Of a stretch of DNA of 64,000 bases, positions 1-64,000 are shown one piece after another. The notes beneath the pieces were generated by a model. It saw only the letters and a list, made by a program, of their open reading frames with translations, was not told where the DNA came from and did no database searches. The DNA is from Muribaculaceae bacterium. Its GTDB lineage: Bacteria; Bacteroidota; Bacteroidia; Bacteroidales; Muribaculaceae. The DNA is taken from NCBI GenBank assembly GCA_023664185.1, contig JAMPGA010000001.1, positions 746,262 through 810,261 on the forward strand, written 5' to 3'. Within the stretch, counting starts at the first letter, position 1. Every line of letters starts with the position of its first letter. A program made the position numbers and the translations under genes.

Positions 1-135
1 TATAACACTTCGTAAACTGACTTCTATTAACAATTATTTTTAAACAACCTCTAAAATTCGAGGGGCGAAAGTTCAGCTTTTAAAACATTCTTCCCACCCC
101 TTCTGGAGGGCACGACCCCTCCGACACAATACAAT

Positions 136-190
136 ATCCGCTCTATGAACGGCCGTGACTCAAATGGCGATTCATGGAGCGGATTTTTTT
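136..190 (+). terminator. Rho-independent terminator of a gene left of the window
   Basis: A 14-nt arm at 136-149 pairs with 171-184 (one G:U pair), with a 21-nt loop, followed by a run of seven T. It reads rightward, so it most likely ends a gene lying left of the window. Its T-run overlaps the candidate -33 box of the nifJ promoter. Confidence 0.75.
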
Positions 191-219
191 GTGGATTTTG
201 AAAAAAATCTGTATTTTTG
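188..219 (+). promoter_or_regulatory. Bacteroidota-type promoter for nifJ
   Basis: TTTG at 188-191 and TATTTTTG at 212-219 are separated by 20 nt. This matches the Bacteroidota primary sigma consensus (TTTG, 19-21 nt, TAnnTTTG). Transcription would begin near 226, giving a 5' leader of about 75 nt before the ATG at 300. The rest of 1-299 is AT-rich spacer with one small GC-rich palindrome near 97-121. Confidence 0.65.
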
Positions 220-299
220 CAAAGTGGTATTTAACAACCTCTAATCTCACCTGATTCAACACAAGCTGAAAAGATCAGACTATATTTTATTATATCACT

Positions 300-3200
300 A
301 TGAGTAAAGAAAAAAAATTCTTGACTTGTGATGGCAACCAGGCTGCAGCCCATGTGAGCTATATGTTCTCAGAGGTAGCAGCCATCTACCCCATCACCCC
401 GTCGTCAACGATGGCTGAATACGTGGACGAGTGGGCCGCCGCAGGGCGCAAAAACATCTTCGGCGAGACCGTGCTCGTGCAGGAAATGCAGAGCGAGGGT
501 GGCGCTGCCGGCGCTGTCCACGGCTCGCTCCAGGCTGGCGCTCTGACCACCACCTACACTGCTTCGCAGGGTCTGCTCCTTATGATCCCCAACATGTATA
601 AGATAGCCGGTGAACTGCTTCCCTGCGTCTTCCATGTTTCGGCTCGTACAATTGCCAGCCACGCCCTCTCAATCTTCGGCGACCATCAGGATGTGATGTC
701 GTGCCGCCAGACTGGCTTTGCCATGCTGGCCGAGGGTTCGGTGCAGGAAGTGATGGATCTGGCCGGTGTGGCTCACCTCTCCACACTGCGTTCACGCGTG
801 CCCTTCATCAACTTCTTCGACGGCTTCCGCACCTCACACGAAATACAGAAAATCGAGGCCATGGATCAGGACGACCTGGCTCCCCTGGTTGACCAGCAGG
901 CTCTCGCTGAGTTCCGCGCTCGCGGCCTCAACCCCGGCAAGCCCGTGGCTCGCGGCATGGCTGAGAACGGCGACGTATTCTTCCAGCACCGCGAATCGTG
1001 CAACGAATATTACAACCGCGTTCCCGAGATCGTGGAGGACTACATGAAGGAGATCACCCGCATCACCGGCCGCGAATACAAGCTCTTCAACTACTACGGC
1101 GCTGCCGATGCCGAGCGCGTCATCATCGCCATGGGCTCTGTGACACAGGCTGCCCAGGAGGCTATCGACTACCTCACCAAGAAGGGTGAGAAGGTGGGTC
1201 TGGTGAGCGTCCACCTCTACCGTCCCTTCTCGGCCAAGCACTTCCTTGCCGCTGTGCCCAAGACTGCAAAGCGCATCGCCGTGCTCGACCGCACCAAGGA
1301 GCCCGGCGCCAACGGCGAGCCCCTGTATCTCGACGTTCGCGACTGCTTCTACGGACAGGCTGACGCCCCCGTCATCGTGGGCGGCCGCTACGGTCTGGCT
1401 TCAAAGGACACCACCCCCGCACAGATCCTCTCTGTGTTCGAAAACCTCGCCCTCCCCACTCCCAAGGATCACTTCACAGTGGGTATCGTCGACGACGTCA
1501 CCTTCACCTCGCTCCCCCAGAAGGAGGAGATCGCCCTGGGCGACGAGAGCACTTTCGAAGCCAAGTTCTATGGCCTGGGTGCCGACGGTACTGTAGGTGC
1601 CAACAAGAACTCGGTGAAGATTATCGGCGACAATACCAATAAATACTGCCAGGCTTACTTCGCCTACGATTCCAAGAAGTCGGGCGGCTTCACCTGCTCA
1701 CACCTCCGCTTCGGCGACGCTCCCATCCGCTCTACATATCTGGTGACCACACCTAACTTCGTGGCTTGCCACGTTCAGGCCTATCTCCACATGTACGACG
1801 TGACACGCGGTCTGCGCGACGGCGGCACATTCCTTCTCAACACCATTTGGGAAGGCGAGGAGCTGGCCAAGAACCTCCCCACCAAGATCAAAAAGTATTT
1901 CGCCGACCACAACATCCGCGTTTACTACATCAACGCCACCAAGATAGCACAGGAGATCGGTCTGGGCAACCGCACCAACACCATTCTCCAGAGCGCCTTC
2001 TTCCGCATCACCGAGGTTATCCCCGTTGACCTGGCCGTTGAGCAGATGAAGAAATTCATCGTCAAGAGCTACGGCAAGAAGGGCCAGGATGTGGTCGACA
2101 AGAACTACGCTGCTGTTGACCGCGGTGGTGAGTACAAAGAGCTCCCCGTCGACAAGGCTTGGAGCAACCTCACCGAAGAGGCCAAGGCTGCCAACAACGA
2201 TCCCGCATTCATCAACGATATCGTTCGCCCCATCAACGCACAGGACGGCGACCTCCTCACAGTGAGCGCCTTCAAGGGCCGCGAGGACGGCACCTGGGAG
2301 CAGGGCACAGCCGCCTACGAGAAGCGCGGTGTGGCCGCATTCGTTCCCGAGTGGCTCGAGGAGAACTGTATCCAGTGTAACAAGTGTGCATATGTCTGCC
2401 CCCACGCCGCCATCCGTCCCTTCGTGCTCGATGCCGCCGAGATGGCTGCCGCTCCCTTCGGCGAGGACAAGACTCTCCCCGCCATCGGCAAGAGCTTCGC
2501 AGGCATGCGCTTTATCCAGAGCGTCGACGTGCTCGACTGTCTGGGCTGTACAAACTGTGTGGCCGTCTGCCCCGGCAAGAAGGGCGTGAAGGCTCTGGCT
2601 ATGAAGCCCCTCGAGACTCAGCTCGACGTTCAGAAGGAATGGGACTACTGCGTGGCCAGCGTGGCTTCAAAGCAGAATCTCGTAGACGTGAAGGCCAATG
2701 TGAAGAACTCACAGTTCGCACAGCCTCTCTTCGAATTCTCGGGCGCTTGTTCGGGCTGCGGCGAGACTCCCTATGTCAAGCTCATCTCTCAGCTCTTCGG
2801 CGACCACGAAATCGTGGCAAATGCCACCGGTTGCTCGTCGATCTACTCGGGCTCCGTTCCCTCAACCCCCTACACCAAGAACGCCAAGGGCGAAGGTGTG
2901 GCATGGGCCAACTCTCTTTTCGAGGACTTCGCCGAGTTCGGTCTCGGCATGAGCCTGGCTCACGAGAAGCTGCAGAAGCGCGTGGCCGACTACATGCAGA
3001 AGGCTCTCGACTGCCCCACATGCTCAGCCGAGATCAAGGCTCTCGCCACCAAGTGGCTTGAGAACCGCAACGATGTGGCTGTGACCAAGGAGGTTGCCGC
3101 CGCCATCGTTCCCCTCTGCGAGGCTTGCGGTTGCGACGTTTGCAAGGGTCTCCTCTCAGTTAAGGAGCACATTGCCAAGCGTTCACAGTGGATCATCGCC

Positions 3201-3863
3201 GGCGACGGTGCCGCCTACGACATAGGCTTCGGCGGTCTTGACCACGTGCTTGCTTCCGACAAGAACGTCAACGTGCTCGTAGTCGACACCGAGGTTTACT
3301 CAAACACCGGTGGCCAGTCGTCAAAGGCTACTCCTCTGGGCGCTATCGCCAAATTTGCCGCTGCCGGCAAGCGCGTGCGCAAGAAAGACCTCGGCCTTAT
3401 CGCATCGACCTACGGCTATGTATACGTAGCTCAGATAGCTATGGGCGCCGACAATGCTCAGACCCTCAAGGCTATCCGCGAGGCTGAGGCTTACGACGGT
3501 CCCTCGCTCATCATCGCCTACGCTCCCTGTATCAACCACGGCATCCGCAAGGGCATGGGTCACGCTCAGGAAGAGCAGGCCGCAGCCGTTGAGTGTGGCT
3601 ACTGGCACCTCTGGCGCTACAACCCCGCCCTCGAGATGGAAGGCAAGAATCCCTTCTCGCTCGACTCGAAGGCTCCCGATTGGGACAAGTTTGAGGACTT
3701 CCTCAAGGGTGAGGTTCGCTACGCCTCTGTAGCCAAGCAGTATCCTGCTGAGGCCGCCGAGCTCTTCGCAGCCGCCAAGGCCAACGCACAGTGGCGCTAC
3801 AACAACTATCGCCGCCTGGCTCAGCAGCAGTGGGGCACAGAGCCCTCTCCCACAGTGGAATAA
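300..3863 (+). CDS. nifJ: Pyruvate:ferredoxin (flavodoxin) oxidoreductase, single-chain
   Basis: Oxidatively decarboxylates pyruvate to acetyl-CoA and CO2 with reduction of ferredoxin or flavodoxin, a central step of anaerobic fermentation in the cytoplasm. The 1187-residue chain has the full fused layout: N-terminal POR domains, the POR gamma domain in the middle, a 2x[4Fe-4S] ferredoxin module and a C-terminal TPP domain. Visible cluster ligands are CIQCNKCAYVC from C690 and CLGCTNCVAVC from C747; a further CSGCGE starts near C817. The TPP-binding stretch begins at GDGAAYDIGFGG near residue 968 and continues to the conserved YSNTGGQ. Length is normal for the family. It is monocistronic, with its own promoter and a strong terminator. 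Confidence 0.97.
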   Translation: MSKEKKFLTCDGNQAAAHVSYMFSEVAAIYPITPSSTMAEYVDEWAAAGRKNIFGETVLVQEMQSEGGAAGAVHGSLQAGALTTTYTASQGLLLMIPNMYKIAGELLPCVFHVSARTIASHALSIFGDHQDVMSCRQTGFAMLAEGSVQEVMDLAGVAHLSTLRSRVPFINFFDGFRTSHEIQKIEAMDQDDLAPLVDQQALAEFRARGLNPGKPVARGMAENGDVFFQHRESCNEYYNRVPEIVEDYMKEITRITGREYKLFNYYGAADAERVIIAMGSVTQAAQEAIDYLTKKGEKVGLVSVHLYRPFSAKHFLAAVPKTAKRIAVLDRTKEPGANGEPLYLDVRDCFYGQADAPVIVGGRYGLASKDTTPAQILSVFENLALPTPKDHFTVGIVDDVTFTSLPQKEEIALGDESTFEAKFYGLGADGTVGANKNSVKIIGDNTNKYCQAYFAYDSKKSGGFTCSHLRFGDAPIRSTYLVTTPNFVACHVQAYLHMYDVTRGLRDGGTFLLNTIWEGEELAKNLPTKIKKYFADHNIRVYYINATKIAQEIGLGNRTNTILQSAFFRITEVIPVDLAVEQMKKFIVKSYGKKGQDVVDKNYAAVDRGGEYKELPVDKAWSNLTEEAKAANNDPAFINDIVRPINAQDGDLLTVSAFKGREDGTWEQGTAAYEKRGVAAFVPEWLEENCIQCNKCAYVCPHAAIRPFVLDAAEMAAAPFGEDKTLPAIGKSFAGMRFIQSVDVLDCLGCTNCVAVCPGKKGVKALAMKPLETQLDVQKEWDYCVASVASKQNLVDVKANVKNSQFAQPLFEFSGACSGCGETPYVKLISQLFGDHEIVANATGCSSIYSGSVPSTPYTKNAKGEGVAWANSLFEDFAEFGLGMSLAHEKLQKRVADYMQKALDCPTCSAEIKALATKWLENRNDVAVTKEVAAAIVPLCEACGCDVCKGLLSVKEHIAKRSQWIIAGDGAAYDIGFGGLDHVLASDKNVNVLVVDTEVYSNTGGQSSKATPLGAIAKFAAAGKRVRKKDLGLIASTYGYVYVAQIAMGADNAQTLKAIREAEAYDGPSLIIAYAPCINHGIRKGMGHAQEEQAAAVECGYWHLWRYNPALEMEGKNPFSLDSKAPDWDKFEDFLKGEVRYASVAKQYPAEAAELFAAAKANAQWRYNNYRRLAQQQWGTEPSPTVE

Positions 3864-3893
3864 CCACTGCCGGATAGCTAATCCATAAACATC

Positions 3894-3934
3894 ATCCGCC
3901 ATGCCCGGAACACCCGAGCATGGCGGATTTTTTA
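3894..3934 (+). terminator. Rho-independent terminator of nifJ
   Basis: Perfect 11-bp stem, ATCCGCCATGC at 3894-3904 with its complement at 3918-3928, followed by TTTTTT. It lies 30 bp after the nifJ stop codon. Confidence 0.85.
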
Positions 3935-3963
3935 TAGGGATGATGAGCGATTGAATAATAACG

Positions 3964-4036
3964 ACGCCCTCTACAGGGGCGAAAGCATCGAGGATACGAA
4001 ATAATTATAGCCCCACACCAAGGTGATGGGGCTATA
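3964..4036. repeat. Intergenic palindromes between convergent nifJ and GT2
   Basis: Two palindromes sit in the spacer. A short CGCCC...GGGGCG one is at about 3964-3981. A longer one pairs TATAGCCCCA (4006-4015) with TGGGGCTATA (4027-4036). The latter belongs to a dispersed family with the core AGCCCCACACC-NN-GGTG, also seen near 35.2 and 60.8 kb. It may serve as a weak terminator for the glycosyltransferase gene on the minus strand. Confidence 0.55.
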
Positions 4037-4083
4037 ACTATTTTCATCTCTGCGAGGGTCTGTCCCCCCCGGCCGATTATTCA

Positions 4084-4992
4084 TTACAACACCACCCTTG
4101 CCAGGGCCCAGGTGAGGCGGCCCATGAGACGGTTGTGGTGATAGAGCAATCGCATTCTTTGGGGATATGCCGTGGTGGCCATAACGCTATCATAGAGCCC
4201 TCTGGCCAGCTCCTGCGAGCCCTCGCGGGCATATTGAGCTGCCAGCACCATGGCGCGGGCATCGAGCCATTTTATCAAGTCTGAGCGTTCGGCCTCCATT
4301 ACATCCTGCCGGGCAGTCCGCAGAGCCAGCTCCCACTGATGTGGCCGGGCCGAGAAGGAGAGCCCTGTAAGCGATTCCTCCGTAAAGATGGCCTGATATG
4401 TAGGGGTGCCACCGATATCTACCACTCGGGGATTCTGGAGCAGCAGGCGTATGCCCAGCTCCCAGTCGTCCCATCCGCCGAGGCTCTCGTTCCAGCCGCC
4501 GGCACGGTGTGCGAGCTCGGTGCGATACACTACGCGCGCCGTCGAGCATATGGCGCGGAAGATGTGGTGAAACATCGGATCACGGTCGATGAAATATCCC
4601 GTCAGCTTGCGGCCGTCGGGCATCAAGGTGACCACATTGCGTCCCAGCATATCGGCCTCAGGATGCCGCTCTATGGCTCGGGCATAGTCTTCGATGTGGG
4701 TGGGGAGCAGGCGGTCGTCAGAGTCGACAAACATGACCCACGGGGTCTGCACCATGGCCAGTCCGCAATTGCGCGCACAGCAAGCGCCGCGGCGTCTCTC
4801 GACGGTCACGGCGGCATAAGGCCTCTGGGAGGCCCACTGTTGAAGAATGGAGAGGGAGGCGTCTGTCGAGCCGTTGTCCACGAGGACTACGGCTTGAGGG
4901 CTCACAGTCTGACTGTCGAGCGAGCGGAGCATGCGCTCCACAATGTGAGCCCTGTTGTAGACGGGGATTACTACTGTGATGGGAGCCTGCAT
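4084..4992 (-). CDS. Glycosyltransferase family 2
   Basis: A 302-residue GT-A fold enzyme that should transfer a sugar from a nucleotide-sugar donor to an envelope glycan; donor and acceptor cannot be read from sequence. The N-terminus has the family start VVIPVYNR and VDNGSTD, and the metal-binding DxD-type motif is VDSDD at residues 89-93. An acceptor-side GGWDDWELG motif lies in the second half. The ATG overlaps the gldN stop by one base (TGATG), so translation is probably coupled to the T9SS operon. A link with the lipopolysaccharide that anchors T9SS cargo is possible but is only an inference from position. Confidence 0.85.
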   Translation of the reverse strand: MQAPITVVIPVYNRAHIVERMLRSLDSQTVSPQAVVLVDNGSTDASLSILQQWASQRPYAAVTVERRRGACCARNCGLAMVQTPWVMFVDSDDRLLPTHIEDYARAIERHPEADMLGRNVVTLMPDGRKLTGYFIDRDPMFHHIFRAICSTARVVYRTELAHRAGGWNESLGGWDDWELGIRLLLQNPRVVDIGGTPTYQAIFTEESLTGLSFSARPHQWELALRTARQDVMEAERSDLIKWLDARAMVLAAQYAREGSQELARGLYDSVMATTAYPQRMRLLYHHNRLMGRLTWALARVVL

Positions 4993-6155
4993 CAGCGGCG
5001 GCGGTTGCGCACGGAGCGGGTGGCCGACGATGATGACGAGCCTGAGCTCTTGGGCTTCTTCACCTTGGGTGTTTTGGCCTTTTTGGCCGGCTTGGTGCTG
5101 GTGGTGCCACGCTTTGAGCGCGAGGATCTCACGTTGGTCTTGGGCTTCTCCTGGGCGGGAGCTACTGCGTCGCTTCCTTCGCTCTCGGCGGCTGCAGCGG
5201 CTGCCTCGGCTTCAGCCTCGGCCTTTTCGGCAGCCTCGCGGCGCTCTTTGAGCTCCTCGAGCGAGGGCACCCAGAGCTTCTTCTCATACGAGTCGAGACG
5301 CTGTTGTATGGAGTCACGTGCGTGAGCCAGTTCGTCGGGATCGGGGTGCATCTGCATGAGCGAGCGGTTCTTCAGGTTGCGGGTCTTGTAGATGTCGCCC
5401 TTATAGAGCCCCAGCTGGAAGAAGTCGTCGTAGGTGCATGTGGCCAGGTTGTTGTCGTCGTCGGTGAAAATGTTTTGAGTGGAGAGATAGGGACGGAGAT
5501 CGGCGTAGCGCACCCAGAACATGGGATACTTCACGGCCTCGCCGCCAAAGTCGCCCGAGCGGTGGAGCACGGGGCAGATGGCCTCGACAACGGTGCGCAT
5601 GCGGTTTTGTCGCTTGTCAAATTCCCAGCGCTCTATTATGTAGTATGACAGCACCTCGGTGGTGGGGATGTCCGACTCCTCGATGGTATACTTGGGATTC
5701 TTTTCCGTGGAGCCCTTAGCCGGGTTATAGGGGATATAGAAGCGATCCAGGACGTCGTTCATCTTAACGAGGAAGTCCTCGTTGAACACCTCCCTGCCAT
5801 CAAGATATTCATAGCCTGGCAGTGAGCCGTCGGCCATGCGGTGCATGATGATGCGGAAAAGATTTTCCTGCCCCTCCACGGGTTCGTCGGGATAGTAGAG
5901 CGCCCCGTTCTCATCTTTTGTGAGGTCGAGCTCCCTATACATTACACGCATCCATTGGAGTTCGCTCTCGTCGGCCTCCGAAGTGCCCAGGCGCGACTGC
6001 ATGCGATGGGTGACGCCGGGAGTGTCGGTCGACTTATTGCGGTCGGCTGCACCGCGGCGTCGCACCACACTGCCGCTCGACGATGCATCCTGCTGTGCAA
6101 AAGCCGTGGCTGCTATGATAAGGGTTATGGCTGTTAGAAGAAACTTCTTTATCAT
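4992..6155 (-). CDS. gldN: Type IX secretion/gliding protein GldN (PorN)
   Basis: Periplasmic partner of the GldK lipoprotein ring in the type IX secretion trans-envelope complex. It begins with a signal peptide (MIKKFLLTAITLIIAATAFA) and has the GldN core with the typical YYIIERWEFD and YPMFWVRYADLRPYL segments. From about residue 303 to the end (387) it carries an unusual tail: first Ala/Glu-rich and probably helical, then Lys/Arg/Ser-rich, ending in RRR. The start is 18 bp downstream of the gldM stop. Position in the gldKLMN order plus the core sequence make the call secure; the tail has no function I can name. Confidence 0.92.
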   Translation of the reverse strand: MIKKFLLTAITLIIAATAFAQQDASSSGSVVRRRGAADRNKSTDTPGVTHRMQSRLGTSEADESELQWMRVMYRELDLTKDENGALYYPDEPVEGQENLFRIIMHRMADGSLPGYEYLDGREVFNEDFLVKMNDVLDRFYIPYNPAKGSTEKNPKYTIEESDIPTTEVLSYYIIERWEFDKRQNRMRTVVEAICPVLHRSGDFGGEAVKYPMFWVRYADLRPYLSTQNIFTDDDNNLATCTYDDFFQLGLYKGDIYKTRNLKNRSLMQMHPDPDELAHARDSIQQRLDSYEKKLWVPSLEELKERREAAEKAEAEAEAAAAAAESEGSDAVAPAQEKPKTNVRSSRSKRGTTSTKPAKKAKTPKVKKPKSSGSSSSSATRSVRNRRR

Positions 6156-6173
6156 GGGGTTGGGAGATGATTA

Positions 6174-7739
6174 TTAGTTTACTATGACTTCCATGGGCGA
6201 GAGAGTGCGCTCCAGGCCGTCGGGGCCTTTGGCGCGTATGCGCGATATGTAGAAACGCTTGCCTCTGGAGAGGCGCTTGAACTGGTCGCGCTGACGCTGC
6301 GAGAATGCCGCGCCCTGCGACACCTCGGGGATGGCGTTGCCCATCTGGTCGAAAAACACTGTCTCGAAGCCCAGCACCTGGAAGTCGATGTTGAGCATAT
6401 CGTCGTCGATGGCAGCTTCGATGCCGGGCGCTGTGTTGAGCAGAGCCTTTGATATTGGCTTGCCACCTTTATATCGGTCTTTGGCGCCCCCGGCGGCTGT
6501 GAAGGTTATGAAGGCCGTAGGGTCGGGGAGCTTGCGCACACGGAATGTAGAGGTCGACACCGTCTGCGGACGGCCGTCGATGTTGGCTGTGACTGTGATT
6601 GTGGCATTCTCGCCCACCTTTGCGGGACGGGCTATCCATCCGTCGCCCTGGCGTGTGAGGGTGCCGTTGGTCATGGTGGCCGAGACGCCGTTCATGGGCA
6701 CTCCGGGCACCGAGATGCTCATGGGGTTGTTGATGCCGGCATAGAGCACATTCATCATGGTGGCCGAGACGGTGGCCGTGGGCTCCATTACGGTGTACGA
6801 CGACGAGAAGGGGTGGCGTGTGGTCGAACCATCGCCGTGGGCCACCTCGATGTATCCCGAGTAGTCGAATGTGCCGGTAGAGGAGGTGTTGAATTCATAG
6901 AGCCCCTTGTCGCCGGGGAGCTGCTTGCCGCCGATGAAGATGTCGGGGCGGGCAGTGGTGTCGACAGCGGCCAGCACAATCGATGCTGAATAGCGTCCGC
7001 CGCGCATCACCATCTTTGACTGAGGTATGACGAAGGCGTTCAGCTCGTTGACGCGCACATCGCCGGCGTCGACAGCGGCAAGCAGATTGGTCAGAGCCTC
7101 ACCCTCGGCATAGCGTATGTCGTTTTGAAGCTTGGTGAGCAGGGTCACGGATGCCACCACGGGCTGGTTTTCAAACTTGGCTTCCTCCCAGGGCTGGGGG
7201 GTGACGGTGCCGGGGCGGCGGAACGGCGCTGTTGAGAGTGCCTCCAATATCGAAGTGCGCTTGGTGGAGTCGGGCACAAGAGCTGTGACAAACTCGCGGT
7301 AGTCATCGATGCGTCCGCGCAGGCGCTCGCCCTGATTGTTGCCGGGTGCGAGCATCACCACAGCGGCGCTCTCCAGGTCGTCGCGACGGTTTATATTGGT
7401 CACGTCGCCCTTGGGGCCGTCGGCTTCGCGCACTATGGCCAGCTTGAGCGAGTCCACGTAATCGTAGAGGGCAGATGCACGGCGACGCACATCGGTGGCC
7501 TTGTCGAGCCATGGTGTGCCCTTGCCGGGGTTCTGCTCGGTGAAGCTCTCGAGCTGGCGGTATATGGCGTCGTTTCTGCGGCCCACGCTGGCGTTGGTGC
7601 GTGCCAGGCCATCCTCGACCTGCACGAAGCCGTCGAGAACATCGCTTGACACGTTGAGAGCCAGCATGGCAGTGAGGACGATATACATGAGGTTTATCAT
7701 CTTCTGCCTTGGCGACAGGCGTACTACTGATTCGGCCAT
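6174..7739 (-). CDS. gldM: Type IX secretion motor protein GldM (PorM)
   Basis: Inner-membrane protein whose periplasmic part spans the periplasm and passes motor energy from GldL to the GldK/GldN ring. Length is 521 residues. The N-terminus SPRQKMINLMYIVLTAML is the conserved GldM entry: a short cytoplasmic stretch, then one membrane segment at about residues 14-32. The rest is a long periplasmic region with a helical N-terminal domain and beta-rich D2-D4 domains towards the C-terminus. It follows gldL by 49 bp and precedes gldN by 18 bp. Confidence 0.95.
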   Translation of the reverse strand: MAESVVRLSPRQKMINLMYIVLTAMLALNVSSDVLDGFVQVEDGLARTNASVGRRNDAIYRQLESFTEQNPGKGTPWLDKATDVRRRASALYDYVDSLKLAIVREADGPKGDVTNINRRDDLESAAVVMLAPGNNQGERLRGRIDDYREFVTALVPDSTKRTSILEALSTAPFRRPGTVTPQPWEEAKFENQPVVASVTLLTKLQNDIRYAEGEALTNLLAAVDAGDVRVNELNAFVIPQSKMVMRGGRYSASIVLAAVDTTARPDIFIGGKQLPGDKGLYEFNTSSTGTFDYSGYIEVAHGDGSTTRHPFSSSYTVMEPTATVSATMMNVLYAGINNPMSISVPGVPMNGVSATMTNGTLTRQGDGWIARPAKVGENATITVTANIDGRPQTVSTSTFRVRKLPDPTAFITFTAAGGAKDRYKGGKPISKALLNTAPGIEAAIDDDMLNIDFQVLGFETVFFDQMGNAIPEVSQGAAFSQRQRDQFKRLSRGKRFYISRIRAKGPDGLERTLSPMEVIVN

Positions 7740-7788
7740 TTCTGAGTCTTTCTAATTGGTCCGGTTATAAATCTGGTTGGTGTGTTGG

Positions 7789-8751
7789 TCAAATAGTGCC
7801 CGACGAGGCTGCACCGGGGATATCGTTCATCATCGGACGATACATGCTCACGGTCATGGCATTGAGCATCTTCTCATACACCTGGTTGAGCTGCTGTATG
7901 TGGCGCGACATCTTCTCGGTCTCCTCGCAATAGCGTGCGCTCTGCGAGGCACTTTTCTCATACATGTCGCGTATGTCCTTGATGCCGCGGTTCACACGGT
8001 CGATGGAGTCGAGCTGGGTCGAGACGCTCTTGAGCTGAATCTCATAGATGGTGTTGAGGCCTCCGAGATTGCGGTTGAGGTCGGCCATGCGTGCTATGTA
8101 GCCCTGCGAGTTGGCAGTGATGTCGGCCGAGTTTTCGGTGATGGTGCGATATGACTCGAGCAGCACCGACGACACCTGGTTGAGAGCCTCGGTGGTGCGG
8201 CTGAGCTGTTCCATCTGCTCGGCTATGGTGCTCATGCGTGCCAGGTAGTCCTGGGTGGCTGAGGCAAGGTCGGCCATCTGCGAGAGCTGGTCGGCGGCAG
8301 CCGTCATGCGCGAAATCGAGTCGGAGAGAGCCTGGGTGTCGGATGCCGACAGGCCGGCCACCTCGCCAAGGGCCGTGGCTGCGGGCTGCATGGGAGCGCC
8401 CGACACTACTGTGCCTGAGGGGAGATCGCCCACCACGATGGTGCCTCCTCCCGAGAGCGTACGTCCACTGCCTTCTTCTACGGTCTGGCGCTTGTCGAGC
8501 TCGGGAAACACTTCCTCCCAGTGATATTCCTTGGGGGGACGGTCGAAGGCGGTGAGGATAAACATAAGCACCTCAGTGCCCATGCCTATACAGAGCAGGG
8601 TGTTGCCTCCGGGAAGGTGAAGAATCTTGAAGAGTGCACCCCAGATGACGATGGCTGCGCCCACGGAGTAGGCGAAGTTGAAGAGGCGCTGACCCCCTTC
8701 CCAGGTCATTATGGTGTCGATTTTATTTTTGAGCTTTTCTTTTTCCATCAT
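7789..8751 (-). CDS. gldL: Type IX secretion motor protein GldL (PorL)
   Basis: Cytoplasmic-membrane component that, with GldM, forms the proton-driven motor of T9SS. The 320 residues include two N-terminal membrane segments (about 24-44 and 50-69) joined by the conserved KILHLPGG turn. A Lys (K42) and a Glu (E60) lie near or within the membrane; acidic and basic residues here are implicated in proton flow in GldL homologues, though the correspondence is by eye. After DRPPKEYHWEEVFP comes a long, heptad-rich cytoplasmic helical region that runs to the C-terminus. Confidence 0.94.
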   Translation of the reverse strand: MMEKEKLKNKIDTIMTWEGGQRLFNFAYSVGAAIVIWGALFKILHLPGGNTLLCIGMGTEVLMFILTAFDRPPKEYHWEEVFPELDKRQTVEEGSGRTLSGGGTIVVGDLPSGTVVSGAPMQPAATALGEVAGLSASDTQALSDSISRMTAAADQLSQMADLASATQDYLARMSTIAEQMEQLSRTTEALNQVSSVLLESYRTITENSADITANSQGYIARMADLNRNLGGLNTIYEIQLKSVSTQLDSIDRVNRGIKDIRDMYEKSASQSARYCEETEKMSRHIQQLNQVYEKMLNAMTVSMYRPMMNDIPGAASSGTI

Positions 8752-8774
8752 GGTATAAAGAGAGAGATGTGAGC

Positions 8775-10214
8775 TTATTTCTTGATTTTGTTACCTTTGG
8801 CAAATCCTATCTGGGTGCGTACGCAGCGGAAACCTATATATGAGCGCTGCTCGTTCTGATACTCCCACATGCGTATGTCGGAGCGCACGTTGTGGGCCAC
8901 GTCCTTCCACGAGCCGCCGCGCACAATCTTGCGTTTCAGCTTGTAGGGATCCTCGTTGGCGGCGTCATAGCGATACTCGGGGTTGAGGTCGGAGGTGAGA
9001 CGGCTGACGCTTTCGTTGTAGGCCGTCGATGTCCACTCGCTCACATTGCCGGCCATGTCGTAGAGGCCGAAGTCGTTGGGGGCGTATGTGCCCACACGCG
9101 ATGTGATCAGCTGTCCGTCCTGCACGAAGTTGCCCTCCTGGGGCTTAAAGTTGGCATAGAAGCAACCCTGATCTTCGGTGAGGGGCAGGTCGCCGTCCCA
9201 GGGGAACATGTTTTCGCTCTTGCCGGCGCGGGCTGCATACTCCCATTCGGCCTCGGTGGGCAGACGGTAGGGCTCGATGTATACACCCTCGCGACCCAGC
9301 GAGCGGCGCAGGAAGTCGGTGCGCCAGTTGGCAAATGCATTGGCTTGCTCCCAGCTCACACCCACCACGGGATAGTCGCTGTAGCCGCCGTGCGAGAAGT
9401 AGAGGCGCACATAGGGCTCATTGTATGCGTTGTCGAAGTCGTTAATCCAGGCTGTGGTGTCGGGGTAGACGTTGACAATGTATGTGTTGAGGAAGTCGTA
9501 GTCGCCGGAGAGGGCGCGTGTCACTGTCTCGCGACGTATCTCGCCATCGTCGTCTATGTATGCTGTGTCCTTGGATATAAGGGGGAGCTGGGTGGAGACG
9601 GGACGGTCTGTGTTATAGTCGCGGCGCGAAGCGTCAAGACGGTTTTTGCGCTTGGCGGCCTCGGTGAGGTTGTAGATTTCGTAGCGGTAGTTGAGCTGTG
9701 TGGGGTCGAGCTCGCGCACACCGGTGATGGGGTTTGTGCGGTATACGCTCTCGATGGCACGCTGCTCATCCTCGTTGGCATTGCGCCAGGGTATGGGTTT
9801 GGCCCAGTTGAGGTGGGGTGTGATAGGGTTGCCTTCGCGGTCTTCCTCGATCTTAAACTCCTCGTTGCCGCCGTAGCGAGGGTCGGCGAGGCGCTCGCGG
9901 ATAATGGAGTCGCGCACCCAGAATACAAACTGCTTGTACTTGGCGTTGGTCACCTCGGTCTCGTCCATCCAGAAAGCGTCGACCGACACACCGCGCTGGT
10001 CGGCACGGAGATTCCACAGGGAGTCGTCCTGGGCGGGTCCCATCTTAACGGAGCCACGTCCCACGAGCACCATGCCGTAGGGAGTGGGTTCAGACCACGA
10101 CATGCCACCGACGCCGGTGACCTCGCCCCCCATGGAGCTGCGTGAGCCTGAGGCACAGGCCACCGCCATGAGCAGAAGGGAAAGGGAGAAGAGTATGTGT
10201 ATGATACGTTTCAT
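8775..10214 (-). CDS. gldK: Type IX secretion lipoprotein GldK (PorK)
   Basis: Outer-membrane lipoprotein that forms, with GldN, the periplasmic ring of T9SS. The N-terminus is a lipoprotein signal with the lipidated Cys probably at C20 (LLMAVAC). The body is a formylglycine-generating-enzyme (FGE/SUMF) fold: GMVLVGRGSVKMG near the start, WMDETEVTNAKYKQFV, PVVGVSWEQANAF, LPTEAEWEYAARAG and the end motif VRGGSWKD...YIGFRCV. In GldK this fold is structural, so no sulfatase-modifying activity is proposed. 479 residues is normal for the family. It sits 3 bp after the porP stop. Confidence 0.94.
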   Translation of the reverse strand: MKRIIHILFSLSLLLMAVACASGSRSSMGGEVTGVGGMSWSEPTPYGMVLVGRGSVKMGPAQDDSLWNLRADQRGVSVDAFWMDETEVTNAKYKQFVFWVRDSIIRERLADPRYGGNEEFKIEEDREGNPITPHLNWAKPIPWRNANEDEQRAIESVYRTNPITGVRELDPTQLNYRYEIYNLTEAAKRKNRLDASRRDYNTDRPVSTQLPLISKDTAYIDDDGEIRRETVTRALSGDYDFLNTYIVNVYPDTTAWINDFDNAYNEPYVRLYFSHGGYSDYPVVGVSWEQANAFANWRTDFLRRSLGREGVYIEPYRLPTEAEWEYAARAGKSENMFPWDGDLPLTEDQGCFYANFKPQEGNFVQDGQLITSRVGTYAPNDFGLYDMAGNVSEWTSTAYNESVSRLTSDLNPEYRYDAANEDPYKLKRKIVRGGSWKDVAHNVRSDIRMWEYQNEQRSYIGFRCVRTQIGFAKGNKIKK

Positions 10215-10217
10215 AAG

Positions 10218-11222
10218 TTACATTATGCGGATGCTCTTGTGTTTGTTGCGGTTTTTCTCGGAGAAGTCGAGTTTAAGGTTGTAGCCGGCAAAGACCTCGT
10301 GGCTGCCCGACGAGGCTTTGGAGATGTCGGAGATGTGGTAGTCATAGCTGTAGCCTATGAATATTCCCTTTATCTCAGCCGACAGCAGCAGCGAGACGGC
10401 ATCGTTGTGACGGTAGCCCACGCCGGCTGTGAAGAGTTTGTTGTAACGCACACGTCCGGTCACGGCAAAGTCGGTAAAGGTGAAGTCGCTGCGCACCAGA
10501 ACGGAGGGTAACACTTCAAATAACGTGTTGCGAACCGGAATATTGCCCTCGGCGGTGAAATAGAGGGTGCGGTTAGCTGTAAATTGATATTTTTTAGCAG
10601 TTTCAGAGTTTGTTGTGCCCGTCTGGGAGTCGTTCTCGTCGGAAAAGGTCACTGTGGGGGAGTTGGCGTGGAGCAGCGACACTCCGGCCTTGAAGTATTT
10701 GTGCACGTAGTATACGCCCAGCCCGAGGTCGAGGGCATTGCCGGCCACGTCGCGCTGCGGTATGGCGTCGTCGGCACTCTGGTGATAGTCATCGTCGTCG
10801 GGGATATAGACTTCCGAGCCTTTGAACTGCTCGTTGAAGAAACCCACCTGCAGGGCGGCTGTAAACTCACCCTTGAGCAGCTTGATCTTGTAGCCTATCT
10901 GGGCATCGACGGTGAGGTTGCGAAACAGTCCGTAAGATTCCTGCTGCACGGTGAGGCCGGTGCCGAAACGCTTGCCAAGGAAGCGGAAGGGCATGTCGGC
11001 GGCAGCCAGAAAGGTGCGCGGAGCATTGTCGATGCCCACCCACTGCATGCGCATACCGCCGCGCAGACGTATGTTGTCGGTGTCGCCGGCGGCGCCGGGA
11101 TTATAATATGTGGGCACGGCCCAGTATTGTGTGAGCATGGCATCGCCCTGAGCCCGGAGCGCAGGGACTGAGGCAGCCACACACAGAAGGGCACACAGTA
11201 GTCTGAGCAAGGTTTTCATCAT
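10218..11222 (-). CDS. porP: PorP/SprF family type IX secretion outer-membrane protein
   Basis: Outer-membrane beta-barrel of the PorP/SprF family, which helps cargo reach the surface and interacts with the GldK ring. The signal peptide is followed by the family start AQGDAMLTQYWAVPTYYNPGAAG. The rest has alternating short aromatic beta strands and recurrent family phrases such as LDLGLGVYYVHKYFKAGVSLLH. Length 334 residues. The gene starts inside the porT stop (ATGA overlap), and the order porP-gldK-L-M-N matches known T9SS operons. Confidence 0.9.
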   Translation of the reverse strand: MMKTLLRLLCALLCVAASVPALRAQGDAMLTQYWAVPTYYNPGAAGDTDNIRLRGGMRMQWVGIDNAPRTFLAAADMPFRFLGKRFGTGLTVQQESYGLFRNLTVDAQIGYKIKLLKGEFTAALQVGFFNEQFKGSEVYIPDDDDYHQSADDAIPQRDVAGNALDLGLGVYYVHKYFKAGVSLLHANSPTVTFSDENDSQTGTTNSETAKKYQFTANRTLYFTAEGNIPVRNTLFEVLPSVLVRSDFTFTDFAVTGRVRYNKLFTAGVGYRHNDAVSLLLSAEIKGIFIGYSYDYHISDISKASSGSHEVFAGYNLKLDFSEKNRNKHKSIRIM

Positions 11223-11944
11223 TCGAAGTAGAAGGTAAACACCACCATGCGCGACATGGCTTTCTTAAGCGAGCGCGATATCTTTATCTTGTCGGGCTCG
11301 TCCTGAAGGTCGGGGCGGTCGTGCTGAATCACATCCGAGAGGCCGAAACAGAACTTCACCTCGGGGATAAACTTGAAGTAAGGCAGATAGAAGTCGCAGC
11401 CAAATCCGGCGGTGAGGAAAAATTCCATCGGCTTGGTGCGCAGATAGTCGGCTTTCTTGACCGTGACGTTGAAGGCCGGCATGACTCCGGCGGTGAGATA
11501 GGGTCGCGAGTTGTGGAGGCGCATGCCCGAGAATTTGAGATCGAAGGGGAACACTACATAGGCGGCCTTGACATTCTGGCGCAGCTCCTCACCGGTGTTG
11601 AACTCGCGCATGGTCACGTCGCGGTTGCCGAAATACATGCCGGGTGTGAAGCGCAGGTTGAACAGAGAGCTGAGGCGGAAGTCGATGAGGCCGTTCACGC
11701 AGAAACCGGGCGAGAAGGATGGTTGCTCCATATACCACTCCTCACCGTTGTCCAGGGGGCCGGCATGGGTGAAGATGAAGTCCTGTGTGTGGAGCCCCAC
11801 CGAGAAGCCCAGGTGCCAGCGGCGCATGTCGGCATAGGGGCGGTTGAGCACCTTGTCGTTGAAGCCCTGGGCAGCGGCGCCGAAGGTAGCAACCATGGTC
11901 ACCAGCAGCAAGAGTCTGTGATATGATTGTAGAAGCCGGTTCAT
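11219..11944 (-). CDS. porT: PorT-like outer-membrane beta-barrel protein (T9SS)
   Basis: 241-residue protein with an N-terminal signal peptide ending near AAAQG and a small outer-membrane barrel pattern that ends in an aromatic-rich strand (VVFTFYFE). Conserved PorT-like phrases are visible: RRWHLGFSVGLHTQDF, RFTPGMYFGNRD and FKFIPEVKFCFGLSDV. PorT is required for T9SS maturation in Porphyromonas. It is the first gene of the operon and overlaps porP by 4 bp. The start codon lies only 6 bp from the terminal repeat of a MITE, so native upstream signals have probably been displaced. Confidence 0.85.
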   Translation of the reverse strand: MNRLLQSYHRLLLLVTMVATFGAAAQGFNDKVLNRPYADMRRWHLGFSVGLHTQDFIFTHAGPLDNGEEWYMEQPSFSPGFCVNGLIDFRLSSLFNLRFTPGMYFGNRDVTMREFNTGEELRQNVKAAYVVFPFDLKFSGMRLHNSRPYLTAGVMPAFNVTVKKADYLRTKPMEFFLTAGFGCDFYLPYFKFIPEVKFCFGLSDVIQHDRPDLQDEPDKIKISRSLKKAMSRMVVFTFYFE

Positions 11945-11950
11945 TTGTTA

Positions 11951-12308
11951 GAGTGTGTCTAATAAAGGGTGTTAACGCGTAGGGTTCATGTTATGAGATG
12001 TATTTATCGATGCAGTTTCAGGAGTGTACTGGATGTACACGACTGAAACAAAGCGATAAAGACATCCATAGCATGAAGTCAAATCATTCTTTCTTTCCGC
12101 GTCATTTAGCCTCATAAGACTTTTGTAAATTATAAAATGTTGTTTTAACGAGTGTGAATTAACGAAAGTTACCTCGGTTCGGCCACTCTTTGCCGCTTTT
12201 TGCCTAACTCTTCGGTCATGTGGCTACTGCCACACTCTCTCATCGTTAGACAAAAATCGTCTAAAGATTGGCCGCCCTACGTGTTAACATCCTTTATTAG
12301 ACACACTC
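11951..12308. mobile_element. Miniature inverted-repeat transposable element (MITE), 358 bp
   Basis: Long terminal inverted repeats: 11950-11984 matches the reverse complement of 12275-12309 at 33 of 35 positions. The ends read GAGTGTGTCTAATAAAGG. Both sides are flanked by TTA (11948-11950 and 12309-12311), a plausible 3-bp target duplication. No transposase frame is present, so it must be mobilised in trans. TNA-type 3-bp duplications are known for subgroups of the IS5 family, so an IS5-like parent is possible. It also contains a large nested hairpin. It lies between DUF4834 and porT. Confidence 0.8.
11985..12077. repeat. 93-nt nested hairpin inside the MITE
   Basis: Arms pair in register: TTCATG (11985-11990) with CATGAA (12072-12077), TTTATCG (12003-12009) with CGATAAA (12054-12060), GTTTCAG (12015-12021) with CTGAAAC (12043-12049), and TGTAC (12025-12029) with GTACA (12035-12039). 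Small internal loops separate these blocks. The structure would form in DNA or in RNA of either strand. Confidence 0.8.
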
Positions 12309-12359
12309 TTAACGCAATAAACTGCCGATTTATTGTGTCATTGTGCCGGCTTCGGTGTT

Positions 12360-12698
12360 CTAACGGGGATCAATCTCTTCCCATTCGGCGTCGGATACCT
12401 GTGGCTCCATGGGAGTGTGTTTTGTGGGCGGAGGGGGTGGAAGGGGGATGTCGATCTCCTCAAATTCAATATATTCACCTTCGTCGCGGCCATATATTTT
12501 GCCACGGCGGGGGGCATGGTGGCTTTGTTGGGGAGCTGCCCCGGAGCGGGGTGCGGAGTTGCCGCTCATGCCAAACATCTCGTTGATGCGCTCCTCCATC
12601 TTGCGTCGTGCATAGCGCGCGAGCCATGCCCTCAGCAGAGGCCACAGCAGATAGACCGTCAGATAGACGATGAGTATTGTCAGAAAGAATGTGATCAT
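12360..12698 (-). CDS. DUF4834 family small membrane protein
   Basis: 112 residues. One strongly hydrophobic N-terminal segment (about residues 2-24) is followed by a basic stretch (RARYARRKMEERINEMFG-like), a Pro-rich linker with a run of six prolines, and an acidic C-terminus (VSDAEWEEIDPR). The N-terminal anchor plus the YIEFEEIDI-type tail is what I recognise as DUF4834. No biochemical role is known to me. It lies 12 bp after pssA and is probably co-transcribed with psd-pssA. Confidence 0.75.
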   Translation of the reverse strand: MITFFLTILIVYLTVYLLWPLLRAWLARYARRKMEERINEMFGMSGNSAPRSGAAPQQSHHAPRRGKIYGRDEGEYIEFEEIDIPLPPPPPTKHTPMEPQVSDAEWEEIDPR

Positions 12699-12710
12699 TT
12701 ATACACCTTC

Positions 12711-13424
12711 TCAGTCTGCAGCATCAGGGTCAGTGCGTTTGCCCAGGAGGGAAATGAGTATGTAGAGCACTATGGTCCATGCCAGTCCGGCCAGTCCGTC
12801 GGTCACCACAAAAAGCGCGCATGCCAGGATTATGACATAGCGGCGCACATTCTGGCGCACTCCCCACGATGAAAATTTGAGCGAAAACATCTTCAACTCG
12901 CTCACCATGAGCAGCGAAATGGCTGCTATGAGCACACACATCACTATGTCGCCCGGATAGCCGTGAACGTTGATCCAGCCCAGCGCACCTATCCAGAAGA
13001 TGGCGTTGGCGGGGATGGGAAGCCCTATGAACGAGGTGGTCTGACGGGTGTCTATATTGAATTTAGCCAGGCGCAAGGCTCCGCACACTACAATCATGAG
13101 GCTGAAAAAGGGCACTATGGCCCAGGATGAGCACCCCCTCATCAGCGCAAACACGAGCATCGAGGGCGCCAACCCGAAGCTCACCAGGTCGCTGAGTGAG
13201 TCGAGCTCCTTGCCCATGGGGGAGTAGGCCTTGAGCAGGCGTGCCGAGAAACCATCCCAGAAGTCGAAGGCTGTGGCCGCGGCTATTAGTATAAAGGCCA
13301 GCGACTGGTTTGACAGCCCCCACAGTGACACCTCGGGGCTCAGAGCCGTCACCACTGCCATGGCTCCGCAGAGCAGGTTGAGGCAGGTGATGGTGTTGGG
13401 GATATAGGTTGCTATTTTTTTCAA
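12711..13424 (-). CDS. pssA: CDP-diacylglycerol--serine O-phosphatidyltransferase
   Basis: Makes phosphatidylserine from CDP-diacylglycerol and serine at the inner membrane, the step before phosphatidylethanolamine. The CDP-alcohol phosphotransferase signature DGxxAR(x8)Gxxx Dxxx D is complete: D57, G58, A61, R62, G71, D75 and D79. Several membrane segments follow. The start is a TTG codon at 13424; there is no upstream ATG in frame, and the sequence KKIATYIPNTITCLNLLCG is the conserved family N-terminus. It is 45 bp downstream of psd. Confidence 0.95.
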   Translation of the reverse strand: MKKIATYIPNTITCLNLLCGAMAVVTALSPEVSLWGLSNQSLAFILIAAATAFDFWDGFSARLLKAYSPMGKELDSLSDLVSFGLAPSMLVFALMRGCSSWAIVPFFSLMIVVCGALRLAKFNIDTRQTTSFIGLPIPANAIFWIGALGWINVHGYPGDIVMCVLIAAISLLMVSELKMFSLKFSSWGVRQNVRRYVIILACALFVVTDGLAGLAWTIVLYILISLLGKRTDPDAAD

Positions 13425-13469
13425 TTGGAAATCGATGATTGAGGGTGGGAGGATGGGGTGAATTGACGG

Positions 13470-14135
13470 TTATCTCAGTCGGGCCACAGTGGTGACTCCG
13501 CCCACTGTCTTGTCGCCTATTTTAACGAATATCTCGGCGTCGAGCGGAAGATAGATGTCCACACGCGATCCGAATTTGATGAATCCCATGTGGTCTTCTA
13601 TGTCGGCGGGCTCGCCGGGCTGGGCGTAGGTCACGATTCGACGGGCCACGGCTCCGGCTATCTGGCGCATTAGTATCTCCTGGCCGTTGGCTGCACGGAT
13701 CAGCACGGTGGAGCGCTCGTTTTCAATGCTTGCCTTGGGGAGATAGGCGCTAAGAAAACGCCCTTTGTGGTGGCGCACCATGAGCACCTCGCCGTCCACC
13801 GGATACCAGTTGGCATGCACATTGAACACCGACATGAACACCGAGAGCATCCTGACGCGGCGGCGGAGCACCTCGGGCTCAAACACCTCCTCGAGGGCCA
13901 CTACGGTGCCGTCGACACTCGACACCACCACTCTCTCGCGGTCGCCGCGAAAAGTGCGCCGCGGCGAGCGGAAGAAATTTACCACCAGCAGATAGAACAC
14001 TCCGCAGATGCTCGAGAACACGATGGGTATGGCCACAGGGCGAATAAACATCCATGCCGACAGATTGATGACAATCATTATCAGCATCAAAACTATGAGG
14101 ATGTTGGTTCCTTCGCTGTGGATTTTTACTCGCAT
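13470..14135 (-). CDS. psd: Phosphatidylserine decarboxylase (short PSD family), pyruvoyl enzyme
   Basis: Decarboxylates phosphatidylserine to phosphatidylethanolamine. The 221-residue protein has two N-terminal hydrophobic segments (about 14-52), then the soluble catalytic part. The self-cleavage motif is FGS with G189-S190; cleavage would give a 32-residue alpha chain starting with the pyruvoyl group. It is the first gene of psd-pssA-DUF4834. A TATCTTTG motif (14203 to 14196, minus strand) could be a -7 box, but I see no good -33 partner. Confidence 0.92.
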   Translation of the reverse strand: MRVKIHSEGTNILIVLMLIMIVINLSAWMFIRPVAIPIVFSSICGVFYLLVVNFFRSPRRTFRGDRERVVVSSVDGTVVALEEVFEPEVLRRRVRMLSVFMSVFNVHANWYPVDGEVLMVRHHKGRFLSAYLPKASIENERSTVLIRAANGQEILMRQIAGAVARRIVTYAQPGEPADIEDHMGFIKFGSRVDIYLPLDAEIFVKIGDKTVGGVTTVARLR

Positions 14136-14243
14136 TACTAATTTTTCGTGGTGTCAGTTTGCAGGACGGCAGATGCAGACTTTGGATTAATTGCGCAAAG
14201 ATAACGATTTTTCTGCAACTTTGTGCAATTCCGGGCAGGGAAT

Positions 14244-15251
14244 TTACTTATGCTCCATCATATACATGGCTATTTGCACTGCGTTGAGGGCGGCTCCTTT
14301 CTTTATCTGGTCGCCCACGAGCCAGAAGGCCAGCCCGCAGGGATTGTCCAGATCGCGGCGCAGACGACCCACATATACGGGGTCGGTGCCGGTGGCGTCC
14401 AGGGGCATGGGATAGGTCTTGGTGGCAGGATCGTCGACCACCACGAGGCCGGGAGCCTGCTCGAAGGCGCGGCGCACGTCGGCGAGCTCGAGGGGCTGCT
14501 CGGTCTGCACCCAGAGAGCTTCGCTATGGGCTCGGAGCACGGGCACACGCACGCAGGTGGCACTGACGCTCAGATGGGGAGCGTGCATTATCTTGCGGGT
14601 CTCGTTATACATCTTCATCTCCTCCTTGGTGTAGTCGTTGTCGGTGAAGACGTCGATCTGGGGGATGAGGTTGTTGGCCAGCTGATAGGCAAACTTCTCA
14701 ACAGTGGGTTTCTCGCCCGCCAGCACCTGGGCCTGCTGGGTGAGCAGCTCGGCCATGGCGGTGGCTCCGGCACCGCTGGCAGCTTGATAGGAGGCTACGT
14801 GGACATGGCTTATGGGCGAGAGGTCGTTGATGGGCTTCAAGGCCACCACCATGATGATGGTGGTACAGTTGGGGTTGGCTATGATGCCGCGCGGGGCATT
14901 GAAGGCGTCGTCGCCGTTTACTTCGGGCACCACCAGGGGCACTTCGGGATCCATGCGGAAGGCCGATGAATTGTCGATCATTACGGCGCCACGCTCGGTG
15001 ATGATCGGGGCAAATTTTTTGGACACACCGGCGCCGGCCGAGGTGAAGGCGAAGTCAACCCCCTCGAAGTCGGAGGGATCTTCGCGAAGCAGGCGGACAG
15101 TGTATTCCTTGCCGCGAAATGTGTATTTGCGTCCGGCCGAACGCTCGGAGCCGAAAAGCAACAGTTCGTCAACGGGGAAGTTCTGCTCGTCGAGCACTCG
15201 GAGAAATTCCTGGCCTACAGCGCCGCTGGCGCCTACTATAGCAACTTTCAT
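14244..15251 (-). CDS. asd: Aspartate-semialdehyde dehydrogenase
   Basis: Reduces aspartyl phosphate to aspartate semialdehyde with NADPH, feeding the lysine/diaminopimelate, threonine and methionine branches. The nucleotide-binding loop GASGAVG is at residues 7-13, the catalytic Cys is C129 in NPNCTT, and the active-site His is probably H242 ([11 protein letters not shown]). 335 residues is the normal size. It is 48 bp downstream of the acyl-CoA ligase gene. The next step of the lysine route, dapB, lies elsewhere in the window. Confidence 0.96.
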
Positions 15252-15299
15252 ATAGTCAGAGTGAGGGTAAATTGTTTTTGGATAAGGGAGAGGGGTGGA

Positions 15300-17102
<1,803 letters not shown>

Positions 17103-17424
17103 AGTCGAAAAGTGTTAAGAGCTGCAAAGTTAAGCCTATTTTCCCGGCCACGTGGTATTTAGTGGCTTAAAAGTTTATAAACGTTAACATTTCATCGCAA
17201 ACTGCACACTCCTGTTAACATTTTTCAACACAATCGAATGGGGAAAATTGAGAATGATTGAGAGTTGAGAGTTCATCTCTCAGTCCCTGATATTCAGATT
17301 TACTCCTTAATTGTTAATCACTGTTAAAATCATACTCGTATCCGAACCTTTTGGGAGTGTCGAATGTTATAATAATGTAGTTACTATATTTGCACTGTGT
17401 TTTCATGGTATTAGATTTAAGGTT
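17103..17424. other. Intergenic region without a gene
   Basis: AT-rich spacer between the acyl-CoA ligase promoter and the terminator of the xylose/eda operon. It contains a short run of GAGAGTTGAGAG-type repeats near 17250-17283 and a TATATTTG motif on the plus strand (17385-17392) that could start a very short RNA ending at the adjacent terminator. The frame at 17311-17532 runs through the terminator and is not credible as a gene. Confidence 0.5.
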
Positions 17425-17466
17425 AAAAAAAAACGGGCCGTCGAGATGACGGCCCGTTTTTTGTTT
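17425..17466. terminator. Bidirectional terminator of the xyl/eda operon
   Basis: ACGGGCCGTC at 17433-17442 pairs with its complement at 17448-17457, flanked by an A-run on the left and a T-run on the right. On the minus strand it lies 14-55 bp downstream of the eda stop and would end the operon. It could also stop plus-strand transcripts. Confidence 0.9.
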
Positions 17467-17479
17467 GAGCTTCAAGTGA

Positions 17480-18148
17480 TTACTTGCGGGCTTCGGCTAC
17501 GTAACCGAGGGCTTCGCGGCATTTGTCGGTGACATATGCCCAGTCCTGAGCAGCCACGCGATCTTTGGGGAAGAGCTTCGAGCCCATGCCTACGCAGTAG
17601 ACACCGGCCTTGATCCAGCTTTCGATGTTCTCTTTTGTGGGTTCAACGCCGCCAGTCACCATGAGCTTGCTCCAGGGCATGGGGGCGAGCAGGCCTTTGA
17701 CGAGCTTGGTGCCGAGGACGTCGCCGGGGAAGATCTTGCACAGGTCGCAGCCGGTCTCCTGGGCTGCGCCAACTTCGCTTACAGAGCCGCAGCCGGGGGT
17801 ATAGGGCACGAGGCGACGGTTGCAGATCTTGGATACTTCGGGGTTGAAGAGCGGGCCAACAACGAAGCATGCACCCAGCTGGATGTAGAGAGCTGCGGTG
17901 GCGGGATCGACGATTGAGCCTACGCCCATGGCCATTTCGGGGCACTCCTTGGCGGCAAATTTAACCACCTCGGCAAACACTTCGTGGGCGAAGTCGCCAC
18001 GGTTGGTGAACTCGAAGGCACGCACGCCGCCATCATAGCAAGCCTTTACCACCTGCTTTGCCACTTCGGGATCTTTGTGATAGAACACGGGCACCATGCC
18101 GGTCGAGCCAATCTTCTCGAGTACGGCAATCTTATCAAATTTTGCCAT
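17480..18148 (-). CDS. eda: KDPG/KHG-type aldolase (2-dehydro-3-deoxyphosphogluconate aldolase)
   Basis: Class I aldolase that cleaves KDPG (or 4-hydroxy-2-oxoglutarate) to pyruvate plus an aldehyde. The Schiff-base Lys is K138 in [10 protein letters not shown], and the conserved acid is E46 in FEFTNRGD. The substrate loop PYTPGCGS and the phosphate-binding VTGGVEPT are visible. 222 residues is typical. The FTNRG variant differs from the EVTLRT of enterobacterial Eda, so the exact substrate is not certain. It is the last gene of the xylose operon, 38 bp after xylE, which is an unexpected place for an Entner-Doudoroff/uronate enzyme. Confidence 0.9.
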
Positions 18149-18186
18149 TGTATTTTTTTGTATTTAAGGGTTTGTTGGTTTTGGGA

Positions 18187-19668
18187 TTATTTGTTGTTGC
18201 GGTTGCGCCAGAGGGCTGTCATGTCCTCGAGGCTCTTGCCCTTGGTCTCGGGTACGAGGCGAGCCACAAACCATGCGGCGATGACGCAGATTACGCCATA
18301 GAGGGCGTAGGCAAACATGTGGCCAAACTTATCGCCCATGCCGAGGCCCTGCATATTGTACATGGGCACGAAGGTCGACGAGACGATGAAGTTGAATATC
18401 CACTGGAAAGCTACGGCGATGGCCACGGCCTGCGAGCGGATAGTGTTGGGGAAGATCTCGGCGATGAGCACCCAGCAGATGGGTCCCCATGAGAACATGA
18501 ACGAGGCTGAGTAGACCATGATGGAAACTACGGGCACGATGGGAGCGGTCTCGACCACGTTGGAGAGAGCCACACCGAAGGCGCCGATGGCCATGCCGAT
18601 GGAGCCCCAGATGAGCAGGGGCTTGCGGCCGAGCTTCTCTACGGTGAATACGGCAACCAGGGTGAACGAGATGTTGACGATACCCATAATGACGGTCTGC
18701 ATCATGGGGTTGCCCATGTTCATCGACTCGAATATGCGGGGAGCATAGTAGAGCACGGCGTTGATGCCGACGGCCTGCTGGAACACTGAGAGCATCACAC
18801 CCACGAAGATAACCATGACGCCAAACGAGAAGAGGTTTTCGCTCTTGACGTCGACAGAGTTCTTGATCTGGTGGAGTATCTCGCGAGCCTTGTCATAGCC
18901 ATTGATATGCGAGAGCACCATGAGGGCTTTCTCGTCGCGGCCTATGAGAGCCAGATAGCGGGGTGACTCGGGCACCAGACACACCAGGATGGTGAAGAGG
19001 CCGGCCACGAAGGCTTCAGAGCCAAACATGTAGCGCCAGCCTGTGGCGATGGTCCAGGTGTCGGAGCTTTCCGATACCTTATACATAGTCTCGCCTATCT
19101 TTTCGATGACGGGCTGAGTGTGTTCGCCCAGGATGAGGAAGTTGACGAAGTAGACCACCAGCTGGCCGAAGATGATGGCAAACTGGTTCCACGATACCAG
19201 GGTGCCGCGCATATTGGAGGGCGCGACTTCGGCGATATACATGGGGCAGATGGCCGAGGCCAGACCTACGCCGATGCCACCGAGGATGCGGTAGATATTG
19301 AATGCGACGAGCAGGGAGGCGGTGGGCACTCCATGATCGAAGAACATGAATTCAGGAGCATAGCTGCCGAGGGCAGAAAGGAAGAAGAAGACACCGGCGA
19401 TGGCCAGACTCTTCTTGCGGCCGAAAAATGAGGCGAAAAATCCGGAGAAAGCTGAGCCGAGTATGCAGCCCAGGAGTGCGCTCGATGAGGTGATTCCGTG
19501 AATGGTGTCGGTGTAGACAAAGTCCTTAGCATCGAGGAAGAAGGCCTGCAAACCTTTTTCTGCGCCCGAGATAACGGCTGTGTCATAGCCGAAGAGCAGG
19601 CCTCCGAGCACCGCCACGAGGACGATTGAAAAGAGATATGCCTTGCTACCGTTGCGGGGATAGTCCAT
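18187..19668 (-). CDS. xylE: Sugar porter (MFS), D-xylose:proton symporter type
   Basis: 12-helix major facilitator of the sugar porter family, 493 residues. Family signatures are all present: GGLLFGYDTAVISG in the first helix, FGRKKSL after helix 2, PESPRYLALIGR at the central loop, EKLGRKPLLIWG after helix 8 and VPETKGKSLEDM at the end. With xylA, xylB and the Nudix regulator upstream, xylose is the likely substrate, though glucose or arabinose cannot be excluded by sequence. The gap to xylA is 130 bp and contains strong secondary structure. Confidence 0.92.
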   Translation of the reverse strand: MDYPRNGSKAYLFSIVLVAVLGGLLFGYDTAVISGAEKGLQAFFLDAKDFVYTDTIHGITSSSALLGCILGSAFSGFFASFFGRKKSLAIAGVFFFLSALGSYAPEFMFFDHGVPTASLLVAFNIYRILGGIGVGLASAICPMYIAEVAPSNMRGTLVSWNQFAIIFGQLVVYFVNFLILGEHTQPVIEKIGETMYKVSESSDTWTIATGWRYMFGSEAFVAGLFTILVCLVPESPRYLALIGRDEKALMVLSHINGYDKAREILHQIKNSVDVKSENLFSFGVMVIFVGVMLSVFQQAVGINAVLYYAPRIFESMNMGNPMMQTVIMGIVNISFTLVAVFTVEKLGRKPLLIWGSIGMAIGAFGVALSNVVETAPIVPVVSIMVYSASFMFSWGPICWVLIAEIFPNTIRSQAVAIAVAFQWIFNFIVSSTFVPMYNMQGLGMGDKFGHMFAYALYGVICVIAAWFVARLVPETKGKSLEDMTALWRNRNNK

Positions 19669-19722
19669 GGGATTGATTAAGGTGGTTGAAAATAGAATGG
19701 ATGAGATGGGAGATGAGATATG

Positions 19723-19768
19723 GTGATGCCGGCATCACGGCCTCTATGTGTCCGAGAGGCCGGATGCC
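19723..19768. promoter_or_regulatory. Alternative hairpins in the xylA-xylE spacer
   Basis: A perfect 16-bp palindrome GTGATGCCGGCATCAC (19723-19738) overlaps a second hairpin in which GGCATC (19731-19736) and GGCCTCT (19739-19745) pair with AGAGGCC (19755-19761) and GATGCC (19763-19768). Both cannot form at once because they share GGCATC. In mRNA this may protect the upstream xylBA part or set the ratio of xylA to xylE. Confidence 0.5.
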
Positions 19769-19798
19769 TGCACACCGGTTGTGATGAATGGAGATGTA

Positions 19799-21115
19799 TT
19801 AGCAATACATGTTGAGGATGGCCTCGTAGAGCTCCTGCTTGCCCGAAGTGGTCTTGGGCTCAGGCTGGGTCTTGGCGTAGGCCACTACATCTTCGAGTGA
19901 GAGCTTGCCCTCCTCATATTCTTTGCCCTTGCCGGCGTCGAACGATGAGTAGCGCTCCTTTACCATCTCGCAGATGGGCGATTTCTCGATGAGCTCGGCT
20001 GCACACTCCAGAGCGCGAGCCATGGCGTCCATGCCTGCGATGTGGGCGATGAAGATATCCTCCAGATCGGTGGAGTTGCGACGGGTCTTGGCATCGAAGT
20101 TTGTGCCGCCGTTGCCCAGACCGCCGTTGCGGATTATCTGCATCATGGCCTGAGTGAGCTCGTAGTTGTCGATGGGGAACTGGTCTGTGTCCCAGCCGTT
20201 CTGATAGTCGCCGCGGTTGGCGTCGATGCTGCCGAGCATGTTGTTGTCCACAGCCACGCAGAGCTCGTGCTCAAAGGTGTGGCCGGCCAGAGTGGCGTGG
20301 TTAACCTCGATGTTTACCTTGAAGTCCTTGTCGAGGCCGTTGGCTTTGAGGAAGCCGATCACTGTCTCGGTGTCCACGTCATACTGATGCTTTGAGGGTT
20401 CCATGGGTTTGGGCTCGATGAGGAATGTGCCGGTGAAGCCTTTTGAGCGGGCATAGTCGCGGGCAATCTTGAGCATTGTAGCCAGATGCTCTTTCTCGCG
20501 CTTCTGGTCGGTGTTGAGCAGGCTCATGTAGCCTTCGCGACCACCCCAGAACACATAGTTTGAACCGCCCAGAGCGATGGTGGCATCGATGGCGTTCTTG
20601 ATCTGCACGGCTGCGCGGGCCACAACGTCGAAGTCGGGGTTGGTGGCGGCGCCGTTCATATAGCGGCCGTTGCCAAATACGTTGGCTGTGCCCCAGAGGT
20701 TCTTGATGCCTGTAGCGGCCATCTTCTCCTTCAGGTAGGCCACGATCTCTTTCATGCGAGCCTCATAGGCGTCGATGTCGCCCAGGTCGCCGATAAGGTC
20801 GGTGTCGTGGAAGCAGAAGTATTCCACGCCCAGCTTCTGCATGATCTCGAAACCGGCGTCGGCTTTCTGCTTAGCCACTGTCATGGCGTCTTCGCCCTCG
20901 TTCCAGGGGAACTTCTTTGTGCCGGCGCCAAACTGGTCGCCACCTTCGGCGCAGAGTGTATGCCACCAGGCCATAGCGAATTTGAGCCATTCCTTCATGG
21001 GCTTGCCGAGAATCATCTTCTCAGCGTCATAATAGCGATATGCGAGGGGATTCTTTGAATCCTTGCCCTCAAACTTGATTTTCCCGATCTCGGGGAAGTA
21101 CTCTTTCACTGCCAT
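19799..21115 (-). CDS. xylA: Xylose isomerase
   Basis: Converts D-xylose to D-xylulose with two divalent metals. Start set at the ATG at 21115 (MAVKEYFPEIGKIKFEG), which gives 438 residues and the known N-terminus; a longer frame upstream is not supported. The catalytic His is in FCFHDTDL, and metal ligands are visible in EPKPMEPSKHQYD, NIEVNHATLAGHTFEHE, GSIDANRGD, GWDTDQFP and GGTNFDAKTRR. It is 41 bp after xylB. Confidence 0.98.
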   Translation of the reverse strand: MAVKEYFPEIGKIKFEGKDSKNPLAYRYYDAEKMILGKPMKEWLKFAMAWWHTLCAEGGDQFGAGTKKFPWNEGEDAMTVAKQKADAGFEIMQKLGVEYFCFHDTDLIGDLGDIDAYEARMKEIVAYLKEKMAATGIKNLWGTANVFGNGRYMNGAATNPDFDVVARAAVQIKNAIDATIALGGSNYVFWGGREGYMSLLNTDQKREKEHLATMLKIARDYARSKGFTGTFLIEPKPMEPSKHQYDVDTETVIGFLKANGLDKDFKVNIEVNHATLAGHTFEHELCVAVDNNMLGSIDANRGDYQNGWDTDQFPIDNYELTQAMMQIIRNGGLGNGGTNFDAKTRRNSTDLEDIFIAHIAGMDAMARALECAAELIEKSPICEMVKERYSSFDAGKGKEYEEGKLSLEDVVAYAKTQPEPKTTSGKQELYEAILNMYC

Positions 21116-21156
21116 AGTGATAAAATTATGTATTAGGTTGGTGATTTGAATATTGT

Positions 21157-22650
21157 CTATGAGTTTTTCAGCACGGCCTCGAGGCGCTGTTTCCACAGGT
21201 CGTAGGCGGCGCGATATGCGGCGCGGTCGGCCTCAACGGGCTCTATCACCTCGATCTTTTCAAGCGAGGCAAAGGCTTCGTTGTTGTCGGCATAGATTCC
21301 GGCACCCATTCCGGCGCCCTTGGCTGCACCGACCGATCCGTCGGTGTCGTAGAGCTCGATGGTGGCGCCGCTCACTCCGGCCAGTGTGTTACGGAACAGG
21401 GGTGAGAGGAACATGTTGGCGTGTCCGGCGTGGATCTTCTTGAGCTGCATGCCCATCTGCTCCATCACCTCCATACCATACATGAAGGAGAACACTATGC
21501 CCTCCTGCTCGGCGCGCAGCAGGTGGCTCTTGTTGTGGGTGAGGAAGTTGATACCGTGGATCGAGGCACCCACTTCTTTATTGCGCAGCACACGCTCTGC
21601 ACCGTTGCCAAACGGGATTACCGAGACGCCGGCGGCGCCGATGGGGGCCTGGGCGGCCAGGTCGTTCATGCCGGGATAGGATATGCCTTCGGGGGCCACG
21701 ACTTTCTTTGACCACGAGTTGAGGATGCCGGTGCCATTGATGCAGAGCAGCACTCCCAGGCGGGTCTGCTCGGGGGTGTGGTTCACGTGGGCAAAGGTGT
21801 TGACGCGGCTCTGGGGGTCGTAGTTCACCTCGCCGAGCACACCGTAGACCACTCCGGATGTTCCGGCGGTAGAGGCCACTTCGCCAGGGTTGAACACATT
21901 GAGCGACAGGGCGTTGTTGGGCTGGTCGCCGGCGCGGTAGCTCACGGGGATGCCGGGTGCCAGACTCAGCTCGGCGGCTGCCTCGGGGGTGACACGACCC
22001 TGTATTGAGAAAGTGGGCACGATCTCGGGCAGGATGTCGGCGTCAAAGCCGAGATAGTCGAGCAGGAATGCGGCCGGGCGTGATTCCTTGAAGTCCCAAA
22101 GCATCATCTCGGACAGACCCGAGAGTGTGGTGCACACCTGGCCTGTGAGGCGCATGGCGGCATAGTCGCCGGGGAGCATTATTTTGTATATCTTCTCAAA
22201 GAGTTCGGGCTCGTTCTCCTTCACCCATGCCAGCTTGGTGGCGGTGAAGTTGCCGGGCGAATTGAGCAGAGTGCTCAGGCAGGTGGTCTCGCCCAGGTCG
22301 GAGAAGGCTTTCTCGCCGTAGGGCACACCGCGCGAGTCACACCAAATGATGGCGGGGCGCAGAGGCTTGAGCTGTTTGTCGACCACTACGAGGCCGTGCA
22401 TCTGATAAGAGATGCCTATGGCAGCAATATCCTTGGGGTCGACTTTCGAAGAGGCGAGCACCGAGGCAGTGGCCTGTTTCATACATTCCCACCACTGTTC
22501 GGGGCGCTGTTCGGCCCATCCGGGACGGAGGGCTATAATCTCGGCTTCTGTGCGGGGATAGAAGTCGGAGGCCACGGTCTTGCCGCTCTGGGCATCCACG
22601 AGGCTGGCCTTGACAGACGAGCTGCCTATGTCATATCCGAGAAGATACAT
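21157..22650 (-). CDS. xylB: Xylulokinase (FGGY family)
   Basis: Phosphorylates D-xylulose to xylulose 5-phosphate. Start chosen at the ATG at 22650 because the protein then begins with the FGGY ATP-binding strand MYLLGYDIGSSSVKASL, and because it lies 4 bp after the regulator's stop codon. The sugar-binding MHGLVVVD, the catalytic base region YRAGDQPNNALSLNVF and the second nucleotide-binding loop GTSGVV are present. Length 497 residues, normal for the family. Confidence 0.96.
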   Translation of the reverse strand: MYLLGYDIGSSSVKASLVDAQSGKTVASDFYPRTEAEIIALRPGWAEQRPEQWWECMKQATASVLASSKVDPKDIAAIGISYQMHGLVVVDKQLKPLRPAIIWCDSRGVPYGEKAFSDLGETTCLSTLLNSPGNFTATKLAWVKENEPELFEKIYKIMLPGDYAAMRLTGQVCTTLSGLSEMMLWDFKESRPAAFLLDYLGFDADILPEIVPTFSIQGRVTPEAAAELSLAPGIPVSYRAGDQPNNALSLNVFNPGEVASTAGTSGVVYGVLGEVNYDPQSRVNTFAHVNHTPEQTRLGVLLCINGTGILNSWSKKVVAPEGISYPGMNDLAAQAPIGAAGVSVIPFGNGAERVLRNKEVGASIHGINFLTHNKSHLLRAEQEGIVFSFMYGMEVMEQMGMQLKKIHAGHANMFLSPLFRNTLAGVSGATIELYDTDGSVGAAKGAGMGAGIYADNNEAFASLEKIEVIEPVEADRAAYRAAYDLWKQRLEAVLKNS

Positions 22651-22654
22651 ACAG

Positions 22655-23398
22655 TTAACGTGAGGTATTATAGATTTTTCTGTCGAATTTAAAGAACCGT
22701 GCAGCGCGGTGAGCCACACCCTTTTCGCGCTCGTCGAGCGCTACCACATAGGGCATCTGGGATATCTTTTTGTGGAAGTTGCGCACGTCGAGAGTCTTGT
22801 TGTAGACAATCTCGGTGAGCAGGCGCAGCTGCGAGGCTGTGAATTTTTTAGGGAGGAGGTCGAAGAGCACTGTGCGGTTGTTGTCTACTTCGCGGCGCAT
22901 GGCCTTGAGGGCCTCAAGTATGATGAGGTTGTGGTCGAAGGCCAGCTGGCCCACTTCATCAATCGGCACCCACTGCACCCCGTCGTTGTCGGTGGCGCGG
23001 TGCATGGCCTGGTCGAGCTTCACAATGGCCAGATAGGCTATGGTGACGATGCTGTCCACGTGAGCCTGCTGGGCGCGCTCCAGCCAGATCACGTCGCGCG
23101 GGTTGCTGGTGCGGTTCTTTGAGCCGAAGGCTTTAAACTGGGTGAGCTTCAGGTCTTTGACGCCGGTTAGCTCAGTCAGCACACGCGATGCTGCCTGGTC
23201 GAGATCCTCATCCTTGTATATGAGTGAACCGGGGAGTTTCATGTCGTTGAACTCTCCGGCATGATCCTGGCCGCTGCGTTTCAGCAGCAACACACGGAGC
23301 CTTGAGCCGTCAAATCCGACGACTACACAGTCAACAGAGATATGATTGTTGGCTAATGGTATCATGGTTGTTTTGAAGATTACAGGCTTTGTTTCCAT
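22655..23398 (-). CDS. Nudix-fold transcriptional regulator (NrtR/AraR-like), probable xylose regulator
   Basis: 247 residues: an N-terminal Nudix fold (about 15-155) joined to a C-terminal winged helix (about 165-230, QLRLLTEIVYNKTLDVRNFHKKI). The Nudix box is degenerate: where GxxxxxExxxxxxxREUxEE is expected the sequence reads GSLIYKDEDLDQAASRVLTE, with the catalytic glutamates absent, so it should bind a ligand rather than hydrolyse one. AraR of Bacteroides is a regulator of this type. Being first in the xylBAE operon, it probably senses a pentose or pentose phosphate. An alternative start is Met12. Confidence 0.88.
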   Translation of the reverse strand: METKPVIFKTTMIPLANNHISVDCVVVGFDGSRLRVLLLKRSGQDHAGEFNDMKLPGSLIYKDEDLDQAASRVLTELTGVKDLKLTQFKAFGSKNRTSNPRDVIWLERAQQAHVDSIVTIAYLAIVKLDQAMHRATDNDGVQWVPIDEVGQLAFDHNLIILEALKAMRREVDNNRTVLFDLLPKKFTASQLRLLTEIVYNKTLDVRNFHKKISQMPYVVALDEREKGVAHRAARFFKFDRKIYNTSR

Positions 23399-23759
23399 GG
23401 CCCAGCCCCGTGAGGCGGGAGGGCACTGTGCTTATCAACACCGCAAATTTACAAAAACCTTTTTGAATATCCACCATGTTCACCCATAAATTTTAGTGTT
23501 ATAAAACATTAAATAATACATTCTTAGTTTTCTTATGCCACACAATATCCCGCTGTGAGTCACCATGTTTTCACAATATATTGAACATCAAAAAGTCACA
23601 AACCTTTTTATGCTCTTTTTCAACCTTTCATTAAAACGTTTGTTAGATAGATAGAAGGGAGAATGAGAGACGCTCCCGGACCGAAACAAAAAAACGATCA
23701 ACTATCAACACGTCTTCAACAATCAACAACATTGACTAACAAAACCAACACATTCCGTC
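23399..23759. other. Divergent promoter region and long ompA leader
   Basis: 361 bp between the divergent Nudix regulator and ompA genes. On the minus strand TAAATTTG (23451 to 23444) fits a -7 box for the xylose operon; no good -33 element is seen. Towards ompA the last 100 bp are A/C-rich and nearly free of structure, typical of efficient Bacteroidota leaders without a Shine-Dalgarno sequence. A regulator operator is expected here but I could not define one. Confidence 0.45.
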
Positions 23760-24866
23760 ATGAAACGACTATTACTTGCGGCAGCCGTCCTCGCAACAGG
23801 CTGTCTGTTCGGGATCAGCGCCCAGAATGTTATCGAACGTCCCACCTTGGCCGACAACTGGAATATCGGCGTTGACGCAGGCGTCACCACACCTCTCACC
23901 GGACATTCATTTTTCCAGAACATGCGTGGCCAGTATGGTCTGCACTTGGGCAAACAGCTCACTCCCATCATCGGTGCCGGCATCGAGGGCGCCTGGGGCG
24001 TGAACACCACCCGTTCGGCCACAGCGTTTGACACCCAGTATGTGGGTCTCTACGGCACTGCCGACCTCATGACTCTCTTCGGAGGCTTCAGCTGCACTCC
24101 CCGCTGCTTTACCATCGACGCTGTCCTTGGCGCAGGCTGGCTGCACGGATATTATGCACACGCCCACGACACCAATGATATGGGTGCCAAGTTCGGACTG
24201 AACTTCAACTTCAACTGCACCGACAATTTCAGCATCTCAGTCAAGCCTTCGGTTATCTACAACGTCACCAACGGTGTAGCTCACCTTGATGCCAAGCGTG
24301 CTACTTTCAACTGCATGGTGGGCTTCAACTACAACTTCGGCCCCGGCTTCAAGTGTGTGAATGTGCCTGTCGACTATTCAGGCGACCTTGCAGCCCTCAA
24401 CGATCAGGTCAACGCTCTGCGTGCCGACCTTGAAGGCACAGCAGCCGCTCTCGCAGCCACCACAGCCGAGAACGCAGCCCTCGCAGCCTCGCTGGCCGAG
24501 TGCCAGAACCGTCCCGCACAGGTTGTGGCCGACAGCACTCTGCAGTCCGTTCGCTATATCTTCTTCAAGATCGGTTCGGCCGTCATCACCCCCGACCAGC
24601 AGCCTAACGTAGAAATGGTAGCCGCTTACCTCAACAATCATCCCGAAAGCACTGTAGTTGTCAAGGGTTATGCATCGCAGGATGGCAACCTCGACTTCAA
24701 CCTCAAGCTTGCTGCCAAGCGTGCCGAGGCCGTGAAGACCGCTCTCATCAAACGCTACAAGATCAACCCCGACCGCATCAAGGCTGAAGGCCAGGGCATC
24801 GGTCACATGTTCTCAGAGGAATCCTGGAACCGCGTTTCGATCTGCACACTCGAGACCAACAAATAA
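23760..24866 (+). CDS. OmpA family outer-membrane protein
   Basis: 368 residues. Signal peptide (MKRLLLAAAVLATGCLFG) ending near ISAQN, an N-terminal beta-barrel to about residue 205, an Ala-rich helical linker with a repeated AAL/ENAAL pattern (about 215-255), and a C-terminal OmpA domain that binds peptidoglycan. The OmpA domain starts YIFFKIGSAVITPDQ and includes KGYASQDGN and LKLAAKRAEAVKTALI, with the expected Asp and Arg. It should link the outer membrane to the cell wall. Own leader and terminator: a single-gene unit, probably highly expressed. Confidence 0.93.
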   Translation: MKRLLLAAAVLATGCLFGISAQNVIERPTLADNWNIGVDAGVTTPLTGHSFFQNMRGQYGLHLGKQLTPIIGAGIEGAWGVNTTRSATAFDTQYVGLYGTADLMTLFGGFSCTPRCFTIDAVLGAGWLHGYYAHAHDTNDMGAKFGLNFNFNCTDNFSISVKPSVIYNVTNGVAHLDAKRATFNCMVGFNYNFGPGFKCVNVPVDYSGDLAALNDQVNALRADLEGTAAALAATTAENAALAASLAECQNRPAQVVADSTLQSVRYIFFKIGSAVITPDQQPNVEMVAAYLNNHPESTVVVKGYASQDGNLDFNLKLAAKRAEAVKTALIKRYKINPDRIKAEGQGIGHMFSEESWNRVSICTLETNK

Positions 24867-24900
24867 GTCTCAGCTGACACTGACAATATAATATGACGCC

Positions 24901-24945
24901 GAGGGTGTATCAAGCCGTTCAAGCTTGATACACCCTCCGTTCTTT
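24901..24945 (+). terminator. Rho-independent terminator of ompA
   Basis: Perfect 15-bp stem (24901-24915 with 24923-24937) with a 7-nt loop, followed by a T-rich tail (GTTCTTTCTG). It is 34 bp after the ompA stop. The same hairpin could also act downstream of wbqC on the other strand. Confidence 0.85.
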
Positions 24946-24979
24946 CTGTCTGTAAATCATCTTTTTCTCTTCTCTATTC

Positions 24980-25603
24980 TCAATTATCAGCTCTCGCCTG
25001 CCGGTCGAGGTAGATCTGGACTTCGGGGCCGAGGTTGAAGATGAGGTCGAGGATGCTAAGCGAGGGTATGAAGCCAAGCTTGTCCGCTCTTACCTGTCGG
25101 TAAGACTCAAGCTGGATTGACGGCAGTTCTGTGAGGCTTACGTCAGGATTGGGTGCAGCCTCCTGACCGAGACCCAGAATATCACGTATGCCGGTCTCCC
25201 ACGCCCAGGCCAGTTGCTCGAGCCGCGGGTAGCGCTCCACCACTCCGAGTGTGAGCATGGGCATGAAGCGGTCTACGTAGAATTCGAAATAGGGTGTGCG
25301 TCCGTAGGCGCTCTCAAGAGCCACTCTGTGAACATCCCACCAGCTTCCGTGGCCCGACACCATAATGTCGCTCCACAGGCAGCGGTGTGACTCGGGCTTT
25401 ACGATGGGCACCGTCAGGCTCAGCGGGCCGCGCGTGTCGGCGATGGTGAAACGGTGGGCTCCCTTCTGGCGCTTGTCAAACCTCACATCCCAGCATCGCC
25501 ACGAGCTGCCGGCCGCCCATGCCGCCACATACTCCTCCACCGGGCCACACAGGCGCGGCGGCAGAGCCACACAGAGATCGGGACAGGGGACGGGGCGCGA
25601 CAT
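24980..25603 (-). CDS. WbqC family protein
   Basis: 207 residues from the ATG at 25603, whose A is shared with the lepB stop (TGATG); a GTG one codon upstream is the alternative. The WbqC pattern is clear: FDKRQKGAHRFTI, SLTVPIVKP, then WWDVHRVALESAYGRTPYFEFY. WbqC proteins occur in O-antigen clusters and next to lepB in many Bacteroidales; they resemble cysteine peptidases of the BtrH type, but their reaction is not settled. It is the last gene of the sigma-porin-dapB-lepB unit. Confidence 0.88.
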   Translation of the reverse strand: MSRPVPCPDLCVALPPRLCGPVEEYVAAWAAGSSWRCWDVRFDKRQKGAHRFTIADTRGPLSLTVPIVKPESHRCLWSDIMVSGHGSWWDVHRVALESAYGRTPYFEFYVDRFMPMLTLGVVERYPRLEQLAWAWETGIRDILGLGQEAAPNPDVSLTELPSIQLESYRQVRADKLGFIPSLSILDLIFNLGPEVQIYLDRQARADN

Positions 25604-27054
25604 CACTCGGCATATTTCGCACCGTCGGGATTGGCATCCTTCAGAATGCGGTTCCAGCGTATGCGGCCGTTGAGCAGGCCACGGTCTTTGTCAAACGAGA
25701 TGAGCACCTTCTCGGGACGTCCCACGATGTGATCTTCGGGCACAAAGCCCCAGTAGCGCGAGTCGAGCGAGTTGTCGCGGTTGTCGCCCATCATGAAGTA
25801 ATAGTCCATCTTGAAGGTGTAGGTGTCGACGGGTTTGCCGTCGATCCACATTTTGCCGTCGCGCCATTCGGCCGTGGGGTTGCCCTCGTAGTCGCGTATC
25901 ACACGGCCGTATATCTGCCATGCGCGCTGACTCATTTTGAGTCGCGAGCCCTTGGCCGGAATCCATAGTTCGCCATAGTCCGAGCGTGTCCAGCTGTCGG
26001 CCACCCCTGCGGGATAGAGCATCTCGCCGGGCTGGGCGGGCATCTTCATCACGCGGGCCACGTCGGGGTTCTCCTCCAGAGCCTTGACCATGGCGCCGGT
26101 GAGCGGGGAGGCATACACTGTGGGCACGCTACCATCGGGGTTCACCACAAAGCCCAGCTGTATCAGCGAAGGGAGGTCGGCTTCGGTGACGGGCACGGTG
26201 TGGCGGTCGTCCTCGGCTATGCCCAGTTGTTCCCACATGGCGTCGGTCATGTGGCCGTTGCGAAGCTGGAAGTAGTAGTTGAACTGCACATTGTCGGGCT
26301 GCTCTATAGGCTCGCCGTTGATGTGTATAACGCCGTCAACAATGCTTATGCGCTCGCCGGGCAGTCCGACTGCGCGCTTCACATAGTTCTCACGGCGGTC
26401 TACGGGGCGATACATCACTTCGCCGAAGGTCTGCGGATTGGCGTCGATGGTCTGGCGCCCGTACATGCGCACCAGGGTGTAGTAGTCGGGGTTTTGCACT
26501 TTGGTGCATATGGTGTCGCCGGCCGGGAAGTTGAACACCACAATGTCGCCCCTCTTCACATTGCCCAGACCTTTGAGGCGCTTATAGCTCCACTGGGGAT
26601 GTTCGAGGTAGCTCTTGGTGTTGATGATGGGGAAGGTGTTCTGCACCAGGGGGAAGTGGACGGGTGTATTGGGCACACGGGGGCCGTAGGCCACCTTGTT
26701 GACCCACAGATAGTCGCCCACCAGGAGCGATTTCTCGAGCGACGATGAGGGTATCTGATAGTTCTGCCCTACGAAGGTAAACACGAAGTAGACCAGAATC
26801 AGAGCATAGACTATGGCGTCGACCCAGCTCATCACCGAGCGCACAGCCTTCGATCTTGATTTTTTCCACCAGGTGAAGGGGATATAGCCCAGTATATAGA
26901 TGTCGAGGAGCAGTATCCACCATAGAGCTACCCACCAGTTGCCCAGCCAGGCCACCCAGAGGAAAAATATGAGCGAGACAATGCCGAAGCGCACCCAGCG
27001 GCTGGGTTTAGGTGTCTGCAGGCGCTCCTTAATGTCGGGAATAATCGGTCTCAT
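25603..27054 (-). CDS. lepB: Signal peptidase I
   Basis: Cleaves signal peptides of Sec-exported proteins at the outer face of the inner membrane. 483 residues, long because of the periplasmic insert usual in Bacteroidota. The N-terminal membrane helices (within about 20-100) are followed by the Ser box QIPSSSLEKSLLVGD, in which the SxxxxL pattern carries the nucleophile. The Lys general base is in NYVKRAVGLPGERI, and the C-terminal box is MMGDNRDNSLDSRYWG. It overlaps dapB by 4 bp and wbqC by one base. Confidence 0.95.
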   Translation of the reverse strand: MRPIIPDIKERLQTPKPSRWVRFGIVSLIFFLWVAWLGNWWVALWWILLLDIYILGYIPFTWWKKSRSKAVRSVMSWVDAIVYALILVYFVFTFVGQNYQIPSSSLEKSLLVGDYLWVNKVAYGPRVPNTPVHFPLVQNTFPIINTKSYLEHPQWSYKRLKGLGNVKRGDIVVFNFPAGDTICTKVQNPDYYTLVRMYGRQTIDANPQTFGEVMYRPVDRRENYVKRAVGLPGERISIVDGVIHINGEPIEQPDNVQFNYYFQLRNGHMTDAMWEQLGIAEDDRHTVPVTEADLPSLIQLGFVVNPDGSVPTVYASPLTGAMVKALEENPDVARVMKMPAQPGEMLYPAGVADSWTRSDYGELWIPAKGSRLKMSQRAWQIYGRVIRDYEGNPTAEWRDGKMWIDGKPVDTYTFKMDYYFMMGDNRDNSLDSRYWGFVPEDHIVGRPEKVLISFDKDRGLLNGRIRWNRILKDANPDGAKYAE

Positions 27055-27842
27055 CGGTCGGAGGTTTTGAGGAGGTCGTTCATCATATCGTCAATTGTAA
27101 ACACTCCCTTGCGGCCGGCTATCCACTCGGCGGCCATCACGGCGCCCAGCGCAAAGCCGTCGCGGCTTTTGGCCTCGTGGGTCAGAGTTATGGTGTCGAC
27201 CTCCGAGTCCCACTCCACAGTGTGTATGCCCGGCACCTCGCCGCGGCGTATGGCCAGGATGGGGAGCATGTCGGGCTCGGTCGAGGCAGCGCCTTCGGGT
27301 CTCTGCACCTTAGTGCCGTCCTCCTCGACTCTCACCTCACCGATGTTTTCGCTCCCCTTGAGGCGCGGATCGGCGGCTACGATATCGGCAGCCATGGTCA
27401 GAGCGGTGCCCGAGGGATAGTCGAGCTTGTGTATATGATGGGTCTCGGTGAGCGAGGGGGTGTATTGCGGCAGATGGCTCATAATGGCGGCAAGCTGGCG
27501 CGACACCAGGCGAGTGACATAGATACCTATCGAGAAGTTGCTCGAGGCCAGCAGCGCTGTATCGGCCTCTTTTACAGCTTTCTCCACCTCGGGCAGGGAG
27601 TCATACCATCCGGTAGAGCCACACACTATGGCCACGCCACGCTTGGCGGCATGTTCGACGTTGGCAGCGGCGGTGGCGGGAGTGGTAAACTCTATGGCCA
27701 CGTCGGCCGAGGCAAAGGCCTCAGAGTCTATATCGGCCACATTGTCGGCGTCGATCACAGCCACTATCTCGTGGCCGCGTGCCCGGGCTATTTTTTCTAT
27801 GGCATGTCCCATTTTGCCATAGCCTATAAGTGCTATCTTCAT
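27051..27842 (-). CDS. dapB: 4-hydroxy-tetrahydrodipicolinate reductase
   Basis: Reduces hydroxy-tetrahydrodipicolinate with NAD(P)H in the lysine/diaminopimelate pathway. Start at ATG 27842 (MKIALIGYGKMGHAIEKI), 2 bp after the porin stop, which gives the usual GxGxMG-type nucleotide-binding N-terminus and 263 residues. The substrate site THHIHKLDYPSGTAL carries the conserved His pair, Lys and SGT. The dapB-lepB-wbqC order is common in Bacteroidales. Confidence 0.96.
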   Translation of the reverse strand: MKIALIGYGKMGHAIEKIARARGHEIVAVIDADNVADIDSEAFASADVAIEFTTPATAAANVEHAAKRGVAIVCGSTGWYDSLPEVEKAVKEADTALLASSNFSIGIYVTRLVSRQLAAIMSHLPQYTPSLTETHHIHKLDYPSGTALTMAADIVAADPRLKGSENIGEVRVEEDGTKVQRPEGAASTEPDMLPILAIRRGEVPGIHTVEWDSEVDTITLTHEAKSRDGFALGAVMAAEWIAGRKGVFTIDDMMNDLLKTSDR

Positions 27843-27844
27843 AA

Positions 27845-28894
27845 TCAGAATCTTATGACAAGCTCGGCACATACCTTGTCGGCGGCGTCGAGCGAGGGGG
27901 CCTTGACCCCGTGGTGATAAAAATATTTTTCGTAGTCTATCCTGACATCACACCTCACAGCTCGGTAGCCGTAGGTTAGGGTGGCTCCCAGAGTGAGGCG
28001 ATTGCGTGCGGGGTCGTTGGTGATGAGCTCACGGTCGGCGTTGCGCTTGCCGGTGCTGTGTGCTGTCATGCCGTCCCAGCGCCCCTGCACGGATGCGCGG
28101 TTGAAGATGCCGGCGCGGAGCGGGAAGGCGTAGTCGGCAAAAAAGTTCCATGCGTGAGCCGTGTGGTGGCGGTGGTGGGTGTAGTGCTTGTTCATATATT
28201 CCCCCTCGAGTGTCAGCGAGCGGTGGACCCATGTGACGCTTGCTCCGGTGAGATTGATTCTTACTGAGTCTGGCTCTATGGTCTGTGCTCCGGCGGCAAA
28301 GGTGAGTCCCGCACCGGGCTTGACCACAACCTTTCCGGCATAGGCCAGGGTCTTGACCCAACGGATCTGGTCGGTGATGGAGGTGGGGTTGAAGGCACCG
28401 GCCTCAAGGCTGAGTATGCTGCGTGTCCAGGCCAGTTTGGCTCCCACGCCGCGCACATTGTTCATATCCTTGCCTATAAATGAGCGGTTGGCAAATATAT
28501 AGTTTGACGGGGCCTTGAAGCAGTCGGTGCCAAAGGGCAGACGGAACTGGCCGGCCTGCAGCCGGAGTCCCTGCGCCAGGACAAGGCGCCCCCATGCGTC
28601 GAGAATCTTCATTGTGCCGCGGTCGCAGAGGTCGGCCTGCACAAAATAGTCTATTTCGGGCGAGATGAGCCCGTCGATGCTCAGGCGTGCGTTGCGCATC
28701 TGAAAACGCTCCTCACCCCCGGCGGTGGCCATCTCGTAGCGGGCACGCAGGGCGCCGTGGAAGTGGGGCATACGGTCGATAGAGTCGGCCGGGGAGGCCT
28801 GGGCTATGGAGGCTACAAAAATCAGCAGCCCCGCGAGGAATCTCACCCCCGGGGCACACCATATAAGGCGAAGACGGCTCATGGACGGCTTCAT
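27845..28894 (-). CDS. Outer-membrane porin, OprO/OprP-like
   Basis: 349 residues with a signal peptide (hydrophobic segment 15-32, cleavage near AQASP), alternating amphipathic strands and a terminal Phe (CAELVIRF), all typical of outer-membrane barrels. The early segment RNARLSIDGLISPEIDYFVQ and the QAGQFRLPFG strand match phosphate-selective porin O/P type proteins. Selectivity cannot be read. Probably co-transcribed with the upstream sigma factor (26 bp) and dapB (2 bp). Confidence 0.82.
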   Translation of the reverse strand: MKPSMSRLRLIWCAPGVRFLAGLLIFVASIAQASPADSIDRMPHFHGALRARYEMATAGGEERFQMRNARLSIDGLISPEIDYFVQADLCDRGTMKILDAWGRLVLAQGLRLQAGQFRLPFGTDCFKAPSNYIFANRSFIGKDMNNVRGVGAKLAWTRSILSLEAGAFNPTSITDQIRWVKTLAYAGKVVVKPGAGLTFAAGAQTIEPDSVRINLTGASVTWVHRSLTLEGEYMNKHYTHHRHHTAHAWNFFADYAFPLRAGIFNRASVQGRWDGMTAHSTGKRNADRELITNDPARNRLTLGATLTYGYRAVRCDVRIDYEKYFYHHGVKAPSLDAADKVCAELVIRF

Positions 28895-28920
28895 ATTTTA
28901 TCGTTTCAATTATATTGGTT

Positions 28921-29511
28921 TCACACAGCCAGTGCGATTTTCTTCTCTCCGGCTATGCGGCGCATGTTGAGTATGGCATATCGCATGCGACCCAACGCCG
29001 TGTTTATGCTCACTCCGGTGGCTTCTGCTATTTCCTTGAACGACATATTGCGGTATATTCTCATCACCAGCACCTCGCGCTGAGGGTCGGGCAGCGACAT
29101 GACAATCTTACGCAGATCCTCGTCGATCTGTTCCTCCACCATCTCGTCCTCTATGTTGCGGTCAGAGAGTTCGCGACGGTTGAGCAGGTCTGTCTCCTCG
29201 CCGTCGGTGGAGATGGCGTTTTCCATGCGCTCCTGGCGGAAGTAGTCGATGATGAGATTGTGGGCTATGCGGGTGAGCCAGCCTGAAAATTTGCCATGCT
29301 CGGCATATCGTCCCTGCTTTATTGTCATGATAGCCTTGACGAAAGTCTCTTGAAAGATATCGTCGGCCACGTCGCGGTTTTTCACAACGTGTATTATATA
29401 GGTGTAGACTTTCTGCTTGTGGCGTTCGAGCAAGATGTCGAAAGCCTCGTTGTTGTCGTTGGCATAAGCGGCGACCAGTTCGGAGTCAGACAGCTTAGTC
29501 AGATGTTCCAT
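28921..29511 (-). CDS. RNA polymerase sigma factor, ECF (sigma-70 family)
   Basis: 196 residues from the ATG at 29511 (MEHLTKLSDSELVAAYAND); an in-frame ATG 39 bp upstream is less likely. Region 2 includes DVADDIFQETFVKAI and the GKFSGWLTRIAHNLIIDYFR -10-recognition helix; region 4 includes LPDPQREVLVMRIYRNMSFK and the helix-turn-helix EIAEATGVSINTALGRMRYA. No anti-sigma gene is adjacent. It has its own good promoter, and the porin gene follows at 26 bp. Confidence 0.93.
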   Translation of the reverse strand: MEHLTKLSDSELVAAYANDNNEAFDILLERHKQKVYTYIIHVVKNRDVADDIFQETFVKAIMTIKQGRYAEHGKFSGWLTRIAHNLIIDYFRQERMENAISTDGEETDLLNRRELSDRNIEDEMVEEQIDEDLRKIVMSLPDPQREVLVMRIYRNMSFKEIAEATGVSINTALGRMRYAILNMRRIAGEKKIALAV

Positions 29512-29626
29512 TGTTTTCTCAGAGTGATTGATTAGAGTAGCAATGTTCAATAGGCAACTATGTTTATTATCTTAAAATTCGGTTAAAACTTGTTTCGCGC
29601 ACACAATATTCCGGCGCTTATGAATG

Positions 29627-29658
29627 CAAATTTACGAAAAATCCTCCACTTGGGCAAA
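29627..29658 (-). promoter_or_regulatory. Promoter of the sigma-porin-dapB-lepB-wbqC unit
   Basis: On the minus strand TTTG (29658 to 29655) and TAAATTTG (29634 to 29627) are 20 nt apart, a full match to the Bacteroidota vegetative consensus. Expected transcription start is near 29620, giving a leader of about 110 nt. Confidence 0.7.
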
Positions 29659-29770
29659 TTATTTGACATAATTTAACCCTGTGGAGAACAATATTTATTT
29701 ATCACGTTTCTATAAAATGCCTTGAGACAACCTCGATGAGTAATAGCACCCCTGTAGTGGGCACGGTAAA

Positions 29771-29800
29771 AATAGCCCAGGGGTGAGCCCCTGGGCTATT
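29771..29800 (-). terminator. Palindromic terminator-like hairpin, copy 1
   Basis: Perfect 13-bp stem AATAGCCCAGGGG with loop TGAG; read on the minus strand it is followed by TTTTT, so it can end the OmpA-lipoprotein gene. The outer flanks also pair (GTAGTGG with CCACTAC). The identical 30-nt sequence occurs at 35091-35120. The surrounding 29635-29881 has no gene. Confidence 0.75.
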
Positions 29801-29881
29801 ATGCCGAGTCCACTACTGGGACCGCGCTATTATGCAATGCCCTTTACAGAGACGAAGTTCGGATTCTCCCGCAGCTCGATT

Positions 29882-30589
29882 TTAGTTGAGGGTGCCCTTA
29901 TTGGCTGCGTCGATCATCTGCTGGTTGGCGGTGATGTAGATTTCCACACGGCGGTTCTGGGCACGGCCCTCGGCGGTGTTGTTGGAAGCTACATAGTCCT
30001 GCATGGGCAGACCCTCCGCCGAGAGGCGGGTGGCCGAGACGCCTGAGTTGAGCAGATAGTTGCGCACGGCGTCGGCGCGGCCGGTGGCCACACGCTCATT
30101 CACCTGCAGTGTGCCGGTATCGTCGGTGTAGCCGTAGATCTGCACATTGGTGTCGGGGTTGGAGTTGAGCGAGGCGGCAAACTTGGTCAGGTCGTTCTTG
30201 GCGTTCTGACTCAGGGTGGTGCCGTTGGTGGGGAAGAGGATACCACCGTCAAAGGTCACCTTGATGGCCTGCAGGCCGTTCTGGTCGGTGGTCTGCTCCA
30301 CCTTGGCCTGCTGTGCCAGCTGCTCCTGGAGTTCCTTCTGCTGCTTGTCCATCTTCTTGCCTATGAGCACGCCGGCACCGGCACCTACTGCTGCGCCCAC
30401 ACCGGCGCCGATGGCTGCACCCTTGCCGCCACCTATCAGAGCACCCACAGCTGCACCCAGGCCGGCACCGCCGGCACCGCCGATGGCTGCGCCCTTGCCG
30501 GTATTGGTCATCGACGAACATCCTGTCATGCCCATGCCCAGCACACAGAGAGCCAGTGCGGGGACTCCTAATACTTTGATAAATTTCAT
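29882..30589 (-). CDS. OmpA family lipoprotein with glycine zipper
   Basis: 235 residues from the ATG at 30589, which gives a lipoprotein signal with lipobox MTGC (lipidated C24). Residues 30-80 are a Gly/Ala-rich zipper (GAAIGGAGGAGLGAAVG and repeats) likely to insert in or pack on the membrane. After a KKMDKQQKELQEQ helix comes an OmpA domain with GYTDDTGTLQVNERVATGRA and AQNRRVEIYI, which should bind peptidoglycan. YiaD-like architecture. A TACATTTG box (30641 to 30634, minus strand) may be its -7 element. Confidence 0.9.
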   Translation of the reverse strand: MKFIKVLGVPALALCVLGMGMTGCSSMTNTGKGAAIGGAGGAGLGAAVGALIGGGKGAAIGAGVGAAVGAGAGVLIGKKMDKQQKELQEQLAQQAKVEQTTDQNGLQAIKVTFDGGILFPTNGTTLSQNAKNDLTKFAASLNSNPDTNVQIYGYTDDTGTLQVNERVATGRADAVRNYLLNSGVSATRLSAEGLPMQDYVASNNTAEGRAQNRRVEIYITANQQMIDAANKGTLN

Positions 30590-30739
30590 ACCGATAGAAT
30601 TTTTGTTTAAGTTAATTTCGTTAATTTTGGCTGCAAATGTAGTAAAAACATCACGAGTCTGCACAATTTAAGACTTCAAATCTTATTTTAATACGCTCGG
30701 AGGGGGTATAAAGTTTAAACCTGGGGCGGGAAGATATAG

Positions 30740-30770
30740 TTGGCCGATTGCAAAAAATTGCGTAATTTTG
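30740..30770 (+). promoter_or_regulatory. Promoter of the EamA transporter gene
   Basis: TTG at 30740-30742, 20-nt spacer, TAATTTTG at 30763-30770. Predicted start near 30777, 27 nt before the ATG at 30804. Confidence 0.55.
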
Positions 30771-30803
30771 CTACACCACAGACACCAACCAAACCTCACG
30801 ACA

Positions 30804-31724
30804 ATGAATTCCCAGCGTCCGGCTGCAAAGAGCAATTTATGGATTTACCACCTGTGCGCACTCTTCACAGTGACCGCATGGGGCTTATCGTTGGTTTCGA
30901 CACGCATACTGCTCGACCATGGGCTGCATCCGGTTGAAATCTTCATCTACCGCTCCATCCTTGCCTATCTCGCCATACTCTGTTTCTGCCACAAGAAGAT
31001 TCTGGCCAACTCAGTCAAGGATGAGCTGCTATTTGTGGCATGCGGCCTGGTGGCAGGCTCGGTCTATTTCATTGCCGAGAATGTGGCGCTGGAGTATACG
31101 CTGGTCACCAACGTCTCGCTCATCACGGCCATGCCACCGCTGCTCACAGTGCTCCTCGTGGGTCTTGTCTACAAAAACAACCGTCCCGGTCGGGGTGCCT
31201 ACATAGGCAGCGTAGTGGCCTTCCTCGGGGTGGGGCTGGTGATATTCAACAGCTCGTTCAACATGGCGCTCAATCCGCTGGGCGATCTGCTGTCGCTGCT
31301 GGCGGCCTTCTGCTGGGCCATATACGGCCTGATGCTCAAGCCGCTTAATGCCCACTACACCGAGATGTTTATAACACGCAAGGTGTTTTTCTACGGAGTG
31401 CTTACGGCGCTCCCCTTTCTGGCTGTGGAGCCTGAGGTGTCCGATCCGCGCATACTGCTCGACCCCGCCTGTCTGTGGAACCTCCTGTTCCTGGCACTCT
31501 TCTGCTCCATGGCGGGCTATCTGCTCTGGGCTGTGGCCGTTGTGAAGATCGGTCCGGTCACTGCCACAAACTACATGTATTTCCAACCGGTGATAACGAT
31601 GATATTCGCCATGCTGGCGCTCAACGAAAAGATCACCCCTACGGGCTATGCCGGATGTGCTCTGATTCTGCTGGGCGTATGGCTGGCCGACTTCCTGCAA
31701 CGGCGCAGTATAAAGAAGTCATAA
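30804..31724 (+). CDS. EamA/DMT family transporter
   Basis: 306 residues from the ATG at 30804 (MNSQRPAAKSNLWIYH), chosen over an upstream start inside the promoter's initial transcribed bases. Ten hydrophobic segments form two EamA repeats, the first with WGLSLVSTRILLDHG and the second with LSLLAAFCWAIYGLMLK. The C-terminus ends LADFLQRRSIKKS. Members export amino acids or other metabolites; the substrate is unknown. 42 bp upstream of the tricorn-like gene, perhaps co-transcribed. Confidence 0.9.
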   Translation: MNSQRPAAKSNLWIYHLCALFTVTAWGLSLVSTRILLDHGLHPVEIFIYRSILAYLAILCFCHKKILANSVKDELLFVACGLVAGSVYFIAENVALEYTLVTNVSLITAMPPLLTVLLVGLVYKNNRPGRGAYIGSVVAFLGVGLVIFNSSFNMALNPLGDLLSLLAAFCWAIYGLMLKPLNAHYTEMFITRKVFFYGVLTALPFLAVEPEVSDPRILLDPACLWNLLFLALFCSMAGYLLWAVAVVKIGPVTATNYMYFQPVITMIFAMLALNEKITPTGYAGCALILLGVWLADFLQRRSIKKS

Positions 31725-31766
31725 ATAAAAAATCGTAAACTACACAGGCAAAAAAGATAAACAACT

Positions 31767-34700
31767 ATGAAAAAAACTTTCCTTACACTGCTTGCAGCCA
31801 CAGCTCTGTGCGCTTCGGCCGAAACACCGCTGTGGATGCGCGACGTCAGCATCTCGCCCGACGGCAAGACGATTGCCTTCACCTATAAGGGCGACATCTT
31901 CACTGTGCCTACAGCCGGAGGCAAAGCCACTCAGCTCACCGCCACCCCCAACTATGAGACTACCCCGGTGTGGAGCCCCGACAGCCGCTCGATAGCCTAT
32001 GCCACCGACCGCAATGGGGGTATGGACATATATATTATACCCGCTGCCGGCGGTGAGGCACGCCGACTCACATCTCACTCAACCTCCGAGACTCCCGAAG
32101 CCTTCACCCCCGACGGTAAGGCGCTCATCTACTCGGCCTTCATCCAGGCTCCGGCCGCTTCACGCACATTCCCCACTGCCCGCATGCCCCAGCTCTACTC
32201 GGTGGCTGTGGACGGTTCGTCGGCTCCTGTGCAGATAATGGGCACAGCTGTTCGCAAGCCCGGTTTTCTCAAGGATGGAAAATCGTTTGTATATCAGGAT
32301 GTGAAGGGCTTTGAGGATGACTGGCGCAAACACCACACATCGTCGGTGACACGCGACATATGGCTCTATGATGCCACTACCGGCAAGCACACCAACCTCA
32401 CAGCCCGCGGTGGCGAGGATCTCAATCCGGTGGTCGACCCCGCGAGCTCTACAGTCTACTTCCTGAGCGAGCGTGGCGGCGACAAGAGCATCAACGTCTG
32501 GTCCGCTCCGCTGTCAGATATGTCAAAGGCTACACGCGTCACAGAGTTTGCCACTCACCCCGTGCGCTTCCTCTCGCGCGCCGACAACGGCGTTCTCTCG
32601 TTTGGTTATGACGGCGAGATTTATACCCTCGAGCCCGGCGGCAAGCCCCGCAAGGTGGCCGTCGACATCGTGGCCGACTATTCCGAGCCCGCCAAGATAC
32701 GCAACTTCGCCAAGGGCGCCACAGGGGCAGTCCCCTCGCCCGACGGCAAGCAGGTGGCTTTTGCCTCGAGAGGCGACATATTTGTCACTTCCACCGACTA
32801 TGTCACCACCAAGCAGATCACCACAACACCCCAGGGTGAACGTCAGCCTTCGTGGGGTGCCGACAACCGCACACTCTACTACACCTCAGACCGCGACGGA
32901 CACGACAACATCTATCGCGCCCGCATCTCGCGCAAGGATGACCCCAACTTCCCCAACGCCACGATAATCGAGGAGACAGCAGTGTTCCCTGCCTCCGACG
33001 GCATAGAGAGATCAAACCCCATAGTGTCGCCTGACGGCCAGAAGATAGCCTATATCCGCGACCGCCGTAAGATAGCCGTCTACGATCTGCACTCCCACAA
33101 GGAGACTCTACTCACCAACGGTGAGACTTATACGGCCAACGATGCCGGTATAGAGATAGACTGGAGCCCCGACAGCGAGTGGCTCGCAGCCATCATCGAC
33201 ACCCACAAGCGCGATCCTTACTACGACATAGCCCTCTATCGTGTCTCGGACGGCAAGATGGTGCGTGTCACCAACGATGCCTATACCAACCACTCGCCCC
33301 GCTGGGTGATGGGTGGCAACGCCGTGATATTCCTCTCCGACCGCTACGGCATGAAGAATCTGGCATCATGGGGCTCGCAGGACGATGTGCTCATAGCATT
33401 TACAAACAAGGAGGCCTACGACCGCTATCGCCTCTCGCCCGAGGATTTCGCTCTGCTCAAGGAGGTGGAGAAGTCGCAGAAGAAGGATAAGGAGAAAGCC
33501 AAGGACGACAAAAAGGGCAAAAAGGACAAAAAAGCCAAGAAGGACGCGGCCACCGATGAGGAGAAGCCCGACGACTATGTGAATGTCGAGGAAGAGGGGA
33601 TCGAAGACCGCATTGTGCGCCTCACACCCTTCTCGTCCGACCTGGCCGACGCTTATATCGACAACGACGGGGAGAACCTCTATTTCCTCTCGAGAGTCGA
33701 CGATGGCTACGACCTCTGGAAAATGGATATGCGCAAGGACGATGTGGAGCTCTACAAGAAACTCGGAGCTTCGTCGCTCTCCATACTCCCCGACGCCGCA
33801 GGCAAGAACATATTCCTGCTGGGCCCCTCGGCCATGAAGAAAATGGCTCTCGCAGGTGGCAAGACCGAAAACATCACCTATGCCGGTGTCCAGAAAATCG
33901 ATCCCGCAGCCGAGCGCGATTATATGTTTGACTATATCCTCACCGAGGAGGCCAAACGATTCCTTGTCAAGGATATGTTTGGCGCCGACTGGAAGGGCCT
34001 GGGCGAGGCTTACCGCCGCTATCTGCCCCATATCAACAATAACTATGATTTTGCCGAAATGGCCTCCGAGCTGCTGGGCGAGCTGAATGTGTCGCACACA
34101 GGTGCACGCTATTATCCCGCCGGCGCCAAGGAGCCCACTGCGGCCCTCGGTCTTATCTACGATCTCGCCGCTCCGGCAGCCGATGGCCTCAAGGTGACCG
34201 AGGTGATTGCCAAGGGTCCTTTTGACCGTAAATCATCGCGCATGGTGCCCGGAGCTGTCATCACCGCCATCAATGGCGAGGCTCTCACCGAGCTCGGGTC
34301 GCCCATGGAGGCCCTCAACCTTCCCAAGCGTGCCAAAATGCTTGTTAGCTTCACTCTCCCCTCGGGCGAGAAGGTTGAGGAGGTGGTTATACCCATCACA
34401 ACTGCACAGGAAAACAATCTGCTCTACGATCGCTGGGTGGAGCGCAACCGTGCCACAGTCGATTCTCTCTCGGGTGGACGTCTGGGATATGTGCATATCC
34501 GCTCGATGGACGATGCCTCATATCGCCGCATCTATGCCGATGTGCTTGGCCGATATGCCGATCGCGAGGGTATAGTGATAGACACCCGCTGGAACGGTGG
34601 CGGACGCCTGCACGAAGATATCGAAGTGCTCTTCAGCGGCAAGAAATATCTCGATCAGGAAATACGCGGCGTGAAGAGCGGCGAAATGCCCTCAAAGCGC

Positions 34701-35027
34701 TGGCTGCGCCCCTCGGTGATGATAACCTGCGAGGCCAACTACTCCAACGCCCACGGCACTCCCTGGATGTATCACAACCGCGGCCTGGGCAAGATCGTGG
34801 GCATGCCTGTGCCGGGTACAATGAGCTCGGTAAACTGGATTGACCTGCAGGACGACAGCATGCTCTTCGGCGTGCCCGTGGTTGGTTTCCGCAATGCCCA
34901 GGGCCAATTTCTTGAAAACCAGCAGCTGGAGCCCGATGTAAAGGTGGCCAACGATCCTGCCGTGATAGTGACCGGCCGCGACCAACAGCTCGAGAAAGCA
35001 GTGGAAACTCTGCTGAATGGGAATTGA
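31767..35027 (+). CDS. Tricorn-protease-like S41 family peptidase
   Basis: 1086 residues. Signal peptide (MKKTFLTLLAATALCASA), then a WD40-like propeller region with many PD40 repeats (SISPDGKTIAFTYKGDI, PVWSPDSRSIAYATD, PSWGADNRTLYYTSDRDG). At about residues 568-602 there is a Lys-rich insert with KKDKKAKKD. A PDZ domain follows (near 800-880), then a C-terminal S41 domain with DTRWNGGGRLHED, and ANYSNAH around the probable catalytic Ser. It should degrade peptides in the periplasm or at the cell surface. The last codons and stop fall in a dispersed GAATTGAG repeat. Confidence 0.92.
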   Translation: MKKTFLTLLAATALCASAETPLWMRDVSISPDGKTIAFTYKGDIFTVPTAGGKATQLTATPNYETTPVWSPDSRSIAYATDRNGGMDIYIIPAAGGEARRLTSHSTSETPEAFTPDGKALIYSAFIQAPAASRTFPTARMPQLYSVAVDGSSAPVQIMGTAVRKPGFLKDGKSFVYQDVKGFEDDWRKHHTSSVTRDIWLYDATTGKHTNLTARGGEDLNPVVDPASSTVYFLSERGGDKSINVWSAPLSDMSKATRVTEFATHPVRFLSRADNGVLSFGYDGEIYTLEPGGKPRKVAVDIVADYSEPAKIRNFAKGATGAVPSPDGKQVAFASRGDIFVTSTDYVTTKQITTTPQGERQPSWGADNRTLYYTSDRDGHDNIYRARISRKDDPNFPNATIIEETAVFPASDGIERSNPIVSPDGQKIAYIRDRRKIAVYDLHSHKETLLTNGETYTANDAGIEIDWSPDSEWLAAIIDTHKRDPYYDIALYRVSDGKMVRVTNDAYTNHSPRWVMGGNAVIFLSDRYGMKNLASWGSQDDVLIAFTNKEAYDRYRLSPEDFALLKEVEKSQKKDKEKAKDDKKGKKDKKAKKDAATDEEKPDDYVNVEEEGIEDRIVRLTPFSSDLADAYIDNDGENLYFLSRVDDGYDLWKMDMRKDDVELYKKLGASSLSILPDAAGKNIFLLGPSAMKKMALAGGKTENITYAGVQKIDPAAERDYMFDYILTEEAKRFLVKDMFGADWKGLGEAYRRYLPHINNNYDFAEMASELLGELNVSHTGARYYPAGAKEPTAALGLIYDLAAPAADGLKVTEVIAKGPFDRKSSRMVPGAVITAINGEALTELGSPMEALNLPKRAKMLVSFTLPSGEKVEEVVIPITTAQENNLLYDRWVERNRATVDSLSGGRLGYVHIRSMDDASYRRIYADVLGRYADREGIVIDTRWNGGGRLHEDIEVLFSGKKYLDQEIRGVKSGEMPSKRWLRPSVMITCEANYSNAHGTPWMYHNRGLGKIVGMPVPGTMSSVNWIDLQDDSMLFGVPVVGFRNAQGQFLENQQLEPDVKVANDPAVIVTGRDQQLEKAVETLLNGN

Positions 35028-35360
35028 GAATGGAGAATTGAGAGTTGAGGATTCCACTTACAAAGTAATGCCCCGTATGGGGCGTGGCATAATAGCCCAG
35101 GGGTGAGCCCCTGGGCTATTTTTTGCCATGTCCCCTACAGGGGCGTGATGAAGTGATAACCAGATGTATATGGCCTCGAAAAGGCCTATTAAAGCCAGAG
35201 CCACACCTCGGTGTGGCTCTAACATTAGGCGACCTCTCCGAGGCCGTTTTTTTGAATGACCTGCACACCCGGCTATAAATATGTCGCCTCTCCGAGGTGC
35301 ACACATGTCTGATTCTCAGTTATATAATCCTCAATTCTCAACTCACCATTCTCCATTCTT
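35021..35360. repeat. Repeat-rich spacer flanked by inverted GAGAATTGAG-type repeats
   Basis: A GAATGGAGAATTGAGAGTTGAGG-type block near 35021-35054 (not longer than two units) recurs inverted at 35326-35360. Between them lie the 30-nt hairpin copy 2 with CCCC-TA-GGGG hairpins on each side, a GGCCT/AGGCC hairpin (35172-35186), the palindrome AGAGCCACACC-TC-GGTGTGGCTCT (35197-35220) and two CCTCTCCGAGG units. Small frames in it (35058-35306) are by-products of the repeats. Confidence 0.7.
35091..35124 (+). terminator. Palindromic terminator-like hairpin, copy 2
   Basis: Identical in 30 nt to 29771-29800: 13-bp stem AATAGCCCAGGGG, loop TGAG. Here it is followed on the plus strand by TTTT, so it can end the tricorn-like gene. 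Confidence 0.75.
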
Positions 35361-35468
35361 GACACACCCCATGGTGGCCGAGAGAGCCTCTACGTCGGAG
35401 GCTTTGTTGAGGGCGAATTCGTAGGTATAGTATCGCACCGAGATATGCGACTTCAGCGTTAAAATATA
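35343..35468 (-). other. Short open frame without a start, possible gene remnant
   Basis: Minus-strand frame open from a TAA at 35471 to a TGA at 35343, with protein-like text containing SHISVRYYTYEFALNKASD. It has no plausible start codon and ends inside the GAGAATGG repeat. It may be the tail of a lost gene, but 40 open codons can arise by chance in GC-rich DNA. The rest of 35361-35544 shows nothing else I can name. Confidence 0.2.
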
Positions 35469-35544
35469 TTATGGGACAGGCCTAAAAGGTCCGTACGCCG
35501 AGTGTGGAGCGCACGAACCTGTTTTGGTAGTTTTATGTGCAAGA

Positions 35545-37713
35545 TTATTTACCGCCTGGGGTATTGATCTGCTCGGGGGTCTTGTTTTCCTTGAGCAGGC
35601 CGCGGTTGCGCAGCAGGGCGTTGACTGAGGGCTTGTGTCCGCGGAACTTCACGAACAGCTCCATGGGGTCGTCGCTGCCGCCCATCTCCAGGATGTTTTC
35701 CTTGAAGGACTTAGCAGTTTCGGGGTCGAAGATACCCTTCTCAGAGAAGAGCTCAAAGCCGTCGGTGTCGAGCACCTCGGCCCAGAGATATGTGTAGTAG
35801 CCCGAGGCATAGCCGTCGCTGCCGAATATGTGCTTGAAGTAGGGTGAGCGGTAGCGGTAGGCCACCTGCGAGGGCATGTTGAGGCGAGCGGCAACCTGAG
35901 CCTCAAACTTGTCTACGTCGATCGAGTCGCCCTCGGCGGGGTTGAGTTCTCCCCATGCCAGGTCGAGCAGTGCAGCTCCGGCCAGCTCGGTGGTTATGAA
36001 GCCCTGGTTGTGAGTTGAGGCAGCCTGGAGCTTGCCCACGAGCTCGGCGGGTATGACCTCGCCGGTCTTGTAGTGGAAGGCATAGTCCTTGAGCAGCTCG
36101 GGCTCTAGAGCCCAATGCTCGGTGATTTGCGAGGGGAGTTCCACGAAGTCGCGGTCGACGTTTGTGCCGCTCTGCGAGCGGAGCTTGGCGCGCGAGAGCA
36201 TGCCGTGGAGGCCGTGGCCGAATTCATGAAACATGGTCTCGACCTCGTCGATGGTGAGGAGGGCGGGAGTGTCGGCGGTGGGGCGTGTGAAGTTGCCCAC
36301 GTTATAGATGATGGGACGACCTACGGAGCCGTCGGGGTCAACATACGAGCCCTTGAACTCGCTCATCCATGCACCCTGTCGCTTGGAGGCGCGGGGGAAG
36401 TAGTCGGTCATGAACACTGCTATGTGCTCGCCGGTGTTGGCGTCGGTCACGTCGTAGACGGTTACTTCGGGGTTATATTTGGGAGCATCGGGCATCTCGG
36501 TGAACTTCACGCCATAGAGCTTTTCGGCCAGGGTGAAGATGCCTTTGCGCACATTGTCGAGCGAGAAGTAGGCGCTCACCTCGTTTTCGTCGAGGTCAAA
36601 CTTTTTGGCGCGTACCTTTTCGGCATAATAGTAGTAGTCCCAGGGTTCGATGGTGAGGTTGTCGCCCTCGGCATCGGCATATGCCTGCATTTCGGCCACT
36701 TCCTCTTTCACCTTCTCGGTGGCAGGCTCCCAGATCTGCATCAGCAGATCTGTGGCAGCCTCGGGAGTCTTGGCCATGACATTGTCGGTCATATAGGAGG
36801 CATAATCCTTGAAGCCGAGCAGAGAGGCTTTTTTGGCGCGAGTGCGCACTATGTCGGCTATTACGGGACGGTTGTCGTAGGGAGCCTCAGAGGCCAGTTT
36901 GGCATAAGCCTCATACATGCGTTTGCGCAGGTTGCGGTCGGCGGCATATTTCAGCACAGGCAGACGGCTGGGAGCATGCAGGGTGAACACCCATTTGCCC
37001 TCTTTGCCGCGCTCCTTGGCCTCGGTGGCGGCGGTGGCCACGATGCCTGCGGGGATTCCGGCCAGCCCTGCCTCATTGTCAACCACGATCTCGCAGGCAT
37101 TGGTGGAGGCGAGCAGGTTTTTGTTGAAGGTGAGATAGAGATCGGTGAGGCGCTTGTTCACAGCCTTGAGCTCCTCTTTCTTCTCGGGTGAGAGGAGGGC
37201 GCCGTTGCGGGTGAAGTCTTTGTATGACTCCTCGATGGCACGGATCTGAGGCTTGTCGAGCCCCATGGCATGACGGTTATCATAGAGGGTTTTGACACGT
37301 TGGAAGAGCTTGTCGTTCATCGAAATTTCGTCGGAAGCCTCGGAGTATAGGGGATACATCACCTCTGATATTTCCTGCATCTCGGGGGTGTTGTCGGTCT
37401 CGTCGAGCGAGGCAAACACGAGCATCACCTTGTTCACCAGCTCGCCCGATTTCTCCATGGCCAGGATGGTATTGTCGAAGGTGGGGGCTTCGGGGTTCTC
37501 GGCTATGGTTTTGATTTCGGCACGCTGGATGTCGATGCCCTGGCGCATGGCGGGCAGATAGTCGGCATAGGTGATTTCGCTGAAGGGCGGAATCTCATAG
37601 GGTGTGGTGTAGGGGACGGTGAAGGGGTTGACCCTTTCGGTGGTCTGAGCGTTCATGGCCGCTGGGATTGTCATGGCCGCCGCAGCGACCGTGGCTGTGA
37701 TTAATGATTTCAT
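35545..37713 (-). CDS. dcp: M3 family metallopeptidase, peptidyl-dipeptidase Dcp type
   Basis: 722 residues. A signal peptide (MKSLITATVAAAAMTIPAAMNA) places it in the periplasm, unlike the cytoplasmic enterobacterial Dcp. The zinc site is HEFGHGLH with H496, E497 and H500, and the third ligand region is ELPSQITEHWALE. The N-terminal half is the helical M3 lid. It removes dipeptides from the C-termini of peptides. Last gene of the rhomboid-rhomboid-EEP-M3 run, 36 bp after the EEP gene. Confidence 0.94.
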   Translation of the reverse strand: MKSLITATVAAAAMTIPAAMNAQTTERVNPFTVPYTTPYEIPPFSEITYADYLPAMRQGIDIQRAEIKTIAENPEAPTFDNTILAMEKSGELVNKVMLVFASLDETDNTPEMQEISEVMYPLYSEASDEISMNDKLFQRVKTLYDNRHAMGLDKPQIRAIEESYKDFTRNGALLSPEKKEELKAVNKRLTDLYLTFNKNLLASTNACEIVVDNEAGLAGIPAGIVATAATEAKERGKEGKWVFTLHAPSRLPVLKYAADRNLRKRMYEAYAKLASEAPYDNRPVIADIVRTRAKKASLLGFKDYASYMTDNVMAKTPEAATDLLMQIWEPATEKVKEEVAEMQAYADAEGDNLTIEPWDYYYYAEKVRAKKFDLDENEVSAYFSLDNVRKGIFTLAEKLYGVKFTEMPDAPKYNPEVTVYDVTDANTGEHIAVFMTDYFPRASKRQGAWMSEFKGSYVDPDGSVGRPIIYNVGNFTRPTADTPALLTIDEVETMFHEFGHGLHGMLSRAKLRSQSGTNVDRDFVELPSQITEHWALEPELLKDYAFHYKTGEVIPAELVGKLQAASTHNQGFITTELAGAALLDLAWGELNPAEGDSIDVDKFEAQVAARLNMPSQVAYRYRSPYFKHIFGSDGYASGYYTYLWAEVLDTDGFELFSEKGIFDPETAKSFKENILEMGGSDDPMELFVKFRGHKPSVNALLRNRGLLKENKTPEQINTPGGK

Positions 37714-37749
37714 TTATAGTGGGTGTGTATATGTAGTAAAATGACTGTG

Positions 37750-38913
37750 TTATTCGTCGTCGTTGTCGTCGTCGCCGGTGATGATGAATGTGCCCACCAG
37801 CGGATAGTGGTCGCTCGAGGGTATCTTGGGGCGCTTTATGCCGACGGCTTTCAGTTCGCCCGAATAGAGCATCTGGTCTATGCGGAAGTAAAACTTGTTG
37901 CCGTGATACGTGATGGTGGGTCCGAAGGCGCAGTCGGCATAGGCGTCGTGCATGTCGCCATCCATGATGGTGCGCACGGCATAGCAGGCGGGGATATCGT
38001 TGAAGTCGCCGGCCACAATCCATGTCCCCCCGATGGAGTCCATGCAGTGTCTGATGTATTCAGCCTGAGCCTTGCGCGTCACAAACGCATTGGCCAGCTT
38101 GCTGACCAGGCGGTTTTTCACGGCATGCACCTCGCGGTCCAGTTTCTTGGAGCTGAGAGCCGGCTTTTTCAGCAGGCTTTCGTAGAGAGCTTTATCGCCC
38201 GGCTCAAGGCCTATGGAGCACAGGTGGCAGTTGGCCAGGTGGACTACACGGCCGTGCATGCTGATGCGGTAAAACGACACTACGCTTGAAAACTCGTAGG
38301 GCACCTGTATGCGATCGCACGTGAATGGGTATTTGGAAAGCACGGTAAACTGGTCCTGCACCCCCACGGCGCGGTGGGGATATCGTTTGGCCAGCTCGCG
38401 GAGCTGCTCCGAGGTGATGTGTTGCAGGGGCCATTCCTTAATCATCTCGGTTTCCTGCATGCTCACAATATCGGCATCCTCGTCGAGAATGAAGTCGATG
38501 GTGGCATTGCTTTTGAGCCCCTCCACCTCTCCGCGGAAGTCCATGAAGTGGAGAGTGTTGTAGGTCATGAATGTGAACGAGCGCTCCTTCTCGCTCTCCG
38601 ATAGTTTTCCGGCTGGAAGATTGACGGGTGCAAATGCCAGCACCGGTGGAGCTGACAGCAGCCATCCGGTCGTGATGGTCAGGGCAGCCTTGCGCCACAG
38701 CAGCAAGTCGATCACCAGAAGCACCGCACCCACTATCAACACTATCGGAAGAGCCATGGCGGCCAGCGAGGCCAGCACACACTCGGCCGGATCGATGGAG
38801 CCACCGTAGGCGGAAAACACCGTCGTCATGGCCACACCTACATTGAGCCCTGCCACAACAGCGCGCAGCAGAGCCAGCCAGGGTCGCGAGATGTATTTTT
38901 CGAGAAATGACAT
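37750..38913 (-). CDS. Membrane-anchored endonuclease/exonuclease/phosphatase (EEP) family protein
   Basis: 387 residues. Three N-terminal membrane segments (about 12-33, 44-70, 76-95) carry a C-terminal EEP domain with the expected active-site blocks: MTYNTLHFMDF, SMQETEMI, VAGDFNDIPA and SSDHYPLVG. The active site should face the periplasm or outside, so the substrate could be a nucleic acid, a lipid or a phosphoester. The tail is very acidic (GDDDNDDE). The start overlaps the rhomboid stop by one base (TAATG). Confidence 0.88.
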   Translation of the reverse strand: MSFLEKYISRPWLALLRAVVAGLNVGVAMTTVFSAYGGSIDPAECVLASLAAMALPIVLIVGAVLLVIDLLLWRKAALTITTGWLLSAPPVLAFAPVNLPAGKLSESEKERSFTFMTYNTLHFMDFRGEVEGLKSNATIDFILDEDADIVSMQETEMIKEWPLQHITSEQLRELAKRYPHRAVGVQDQFTVLSKYPFTCDRIQVPYEFSSVVSFYRISMHGRVVHLANCHLCSIGLEPGDKALYESLLKKPALSSKKLDREVHAVKNRLVSKLANAFVTRKAQAEYIRHCMDSIGGTWIVAGDFNDIPACYAVRTIMDGDMHDAYADCAFGPTITYHGNKFYFRIDQMLYSGELKAVGIKRPKIPSSDHYPLVGTFIITGDDDNDDE

Positions 38914-39752
38914 TATTTTATGTTTCTGCTAACGTCAAAGAGGCGTTTACGTTCCTGTGGAGTAAGGGCTGAGTAGCCTGATTGTCTTATCTTGTCGAGT
39001 ATGGAGTCGAGTTCGCGGCGGTTTTCGATATCGCTTTGAGCGGCAGCCGGAGTCGGGGCGGGGCGACGTCGGCGGTTGAGGTATGTGGTGACCGGGCGCG
39101 TTATATCTACTCCGCGCTTGAGGTTGAGAGCAAAGACCATTCCGGCTATTATGCCGCCCAGATGTGCCACCTCGCCGCCGGCATTAGTGCCACCCGTGCC
39201 GAGCAGTACCAGCAGTAGCGTTGCCACGGCTATCCATTTGAGCTTCACGTCGCCTATCAGCAGCAGGCGCAGGCGAAAGTCGGGCATCAGTATGGCTGTG
39301 GCCGTTACTATGGCCATCACCGAGGCCGAGGCGCCTATTAGCATCCCCGTGGATCCGGCGAAGAGGGGCAGCGTATTGTAGGCCACCAGGAAGAGCACAC
39401 CCCCGGCCAGGCCACCGTAGATGTAGAGCACAGCCAGTTGCGCCGGAGTGCAACGCAGCAGCATCACCTGGCCGAACCAGTAGAGCCACAGCATGTTGAA
39501 AATGATGTGGAGCACGTCATACTGGGCAAACATATAGGTGGCTACAGTCCAGGGGGCAAACACCAGCATGGAGAGGCGGCTGGGGAGCTCCACGACACTG
39601 AGCACCGTGTGGAGCGGATCGTTGACACCTGCCAGTAGGCACACTATCACCGCCAGGCGCAGCGCCACAAACACAGCCACGTTTATCCCTATCAGCCTTC
39701 CGGGGACGGTGGCTGTGTGCCACAGCTGCTTCACGCGCTCAATAACGCCCAT
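38913..39752 (-). CDS. Rhomboid family intramembrane protease (first of pair, downstream)
   Basis: 279 residues from the ATG at 39752; a GTG two codons upstream is an alternative. Six hydrophobic segments. The Ser motif is GASASVMAIV, i.e. GxSA in place of the usual GxSG, and the catalytic His is in EVAHLGGIIAGM. An N-terminal-side HIIFNMLWLYWFG loop and a C-terminal cytoplasmic tail rich in Arg, Pro and Ala complete the family picture. It overlaps the upstream rhomboid gene by 14 bp. Confidence 0.88.
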   Translation of the reverse strand: MGVIERVKQLWHTATVPGRLIGINVAVFVALRLAVIVCLLAGVNDPLHTVLSVVELPSRLSMLVFAPWTVATYMFAQYDVLHIIFNMLWLYWFGQVMLLRCTPAQLAVLYIYGGLAGGVLFLVAYNTLPLFAGSTGMLIGASASVMAIVTATAILMPDFRLRLLLIGDVKLKWIAVATLLLVLLGTGGTNAGGEVAHLGGIIAGMVFALNLKRGVDITRPVTTYLNRRRRPAPTPAAAQSDIENRRELDSILDKIRQSGYSALTPQERKRLFDVSRNIK

Positions 39753-40521
39753 AGCCACCCCCTCCGAAGGTACCGGTTTTCTTCCAGTAGAGCATGATGA
39801 GGAAACCGAATATCATGCCGCCGAGATGCGCGAAGTGGGCTATGCCGTCGGGGCGTCCGGCAGCCTCGCTCAGCCCTATGAGCACCTCGATGACACCCCA
39901 GCCTATCACCATATATTTAGCCTTGATGGGTATGGGGATAAAGAAAAGATAGAGAGGTGCGTTGGGAAAGAGCATGCCGAAAGCCAGCAGAATGCCGTAG
40001 ACGGCACCCGAGGCTCCGATGGTGACCAGAGCGTTGAGCATCTGGCTTATCATGGCCTCGCCGTGGGGAGTCTGCATGGTCTGGTGGAGCCACTGGCGCA
40101 TCTCGGGATAATCCACCCCGTTGGAGTTGGCCAGCAGGGGCACAAAGGTGTTCTCCCAAGTTAGAGCCCAGGTGATCTCCTGAACCAGCGCGGCGCCTAT
40201 GCCACACGAAATGTAGTAGAACAGGAATCTTGCGCTCCCCATAGTTCTCTCCAGCGTCATGCCAAACATCCACAGCGTGAACATATTGAAAAATATGTGG
40301 GCAAAGTTGCGCGTGTCGTGCATGAACATATAGGTGATGAGCTGTATAGGATTGAAGTCGGCCGCTTTGAAGTAGTGCAGTCCTCCCAGCTCCTCAAGAC
40401 CCATCCCCAGGCGTCCGGGCAGAACCATCATGGCCAGCCAGACTATCAGGTTTATTATGATTAGATTCTTGGTCACAGGTGGCATTTCGCCAAAAAATGA
40501 CCCTCTGGAGTTGAAATTCAT
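39739..40521 (-). CDS. Rhomboid family intramembrane protease (second of pair, upstream)
   Basis: 260 residues with six membrane segments. The canonical motif GASGAVYGILLAFG holds the catalytic Ser and AHFAHLGGMIFGF the His; HIFFNMFTLWMFG is the typical second-helix loop. It cleaves membrane proteins within the bilayer; substrates unknown. First gene of a four-gene unit; TATTTTTG (40551 to 40544, minus strand) may be the -7 box. Confidence 0.93.
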   Translation of the reverse strand: MNFNSRGSFFGEMPPVTKNLIIINLIVWLAMMVLPGRLGMGLEELGGLHYFKAADFNPIQLITYMFMHDTRNFAHIFFNMFTLWMFGMTLERTMGSARFLFYYISCGIGAALVQEITWALTWENTFVPLLANSNGVDYPEMRQWLHQTMQTPHGEAMISQMLNALVTIGASGAVYGILLAFGMLFPNAPLYLFFIPIPIKAKYMVIGWGVIEVLIGLSEAAGRPDGIAHFAHLGGMIFGFLIMLYWKKTGTFGGGGYGRY

Positions 40522-40669
40522 ATCGTCATTTGAAATTTAACTGCAAAAATACAAAATATTGGCGAGATACTCCCTATGACCGGTGATTTTTCTGCTCATA
40601 TCCCTGTGGTAAATAATGAGGAAAGAGGACAGATTTTCAGTTGTTTAATTATTTTTAACACTAAAACAT

Positions 40670-40700
40670 TTTGTCGTATCGCAAAAAGTGTCTACCTTTG
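40670..40700 (+). promoter_or_regulatory. Promoter of the initiator tRNA gene
   Basis: TTTG at 40670-40673, 19-nt spacer, TACCTTTG at 40693-40700. This is a full match to the Bacteroidota consensus, with the expected start about 12 nt before the mature tRNA. Confidence 0.75.
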
Positions 40701-40718
40701 CACCACTGAAAACGACAT

Positions 40719-40793
<75 letters not shown>

Positions 40794-40797
40794 AGAC

Positions 40798-40833
40798 AGA
40801 GTCAATCGCTAAGCGGTTGGCTCTTAGTTTTTT
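40798..40833 (+). terminator. Terminator of the initiator tRNA
   Basis: AGAGTCAATCG (40798-40808) pairs with CGGTTGGCTCT (40814-40824), including two G:U pairs, followed after TAG by TTTTTT. From there to 40897 there is only a CCCCCCTACAGGGG-type fragment of the dispersed repeats. Confidence 0.8.
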
Positions 40834-40897
40834 ATCATTACGCCCCCCTACAGGGGCATCTCTCATACGTTTCTGCGCTACCCCTCTCTCTCTTTTT

Positions 40898-43045
40898 CTA
40901 CTGGAATCTCTGGCGGATGCGGCGCATGAAGTTCATGAGGTGCATGTAGATGGGCGACGGGGGCACCACGAGGTCGGTGGCCATGATTTCGGCCATGGTC
41001 ATGGGCTGCTCTGTGCCGAACTGACCCGGATAGAGCACCAGGAGGTTGTGGTAGGGGAAATATTTCTGCAGGAAGTGGGGCACTTCGTCCATATCGGAGT
41101 CAAACGACACGGAGGCTCTTCGTGCGCTCACCACAATGAGCAGATCGTCCTGGCTCACCTCGCCGGTTCTCAGCACAAAGTCGTCGAAGCTCTCAATCTT
41201 CTCAAACGACATGCGTATGCCGATTTTGCTCTGTATCAATATGGTGCGTATCATTGGCATGGTGGCCTCCTCACACCAGAATGTGATGGGGCATCCGATG
41301 TGGCGGCACAGGTTGCCCACAGCCTGCACCCAGCGGCGAAATCCGGTTTCAAACTGGGCTTTCTTGGGCACGGCCACGAATATGCGGCTGATGGTTGAGA
41401 GGGGATTGAAGCAGCGTGTGATGCAGACCATGCGGTTGGTGCTCTGGAGCAGATGCTCTATCTTATTGCCAAGAAACGAGTCGATTATGGCTGTGCGCCG
41501 ATGCAGGCCGATTATCACCTCGGTGATGTCGCGTTCCTGCATGGTGTTGAGCACGCCGGTGATGAAATTGAGGTCGTAGCGCTCTATGGGAGTAAGCTCC
41601 ACCTCTACAGTGGCTGCCGAGCGCTCGGCCACATCGAGGGAGTTGCGTGAAATGGAGCGCGATGATGCCGAATTGTCGTTGCGCACGTGCAGGGCATAGA
41701 AGTCGCCCGGAATCGACGAGTCGGGAAACCTCATGGCCAGCGCCAGGTCGACGATGCCGGGCGCCGTAAGGGGGTTGGATATGGCTATAAGCGTGCGCGG
41801 ATGTGTGGTCGAATCATCTTTCTCGGCCTCTACCTCAGCCTGTTGCAGTAGCTGCAGCTTCAGCTTGGCGGCGGCCCTTGCAGTGCCCACCGACGAGACT
41901 GTGCAAGTCACCAGAATCATAAGAATGGTGCCGTTGAGTATTTCCACCCCGAAGAGTCCCATGCTATAGCCGATGGTGACCACAGCGAGGGCCACGGCCG
42001 TGTGGGCGTTGGAGAGCTGATACATCATGCGGCGGTCGGTGCCAGTGAGATGGAACACCTTCTGTGTCACCAGCGCCGCCAGCCACTTTGTGGTCATGGC
42101 CACGCCACACATCACACCGGCTATGTAGAGCGTCTGCCACCCTTTGGCCAGCACGCCCAGGTCGATGAGCATGCCCACACCTATCAGGAAGTAGGGGATA
42201 AACAGAGCGTTGCCCACAAACTCTATACGCCCCATCAGAGTGGAGCGTCCAGGTATGAACTTATTGAGCACAAGACCCGAGAGGAATGCGCCAAACACCC
42301 CCTCGACCCCTATCCACTGGGCCACGGCAGCCGCCAGGAACACCATCACCATGATGTAGACAAACTGCGAGATGCCGTCGTGATATTTCTTGAAAAACCA
42401 GCGTGTGAGCCTGGGGTAGAAATATACCAGCACCAGGCAGTAGAGAGCCAGATAGCCCAGCACAGGGAGCAGCGATCTCACCGACCCTTCCCTCACCACT
42501 CCGGTCACAGCGGCCAGCACCACCAGAGAGCCCAGCACGGTCACAATGGTTCCGGCTATGGCTATGATTACGGCCGGCGATTTGGTCACTCCGAAGCGCG
42601 CCACTATAGGGTAGGCCAGCAGGGTGTGGGCGGCAAACATCGACGCCAACAGAGTGGCCTCGAGCAGCCCCATTCTGAAAAAGCATATGGCCGCGCCAGC
42701 GCCTAAAACCAAAGGTATGAAAAACGTGAACCCACCAAACACCAGGCCCTTGCCCAGGTTCTTGCGCAGGTGATACATGTCTATCTCTATGCCCGCCAGA
42801 AACATCAGGTAGAGCAGGCCCACCTGGCCGAACACCTCGAAGCTCATATCCCTGTCGAGCAGACCGAAGCCGTGGGGACCCACAGCCACTCCGGCTATGA
42901 TCAGACCTATCACATGGGGTATCTTCAGGCGGTTGAGCAGGAGCGGTGTGACCAGCAATATAGCCATCACCGTCAGGAAGATAGGCACCGGCTGAGAGAT
43001 CACGGGCCTAACAGCCGTCAGAATAGTGAAACAGGGAAGAGTCAT
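40898..43045 (-). CDS. Cation:proton antiporter, CPA2 family
   Basis: 715 residues from the ATG at 43045; the longer frame begins with a TTG that would lie upstream of a possible -7 box (TAATTTTG, 43061 to 43054) and is less likely. About 12 membrane segments form a Na_H_Exchanger domain starting LLNRLKIPHVIGLIIAGVAVGP, with FLAGIEIDMYHLRKN and GVFGAFLSGLVLNKFIPG. The C-terminal third (from about residue 410) is cytoplasmic and contains UspA-like repeats (TLIAISNPLTAPGIVDLALA). It exchanges K+ or Na+ for protons. Confidence 0.92.
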   Translation of the reverse strand: MTLPCFTILTAVRPVISQPVPIFLTVMAILLVTPLLLNRLKIPHVIGLIIAGVAVGPHGFGLLDRDMSFEVFGQVGLLYLMFLAGIEIDMYHLRKNLGKGLVFGGFTFFIPLVLGAGAAICFFRMGLLEATLLASMFAAHTLLAYPIVARFGVTKSPAVIIAIAGTIVTVLGSLVVLAAVTGVVREGSVRSLLPVLGYLALYCLVLVYFYPRLTRWFFKKYHDGISQFVYIMVMVFLAAAVAQWIGVEGVFGAFLSGLVLNKFIPGRSTLMGRIEFVGNALFIPYFLIGVGMLIDLGVLAKGWQTLYIAGVMCGVAMTTKWLAALVTQKVFHLTGTDRRMMYQLSNAHTAVALAVVTIGYSMGLFGVEILNGTILMILVTCTVSSVGTARAAAKLKLQLLQQAEVEAEKDDSTTHPRTLIAISNPLTAPGIVDLALAMRFPDSSIPGDFYALHVRNDNSASSRSISRNSLDVAERSAATVEVELTPIERYDLNFITGVLNTMQERDITEVIIGLHRRTAIIDSFLGNKIEHLLQSTNRMVCITRCFNPLSTISRIFVAVPKKAQFETGFRRWVQAVGNLCRHIGCPITFWCEEATMPMIRTILIQSKIGIRMSFEKIESFDDFVLRTGEVSQDDLLIVVSARRASVSFDSDMDEVPHFLQKYFPYHNLLVLYPGQFGTEQPMTMAEIMATDLVVPPSPIYMHLMNFMRRIRQRFQ

Positions 43046-43146
43046 AGCAACCACAAAATTACAAAAAATCCCCAATATTTTGCCGGAAAATTCGTAACTT
43101 TGGGGCTAAATATACCCGATATTCATCAGAAAATCATCGCAACAAA

Positions 43147-44532
43147 GTGAAAATCAGAAATATATTGATACCCGGAGCTGCTGCTGTGCTGTGCTGCCTG
43201 TATGCCGTGGCTGCAGTGGACAATGTGGCCGAAGAGGTGGCATGGGTAGTGGGCGACACTCCGATATGGAAGTCGGAGATCGAGGATACCTATCAGTCGA
43301 TGCTCTACGAGAAGGTGCCCATTGACGGCGACCCCTATTGCGTGATACCCGAGCAGATAGCAGTGGAGAAGCTCTATCTCCATCAGGCCGACATAGACAC
43401 CCTCGAGGTGCCGGAGAGCATGGTGGTACAGCAGGTGGAGAGCCAGATCAACTTCCTCATCAACCAGCTGGGCTCGAAGGAGAAAGTTGAGCAGTATTTC
43501 AACAAGTCCATCCCCTCACTGCGTGTGCAGTATCACGACATGATAGCCAACCGCCAGAGAGTGCAGATGGTGCAGCACAAGCTCACGGAAAAGATCACCA
43601 CCACCCCCTCGGAGGTGCGCCGCTATTTCGACAAGCTCCCCGAGGACAGCATCCCCTATGTGCCCACCCAGGTTGAGGTGCAGATACTCACCATAGCTCC
43701 CGCCATCCCGCGCGAGGAGATCGAGAATGTCAAGTCGCGACTGCGCGATTATGCCGACCGTGTCAACCGCGGCGAGAGCGATTTCTACACCCTGGCGGTG
43801 CTCTATTCCGAAGATCCCGGCTCCGCCCAGCGTGGCGGTGAGCTCGGCTTCTCGGGGCGCGGCCAGCTCGTGCCCGAGTTTGCGTCCGTGGCCTTCAACC
43901 TCAACGACCCCAAGAAAGTGTCGAAGATAGTCGAGACCGAATATGGCTACCACATAATACAGCTTATCGAGAAGCGCGGCGACCGTGTCAACGTGCGCCA
44001 CATACTGCTGAAGCCCCGTGTGGCCGAGGCCGACCTGATCGATGCCATCAACCGCCTCGACACCGTGCGCCACGAGATGGTGGACAATCATAAATTCACC
44101 TTCGAGGAGGCCGTCGGAGTCCTTTCGGCCGACAAGACCACAAATAAGAACAAAGGTGTCATGGTGAACCAGGAGGACGGCACATCGCGCTTCAACATGT
44201 CGCAGCTGCCCCAGGAGGTGGCCAAGGTAGTCAACGATCTGCAGCCCGGCGAAGTCTCGCAGGCCTTTATCATGAAAGACCCCAAGACCACACAGGACAT
44301 TGTGGCGCTTGTGAAGCTCACCGAGCGCATCCCCGGCCATCGTGCCAACCTCTCCGACGACTATCAGCTGATAAAGCGCCTCTACGAGGCACACCGTCAG
44401 CAGGAAGTGCTCGACAAGTGGCTGGCCGAAAAAATCAAAGACACCTATACCCGTGTCGAGCCCGGTTGGCGCGACTGTGAGTTTAAACACGAAGGCTGGA
44501 TAAAGGGAGAGAACTCCGCAACCGTAAAATGA
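43147..44532 (+). CDS. SurA-like periplasmic peptidyl-prolyl isomerase
   Basis: 461 residues with a GTG start (43147) and an N-terminal signal peptide (ILIPGAAAVLCCLYAVAA). A SurA N-terminal chaperone region (about 30-170) is followed by two parvulin (PPIC) modules: the first with VQILTIAP, LAVLYSEDPGSAQRGGELGF and EYGYHIIQLIEKRGD, the second with VNVRHILLKP and later LQPGEVSQAF. It should assist outer-membrane protein folding. TAACTTTG at 43095-43102 is a likely -7 box. The stop overlaps the OstA-like start (ATGA). Confidence 0.92.
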   Translation: MKIRNILIPGAAAVLCCLYAVAAVDNVAEEVAWVVGDTPIWKSEIEDTYQSMLYEKVPIDGDPYCVIPEQIAVEKLYLHQADIDTLEVPESMVVQQVESQINFLINQLGSKEKVEQYFNKSIPSLRVQYHDMIANRQRVQMVQHKLTEKITTTPSEVRRYFDKLPEDSIPYVPTQVEVQILTIAPAIPREEIENVKSRLRDYADRVNRGESDFYTLAVLYSEDPGSAQRGGELGFSGRGQLVPEFASVAFNLNDPKKVSKIVETEYGYHIIQLIEKRGDRVNVRHILLKPRVAEADLIDAINRLDTVRHEMVDNHKFTFEEAVGVLSADKTTNKNKGVMVNQEDGTSRFNMSQLPQEVAKVVNDLQPGEVSQAFIMKDPKTTQDIVALVKLTERIPGHRANLSDDYQLIKRLYEAHRQQEVLDKWLAEKIKDTYTRVEPGWRDCEFKHEGWIKGENSATVK

Positions 44533-46517
44533 CGAGGCGTCCTCTCATCCCGCTGCTGGTGTTGATGGCGCTGTGGCTCCCCGCCGTTGTGGCCAGCCGC
44601 CCCACACCCAGGCAGACACCAAGTGCTCCGCGCGAGCGCCTGCGTCCCACCATACCACATGCCGACCGCCATCAGCCCGGAAAGGTGTTCATAGAGTATG
44701 CCGACAGGCTCATGACCGACCAGCGCCGCGACTCCGACGTGCAGATACTGGTGGGCAATGTGCAGCTGCGCAAGGGGGATATGTTTATGTATTGCGACTC
44801 GGCACGATTCAACGAAAAGACTTCTTCGCTCGAGGCTTTCGACAATGTGCGCATGGAGCAGGGGGACACACTCTTTGTGTATGGCGACATGCTCTTCTAC
44901 GACGGCGCCACAGAGATAGCCGAGCTTCAAGCCTATGAGGGGCGCAACACCCGCCTCATAAACCGCGATGTGTCGCTCACCACTCCGGTGGTGTTCTACG
45001 ATATGGTCGAGGATGTGGGCTACTACACTGTGGGTGGCACTCTCACCGACAAAACCAATATTCTCAACTCACAGCAGGGTTATTACTACCCCTCTACCAA
45101 GGACTCTTACTTCTACCTCAATGTGGATCTGAGCGGGCCGCGCGAGGGCGACACTCTGCGGATGTATACCGACTCGCTGGCCTACAATACCGACACCGGC
45201 ATAGCCGAGTTACTGTGCAAAACACTTATACTCAGCAAGGACGGCGAGATAAACTCAACCTCAGGTCTCTACTACACCCGCACCGGTGTGGCCGACCTGT
45301 TTGACCGCTCCGTGGTGCACACCTGGCGCGGCAACACCCTGACCGGCGACACACTTTACTACGACCGCAACAAGGGGTTTGGCGAAGCTTTCGGGCGCAT
45401 GGTGCTCACCGACTCGGCCGGGAAATCGTCGATCATAGGCGACTACGGCTTCTACGACGAGCTGCGCGACAGCGCCTTTGTCACCGGCAATGCCTTGGCC
45501 CTTGAATACTCGCGCACCGACACCCTCTATCTGCATGCCGATACCATCACGGCCAAGATGTATTCCGACTCGTCGCGCGTCACCGACGCTTTTCACCGTG
45601 TCAGATTTTTCCGACGCGACATCCAGGGCCTGTGCGACTCCATGAGCATGGTGGAGCGCGACTCCATATTATATATGTATTACAATCCTATAGTCTGGAA
45701 CGGCGACAAGCAGGTGGTGGGAAATGTGATTTATGTGCATTTCACCGACTCCACGGCCGACTGGGCGCGCCTGCCCGAAGTAGGACTCGTGTCGCAGCAC
45801 ATAGGCGAGGACTGCTACAACCAGTTTACCGGCTCGGATATGACCACCTGGATGACCGACACTGTGATAGACCGCGTCTATGCCGAGGGCAATGTGCAGG
45901 TGATAATGTTCCCGATGGAAAACGACTCTACCTACAATAAGTTTGCCTATACAGAGAGCTCCTATATGGATGCCTACTTTGAGGACAACGATATAAAGCA
46001 TCTGGTGATGTGGCCGCAGACCTCCGGCAAAGTCACACCGCTCTACCTGGCCAGACGCAGCTCCTACTTCCTGCCCAAATTCAGATGGTATGGAGCGCTC
46101 CGGCCCATGTCGCCCGACGATGTGTTCAACTATCCACCCGAGATGGCCGATCTCTACGGCCAGAATATACTGGGCAAGATGAGCAAGGGCGCGTTGACAG
46201 TGCGCGGACAAGCCACGGGCCGACCCAAACCCCCGGCATTGCCCACTGTAGTCCCCGATTCGCTGCCACCCAATCCTTTAGATTCCATTATTGCAGACTC
46301 TTTAAATGTCTATATGCCTGACTCTTTGATGCGTATTGAGCCGGACACAGTGACTGTTATTCATCCCGACACGGTGCCTGTGCTTCACCCAAGCAGAGTG
46401 TCTAAGACTCACCCAAGTAGAGTGCCCAAGCTTCACCCCACACCCGAGTCTGAATTGCCCGATTCCATCCGGAAACTTTTGCCCGATTCCATCTTCGTAA
46501 ACAACAAGCGTCAATGA
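44529..46517 (+). CDS. OstA-like (LptA/LptD N-domain) protein
   Basis: 662 residues. A signal-like hydrophobic N-terminus is followed by a long series of short beta strands of OstA/LptA type (DVQILVGNVQLRKGDMFMYCDSARFN, LEAFDNVRMEQGDTLFVYGD), the jellyroll used to carry lipopolysaccharide across the periplasm. Bacteroidota often have such long OstA-like proteins; there is no LptD barrel here. The C-terminus is Pro-rich and holds a short tandem repeat. It overlaps surA and mutL by 4 bp each, so translation of the three is probably coupled. Confidence 0.85.
   Translation: MTRRPLIPLLVLMALWLPAVVASRPTPRQTPSAPRERLRPTIPHADRHQPGKVFIEYADRLMTDQRRDSDVQILVGNVQLRKGDMFMYCDSARFNEKTSSLEAFDNVRMEQGDTLFVYGDMLFYDGATEIAELQAYEGRNTRLINRDVSLTTPVVFYDMVEDVGYYTVGGTLTDKTNILNSQQGYYYPSTKDSYFYLNVDLSGPREGDTLRMYTDSLAYNTDTGIAELLCKTLILSKDGEINSTSGLYYTRTGVADLFDRSVVHTWRGNTLTGDTLYYDRNKGFGEAFGRMVLTDSAGKSSIIGDYGFYDELRDSAFVTGNALALEYSRTDTLYLHADTITAKMYSDSSRVTDAFHRVRFFRRDIQGLCDSMSMVERDSILYMYYNPIVWNGDKQVVGNVIYVHFTDSTADWARLPEVGLVSQHIGEDCYNQFTGSDMTTWMTDTVIDRVYAEGNVQVIMFPMENDSTYNKFAYTESSYMDAYFEDNDIKHLVMWPQTSGKVTPLYLARRSSYFLPKFRWYGALRPMSPDDVFNYPPEMADLYGQNILGKMSKGALTVRGQATGRPKPPALPTVVPDSLPPNPLDSIIADSLNVYMPDSLMRIEPDTVTVIHPDTVPVLHPSRVSKTHPSRVPKLHPTPESELPDSIRKLLPDSIFVNNKRQ
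46338..46457 (+). repeat. 24-nt tandem repeat at the 3' end of the OstA-like gene
   Basis: Five in-frame units of 24 nt encode EPDTVTVI, HPDTVPVL, HPSRVSKT, HPSRVPKL and HPTPESEL. Units three and four are closest to each other at DNA level. The repeats lie in the Pro-rich tail. Confidence 0.75.
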
Positions 46518-48436
46518 GCGATATAATACGCCTTCTTCCCGACTCCGTGGCCAACCAGATAGCCGCCGGCGAGGTGATACAGCGTCCGGCTTCGGTGATA
46601 AAGGAACTTGTGGAAAATTCCATCGACGCCGGAGCCACTTCGGTGACTATTGTGCTGAAAGATGCGGGCCGAACACTGATACAGGTGATAGACAACGGTT
46701 GCGGCATGAGCGACACCGACGCACGCATGGCCTTTGAGAGGCATGCCACATCCAAGATTCGCCAGGCCGACGACCTCTTTACACTCCACACCATGGGCTT
46801 CAGGGGCGAGGCTTTAGCCTCGATAGCGGCGATAGCCCATGTGGATCTGCGCACCATGCAACAGGGCGCCTCGGTGGGCACACGCCTGGTGATAAACGGC
46901 TCGAAAGTTGAGAGCCAGGAGCCCGAGGCCTGTGTGCCCGGCTCCAACATGATGGTCAAGGATATATTTTTCAACGTGCCTGCCCGGCGCAAGTTTCTGA
47001 AAAAAGACTCCGTGGAGCTCTCGGCCATCATGCGCGAGTTTGAACGTCTGGCGCTGGTGAACATAGGCGTGGATTTCACGCTTGTGAGCAATGATGTCAC
47101 CGTCCACTCGCTGCGTCGCGGCTCCATGAAGCAACGCATCTGCGAGCTCTTCGGCAAGAATCTCGACAAGCAGCTCATACCCATCGAGACCGATACCTCC
47201 ATAGTGAGTGTGACCGGCTTTGTCGGGCTCCCAGCCAATGCCCGCAAGCGCAATGCCCTGCAATATTTTATGGTGAACGGCCGCAATATGCGTCACCCCT
47301 ATTTCCACAAGGCCGTGATGCAGTGCTACGAACATCTCATACCGGCCGACGAGCAGCCCAACTATTTCATATCGCTGAGGGTTGACCCCGAGACCATCGA
47401 TGTGAACATCCATCCCACCAAAAACGAAATAAAGTTTGAAAACGAGCAGGGGATATGGCAGATACTCACAGCCGCTATCCGCGACTCGCTGGGACGCTTC
47501 AATGCCGCGCCGGCCATAGACTTCGACGTGCAGGATGCCCCGGAGATACCCGTGTTCAATCCCAACGCCAAGGCCTCGCATGACCTGGAAATCGACGTTG
47601 CCTACAATCCCTTCGGACAGGAGACTGTGCCCCCGGCATCAGAGTTTTTCCCTCCGTCAATGAAGACGCGATCCTCGGCAGGTAGCAGCCACATAGCCTC
47701 GCAGCCTCACCGCCCTGCCGTGCCTACTGACTGGGAGAAGCTCTATGACGACTTCATGCGTAAGCGCGACGAAGGACTCTCTACAATGGTGGAGAGCAAA
47801 CTGAATGCTGCCAGTGATGCTGAACCGGAGAAGGAGCCCTCGCTGATCGACGAAATGGCCCAGACGGATTCCACGGCGTTCTTCACCCAGCAGTTCGGGG
47901 GAGCCTACATACTCACCCCGGCGCGGGGAGGGCTTATGGTGATAGACCAGTACAGAGCCCACCTGCGTGTGCTCTATGACAGCTATATGGACAAGGCTTC
48001 CGAGGAATCGCTTGTGGCTCAGGCCACCATGTTCCCCGAGATGCTCGAACTCTCGCCACAACGCCACGATGTGCTCTCGGCCATATCGCAGCGCCTGCGC
48101 GAACTGGGTTTTGTGGTGACACACCGCGGCGGCAACACATGGAGCATCGACGGGGTGCCTTCGCTCCTACAGGATGTGTCGGCCAAAGCGTTGGTCGACG
48201 AGCTGATAGACAGTGTGGCCGATACCGGTCTTGATGCTGCCTCTACCCTCCACGAGAAGCTGGCGCTCGCCATGGCCCGTTCGGGTGCCATACGCCGCGG
48301 GCGGCAGCTCTCAGCCGCCGAGATGGACAGGCTGGTGGCCGACCTCTTCAAATGCTCTTCGCCGGCCATCACTCCCGACGGCAAGAACGTCTTTGCCATA
48401 ATCCCGGTAGACTATTTCAGCAAAATACTTGGTTAA
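46514..48436 (+). CDS. mutL: DNA mismatch repair protein MutL
   Basis: 640 residues. The N-terminal GHKL ATPase is complete: IAAGEVIQRPASVIKELVEN, SIDAGA, DNGCGM, FERHATSKI and GFRGEALASI. The C-terminal dimerisation domain lacks the endonuclease motif DQHA(x2)E(x4)E: at D478 it reads DQYRAHLRVLYD, and the CPHGRP-type motif near the end is replaced by AITPDGKNV. It therefore looks like a nuclease-free MutL. Overlaps the OstA-like gene by 4 bp. Confidence 0.96.
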   Translation: MSDIIRLLPDSVANQIAAGEVIQRPASVIKELVENSIDAGATSVTIVLKDAGRTLIQVIDNGCGMSDTDARMAFERHATSKIRQADDLFTLHTMGFRGEALASIAAIAHVDLRTMQQGASVGTRLVINGSKVESQEPEACVPGSNMMVKDIFFNVPARRKFLKKDSVELSAIMREFERLALVNIGVDFTLVSNDVTVHSLRRGSMKQRICELFGKNLDKQLIPIETDTSIVSVTGFVGLPANARKRNALQYFMVNGRNMRHPYFHKAVMQCYEHLIPADEQPNYFISLRVDPETIDVNIHPTKNEIKFENEQGIWQILTAAIRDSLGRFNAAPAIDFDVQDAPEIPVFNPNAKASHDLEIDVAYNPFGQETVPPASEFFPPSMKTRSSAGSSHIASQPHRPAVPTDWEKLYDDFMRKRDEGLSTMVESKLNAASDAEPEKEPSLIDEMAQTDSTAFFTQQFGGAYILTPARGGLMVIDQYRAHLRVLYDSYMDKASEESLVAQATMFPEMLELSPQRHDVLSAISQRLRELGFVVTHRGGNTWSIDGVPSLLQDVSAKALVDELIDSVADTGLDAASTLHEKLALAMARSGAIRRGRQLSAAEMDRLVADLFKCSSPAITPDGKNVFAIIPVDYFSKILG

Positions 48437-48450
48437 TCGACACTAAAGAT

Positions 48451-49620
48451 ATGCGTCTCTCATTGCTTTTCTGCATGCTGCTGTTTGTGTTTGGCTCGCT
48501 TGATGCCGCATCACGCTATGATGTGTCGCTGCTCACCTGCAGCGAGGGGAGCGATATATACCAGCTCGAGGGGCACACAGCACTCCGATTCAAGTCGGGC
48601 GACTCGCTGGATATCACCGTAAACTGGGGCGTGTTTGACTTTCATTCCCCCGGGTTTGTATACCGCTTTGTGAAGGGAGAGACCGACTATATGGCTGTGG
48701 CTGTGCCTACACGCCTGTTCCTCAACGAATATCGCCGCGAAGGGCGCCGGGTGTTGGAGCAGGTGATCAACCTCGACTCCCTGCAGGCCGAGCGGCTGGC
48801 ATGGATGGTAAACGAGAATCTCATGCCCCAAAATCGCGTGTATCGCTACAACTATGTGCTCGACAACTGTGCCACACGCCCGCTGGCCATGATAGAGAGC
48901 GCCCTGGGCGACACCATCACCCTTGCTTCGCCGGCAGTTGACCGCGGCGAGCGCTCCACCTTCCGCCGCGCCATGCGCCACTATCACAGCCACTATCCCT
49001 GGTATCAGTTTGGCATAGATCTGGCGCTGGGCTCGGGAATAGACCGCGAGGTGTCTGACCGTGCCTCGACCTTTGCGCCTGTAATGCTGGCCGATATGCT
49101 CGCCGGCGCCACTTTGCCGTCGGGCGCTCCTGCCGTCAAGGCCTCCCGTTGGGCTGTGGGCGGAGAGTCTACACCATCGGTGATCCTGTCGCCCACCCCC
49201 ACGCTCCTCTCCCCCCTGTTTTGGGGCTGGGTGGTGTTTGCGCTGGCCTTCACAGTGAGTGTGCTGCAGGCAAAAGGCATCAAGAAATGGGCCAGGATTT
49301 TCGACACTGTCTGGTTCACACTGATGGGCTTGACCGGACTGCTGCTCACGTTTCTCATCTTTGTGTCGGTCCACGAGGCTACCTCGCCCAACTGGCTCTA
49401 CCTGTGGCTCAACCCCCTTTGCTTCATCGGGGCGGTGGCTCCGTGGCTAAAATCGGGCAAACGCTTGGTGTTTTGCTATCAAATTGTTAACTTTGCACTA
49501 TTGATAATTTTGGTAATCCTGTTCCTGCTCGGTGTCCAGAGCGCCAACGTTGCGTTTATCCCACTGTTGGCGGCCACGATGCTGCGCTCGCTGTGCGGGA
49601 TTAAATATGCACTGAAATGA
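48451..49620 (+). CDS. DUF4105 (Lnb N-terminal-like) membrane protein
   Basis: 389 residues from the ATG at 48451 (MRLSLLFCMLLFVFGSLDA), which gives a signal peptide; the longer frame overlaps mutL. Residues about 22-215 form the DUF4105 domain (YDVSLLTCSEGSDIYQLEG, NWGVFDFHSPGF, YNYVLDNCATRPLAMI), with conserved Cys and His that suggest a papain-like or lipoprotein-acyl-transfer function by analogy to Lnb. The C-terminal part has four membrane segments. 14 bp after mutL and overlapping the next gene by 4 bp. Confidence 0.85.
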   Translation: MRLSLLFCMLLFVFGSLDAASRYDVSLLTCSEGSDIYQLEGHTALRFKSGDSLDITVNWGVFDFHSPGFVYRFVKGETDYMAVAVPTRLFLNEYRREGRRVLEQVINLDSLQAERLAWMVNENLMPQNRVYRYNYVLDNCATRPLAMIESALGDTITLASPAVDRGERSTFRRAMRHYHSHYPWYQFGIDLALGSGIDREVSDRASTFAPVMLADMLAGATLPSGAPAVKASRWAVGGESTPSVILSPTPTLLSPLFWGWVVFALAFTVSVLQAKGIKKWARIFDTVWFTLMGLTGLLLTFLIFVSVHEATSPNWLYLWLNPLCFIGAVAPWLKSGKRLVFCYQIVNFALLIILVILFLLGVQSANVAFIPLLAATMLRSLCGIKYALK

Positions 49621-51236
49621 CCCGACGACTCCCCACAAGTCTTGCCTGCGTGCTGGTTGCCTCGATGGTGACCATAGGGATTGCTGCGGCCACTCCGGCC
49701 GGGGCAGCCCCCTCGCCGCGTCCCAAACTTGTGGTGGGCATATTTGTAAAGGGTCTGTCGGCCGACTATATAGACCTGCTCCGCTCCAACTTTGGCCACG
49801 ACGGTTTTAACCGCGTCATGGCCGAGGGTCTCACCATTGAGAATGTGGACTACGGCCCCGGTATCGACGCCACAGCGGCCACAGCCATGCTTGTCACCGG
49901 CGCTGCCCCGGGTGTCAACGGTGTGCCGTCAGACCGCGTTTGGAATGCCTCTACGCGCACCGATATCCCCGTGCTCCTCGACCCCGAGAAAGCCGGCTCT
50001 TATACCGACCGCGATCTCTCGCCGGCACGCCTGCTGGTGTCGACCGTGAGCGATGAGGTGCGCATAGCCGACGGCGGTCTGGGGACAGTGCATGCCCTGG
50101 CTGCCGACCCGCAGATAGCCGTCATACTGGGCTCGCATGCCGGCAACACCGCTTTCTGGATAAGCGATGTCGACGGCAAATGGACCTCGGCCTCCCATTT
50201 CCGCGACATCCCCACGGCCATAGCGCGCCGCAACGTGGGGCTTACCCTCTCGTCGCGTCTCGACACCATGGCTTGGGAGCCTGCCATAAAGCTTGACCGC
50301 TATCCCGACCTGCCCGACTATAAGAAACTCTATCCCTTCCGCATCACCTTCCCCTCGCGCGAGCCAAACCGCTTCAAGGCCTTCAAGGCCTCGGCTCCGG
50401 GCAACCGCGAGATAGCCTCGGCGGCCACCGAGCTCATCAGCACCATACCTCTGGGCACGCGTGCGGTGACCGACATGATAAGCGTGGGCTTCGACCTGTC
50501 GCCCTATCTCTACACCCGTGACGCCGACAACCGCATCGAGACCATGGATGCCTACATCCGCCTCGACAGCGATATAGCCAACATTATCCAGGCTATAGAG
50601 AAAGGCCCCGGCATGGACAGGACACTGCTCTTCATAGCCGGAACGCCGGCACCCACTGGGGGGCGCCGCGACGATGAAAAGTGGGCCATCCCGTCGGGCA
50701 CATTCTCCCCCCGCAAAGCCGTGTCGCTGCTCAATGTCTACCTCATGGCTATCCACGGCAACGGTCAGTGGGTGAACGGATACTACAACGGATTTTTCCA
50801 CCTCGACTCCAAGCTGGCCAAGGATCGCGGCATCGACATTGCTGATCTGCGCCGCGAGTGTGCCGACTTCCTGAGCCGCCTGGCCGGAGTGAGCGAGGTC
50901 TATACCATAGACGATATTCTGGCCCGTCGTGCCGGCGATAATCCCGTGGCGCTCGAGCGCAACATCTCGGCCCCTCATGCCGGCGACCTGCTGGTCACCG
51001 TCAATCCCGGCTGGGAGATATCTGACGGTGAGGAGTTTGACAGCTCCGTTCTGGGAGAGACACGCCTCCCCGTGGTGCGCTGGCAGGCCACCACATCGCC
51101 CGTCTTCATAATGGCTCCGTCGGTGGAACCTGCGGTGCTCTCGCAGCCCGTCGACGCCCGTGCCATAGCTCCGACAGTTTCACGCATACTGCGCATCAGG
51201 TCGCCCAATGCCGCAAAGCTTCCCCCGCTTAAGTGA
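49617..51236 (+). CDS. Alkaline-phosphatase-superfamily protein lacking metal ligands (probable pseudoenzyme)
   Basis: 539 residues with a signal peptide (cleavage near AGAAP). The fold is recognisable: KLVVGIFVKGLSADYIDLL, GFNRVMAEGL, MLVTGAAPGVNGVPSDRVW, AIPSGTFSP, and PVDARAIAPTVSRILRI near the end. But the usual metal and nucleophile positions differ: VD is VK at K45, the (T)xPGH segment is ATAATAM at residues 85-91, the DHG block is GTPA at 342-345, and the late TH is TT. Activity by the normal mechanism is unlikely. It may be a structural or binding protein of the envelope. It is the last gene before secA. Confidence 0.85.
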   Translation: MTRRLPTSLACVLVASMVTIGIAAATPAGAAPSPRPKLVVGIFVKGLSADYIDLLRSNFGHDGFNRVMAEGLTIENVDYGPGIDATAATAMLVTGAAPGVNGVPSDRVWNASTRTDIPVLLDPEKAGSYTDRDLSPARLLVSTVSDEVRIADGGLGTVHALAADPQIAVILGSHAGNTAFWISDVDGKWTSASHFRDIPTAIARRNVGLTLSSRLDTMAWEPAIKLDRYPDLPDYKKLYPFRITFPSREPNRFKAFKASAPGNREIASAATELISTIPLGTRAVTDMISVGFDLSPYLYTRDADNRIETMDAYIRLDSDIANIIQAIEKGPGMDRTLLFIAGTPAPTGGRRDDEKWAIPSGTFSPRKAVSLLNVYLMAIHGNGQWVNGYYNGFFHLDSKLAKDRGIDIADLRRECADFLSRLAGVSEVYTIDDILARRAGDNPVALERNISAPHAGDLLVTVNPGWEISDGEEFDSSVLGETRLPVVRWQATTSPVFIMAPSVEPAVLSQPVDARAIAPTVSRILRIRSPNAAKLPPLK

Positions 51237-51342
51237 CGATTAAAAAAATAACTTGGTAAACTTTTCTATGTTATTTTTAAATCGTCGCTAACCTGAAAAA
51301 ATAGTCATCACCCCCGACCATTACAAAACCAGAATCAAGAAA

Positions 51343-54300
51343 ATGTCATTTGCATCATTTATAACAAAGCTTTTCGGCAACAAATCCACCCGCGACCTCA
51401 AGGAGATCGAACCTATAGTCCGACAGATCGAGGCGCTTGAACCCCAGGTGAAACAACTCAGCATCGACGGCCTGCGCGACGCCATCTCCGACATCCGTGC
51501 CGACATCCGTGCCGCCGTTGCCCCGCTCGAGGAGGAGAACGCCAAGATACGCGTAGATGTCGAGGAACTCCCCTTTGACGAGCGCCAGCCCCTGTGGGAC
51601 AAAATCGACAAAAACGACAAAGAGATACTCGACATAATCGAGGATAAACTCAACTCACACCTGCCCATGGTCTTTGCGGTGATACGCGAGACCGCTGCCC
51701 GCTTTGCGGCAAACGAGACCATCGTGGTGAAAGCCACACAGATGGACCGCGACCTGGCCGCCAAGGGCAAGGACTTCGTGACCATCGACGGCGACAATGC
51801 CATATATCGCAACCACTGGATGGCCGGCGGCAATGAGGTGACCTGGGATATGGTTCACTATCGCGTGCAGCTCATCGGCGGCATCGTGCTCCATCAGGGC
51901 AAGATTGCCGAGATGGCCACCGGCGAGGGTAAGACCCTTGTGGCTACTCTTCCGGTGTTCCTCCGCTCCCTCTCGGGCCGCGGTGTGCACGTGGTCACCG
52001 TCAACGACTATCTGGCCAAGCGTGACTCCGAGTGGATGGGGCCGCTGTATATGTTCCACGGCTCGACAGTCGACTGCATAGACAAGCATCAGCCCAACAC
52101 CCCCGAGCGCCGCGCAGCCTATGAGTGTGACATCACCTTTGGCACCAACAACGAATTCGGCTTCGACTACCTGCGCGACAATATGGCCATGAGCCCCGCC
52201 GACATGGTGCAGCGCAAACACTACTACGCCATAGTCGATGAGGTTGACTCTGTGCTCATCGACGACGCCCGTACCCCCCTAATCATCTCGGGTCCTGTGC
52301 CCAAGGGGGATGATCAGCTCTTCGACCAGTATCGCTCCAACGTGGAGAAGGTATATGAGGCACAGCGTCGACTTGTCACCAAAATCCTGGCCGAGGCCAA
52401 GACAAAGCTGGCCTCTGACGACAAGGATACACGCAAGGAAGGTGCCCTGCTACTGTTCCGCGCATTCAAGGGTCTGCCCAAAAACGGCGCCCTCATCAAA
52501 TTCCTCTCGCAGGAGGGCATGAAGAATGTGATGCTCGAGACTGAGGCATACTATCTGCAGGACAACCAGCGCGAGATGCCCACTGTGACCGATCCGCTCT
52601 ACTTCGTGATCGACGAGAAAAACCGCCAGGTAGAGCTCACCGACAAGGGTATCGACGAGCTCACCGGCAAGAGCGATGACCCGCAGTTCTTCGTGCTCCC
52701 CGACATAGCCTCGCAGCTCTCGGAAGCCGAAAACATAGCCGACCCGGCCGAGCGTGCCCGTGTCAAGGATGAGCTCATGCAGAACTATGCCGTGAAGGCC
52801 GAACGCGTCCACACCGTCACCCAGCTGCTCAAGGCCTACACCCTCTTCGAGAAGGATGTGGAATATGTGATAGACGATGGAAAGATCAAGATTGTCGACG
52901 AGCAGACCGGCCGCATCATGGAGGGTCGGCGCTATTCCGACGGTCTCCATCAGGCCATCGAGGCCAAGGAGCATGTGAAAGTCGAGGCTGCCACACAGAC
53001 CTTTGCCACCATCACCCTGCAGAACTACTTCCGCATGTATCACAAGCTGGCCGGTATGACCGGTACGGCCGAGACCGAGGCCGGCGAGCTCTGGGACATA
53101 TATAAGCTCGACGTGGTCACCATACCCACCAACCGCCCCGTGGCTCGTATCGATATGGACGACCGTGTCTACAAGACCAAGAAGGAGAAATATGCCGCTG
53201 TGATCGACGAGATAGTGCGCCTGCGCGACCAGGGCCGCCCCGTGCTTGTGGGCACCACATCGGTTGAAATTTCCGAGCTGCTGAAACGTATGCTCGACAT
53301 GCGCCACATAGACAGCCAGGTGCTCAACGCCAAGCTCCACCAGCAGGAGGCTATGATCGTGGCCAACGCCGGCAAGAAGGGCATGGTCACCATAGCCACC
53401 AATATGGCAGGCCGAGGTACCGACATCAAGCTGACTCCCGAGGTCAAGGAGGCCGGAGGTCTGGCCATCATCGGCACCGAGCGCCACGAAAGCCGCCGTG
53501 TGGACCGCCAGCTGCGCGGCCGCGCCGGACGTCAGGGCGATCCGGGTTCATCGGTGTTCTATGTATCGTTTGAGGATCAGCTGATGCGCCTCTTCGCTAC
53601 CGACCGTGTGATGAAGATGCTCGACAAGCTTGGCCTCAAGGAGGGCGAGGTGATAGAGAGCTCAATGGTCACAAACGCCATCGGCAATGCCCAGAAGCGC
53701 GTGGAGGAGAACAACTTCGGTATCCGCAAGCGCCTGCTCGAGTATGACGACGTGATGAACAAGCAGCGCACCTACATCTACAACCGCCGCCACCATGCTC
53801 TGCTGGGCGAGCGCATCGGCATCGATATCGCCAACATGATGTGGGACGTCATCGAGAACTTTGTCAACAACACATATCCCGCCGACTATCATGATCTTGC
53901 ACTCGATCTCTTCAAGACCCTCACCATCGAGACCCCCTTCACCGAAGAGGAGTTTAAGAGCATGGAGAAGGAGGATGTGATACAGAAGATTCACGCCGCC
54001 GCCAACGAGGCTTTTGCCCGCAAGAGCGAGCGCATACTCGAGGTGGCTCAGCCCGTGATAGTCGACTGCGTGGAGAATCGTGGCTTCAAAGGGCGCATAG
54101 CCGTGCCCATGACCGACGGCAAACGCTTCTTCAACCTTGTTGTCGACCTCGATGAGGCATATCGCACCGGGTGCAAGTCGATAGTGAAAGAGTGGCACAA
54201 GGCCGTGCTGCTGGTCACCATCGACGAGCTTTGGAAGGAACACCTGCGCGAGCTCGACCAGCTGCGCCAGAGCGTACAGAATGCGTCATATGAGCAGAAA

Positions 54301-54723
54301 GACCCGCTGGTGATCTATAAGGTCGAGTCGTTCCACCTTTTCGAGGCCATGCTCAATCAGCTCAACGTAAAGGCAATGTCGACGCTGATGCGCGGCCAGA
54401 TCTATGTGCAGCCCGCACGTCCGCAGGCTCCCGCAGCTCCGCAGGAGAACCAGGAGGAGCAGAAGGAAGCCACACAGGCTCCGGCTCCCAAACCCGCACC
54501 CAAGGTGGAGCGCGCCATGCCAGAGCGCAAGGAGGACTATTCGAAATATCAGACCTCACGCGAGAATCTGCCCGGCGAGGCTGCCGCCCGTGCCGCATCG
54601 CAGGGTGCATCGCGCCCGTCCGCTCCCCAGCCTGTAAAGGCCGGTCCCCGCATCAACCGCAACGACCCTTGTCCCTGCGGATCAGGCAAGAAGTATAAGA
54701 ACTGCCACGGACGTGGTCTGTAA
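51343..54723 (+). CDS. secA: Preprotein translocase ATPase SecA
   Basis: 1126 residues, within the long Bacteroidota size class. Walker A is [12 protein letters not shown] (near 193), the DEAD-type box is DEVDSVLID, the preprotein crosslinking domain carries the usual insert, and motif VI is [10 protein letters not shown]. The tail is Ala/Pro/Gln-rich and ends in the zinc-binding SEC-C motif [17 protein letters not shown], which contacts SecB or the ribosome in homologues. Drives export of Sec substrates, including T9SS and OmpA proteins in this window. I found no strict promoter in the 106-bp gap upstream. Confidence 0.98.
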
Positions 54724-54735
54724 TACAAACGGGAA

Positions 54736-55401
54736 ATGATATCCCGCGTACGCTACATAATGGAGCTGCGCCGCCTCTCACAGAGGCGGCTCGCAGCTCT
54801 TTTGCGTATGGATCCCTCCAACCTCTCGAAAGTGCTCACGGGCAAGCTCCCTTTCACCGAAGGGCTGGTGAACCGCCTTGTGGCCGACCTGGGCATATCG
54901 AAACGATGGCTCAAGACCGGCGAGGGTGTACCCTTCGACAAGCCGGAGCTGGCCACTGACATACCCCTGACTGCTCCGATGCTGCCGCGCCCCGACACGG
55001 AGGGCACACCGGTCTACGACCTGGATGTGACGGCCGGATGCCGCAGCCTGGAGTCGCTCTTCGGCGAGAATCTGCCGGTGGGCTCTATCAATATCCCTGG
55101 AGTGGCCCGCGACGCCAACATAGTGAAGGTGAGCGGCGACTCCATGAGCCCGCGCATCAACAACGGCGGCTATATAGCCATAAGGCGTGTATCGGCCTCG
55201 CGCAACATATTCTGGGGGCAGATCTATGTGGTGGAGCTCGACGACTACCGCATGGTCAAGTATCTGCGCCGCCACCCCGACCCCGACATGGTGATACTTC
55301 ACTCCGACAATCCGCAGTATGACGATATGGACGTGGCTCGCTCTGACATCCGCTCGCTCTACATAGTCGAGGCTATACTGAACTACGAAATCAAACTCTG
55401 A
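54736..55401 (+). CDS. XRE-family regulator with S24 (LexA-like) peptidase domain
   Basis: 221 residues. Helix-turn-helix at about 12-50 (LSQRRLAALLRMDPSNLSKV), then an S24 domain. The self-cleavage Ala-Gly pair is probably A100-G101 in DVTAGC; the catalytic Ser is S136 in SGDSMSPRI and the Lys is K175 in DYRMVKYLR. This allows RecA-stimulated or stress-stimulated self-cleavage. It is 12 bp after secA and 3 bp before the GH28 gene. No phage genes are nearby, so it looks like a chromosomal regulator. Confidence 0.9.
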   Translation: MISRVRYIMELRRLSQRRLAALLRMDPSNLSKVLTGKLPFTEGLVNRLVADLGISKRWLKTGEGVPFDKPELATDIPLTAPMLPRPDTEGTPVYDLDVTAGCRSLESLFGENLPVGSINIPGVARDANIVKVSGDSMSPRINNGGYIAIRRVSASRNIFWGQIYVVELDDYRMVKYLRRHPDPDMVILHSDNPQYDDMDVARSDIRSLYIVEAILNYEIKL

Positions 55402-55404
55402 TCC

Positions 55405-56820
55405 ATGAAAAAAACTATCATCCTGATGGCTTTGTGTCTGGCCACCCTTATGGTCAAGGGCGCCGGCTATGACAGCTATTACGAAGGGCTCCCAATCGAA
55501 CTGGCCCGCGTCAGCCCTGTGACATTCCCCGACCGTCATGCAAGCCTCACCGATTTCGGCGCCAAGGGGGACGGCATCACCCTCTGCACACAGGCCTTTG
55601 CCAAGGGCATAGAGACCCTCTCGGAGCAGGGCGGAGGTGTGCTCGAAATCCCTGCCGGCGTCTGGCTCACCGGACCCATAGAACTCAAGAGCAACATCTG
55701 CCTGAATCTCGACAAAAACGCCATAGTACTCTTCTCGCCTGACAAGAGCCTCTATATTGACCCCGCGCCCAAGGCGCGCCGTGTGCTCCCCGGCATCACG
55801 GCCACTCGCTGCACCAACATTGGCATTACCGGCTCCGGCATCATCGACGGTCGTGGCCATGAATGGCGCCCCGTGAAGCGCGGCAAGGTGAGCGATGTGG
55901 AATGGAAGGCATATAAGGCCCAGGGAGCCGAGGTGACACCCAAGGGTGATCTAATGTATCAGTGGAACTCGCGTTACGGCTATCCCAACGTGGCCGACAA
56001 TCCCAAGAAGCAGGAGGGTATGCGCAACGATCTTTTCCGTGTGTTCAACTGCGAGGGTGTGCTGCTCCAGGGTGTCACATTCCAGAATGCTCCGAAATTC
56101 CATCTCCATCCCTTCAACTCGCGCAACGTCATCATTGACGGTGTCACCGTGCGTGCGCCCTGGAATGCCCAGAACGCCGATGCCATCGACATCTCCGACT
56201 GCCACCGAGTGCTCATAGTAAACTCTACCATCGATGCCGGCGACGACGGCTTCTGCCTCAAGAGCGGCGAATATAAGAAGGGTGCTCTGGTAAACGGATG
56301 TGAGGATATACTCATACGCCGGTGCACCGCATTTCACGGCCACGGAGGCTTTGTGATAGGGAGCGAGGATATCTGTGACATGACACGCATAGTCTGTACC
56401 GACTGCTGCATGTCGGGCACCGACATGGGGCTGCGCTTCAAGAGCGCCATAGGGCGTGGCGGCAAGACCAAAGACCTGTATCTCTACAACATAGTGATGA
56501 ACGATATCATCTCGGAGGCCATAGGCTTTGAGTGTTCGTATGCCGACAAGCCCGCCGGGCGCGAGAATGACACAGAGACACAGAAGGAGCTGGTAAACGT
56601 ACCCGAATTCAAGGATATACATATCTACGACATCACCTGCAATGGCTGTGCCACAGCCATTGCAGCCTCGGGTATAGAGGGTATGAAATGTGTGTATGAC
56701 ATAGAGATATCAAACTCCACCTTCGTCTACCGCGACCGTGCCACTGAGATTGACCAGGCCACGACCCAGATAGAGCTGCAGAATGTGACACTCATCAAGG
56801 AGGGTGACACACAGAAATAA
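55405..56820 (+). CDS. Glycoside hydrolase family 28 (polygalacturonase-like)
   Basis: 471 residues with a signal peptide (MKKTIILMALCLATLMVKGA). A parallel beta-helix protein with the GH28 catalytic blocks NADAIDISDC (usual NTD), DAGDDGFCLKSG, the GHGGFVIGSE turn and RFKSAIGRGG (usual RIK). It should hydrolyse galacturonan or a related uronate polymer such as rhamnogalacturonan side chains. It is not part of a SusC/SusD locus, which is unusual for Bacteroidota pectin enzymes, and lies 3 bp after the S24 regulator. Confidence 0.92.
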   Translation: MKKTIILMALCLATLMVKGAGYDSYYEGLPIELARVSPVTFPDRHASLTDFGAKGDGITLCTQAFAKGIETLSEQGGGVLEIPAGVWLTGPIELKSNICLNLDKNAIVLFSPDKSLYIDPAPKARRVLPGITATRCTNIGITGSGIIDGRGHEWRPVKRGKVSDVEWKAYKAQGAEVTPKGDLMYQWNSRYGYPNVADNPKKQEGMRNDLFRVFNCEGVLLQGVTFQNAPKFHLHPFNSRNVIIDGVTVRAPWNAQNADAIDISDCHRVLIVNSTIDAGDDGFCLKSGEYKKGALVNGCEDILIRRCTAFHGHGGFVIGSEDICDMTRIVCTDCCMSGTDMGLRFKSAIGRGGKTKDLYLYNIVMNDIISEAIGFECSYADKPAGRENDTETQKELVNVPEFKDIHIYDITCNGCATAIAASGIEGMKCVYDIEISNSTFVYRDRATEIDQATTQIELQNVTLIKEGDTQK

Positions 56821-56857
56821 CACATAAACCAAACGAATCACTAATCTCCTCGCTACA

Positions 56858-58450
56858 TTGTTAGTAAAGACACATGGCGCAGCCGTCAGTGGCATCGACG
56901 CCCTAACCGTAACCATTGAGGTGGCTGCCCGACAGGGTGCAGCCTTCTCGCTCGTCGGCATGGCCGACACTGCCGTGAAGGAGAGCTATCAGCGTGTCCT
57001 TTCGGCCATAACGCAGTCGGGCTTTTCGTGGCCAAGGCGCAATATGGTGGTAAATCTCTCGCCGGCCGATGTGCGCAAGGAGGGGGCGGCCTACGATCTG
57101 CCCATAGCCCTCTCCATACTGGCTGCATGCGAACAGATAAAGTGTGTGCGCCCGCTCGAGGGGTTCATGATAATGGGTGAGCTCTCGCTCGACGGCACTG
57201 TGCTGCCCATACGCGGCGTGCTCCCGATGGCCATACGTGCGCGAGAGATGGGCCTGCAGGGCATGATTGTGCCCCAGGAGAATGTGACTGAGGCTGCCGT
57301 GGTCAACAATCTCGACGTCTACGGCGTGTCGTCGCTGCGCCAGCTGATAAGCTTTTTCACCGGCGACTCCGATATGGAGCCGATGGTGGTGGACACACGC
57401 GCCGAGTTTGCAAGAGCCTCTACGGTCTTTGATGTCGACTTCTCGGAGGTGAAGGGCCAGGAGGCTGTGAAACGCGCTATTGAAGTGGCATGTGCCGGTG
57501 GCCACAACATACTGCTGGTGGGTCCTCCGGGATCAGGCAAGTCTATGATGGCCAAACGTATACCCACCATATTGCCGCCCCTCACCCTGCATGAGGCGCT
57601 GGAGACGACCAAGATACACTCGGTGGCCGGAAAGCTGAAGGGTGGCTCAAAGCTTATGACATGCCGCCCCTACCGCTCGCCCCACCACACCATATCGCCG
57701 GTGGCGCTGGTAGGTGGGGGATCAAACCCCATGCCGGGCGAGATATCGCTGGCTCATAACGGGGTGCTGTTTCTCGACGAGTTTCCCGAGTTTTCGCGCT
57801 CGGTGCTCGAGGTGATGCGCCAGCCCTTGGAGGACAGGCATATATCCATATCGCGTGTGCGCTATTCGCTCGACTATCCCGCCGGGTTTATGCTTGTGGC
57901 AAGCATGAATCCCTGCCCATGCGGCTACTATAATCATCCTACCAAGGTGTGTCAGTGTCCGCCGGGTGCGGTGCAGAAGTATCTTAATCGCATCTCAGGG
58001 CCTCTGCTCGACCGCATAGACCTGCAGATCGAGATAATGCCCGTTCCGTTCGACGCCCTGTCGTCGGGACAGCCGGCCGAGTCGAGTGCCGAGATAAGAG
58101 CCCGGGTGATAGCCGCCCGCGAGGTGCAGGCTGCGCGCTTTGCCACCGAGCCCGGCATACACTCCAACGCCCAGATGAACCGACGCCTGCTCACAGCCCA
58201 TTGTGCACTGGACGCCGAGTCGACAACCCTGCTCCACGACACCATGACAAGGCTCGATATGTCGGCCCGCGCCTACGACCGCATACTGAAGGTGTCGCGC
58301 ACGATAGCCGACCTTGACTATTCGCAGTCCATGCCGGCACCACAAGCAGCCACGAGACCCATACTCATACATCATCTGCGCGAGGCTCTGGCCTACCGCA
58401 ACCTCGACCGCGCGTCGTGGGGCGCAGTAAATTCACGTCCTCTCTTCTAA
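56858..58450 (+). CDS. YifB family Mg-chelatase-like AAA ATPase
   Basis: 530 residues from a TTG start at 56858, giving the conserved MLVKTHGAAVSGIDALTV. The N-terminal ChlI (Lon-like) domain is followed by an AAA+ module: Walker A GPPGSGKSMM at 222-231, Walker B FLDEFPEFS, and a MNPCPCGYYNHPTKVCQCP zinc-type motif. The C-terminal helical domain ends near LREALAYRNLDR. ComM/YifB relatives act in branch migration during natural transformation; the role in Bacteroidota is not established. Confidence 0.93.
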   Translation: MLVKTHGAAVSGIDALTVTIEVAARQGAAFSLVGMADTAVKESYQRVLSAITQSGFSWPRRNMVVNLSPADVRKEGAAYDLPIALSILAACEQIKCVRPLEGFMIMGELSLDGTVLPIRGVLPMAIRAREMGLQGMIVPQENVTEAAVVNNLDVYGVSSLRQLISFFTGDSDMEPMVVDTRAEFARASTVFDVDFSEVKGQEAVKRAIEVACAGGHNILLVGPPGSGKSMMAKRIPTILPPLTLHEALETTKIHSVAGKLKGGSKLMTCRPYRSPHHTISPVALVGGGSNPMPGEISLAHNGVLFLDEFPEFSRSVLEVMRQPLEDRHISISRVRYSLDYPAGFMLVASMNPCPCGYYNHPTKVCQCPPGAVQKYLNRISGPLLDRIDLQIEIMPVPFDALSSGQPAESSAEIRARVIAAREVQAARFATEPGIHSNAQMNRRLLTAHCALDAESTTLLHDTMTRLDMSARAYDRILKVSRTIADLDYSQSMPAPQAATRPILIHHLREALAYRNLDRASWGAVNSRPLF

Positions 58451-58461
58451 ATACACTACCT

Positions 58462-59352
58462 ATGTCACGAAATCTCCTGGGCCGCTACGTCTGGATCATA
58501 GACACTATACGCCGTCATGGCGCCATCACACGCGAACGTCTCAATGCTCTGTGGCTGAGGTCGCCGTACTCTGACGGCAACCCGATACCGCGGCGCACCT
58601 TCTACAACTACCGAGCGGCCATCGAAGACCTCTTCAACATCAACATAGAGATCAATCCTTCCACCTATGAGTATTACATTGCCGCCGGCGATCCGCAGCA
58701 GGAGGGCATGACCGACTGGCTGCTCAACTCGGCAGCCATGAGCAATGTGCTATCGACGGTCTCCGATGTCTCCGACCGCATATTTCTCGAGGATGTGCCC
58801 TCGGCGCGCCTCTACCTGTCGCAGGTGGTGGAGGCGGTGAGGGAATACAGGCAGCTGCGTTTCACCTATCGCCCCTACACGCGCTCCACCCCCACGCCCG
58901 GCATAGTGCTTGAGCCCTATTTTCTGAAGATTTTCCGCCAGCGCTGGTATGTGACCGGACGAAATACGGCCGACTCGCGTATCAAGACCTACGCGCTCGA
59001 CCGTATGGAGGATGTGACCCTCTCCGACACCGCTTTCACACCCGATCCGGCCTTCGATCCGGCCGACTATGTGCGCGATGCTTTTGGCATAATATTCTCG
59101 CAGGGCGACACCAAGGAGGTGGTGATACGCACCGATCCGCGTCAGGCCAAGTATCTGAGGGCATTGCCTCTACACCACTCGCAGAGCGAGAGTGTGCACG
59201 ATTCCTACTCGCTGTTTCACTACCGCCTGCGTCTCACTGACGATTTTGTGCAGGAGCTGCTCTCGCTGGGGCCACGTGTCACAGTGCTCTCCCCTCCCGA
59301 GCTCCGCGCTATGATTGTATCGTCGCTGCGCGAGACGTTGAAGCTATACTAA
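58462..59352 (+). CDS. WYL domain transcriptional regulator
   Basis: 296 residues from the ATG at 58462 (MSRNLLGRYVWIIDTIRRHG); an upstream start would overlap yifB. An N-terminal winged helix (about 5-65) precedes a WYL domain with the core FRQRWYVTG and KTYALDRMEDV, and a WCX-type C-terminal extension (VVIRTDPRQAKYLRALPLH). WYL proteins sense ligands such as oligonucleotides and regulate DNA-damage or defence genes. No defence gene is adjacent. It overlaps the convergent PspC gene by 9 bp. Confidence 0.88.
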   Translation: MSRNLLGRYVWIIDTIRRHGAITRERLNALWLRSPYSDGNPIPRRTFYNYRAAIEDLFNINIEINPSTYEYYIAAGDPQQEGMTDWLLNSAAMSNVLSTVSDVSDRIFLEDVPSARLYLSQVVEAVREYRQLRFTYRPYTRSTPTPGIVLEPYFLKIFRQRWYVTGRNTADSRIKTYALDRMEDVTLSDTAFTPDPAFDPADYVRDAFGIIFSQGDTKEVVIRTDPRQAKYLRALPLHHSQSESVHDSYSLFHYRLRLTDDFVQELLSLGPRVTVLSPPELRAMIVSSLRETLKLY

Positions 59353-60309
59353 ATTCCAGAGCACTACCGAGCCTACTATCATAGCGGTCTCGAAGATAAG
59401 GCCGGCCACGATGGCTCCTCGCGATATGACGGGAGCTTTGAATATCACCGTGCAGGCTGCCCAGGCCAGAAGTATGAGCGGCAGGGCAACGGCCATAAAC
59501 AGCAGAATCATGGCCCATCCGCTAAGGTAAGGGGAGGTAAGTGTAAGGTCGAACGTGTCGATCAGAGCGAGCGACCCGGTGGAGATGAATATCACCATTC
59601 CGGCTATGATGCACAGCGACAATACGATGAGCGTGAATGCCGCCAGGGCGCCTATGAGGCCGAAGAAACCCAGAACGAAGGTGGCCACGACCTGCACTAT
59701 CTGGGTCAGCACGCTGCCCGTGGAAGAAACTGTGGATCGCAACGTCTCACCTATGGACTCTACTGTGACAGGCTCGCCCATCATTTCGAGTTTCTGCTGG
59801 GGAGTCACTGCCGGCGGAATCACCATCCAGGCCACCAGATAGACCAGCACACAGGGCCAGAAATAAGTGCATACGGTGAGCGCCACAGCCAGCACTCTCA
59901 TCAGCGTAACATCCCAGCCGAGATATTCTCCGAGTCCCGAAATAACGCCTCCAAAAACCTTATTGTTTTCGTTGCGGTAGAGCTTCTTCTTCACAGGCGG
60001 AGCATAGGGTGGGGGGACGCTACCCTGGCATCCGTGTGTGTCGGTATCGCTGTCGGAGAGTTGCTCGGGTCGACCCATTATTTCGATTATGCGGTTCACG
60101 TCCGAAATAGAGATGACTCCGTTGCCCCCCAAAGTGATTTCGTCGAAGAGCTCGCTGATGCGACATTCGATGTCTGAGACTATCTCCTTGCCTTCAGGCC
60201 CGGTGAAGGCACTGTGGAGCTGGTTGAGGTAGTTGCTGAGAAGATTGTAGGCATCCTCGTCGATATAAAATATCTTGCCGTTGATGTTGGCTGGAAAGGC
60301 TTTATTCAT
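59344..60309 (-). CDS. PspC domain membrane protein
   Basis: 321 residues. The N-terminal soluble part (about 1-110) includes the GKIFYIDEDAYNLLSNYLNQ block seen in Bacteroidota PspC proteins. The PspC domain starts near residue 111 with KLYRNENNKVFGGVISGLGEYL and contains two helices, and at least three further membrane segments follow. It probably responds to envelope stress. Translationally coupled to PadR (ATGA overlap), the classic PadR-PspC pair. Confidence 0.9.
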   Translation of the reverse strand: MNKAFPANINGKIFYIDEDAYNLLSNYLNQLHSAFTGPEGKEIVSDIECRISELFDEITLGGNGVISISDVNRIIEIMGRPEQLSDSDTDTHGCQGSVPPPYAPPVKKKLYRNENNKVFGGVISGLGEYLGWDVTLMRVLAVALTVCTYFWPCVLVYLVAWMVIPPAVTPQQKLEMMGEPVTVESIGETLRSTVSSTGSVLTQIVQVVATFVLGFFGLIGALAAFTLIVLSLCIIAGMVIFISTGSLALIDTFDLTLTSPYLSGWAMILLFMAVALPLILLAWAACTVIFKAPVISRGAIVAGLIFETAMIVGSVVLWNLV

Positions 60310-60656
60310 GAGTTGAGAAGTTTTTGGCGATTAAGAAGAATGTTGACTGATCCGGATATCTCGTCCCACGACAGGGTGAGCTGCTCCAGAAATTGGTGGC
60401 CCAGTTGGGTGATGGAATAATACTTGCGTGGAGGACCCTGGGTTGACTCCTCCCAGCGATAGGCCAGTAGACCGTCGTTTTTAAGTCGAGTGAGCAGCGG
60501 GTAGAGAGTTCCCTCCATCACTATCATGTGGGCCTCCTTGAGTGCGGCTATCATCTCGGAGGCATAGGCGTCTCCCTGCCGCAATATCAGCAGCACACAG
60601 AACTCAAGCATCCCCTTGCGCATCTGCGACTTCAGATTGTCGATATTGGTTGCCAT
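60306..60656 (-). CDS. PadR family transcriptional regulator
   Basis: 116 residues with the PadR winged helix: KGMLEFCVLLILRQGDAYAS, MEGTLYPLLTRLKNDGLLAY and GPPRKYYSIT. It lacks a long C-terminal helical domain, like the small PadR-s2 type. It should repress its own padR-pspC operon, and the dyad AGTACT-N11-AGTACT in its promoter is a candidate operator. Confidence 0.93.
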   Translation of the reverse strand: MATNIDNLKSQMRKGMLEFCVLLILRQGDAYASEMIAALKEAHMIVMEGTLYPLLTRLKNDGLLAYRWEESTQGPPRKYYSITQLGHQFLEQLTLSWDEISGSVNILLNRQKLLNS

Positions 60657-60681
60657 AAGTTAAAAATAGAATTTTATGCCG

Positions 60682-60723
60682 CAAAGGTAATGACTCGCCA
60701 AGTACTATGCAATACAAAGTACT
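60682..60723 (-). promoter_or_regulatory. padR-pspC promoter with candidate PadR operator
   Basis: TACCTTTG (60689 to 60682, minus strand) is 20 nt from a TTG (60712 to 60710). The palindromic hexamer AGTACT occurs at 60701-60706 and 60718-60723, one on each side of the -33 element. A repressor binding here would block RNA polymerase. Confidence 0.55.
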
Positions 60724-60799
60724 AATAAATAACAAATTTTAACAAAGTAAATTACTCTGGTATGGGGCAAGCCTCGAACCTCGCAGAGGTCGCATAACC

Positions 60800-60892
60800 C
60801 AGCCCCACACTCTGGGTATGGGCTACCATTAATCGACCTCTCTAAGGCAGTATCTAATTGATAATCAAAGCCCCACACCTTGGTGTGGGGCT
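60800..60892. repeat. AGCCCCACACC palindromes, two copies
   Basis: A perfect copy pairs AGCCCCACACC (60869-60879) with GGTGTGGGGCT (60882-60892). A decayed copy lies at about 60800-60824. Short CCTCT(C)CGAGG-type units flank them (near 60785, 60836 and 60905). Between padR and the 7TM-HD gene, 60724-60938 holds nothing else. Confidence 0.65.
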
Positions 60893-60938
60893 ATAAGTAT
60901 ATTGCCTTTCCGAGGCGTTGCTCAAAGGGAGCTTCGGC

Positions 60939-63029
60939 TTATTTCTGGGCTTTTGGAGCGGTCTCCTTTTCGGTTTTACCCTCCTGATTCTTGAGCTCGG
61001 GATATGAAATGCGCGAGTGATACATGGTGCGGAGACGCTGGGCAAAGACGTCTTTCACGGCATTGACATCTCTGAACGAGATGGGCGACTCATTGTGGAG
61101 TCCTTCGGCAATCTGCCCGTCGATAATCTTGTTGACCAGTGCCGTGATAGCCTCGGGGGTATGATCCTTCATGGAGCGCGAGGCGGCTTCGACGGCATCG
61201 GCCATCATCAGCAGCGAGGTCTCGCGGCTCTGTGGATTGGGCCCGGGGTAGGTGAAAGGTGTGGGATCTACTGTCTCGCCGGGGTGGGCGTTGAGATAGG
61301 TGGTGTAGAAATAGCGGGCTTTGCCTGTGCCGTGGTGCTGGGCTATGAAATCCTTGATGGCCTGCGGCAGCTTGGCCTTGTCGGCCATGATGAGGCCGTC
61401 GCGCACATGGCCTGTCACAATGCGGGCGCTCTGTATGGGGTCGAGGGCATCGTGCGGATTCACTCCATGCTGATTTTCGGTGAAGAAGGCCGGATTGCGT
61501 ATCTTGCCTATGTCGTGATACAGGGCGCCGGTTCGCACCATCTGCACATTGGCGCCAATGCGCTGGGCGGCTGCAGAGGCCAGGTTGCTCACGGCCATCG
61601 AGTGGTTGAATGTGCCGGGACACTCCTCGGAGAGCTCCCTAAGTAGGGGGTTGTTGGTGTCGGAGAGTTCAACGAGGGTCACCTTTGAGGTGTAGCCGAA
61701 GATTCGCTCCAGCAGGAACATGAGCACATAGCTGAACGAGATGAGGATGGCGTTGACGGCAAAAGCGCCGAATATGCGTGGCTCGGTTTTGGATATTGTG
61801 CCTGTCTGCATCACCTCTACCGACACATAGCACAGTGCATAGGCTATGAAAATCAAGGCGGCGGTGCGTATGAGCTGGCTGCGGCGTGAAAGGTCTTTGA
61901 GTGAGTCGATGGCCACGACGCCGGCTATAATCTGCATGAAGAAAAACTCGAGCGGGAAGGAGGCGACTATGGCACACAGCAACACCACGGTGAGGTGGAC
62001 GAAATAGGCTGTGCGCGAGTCAAGGAAAATCACCACCAGTATGGGCACCATGCTGAAAGGTGTGATATAGTAGCCCGAGGCGAAGGTGGCTCCCATAGCA
62101 AAGGCAAAGAGGGTGAACAGGGTGGTAAGGCTCACCAGAAAGAGCACCGTGCGGTCGTCCTCAAAAAACTTTGGGCGGAATATCTTCAGATATGCGTAGA
62201 GGCTGGCTATCACAATCATCACATACAGAATCTGCCCGGCCACGGGATAGTGATGTTGTGTGAGCTGCCCCTCATGGCCTCGCTCTTCGGCCATTTCCTC
62301 GTAGGTCTGCAGTATGGTGGCTATCCGCGATGTGACGATGTCGCCTTTGTCTATTATTCGTTCCCCCTGTTGCACCACTCCGACGGGAGCCAGAGCCTTC
62401 TGATAGGCATCCTCAAGCAGCGAGCGTGTGCGCACCGAATCGAGCGAGATGTTGGGGCGCAGCATCTCGGAGAGTTTTGTGGCCGTGAGGGCGCCGTGGA
62501 TATTTTTGTCGCGCAGAACGGAGTCGAGGTGCTCGTAGGCCCTGAAAGCCGACAGGAATCTTGATGTGGGCACCGAGATGGCCACATTGTCGTTGACGAA
62601 GCGCACAGCCGGGAGGTCGCCCGAGGTGATGCGGGCATACACGTCGCGATCCACAATGCCATCGTCATACACTGCTCTGATGGCCTTGATTATCTGGTTT
62701 TTTTGAGCGGGAGTGATGTCGAGGTCGGGGGTGGAGTTCAGGCGGGTGGTATAGTCGGAAATTATGGTTTTCTCCATGGCCGCATCACGCTTGAACACAG
62801 GCTCGAAGCGTGCGTCGATGCTGTCCTTGAGGCGAGAAGCGCTCACTGAGTCGAGATGCTCGGGGATATCGAACGGAGCCGTGAACAGTGCATAGCTCCA
62901 CGGGCGGTTCACTTCGTAGACAAAACGGTCCTTGTCGGAGCGAGGTAAAAAGTAGACTATCAGCGCCACTGAGACCAAAAAAAGCAGAGTGCGCAGAAGC
63001 TCCGATCGTGTCGACTTAGGGGTGTTCAT
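60939..63029 (-). CDS. 7TM-HD family phosphodiesterase (PgpH-like)
   Basis: 696 residues. One N-terminal membrane segment (about 13-28), an extracytoplasmic 7TMR-HDED region to about 265, seven membrane helices (about 270-460), and a cytoplasmic HD domain. The metal site is YHDIGKIRNPAFF with H505 and D506, preceded by TFNHSMAVSNLASAAA. PgpH of Firmicutes with this layout hydrolyses c-di-AMP; the same activity is a reasonable guess. The C-terminus is Lys/Glu-rich. The small GYF_2 gene lies 42 bp upstream. Confidence 0.92.
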   Translation of the reverse strand: MNTPKSTRSELLRTLLFLVSVALIVYFLPRSDKDRFVYEVNRPWSYALFTAPFDIPEHLDSVSASRLKDSIDARFEPVFKRDAAMEKTIISDYTTRLNSTPDLDITPAQKNQIIKAIRAVYDDGIVDRDVYARITSGDLPAVRFVNDNVAISVPTSRFLSAFRAYEHLDSVLRDKNIHGALTATKLSEMLRPNISLDSVRTRSLLEDAYQKALAPVGVVQQGERIIDKGDIVTSRIATILQTYEEMAEERGHEGQLTQHHYPVAGQILYVMIVIASLYAYLKIFRPKFFEDDRTVLFLVSLTTLFTLFAFAMGATFASGYYITPFSMVPILVVIFLDSRTAYFVHLTVVLLCAIVASFPLEFFFMQIIAGVVAIDSLKDLSRRSQLIRTAALIFIAYALCYVSVEVMQTGTISKTEPRIFGAFAVNAILISFSYVLMFLLERIFGYTSKVTLVELSDTNNPLLRELSEECPGTFNHSMAVSNLASAAAQRIGANVQMVRTGALYHDIGKIRNPAFFTENQHGVNPHDALDPIQSARIVTGHVRDGLIMADKAKLPQAIKDFIAQHHGTGKARYFYTTYLNAHPGETVDPTPFTYPGPNPQSRETSLLMMADAVEAASRSMKDHTPEAITALVNKIIDGQIAEGLHNESPISFRDVNAVKDVFAQRLRTMYHSRISYPELKNQEGKTEKETAPKAQK

Positions 63030-63071
63030 GGGAGTGCAGCGGAAGAGAAAAATGATTCGTTGGGATGTGTG

Positions 63072-63527
63072 TTATAGGGTCATTATTGAGTAGAGCACCG
63101 AGAATGGAGCCCAGATAAGGCCTGCCACAAATGTGATGATACACCACCACCCGGCACGCTCGGATGCACGCTCGGCAGCGGCTCGGTCGCCCCTCTGCCA
63201 TGCCGGAGTCACCTTTGAGGCATAGATTATGGCCACCACGCCTGTGGGGATGAAGCAGATCAGCATCAGCGCTATGGCCCAGCCCAGATATGACGACGGC
63301 TTCCCGTCGGCTTCGGGTTCCTGTCGGGCATATGAGGCGCATGCAGGCTTCGGTTTGACCACCCACATGAAGGCCAGTTCGGGAATTGCGGATGCCACAG
63401 TCCAGTCGGCCAGCCCCTCGTGCCATACGGGGGTTGATGGCTGGAGTCCGGGATAGTCTTTCAGCTCATCGTAGGTTAGAGGGCCCACACGGGTGTCGCC
63501 CGACATTATCCAATAGGTTTTGTCCAT
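63072..63527 (-). CDS. GYF_2 (DUF4339) domain membrane protein
   Basis: 151 residues from the ATG at 63527 (MDKTYWIMSGDTRVGPLTYD); a TTG two codons earlier is the alternative. The N-terminal GYF_2 domain (about 1-55, with YDELKDYPGLQPSTPVW and WHEGLADW) is followed by two membrane segments (about 82-106 and 127-148) spaced like the CD225/dispanin family. No function is known; GYF_2 domains bind peptides. Confidence 0.85.
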   Translation of the reverse strand: MDKTYWIMSGDTRVGPLTYDELKDYPGLQPSTPVWHEGLADWTVASAIPELAFMWVVKPKPACASYARQEPEADGKPSSYLGWAIALMLICFIPTGVVAIIYASKVTPAWQRGDRAAAERASERAGWWCIITFVAGLIWAPFSVLYSIMTL

Positions 63528-63551
63528 TGTCAAGATAGTGATGGTAGAGAT

Positions 63552-63583
63552 GGCCTGGGGGCGGGGCTGTCCACCCCCAGACC
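63552..63583. terminator. GC-rich hairpin downstream of deoC
   Basis: GGCCTGGGGGCGG (63552-63564) pairs with CCACCCCCAGACC (63571-63583) with two G:U pairs. No T-run follows on either strand, so it may pause or stabilise rather than terminate. Confidence 0.4.
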
Positions 63584-63596
63584 TCGTTGATTCAGA

Positions 63597-64000
63597 TTAG
63601 AAGAATTTTGTAGGCTCGCCGAGGATATCGGAGAGGATATTGTTGGCCAGACGTGAGGCGCCGATGCGGAAGAACTCGTTGGTCTGCACCCATTTGTCGC
63701 CCAGCACGGTGCGCACGATGGTGTAGTATTTCAGAGCCTCCTCGGTGGTCGATACGCCGCCCGAAGCCTTGAAGCCCACCATGCGGCCGGTCTTCTCGTA
63801 GTACTCCTTGATACATTCACACATCACATAGGCAGCCTCGAGCGAAGCGCCGTCATATTCCTTGCCGGTGGAGGTCTTGATGAAATCGGCATCTGAGTAC
63901 ATGCTCAGCAGCGAGGCATTGCGAATGTTCTCGGCTGTCTTGAGGGCTCCGGTCTCAAGGATCACCTTGAGCAGGGAGTCGCGGCAAGAGTGTTTCATCT
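63597..64000 (-). CDS. deoC: Deoxyribose-phosphate aldolase, C-terminal part (gene runs out of the window)
   Basis: The 5' part lies beyond 64000; the visible frame has no true start. Cleaves 2-deoxyribose 5-phosphate to glyceraldehyde 3-phosphate and acetaldehyde. The Schiff-base Lys is in DFIKTSTGKEYDGA and the second catalytic Lys in MVGFKASGGVSTTEEALKYY. The ending FRIGASRLANNILSDI is the family C-terminus. Confidence 0.96.
   Translation of the reverse strand, partial: MKHSCRDSLLKVILETGALKTAENIRNASLLSMYSDADFIKTSTGKEYDGASLEAAYVMCECIKEYYEKTGRMVGFKASGGVSTTEEALKYYTIVRTVLGDKWVQTNEFFRIGASRLANNILSDILGEPTKFF

Follow-up and report, generated by a model that had tools for sequence, protein, structure and literature searches.

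The window, i.e. the whole stretch of 64,000 nucleotides analysed here, corresponds to C7:746262-810261 in a Muribaculaceae genome of 2.12 Mb in 15 contigs. It includes porT (PorT/SprT; 11219..11944, minus strand), an open reading frame matching NCBIfam NF052311 (E 2.4e-68), which is the first gene of porT-porP-porK. All three genes lie on the minus strand and are full-length, with family matches far above cut-off. Upstream of porT, on the same strand, the annotation places a DUF4834 gene (12360..12698, minus strand). Between these two genes lies an element of 358 bp (11951..12308), which stops 6 nt upstream of the porT ATG (11944, minus strand), where a preliminary description of this DNA had put it. 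Elsewhere in the window, positions 17397-17466 match the Bacteroidetes sRNA family BTncRNA_FopS (Rfam RF04319, 70 bits).

The element upstream of porT and its copies

The element is bounded by an inverted repeat (11950-11984 / 12275-12309) that is 94% complementary over 35 nt, in agreement with the 33/35 matches reported before. The outermost pair of this repeat is part of the flanking TTA. Hence, the ends proper have 34 nt, with 32/34 matches, at 11951..11984 (plus strand, porT side) and 12275..12308 (minus strand), and the element itself is 11951-12308. The TTA that had been noticed on both sides is a target-site duplication of the TNA type, at 11948..11950 on the porT side and at 12309..12311 on the far side. 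Eighteen nucleotides of the end occur twice in the window, against 0.02 occurrences expected. When up to three mismatches are allowed, the end has 30 sites in the genome and the reversed control pattern none. Folded as single-stranded DNA, 11951-12308 reaches -88 kcal/mol (z = -14.9). Among the ORFs of the window, none resembling a transposase was found inside the element.

The window genome carries 11 two-ended copies of this family, ten of them in addition to the one next to porT: three of 358 bp, five of 280-301 bp, two of 188 bp and one of 67 bp. Their identity to the window copy is 90-96%. Most have matching TTA, TAA or TGA flanks, the two with non-matching flanks being at C8:218470 and C14:30772. 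The size classes result from the deletion of hairpin blocks at element positions 34-124, 239-317 and 252-308. The two 188-bp copies, at different loci, have the same double loss, with both hairpins gone, which suggests that a hairpin-less copy could still move; recurrent deletion is a possible alternative origin. Short, with 34-bp ends matching at 32/34 positions and no transposase, flanked by a duplication, dispersed in copies and missing from the orthologous site of a relative, the sequence at 11951-12308 is a MITE, i.e. a non-autonomous IS5-type transposon, as the preliminary description had it.

One might see in 11951-12308 a conserved regulatory leader of porT and not a mobile element, since its fold is very stable and its hairpins covary (see below). 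Yet, the element is absent from all 25 congeneric porT upstream regions examined, and its ten further copies lie at other loci, mostly with TNA duplications. The empty sites in relatives rule out such a leader, which the preliminary description had named as the finding that would speak against a mobile element, and we give it practically no credence.

Solo ends were also observed. These are TNA-GAGTGTGTCTAATA copies, one with GAGTATGTC, at position 1501 of five loci (L014, L024, L025, L027 and L029), with no second end within the ~1.5 kb examined on each side. Some solo ends sit exactly at gene starts or stops. Mini-MITEs of ~170-180 bp (L050, L183 and L176) consist of two ends flanking one hairpin.

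An IS5-type parent

An IS5-type parent had been suggested for the element, and the genomes of relatives support it. The congeneric genome G003 contains a complete IS of 1124 bp (L043 473-1596; L043/L121) with TAA on each side and an end related to that of the MITE (GAGCCTGTCCCATAATAAATGTTAACGC). Its transposase of 251 aa matches PF01609, PF13340 and NF033580 ('IS5 family transposase', E 4e-52). The complete ISs of relatives (L043/L121, L131, L124, L126 and L127) measure ~1.1 kb and have 34-35-bp ends and TNA, and more complete or decayed elements with 34-35-bp ends occur in other Muribaculaceae/Bacteroidales genomes. TNA (TAA, TTA, TCA or TGA) precedes 51 of the 54 ends collected. A full IS with the same ends was thus found as regards end architecture and IS5 transposase, but the exact end sequence differs from that of the window MITE. 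In diverged families of congeneric genomes both ends have been altered together (GAGTGTGTCTCATAA; GAGGGTGTTTAATAA). MITEs with the G003-type end are also present in the window genome. The exact end pattern had no match in genomic-contig and viral-contig collections, and a distant blastn search against plasmids gave none.

No IS5 transposase (PF01609 or P0001 match) was found in the 15-contig assembly of the window genome. One contig (C4, at L014) breaks ~50 nt into an IS-like end, TTAGAGGTTGTTTAAAAATAATTG (also given as TTAGAGGTTGTTTAAAAATAATTGTTAATAG), beside a solo MITE end. Repeats, an IS5-type element included, are therefore probably missing from the assembly, and with 15 contigs and this break the transposase may be missing from the assembly only. 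A transposase gene in the same genome is not a defining feature of MITEs.

Paired hairpins at the ends of the elements

Intact ends carry an imperfect hairpin of ~100 nt, oriented inward at both ends of the element, whose inner motif GGAG...GACYGA starts 68-70 nt from the terminus. Next to porT, the left hairpin (11983..12086, plus strand, antisense to porT; G000:C7:758244-758347) scores 67 bits with the covariance model R1. The right one (12172..12275, minus strand, sense in the porT transcript; G000:C7:758433-758536) scores 92 bits, which is the best R1 score in the genome, its own sequence being among the R1 training sequences. The preliminary description of the element did not include these hairpins. 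Their own arms fold at -45.3 kcal/mol, versus -28.8 for arms exchanged between elements, and no exchanged partner was as good in 22 of 27 hairpins. Over 25 ends, 92.2% of the pair cells are standard pairs, against 65.2% when shuffled and 36-46% when slid, and covariation is very strong, with compensated changes in 29 of the 32 base pairs.

The R1 hairpin is present in 40 of 101 relatives (38 from the window's own family, the other two from different families within the order), with dozens of copies in some of them; a sample of 246 further genomes from the rest of the phylum had none. Most of the 30 hairpin loci checked sit directly behind a TNA-plus-end sequence. Rfam, searched at gathering level, has no family matching the element, and at E<=5 it gave only chance-level matches. 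Hairpin-ended IS5 elements from Muribaculaceae are not described in the part of the literature covered. The hairpin family is widespread and, judged from Rfam and from this partial literature, seems to be undescribed. This covarying hairpin, for which Rfam has no entry, is a mark of each end in an IS5 subgroup, whose elements depend on a DDE transposase for their movement.

These elements share with the IS5 family (NF033580; PF01609 and PF13340) the transposase family and the three-base TNA duplication of their autonomous relatives. Unlike the family at large, which also includes short-ended members without hairpins, IS5 elements of the window type have 34-35-bp ends and covarying hairpins of ~100 nt, with a motif fixed 68-70 nt from the terminus. 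In P. gingivalis, the ends of BrickBuilt, MITE464/PgRS and MITE239/700 match the full-length IS5-family elements ISPg1, 3, 4 and 9 (PMC4596501). Like the window family, these MITEs belong to Bacteroidales and have IS5-type ends; some of them start with GAG (PMC4596501). Their ends have 11-22 nt, versus 34 nt plus a hairpin module in the window family, and BrickBuilt and PgRS consist internally of tandem repeats. Paired subterminal hairpins, present in the window family, are not among the features described in the passages covered.

Covariation shows either that what matters is the single strand in its folded form or that a mutational process keeps the palindromes, and the invariant unpaired motif favours selection over mutational upkeep. 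A role connected with the termini would fit the fact that the hairpin stands at each end of the element in the same orientation. The 188-bp copies, which look mobile but have lost the hairpins, speak against a cis function that transposition cannot do without, and the idea that the hairpins are essential transposase-binding sites is weakened by these two copies. The bulge in the hairpin had raised the idea of an integron attC-like site, which was rejected, since the hairpins are located within the ends of ISs, on either side of a DDE transposase. It is conceivable, though we put this forward tentatively and with more doubt than confidence, that the hairpins are an undescribed structured nucleic-acid family regulating this Bacteroidales IS5 subgroup, whose MITEs, by inserting between core promoter and start codon, provide host genes (in this case the T9SS operon) with such a structured leader. 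For instance, the hairpins might fold in transcripts entering the element and limit transposase expression.

The promoter-like motif of porT and the predicted leader

On the far side of the MITE lies an intact promoter-like motif, CAATAA-N15-CGTTA (12310..12335, minus strand), with CAATAA at 12335-12330 and CGTTA at 12314-12310. It is conserved in relatives: CAATAW-N14-15-CGTT occurs in the 125 nt that precede the aligned start of porT at 22 of 25 congeneric loci, against a mean of 0.05 and a maximum of 2 in shuffled controls, and the remaining three loci have variants recognised by eye. The ATG follows 3-11 nt downstream of the motif in the relatives' porT loci. We regard this motif as the likely promoter of porT, with a spacing that looks ECF-like. 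The porT gene of P. gingivalis is under the control of SigP, an ECF factor, and of PorX (PMC4800418, PMC8265659); the published SigP motif of that species differs from the motif found here (PMC4800418). Transcription of porT from the upstream pssA-DUF4834 genes may also be conceived.

The closest relative, G022 (PorT 87-88% identity), has the gene order pssA-DUF4834-porT-porP of the window, with 84, 61, 87 and 91% identity respectively. Its DUF4834-porT gap has 31 nt, carries no MITE, and contains CAATAA-N15-CGTT ending 9 nt before the ATG. A MITE-free porT site is found in G022 and in other congeneric genomes, G022 being a separate species and not one of the strains that the preliminary description had envisaged for the comparison. 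Because the insertion TTA overlaps the end of CGTTA, the promoter side retains an intact copy, and with this copy directly beyond the MITE, the latter separates the predicted promoter from the porT start codon. The promoter had been expected inside or beyond the element: the conserved motif supports a position beyond it, whereas no exact motif is found inside on the porT-facing strand.

A second insertion parallels that at porT. The 188-bp copy at C8:218470 (positions 1501-1688 of L011, G000:C8:216970-219987) has the -7 box TACATTTG on one side and, on the other, the ATG with which a gene for 442 aa begins. The G022 and G021 orthologues of this gene have TAAATTTG, then the ATG after 6-7 nt, the G022 orthologue (L196) being near-leaderless. 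Promoter box and start codon thus appear to have been separated by a MITE copy there as well. In a third case, the copy is 12 nt upstream of a TrmH-type RNA methyltransferase-like gene (named by eye), and for three of the 11 copies a predicted start codon is no more than 12 nt away. MITE insertions are common, and the event at porT, the arrival of an IS5-type MITE, is of an ordinary kind. Its place is informative, however: the promoter motif is intact, a relative shows the site empty, and there is a parallel insertion at a second gene. This makes it a precise natural experiment, in which one can directly test how a transposon leader affects a secretion operon.

From the observed element, its copies, the empty site, the conserved motif, the parent type and the hairpin covariation, we think it quite probable that an IS5-type MITE lies between an intact porT promoter and the start codon and forms a leader of ~359 nt. 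An IS5-family transposase acting in trans would have cut the 34-bp ends and inserted the element at a TTA before porT. This TTA would have overlapped the end of the -10-like CGTTA, which the TNA duplication would have preserved. The original promoter would still be directed at porT, with its start now shifted just into the MITE, by a few bases. Assuming that transcription begins some seven bases downstream of CGTTA, at ~12303, the predicted leader (11945..12303, minus strand, ~359 nt) would be nearly all MITE RNA, where the ancestral porT mRNA would have been nearly leaderless. The leader and the first part of porT fold at ~-151 kcal/mol, with paired ends and partly unpaired bases around the AUG. 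In this predicted structure each half of the leader would form one large hairpin and the end stem would close ~10-13 nt before the AUG. The most likely outcome, with the AUG left partly open, is that porT translation would continue in an altered, probably reduced or conditional, manner. Of the leaders predicted in Flavobacterium, 87% are longer than 10 nt, and initiation of translation is less efficient there when the region of the start codon is structured (PMC6847099), so both the short ancestral and the long new porT leader would be unusual.

Promoters are carried by many bacterial MITEs, e.g. Correia and BrickBuilt (PMC10969869), and the element might drive porT from an outward promoter of its own, which would make the old promoter beyond it irrelevant. 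The proximity of three copies to start codons and a CGTTA within the MITE end (11977-11973) are in line with this. Yet, the porT-facing strand of the element has neither TAnnTTTG nor CAATAW-N-CGTT, its only -7 boxes have one mismatch, the nearest being ~105 bp before the ATG, and directly beyond the element the native core promoter has been kept, at porT as well as at the C8 site. We consider an own promoter unlikely; a housekeeping TAnnTTTG promoter facing porT was rejected, with no exact match on that strand. The insertion might also silence the T9SS operon through leader structure or premature termination, as the stable fold of the leader with the start of porT and the effect of start-codon structure in Flavobacterium would suggest. 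But porT, porP and porK show no sign of truncation, matching their families well above cut-off, and the start codon is outside the end stem and partly unpaired, which makes silencing, in our judgement, unlikely as well.

A MITE between promoter and start codon, as we propose for porT, recalls Neisseria gonorrhoeae, where a Correia element between the mtrCDE promoter and the gene has a measured effect on transcription, via an IHF site (PMC10969869). In both cases the MITE closely follows the promoter, at porT a predicted one, of an operon for transport. Yet, Correia acts through its IHF site, whereas the window MITE is predicted to be the whole 5' leader.

The strict form of the motif, ACAATAW-N14-16-CGTTA, has only three sites in the window genome. 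At L173 (G000:C7:453471-453497), ACAATAW-N-CGTTA is separated by 7 nt from the ATG of a gene whose product looks, by eye, like a secreted C11 peptidase, and the porT motif may therefore define a small regulon.
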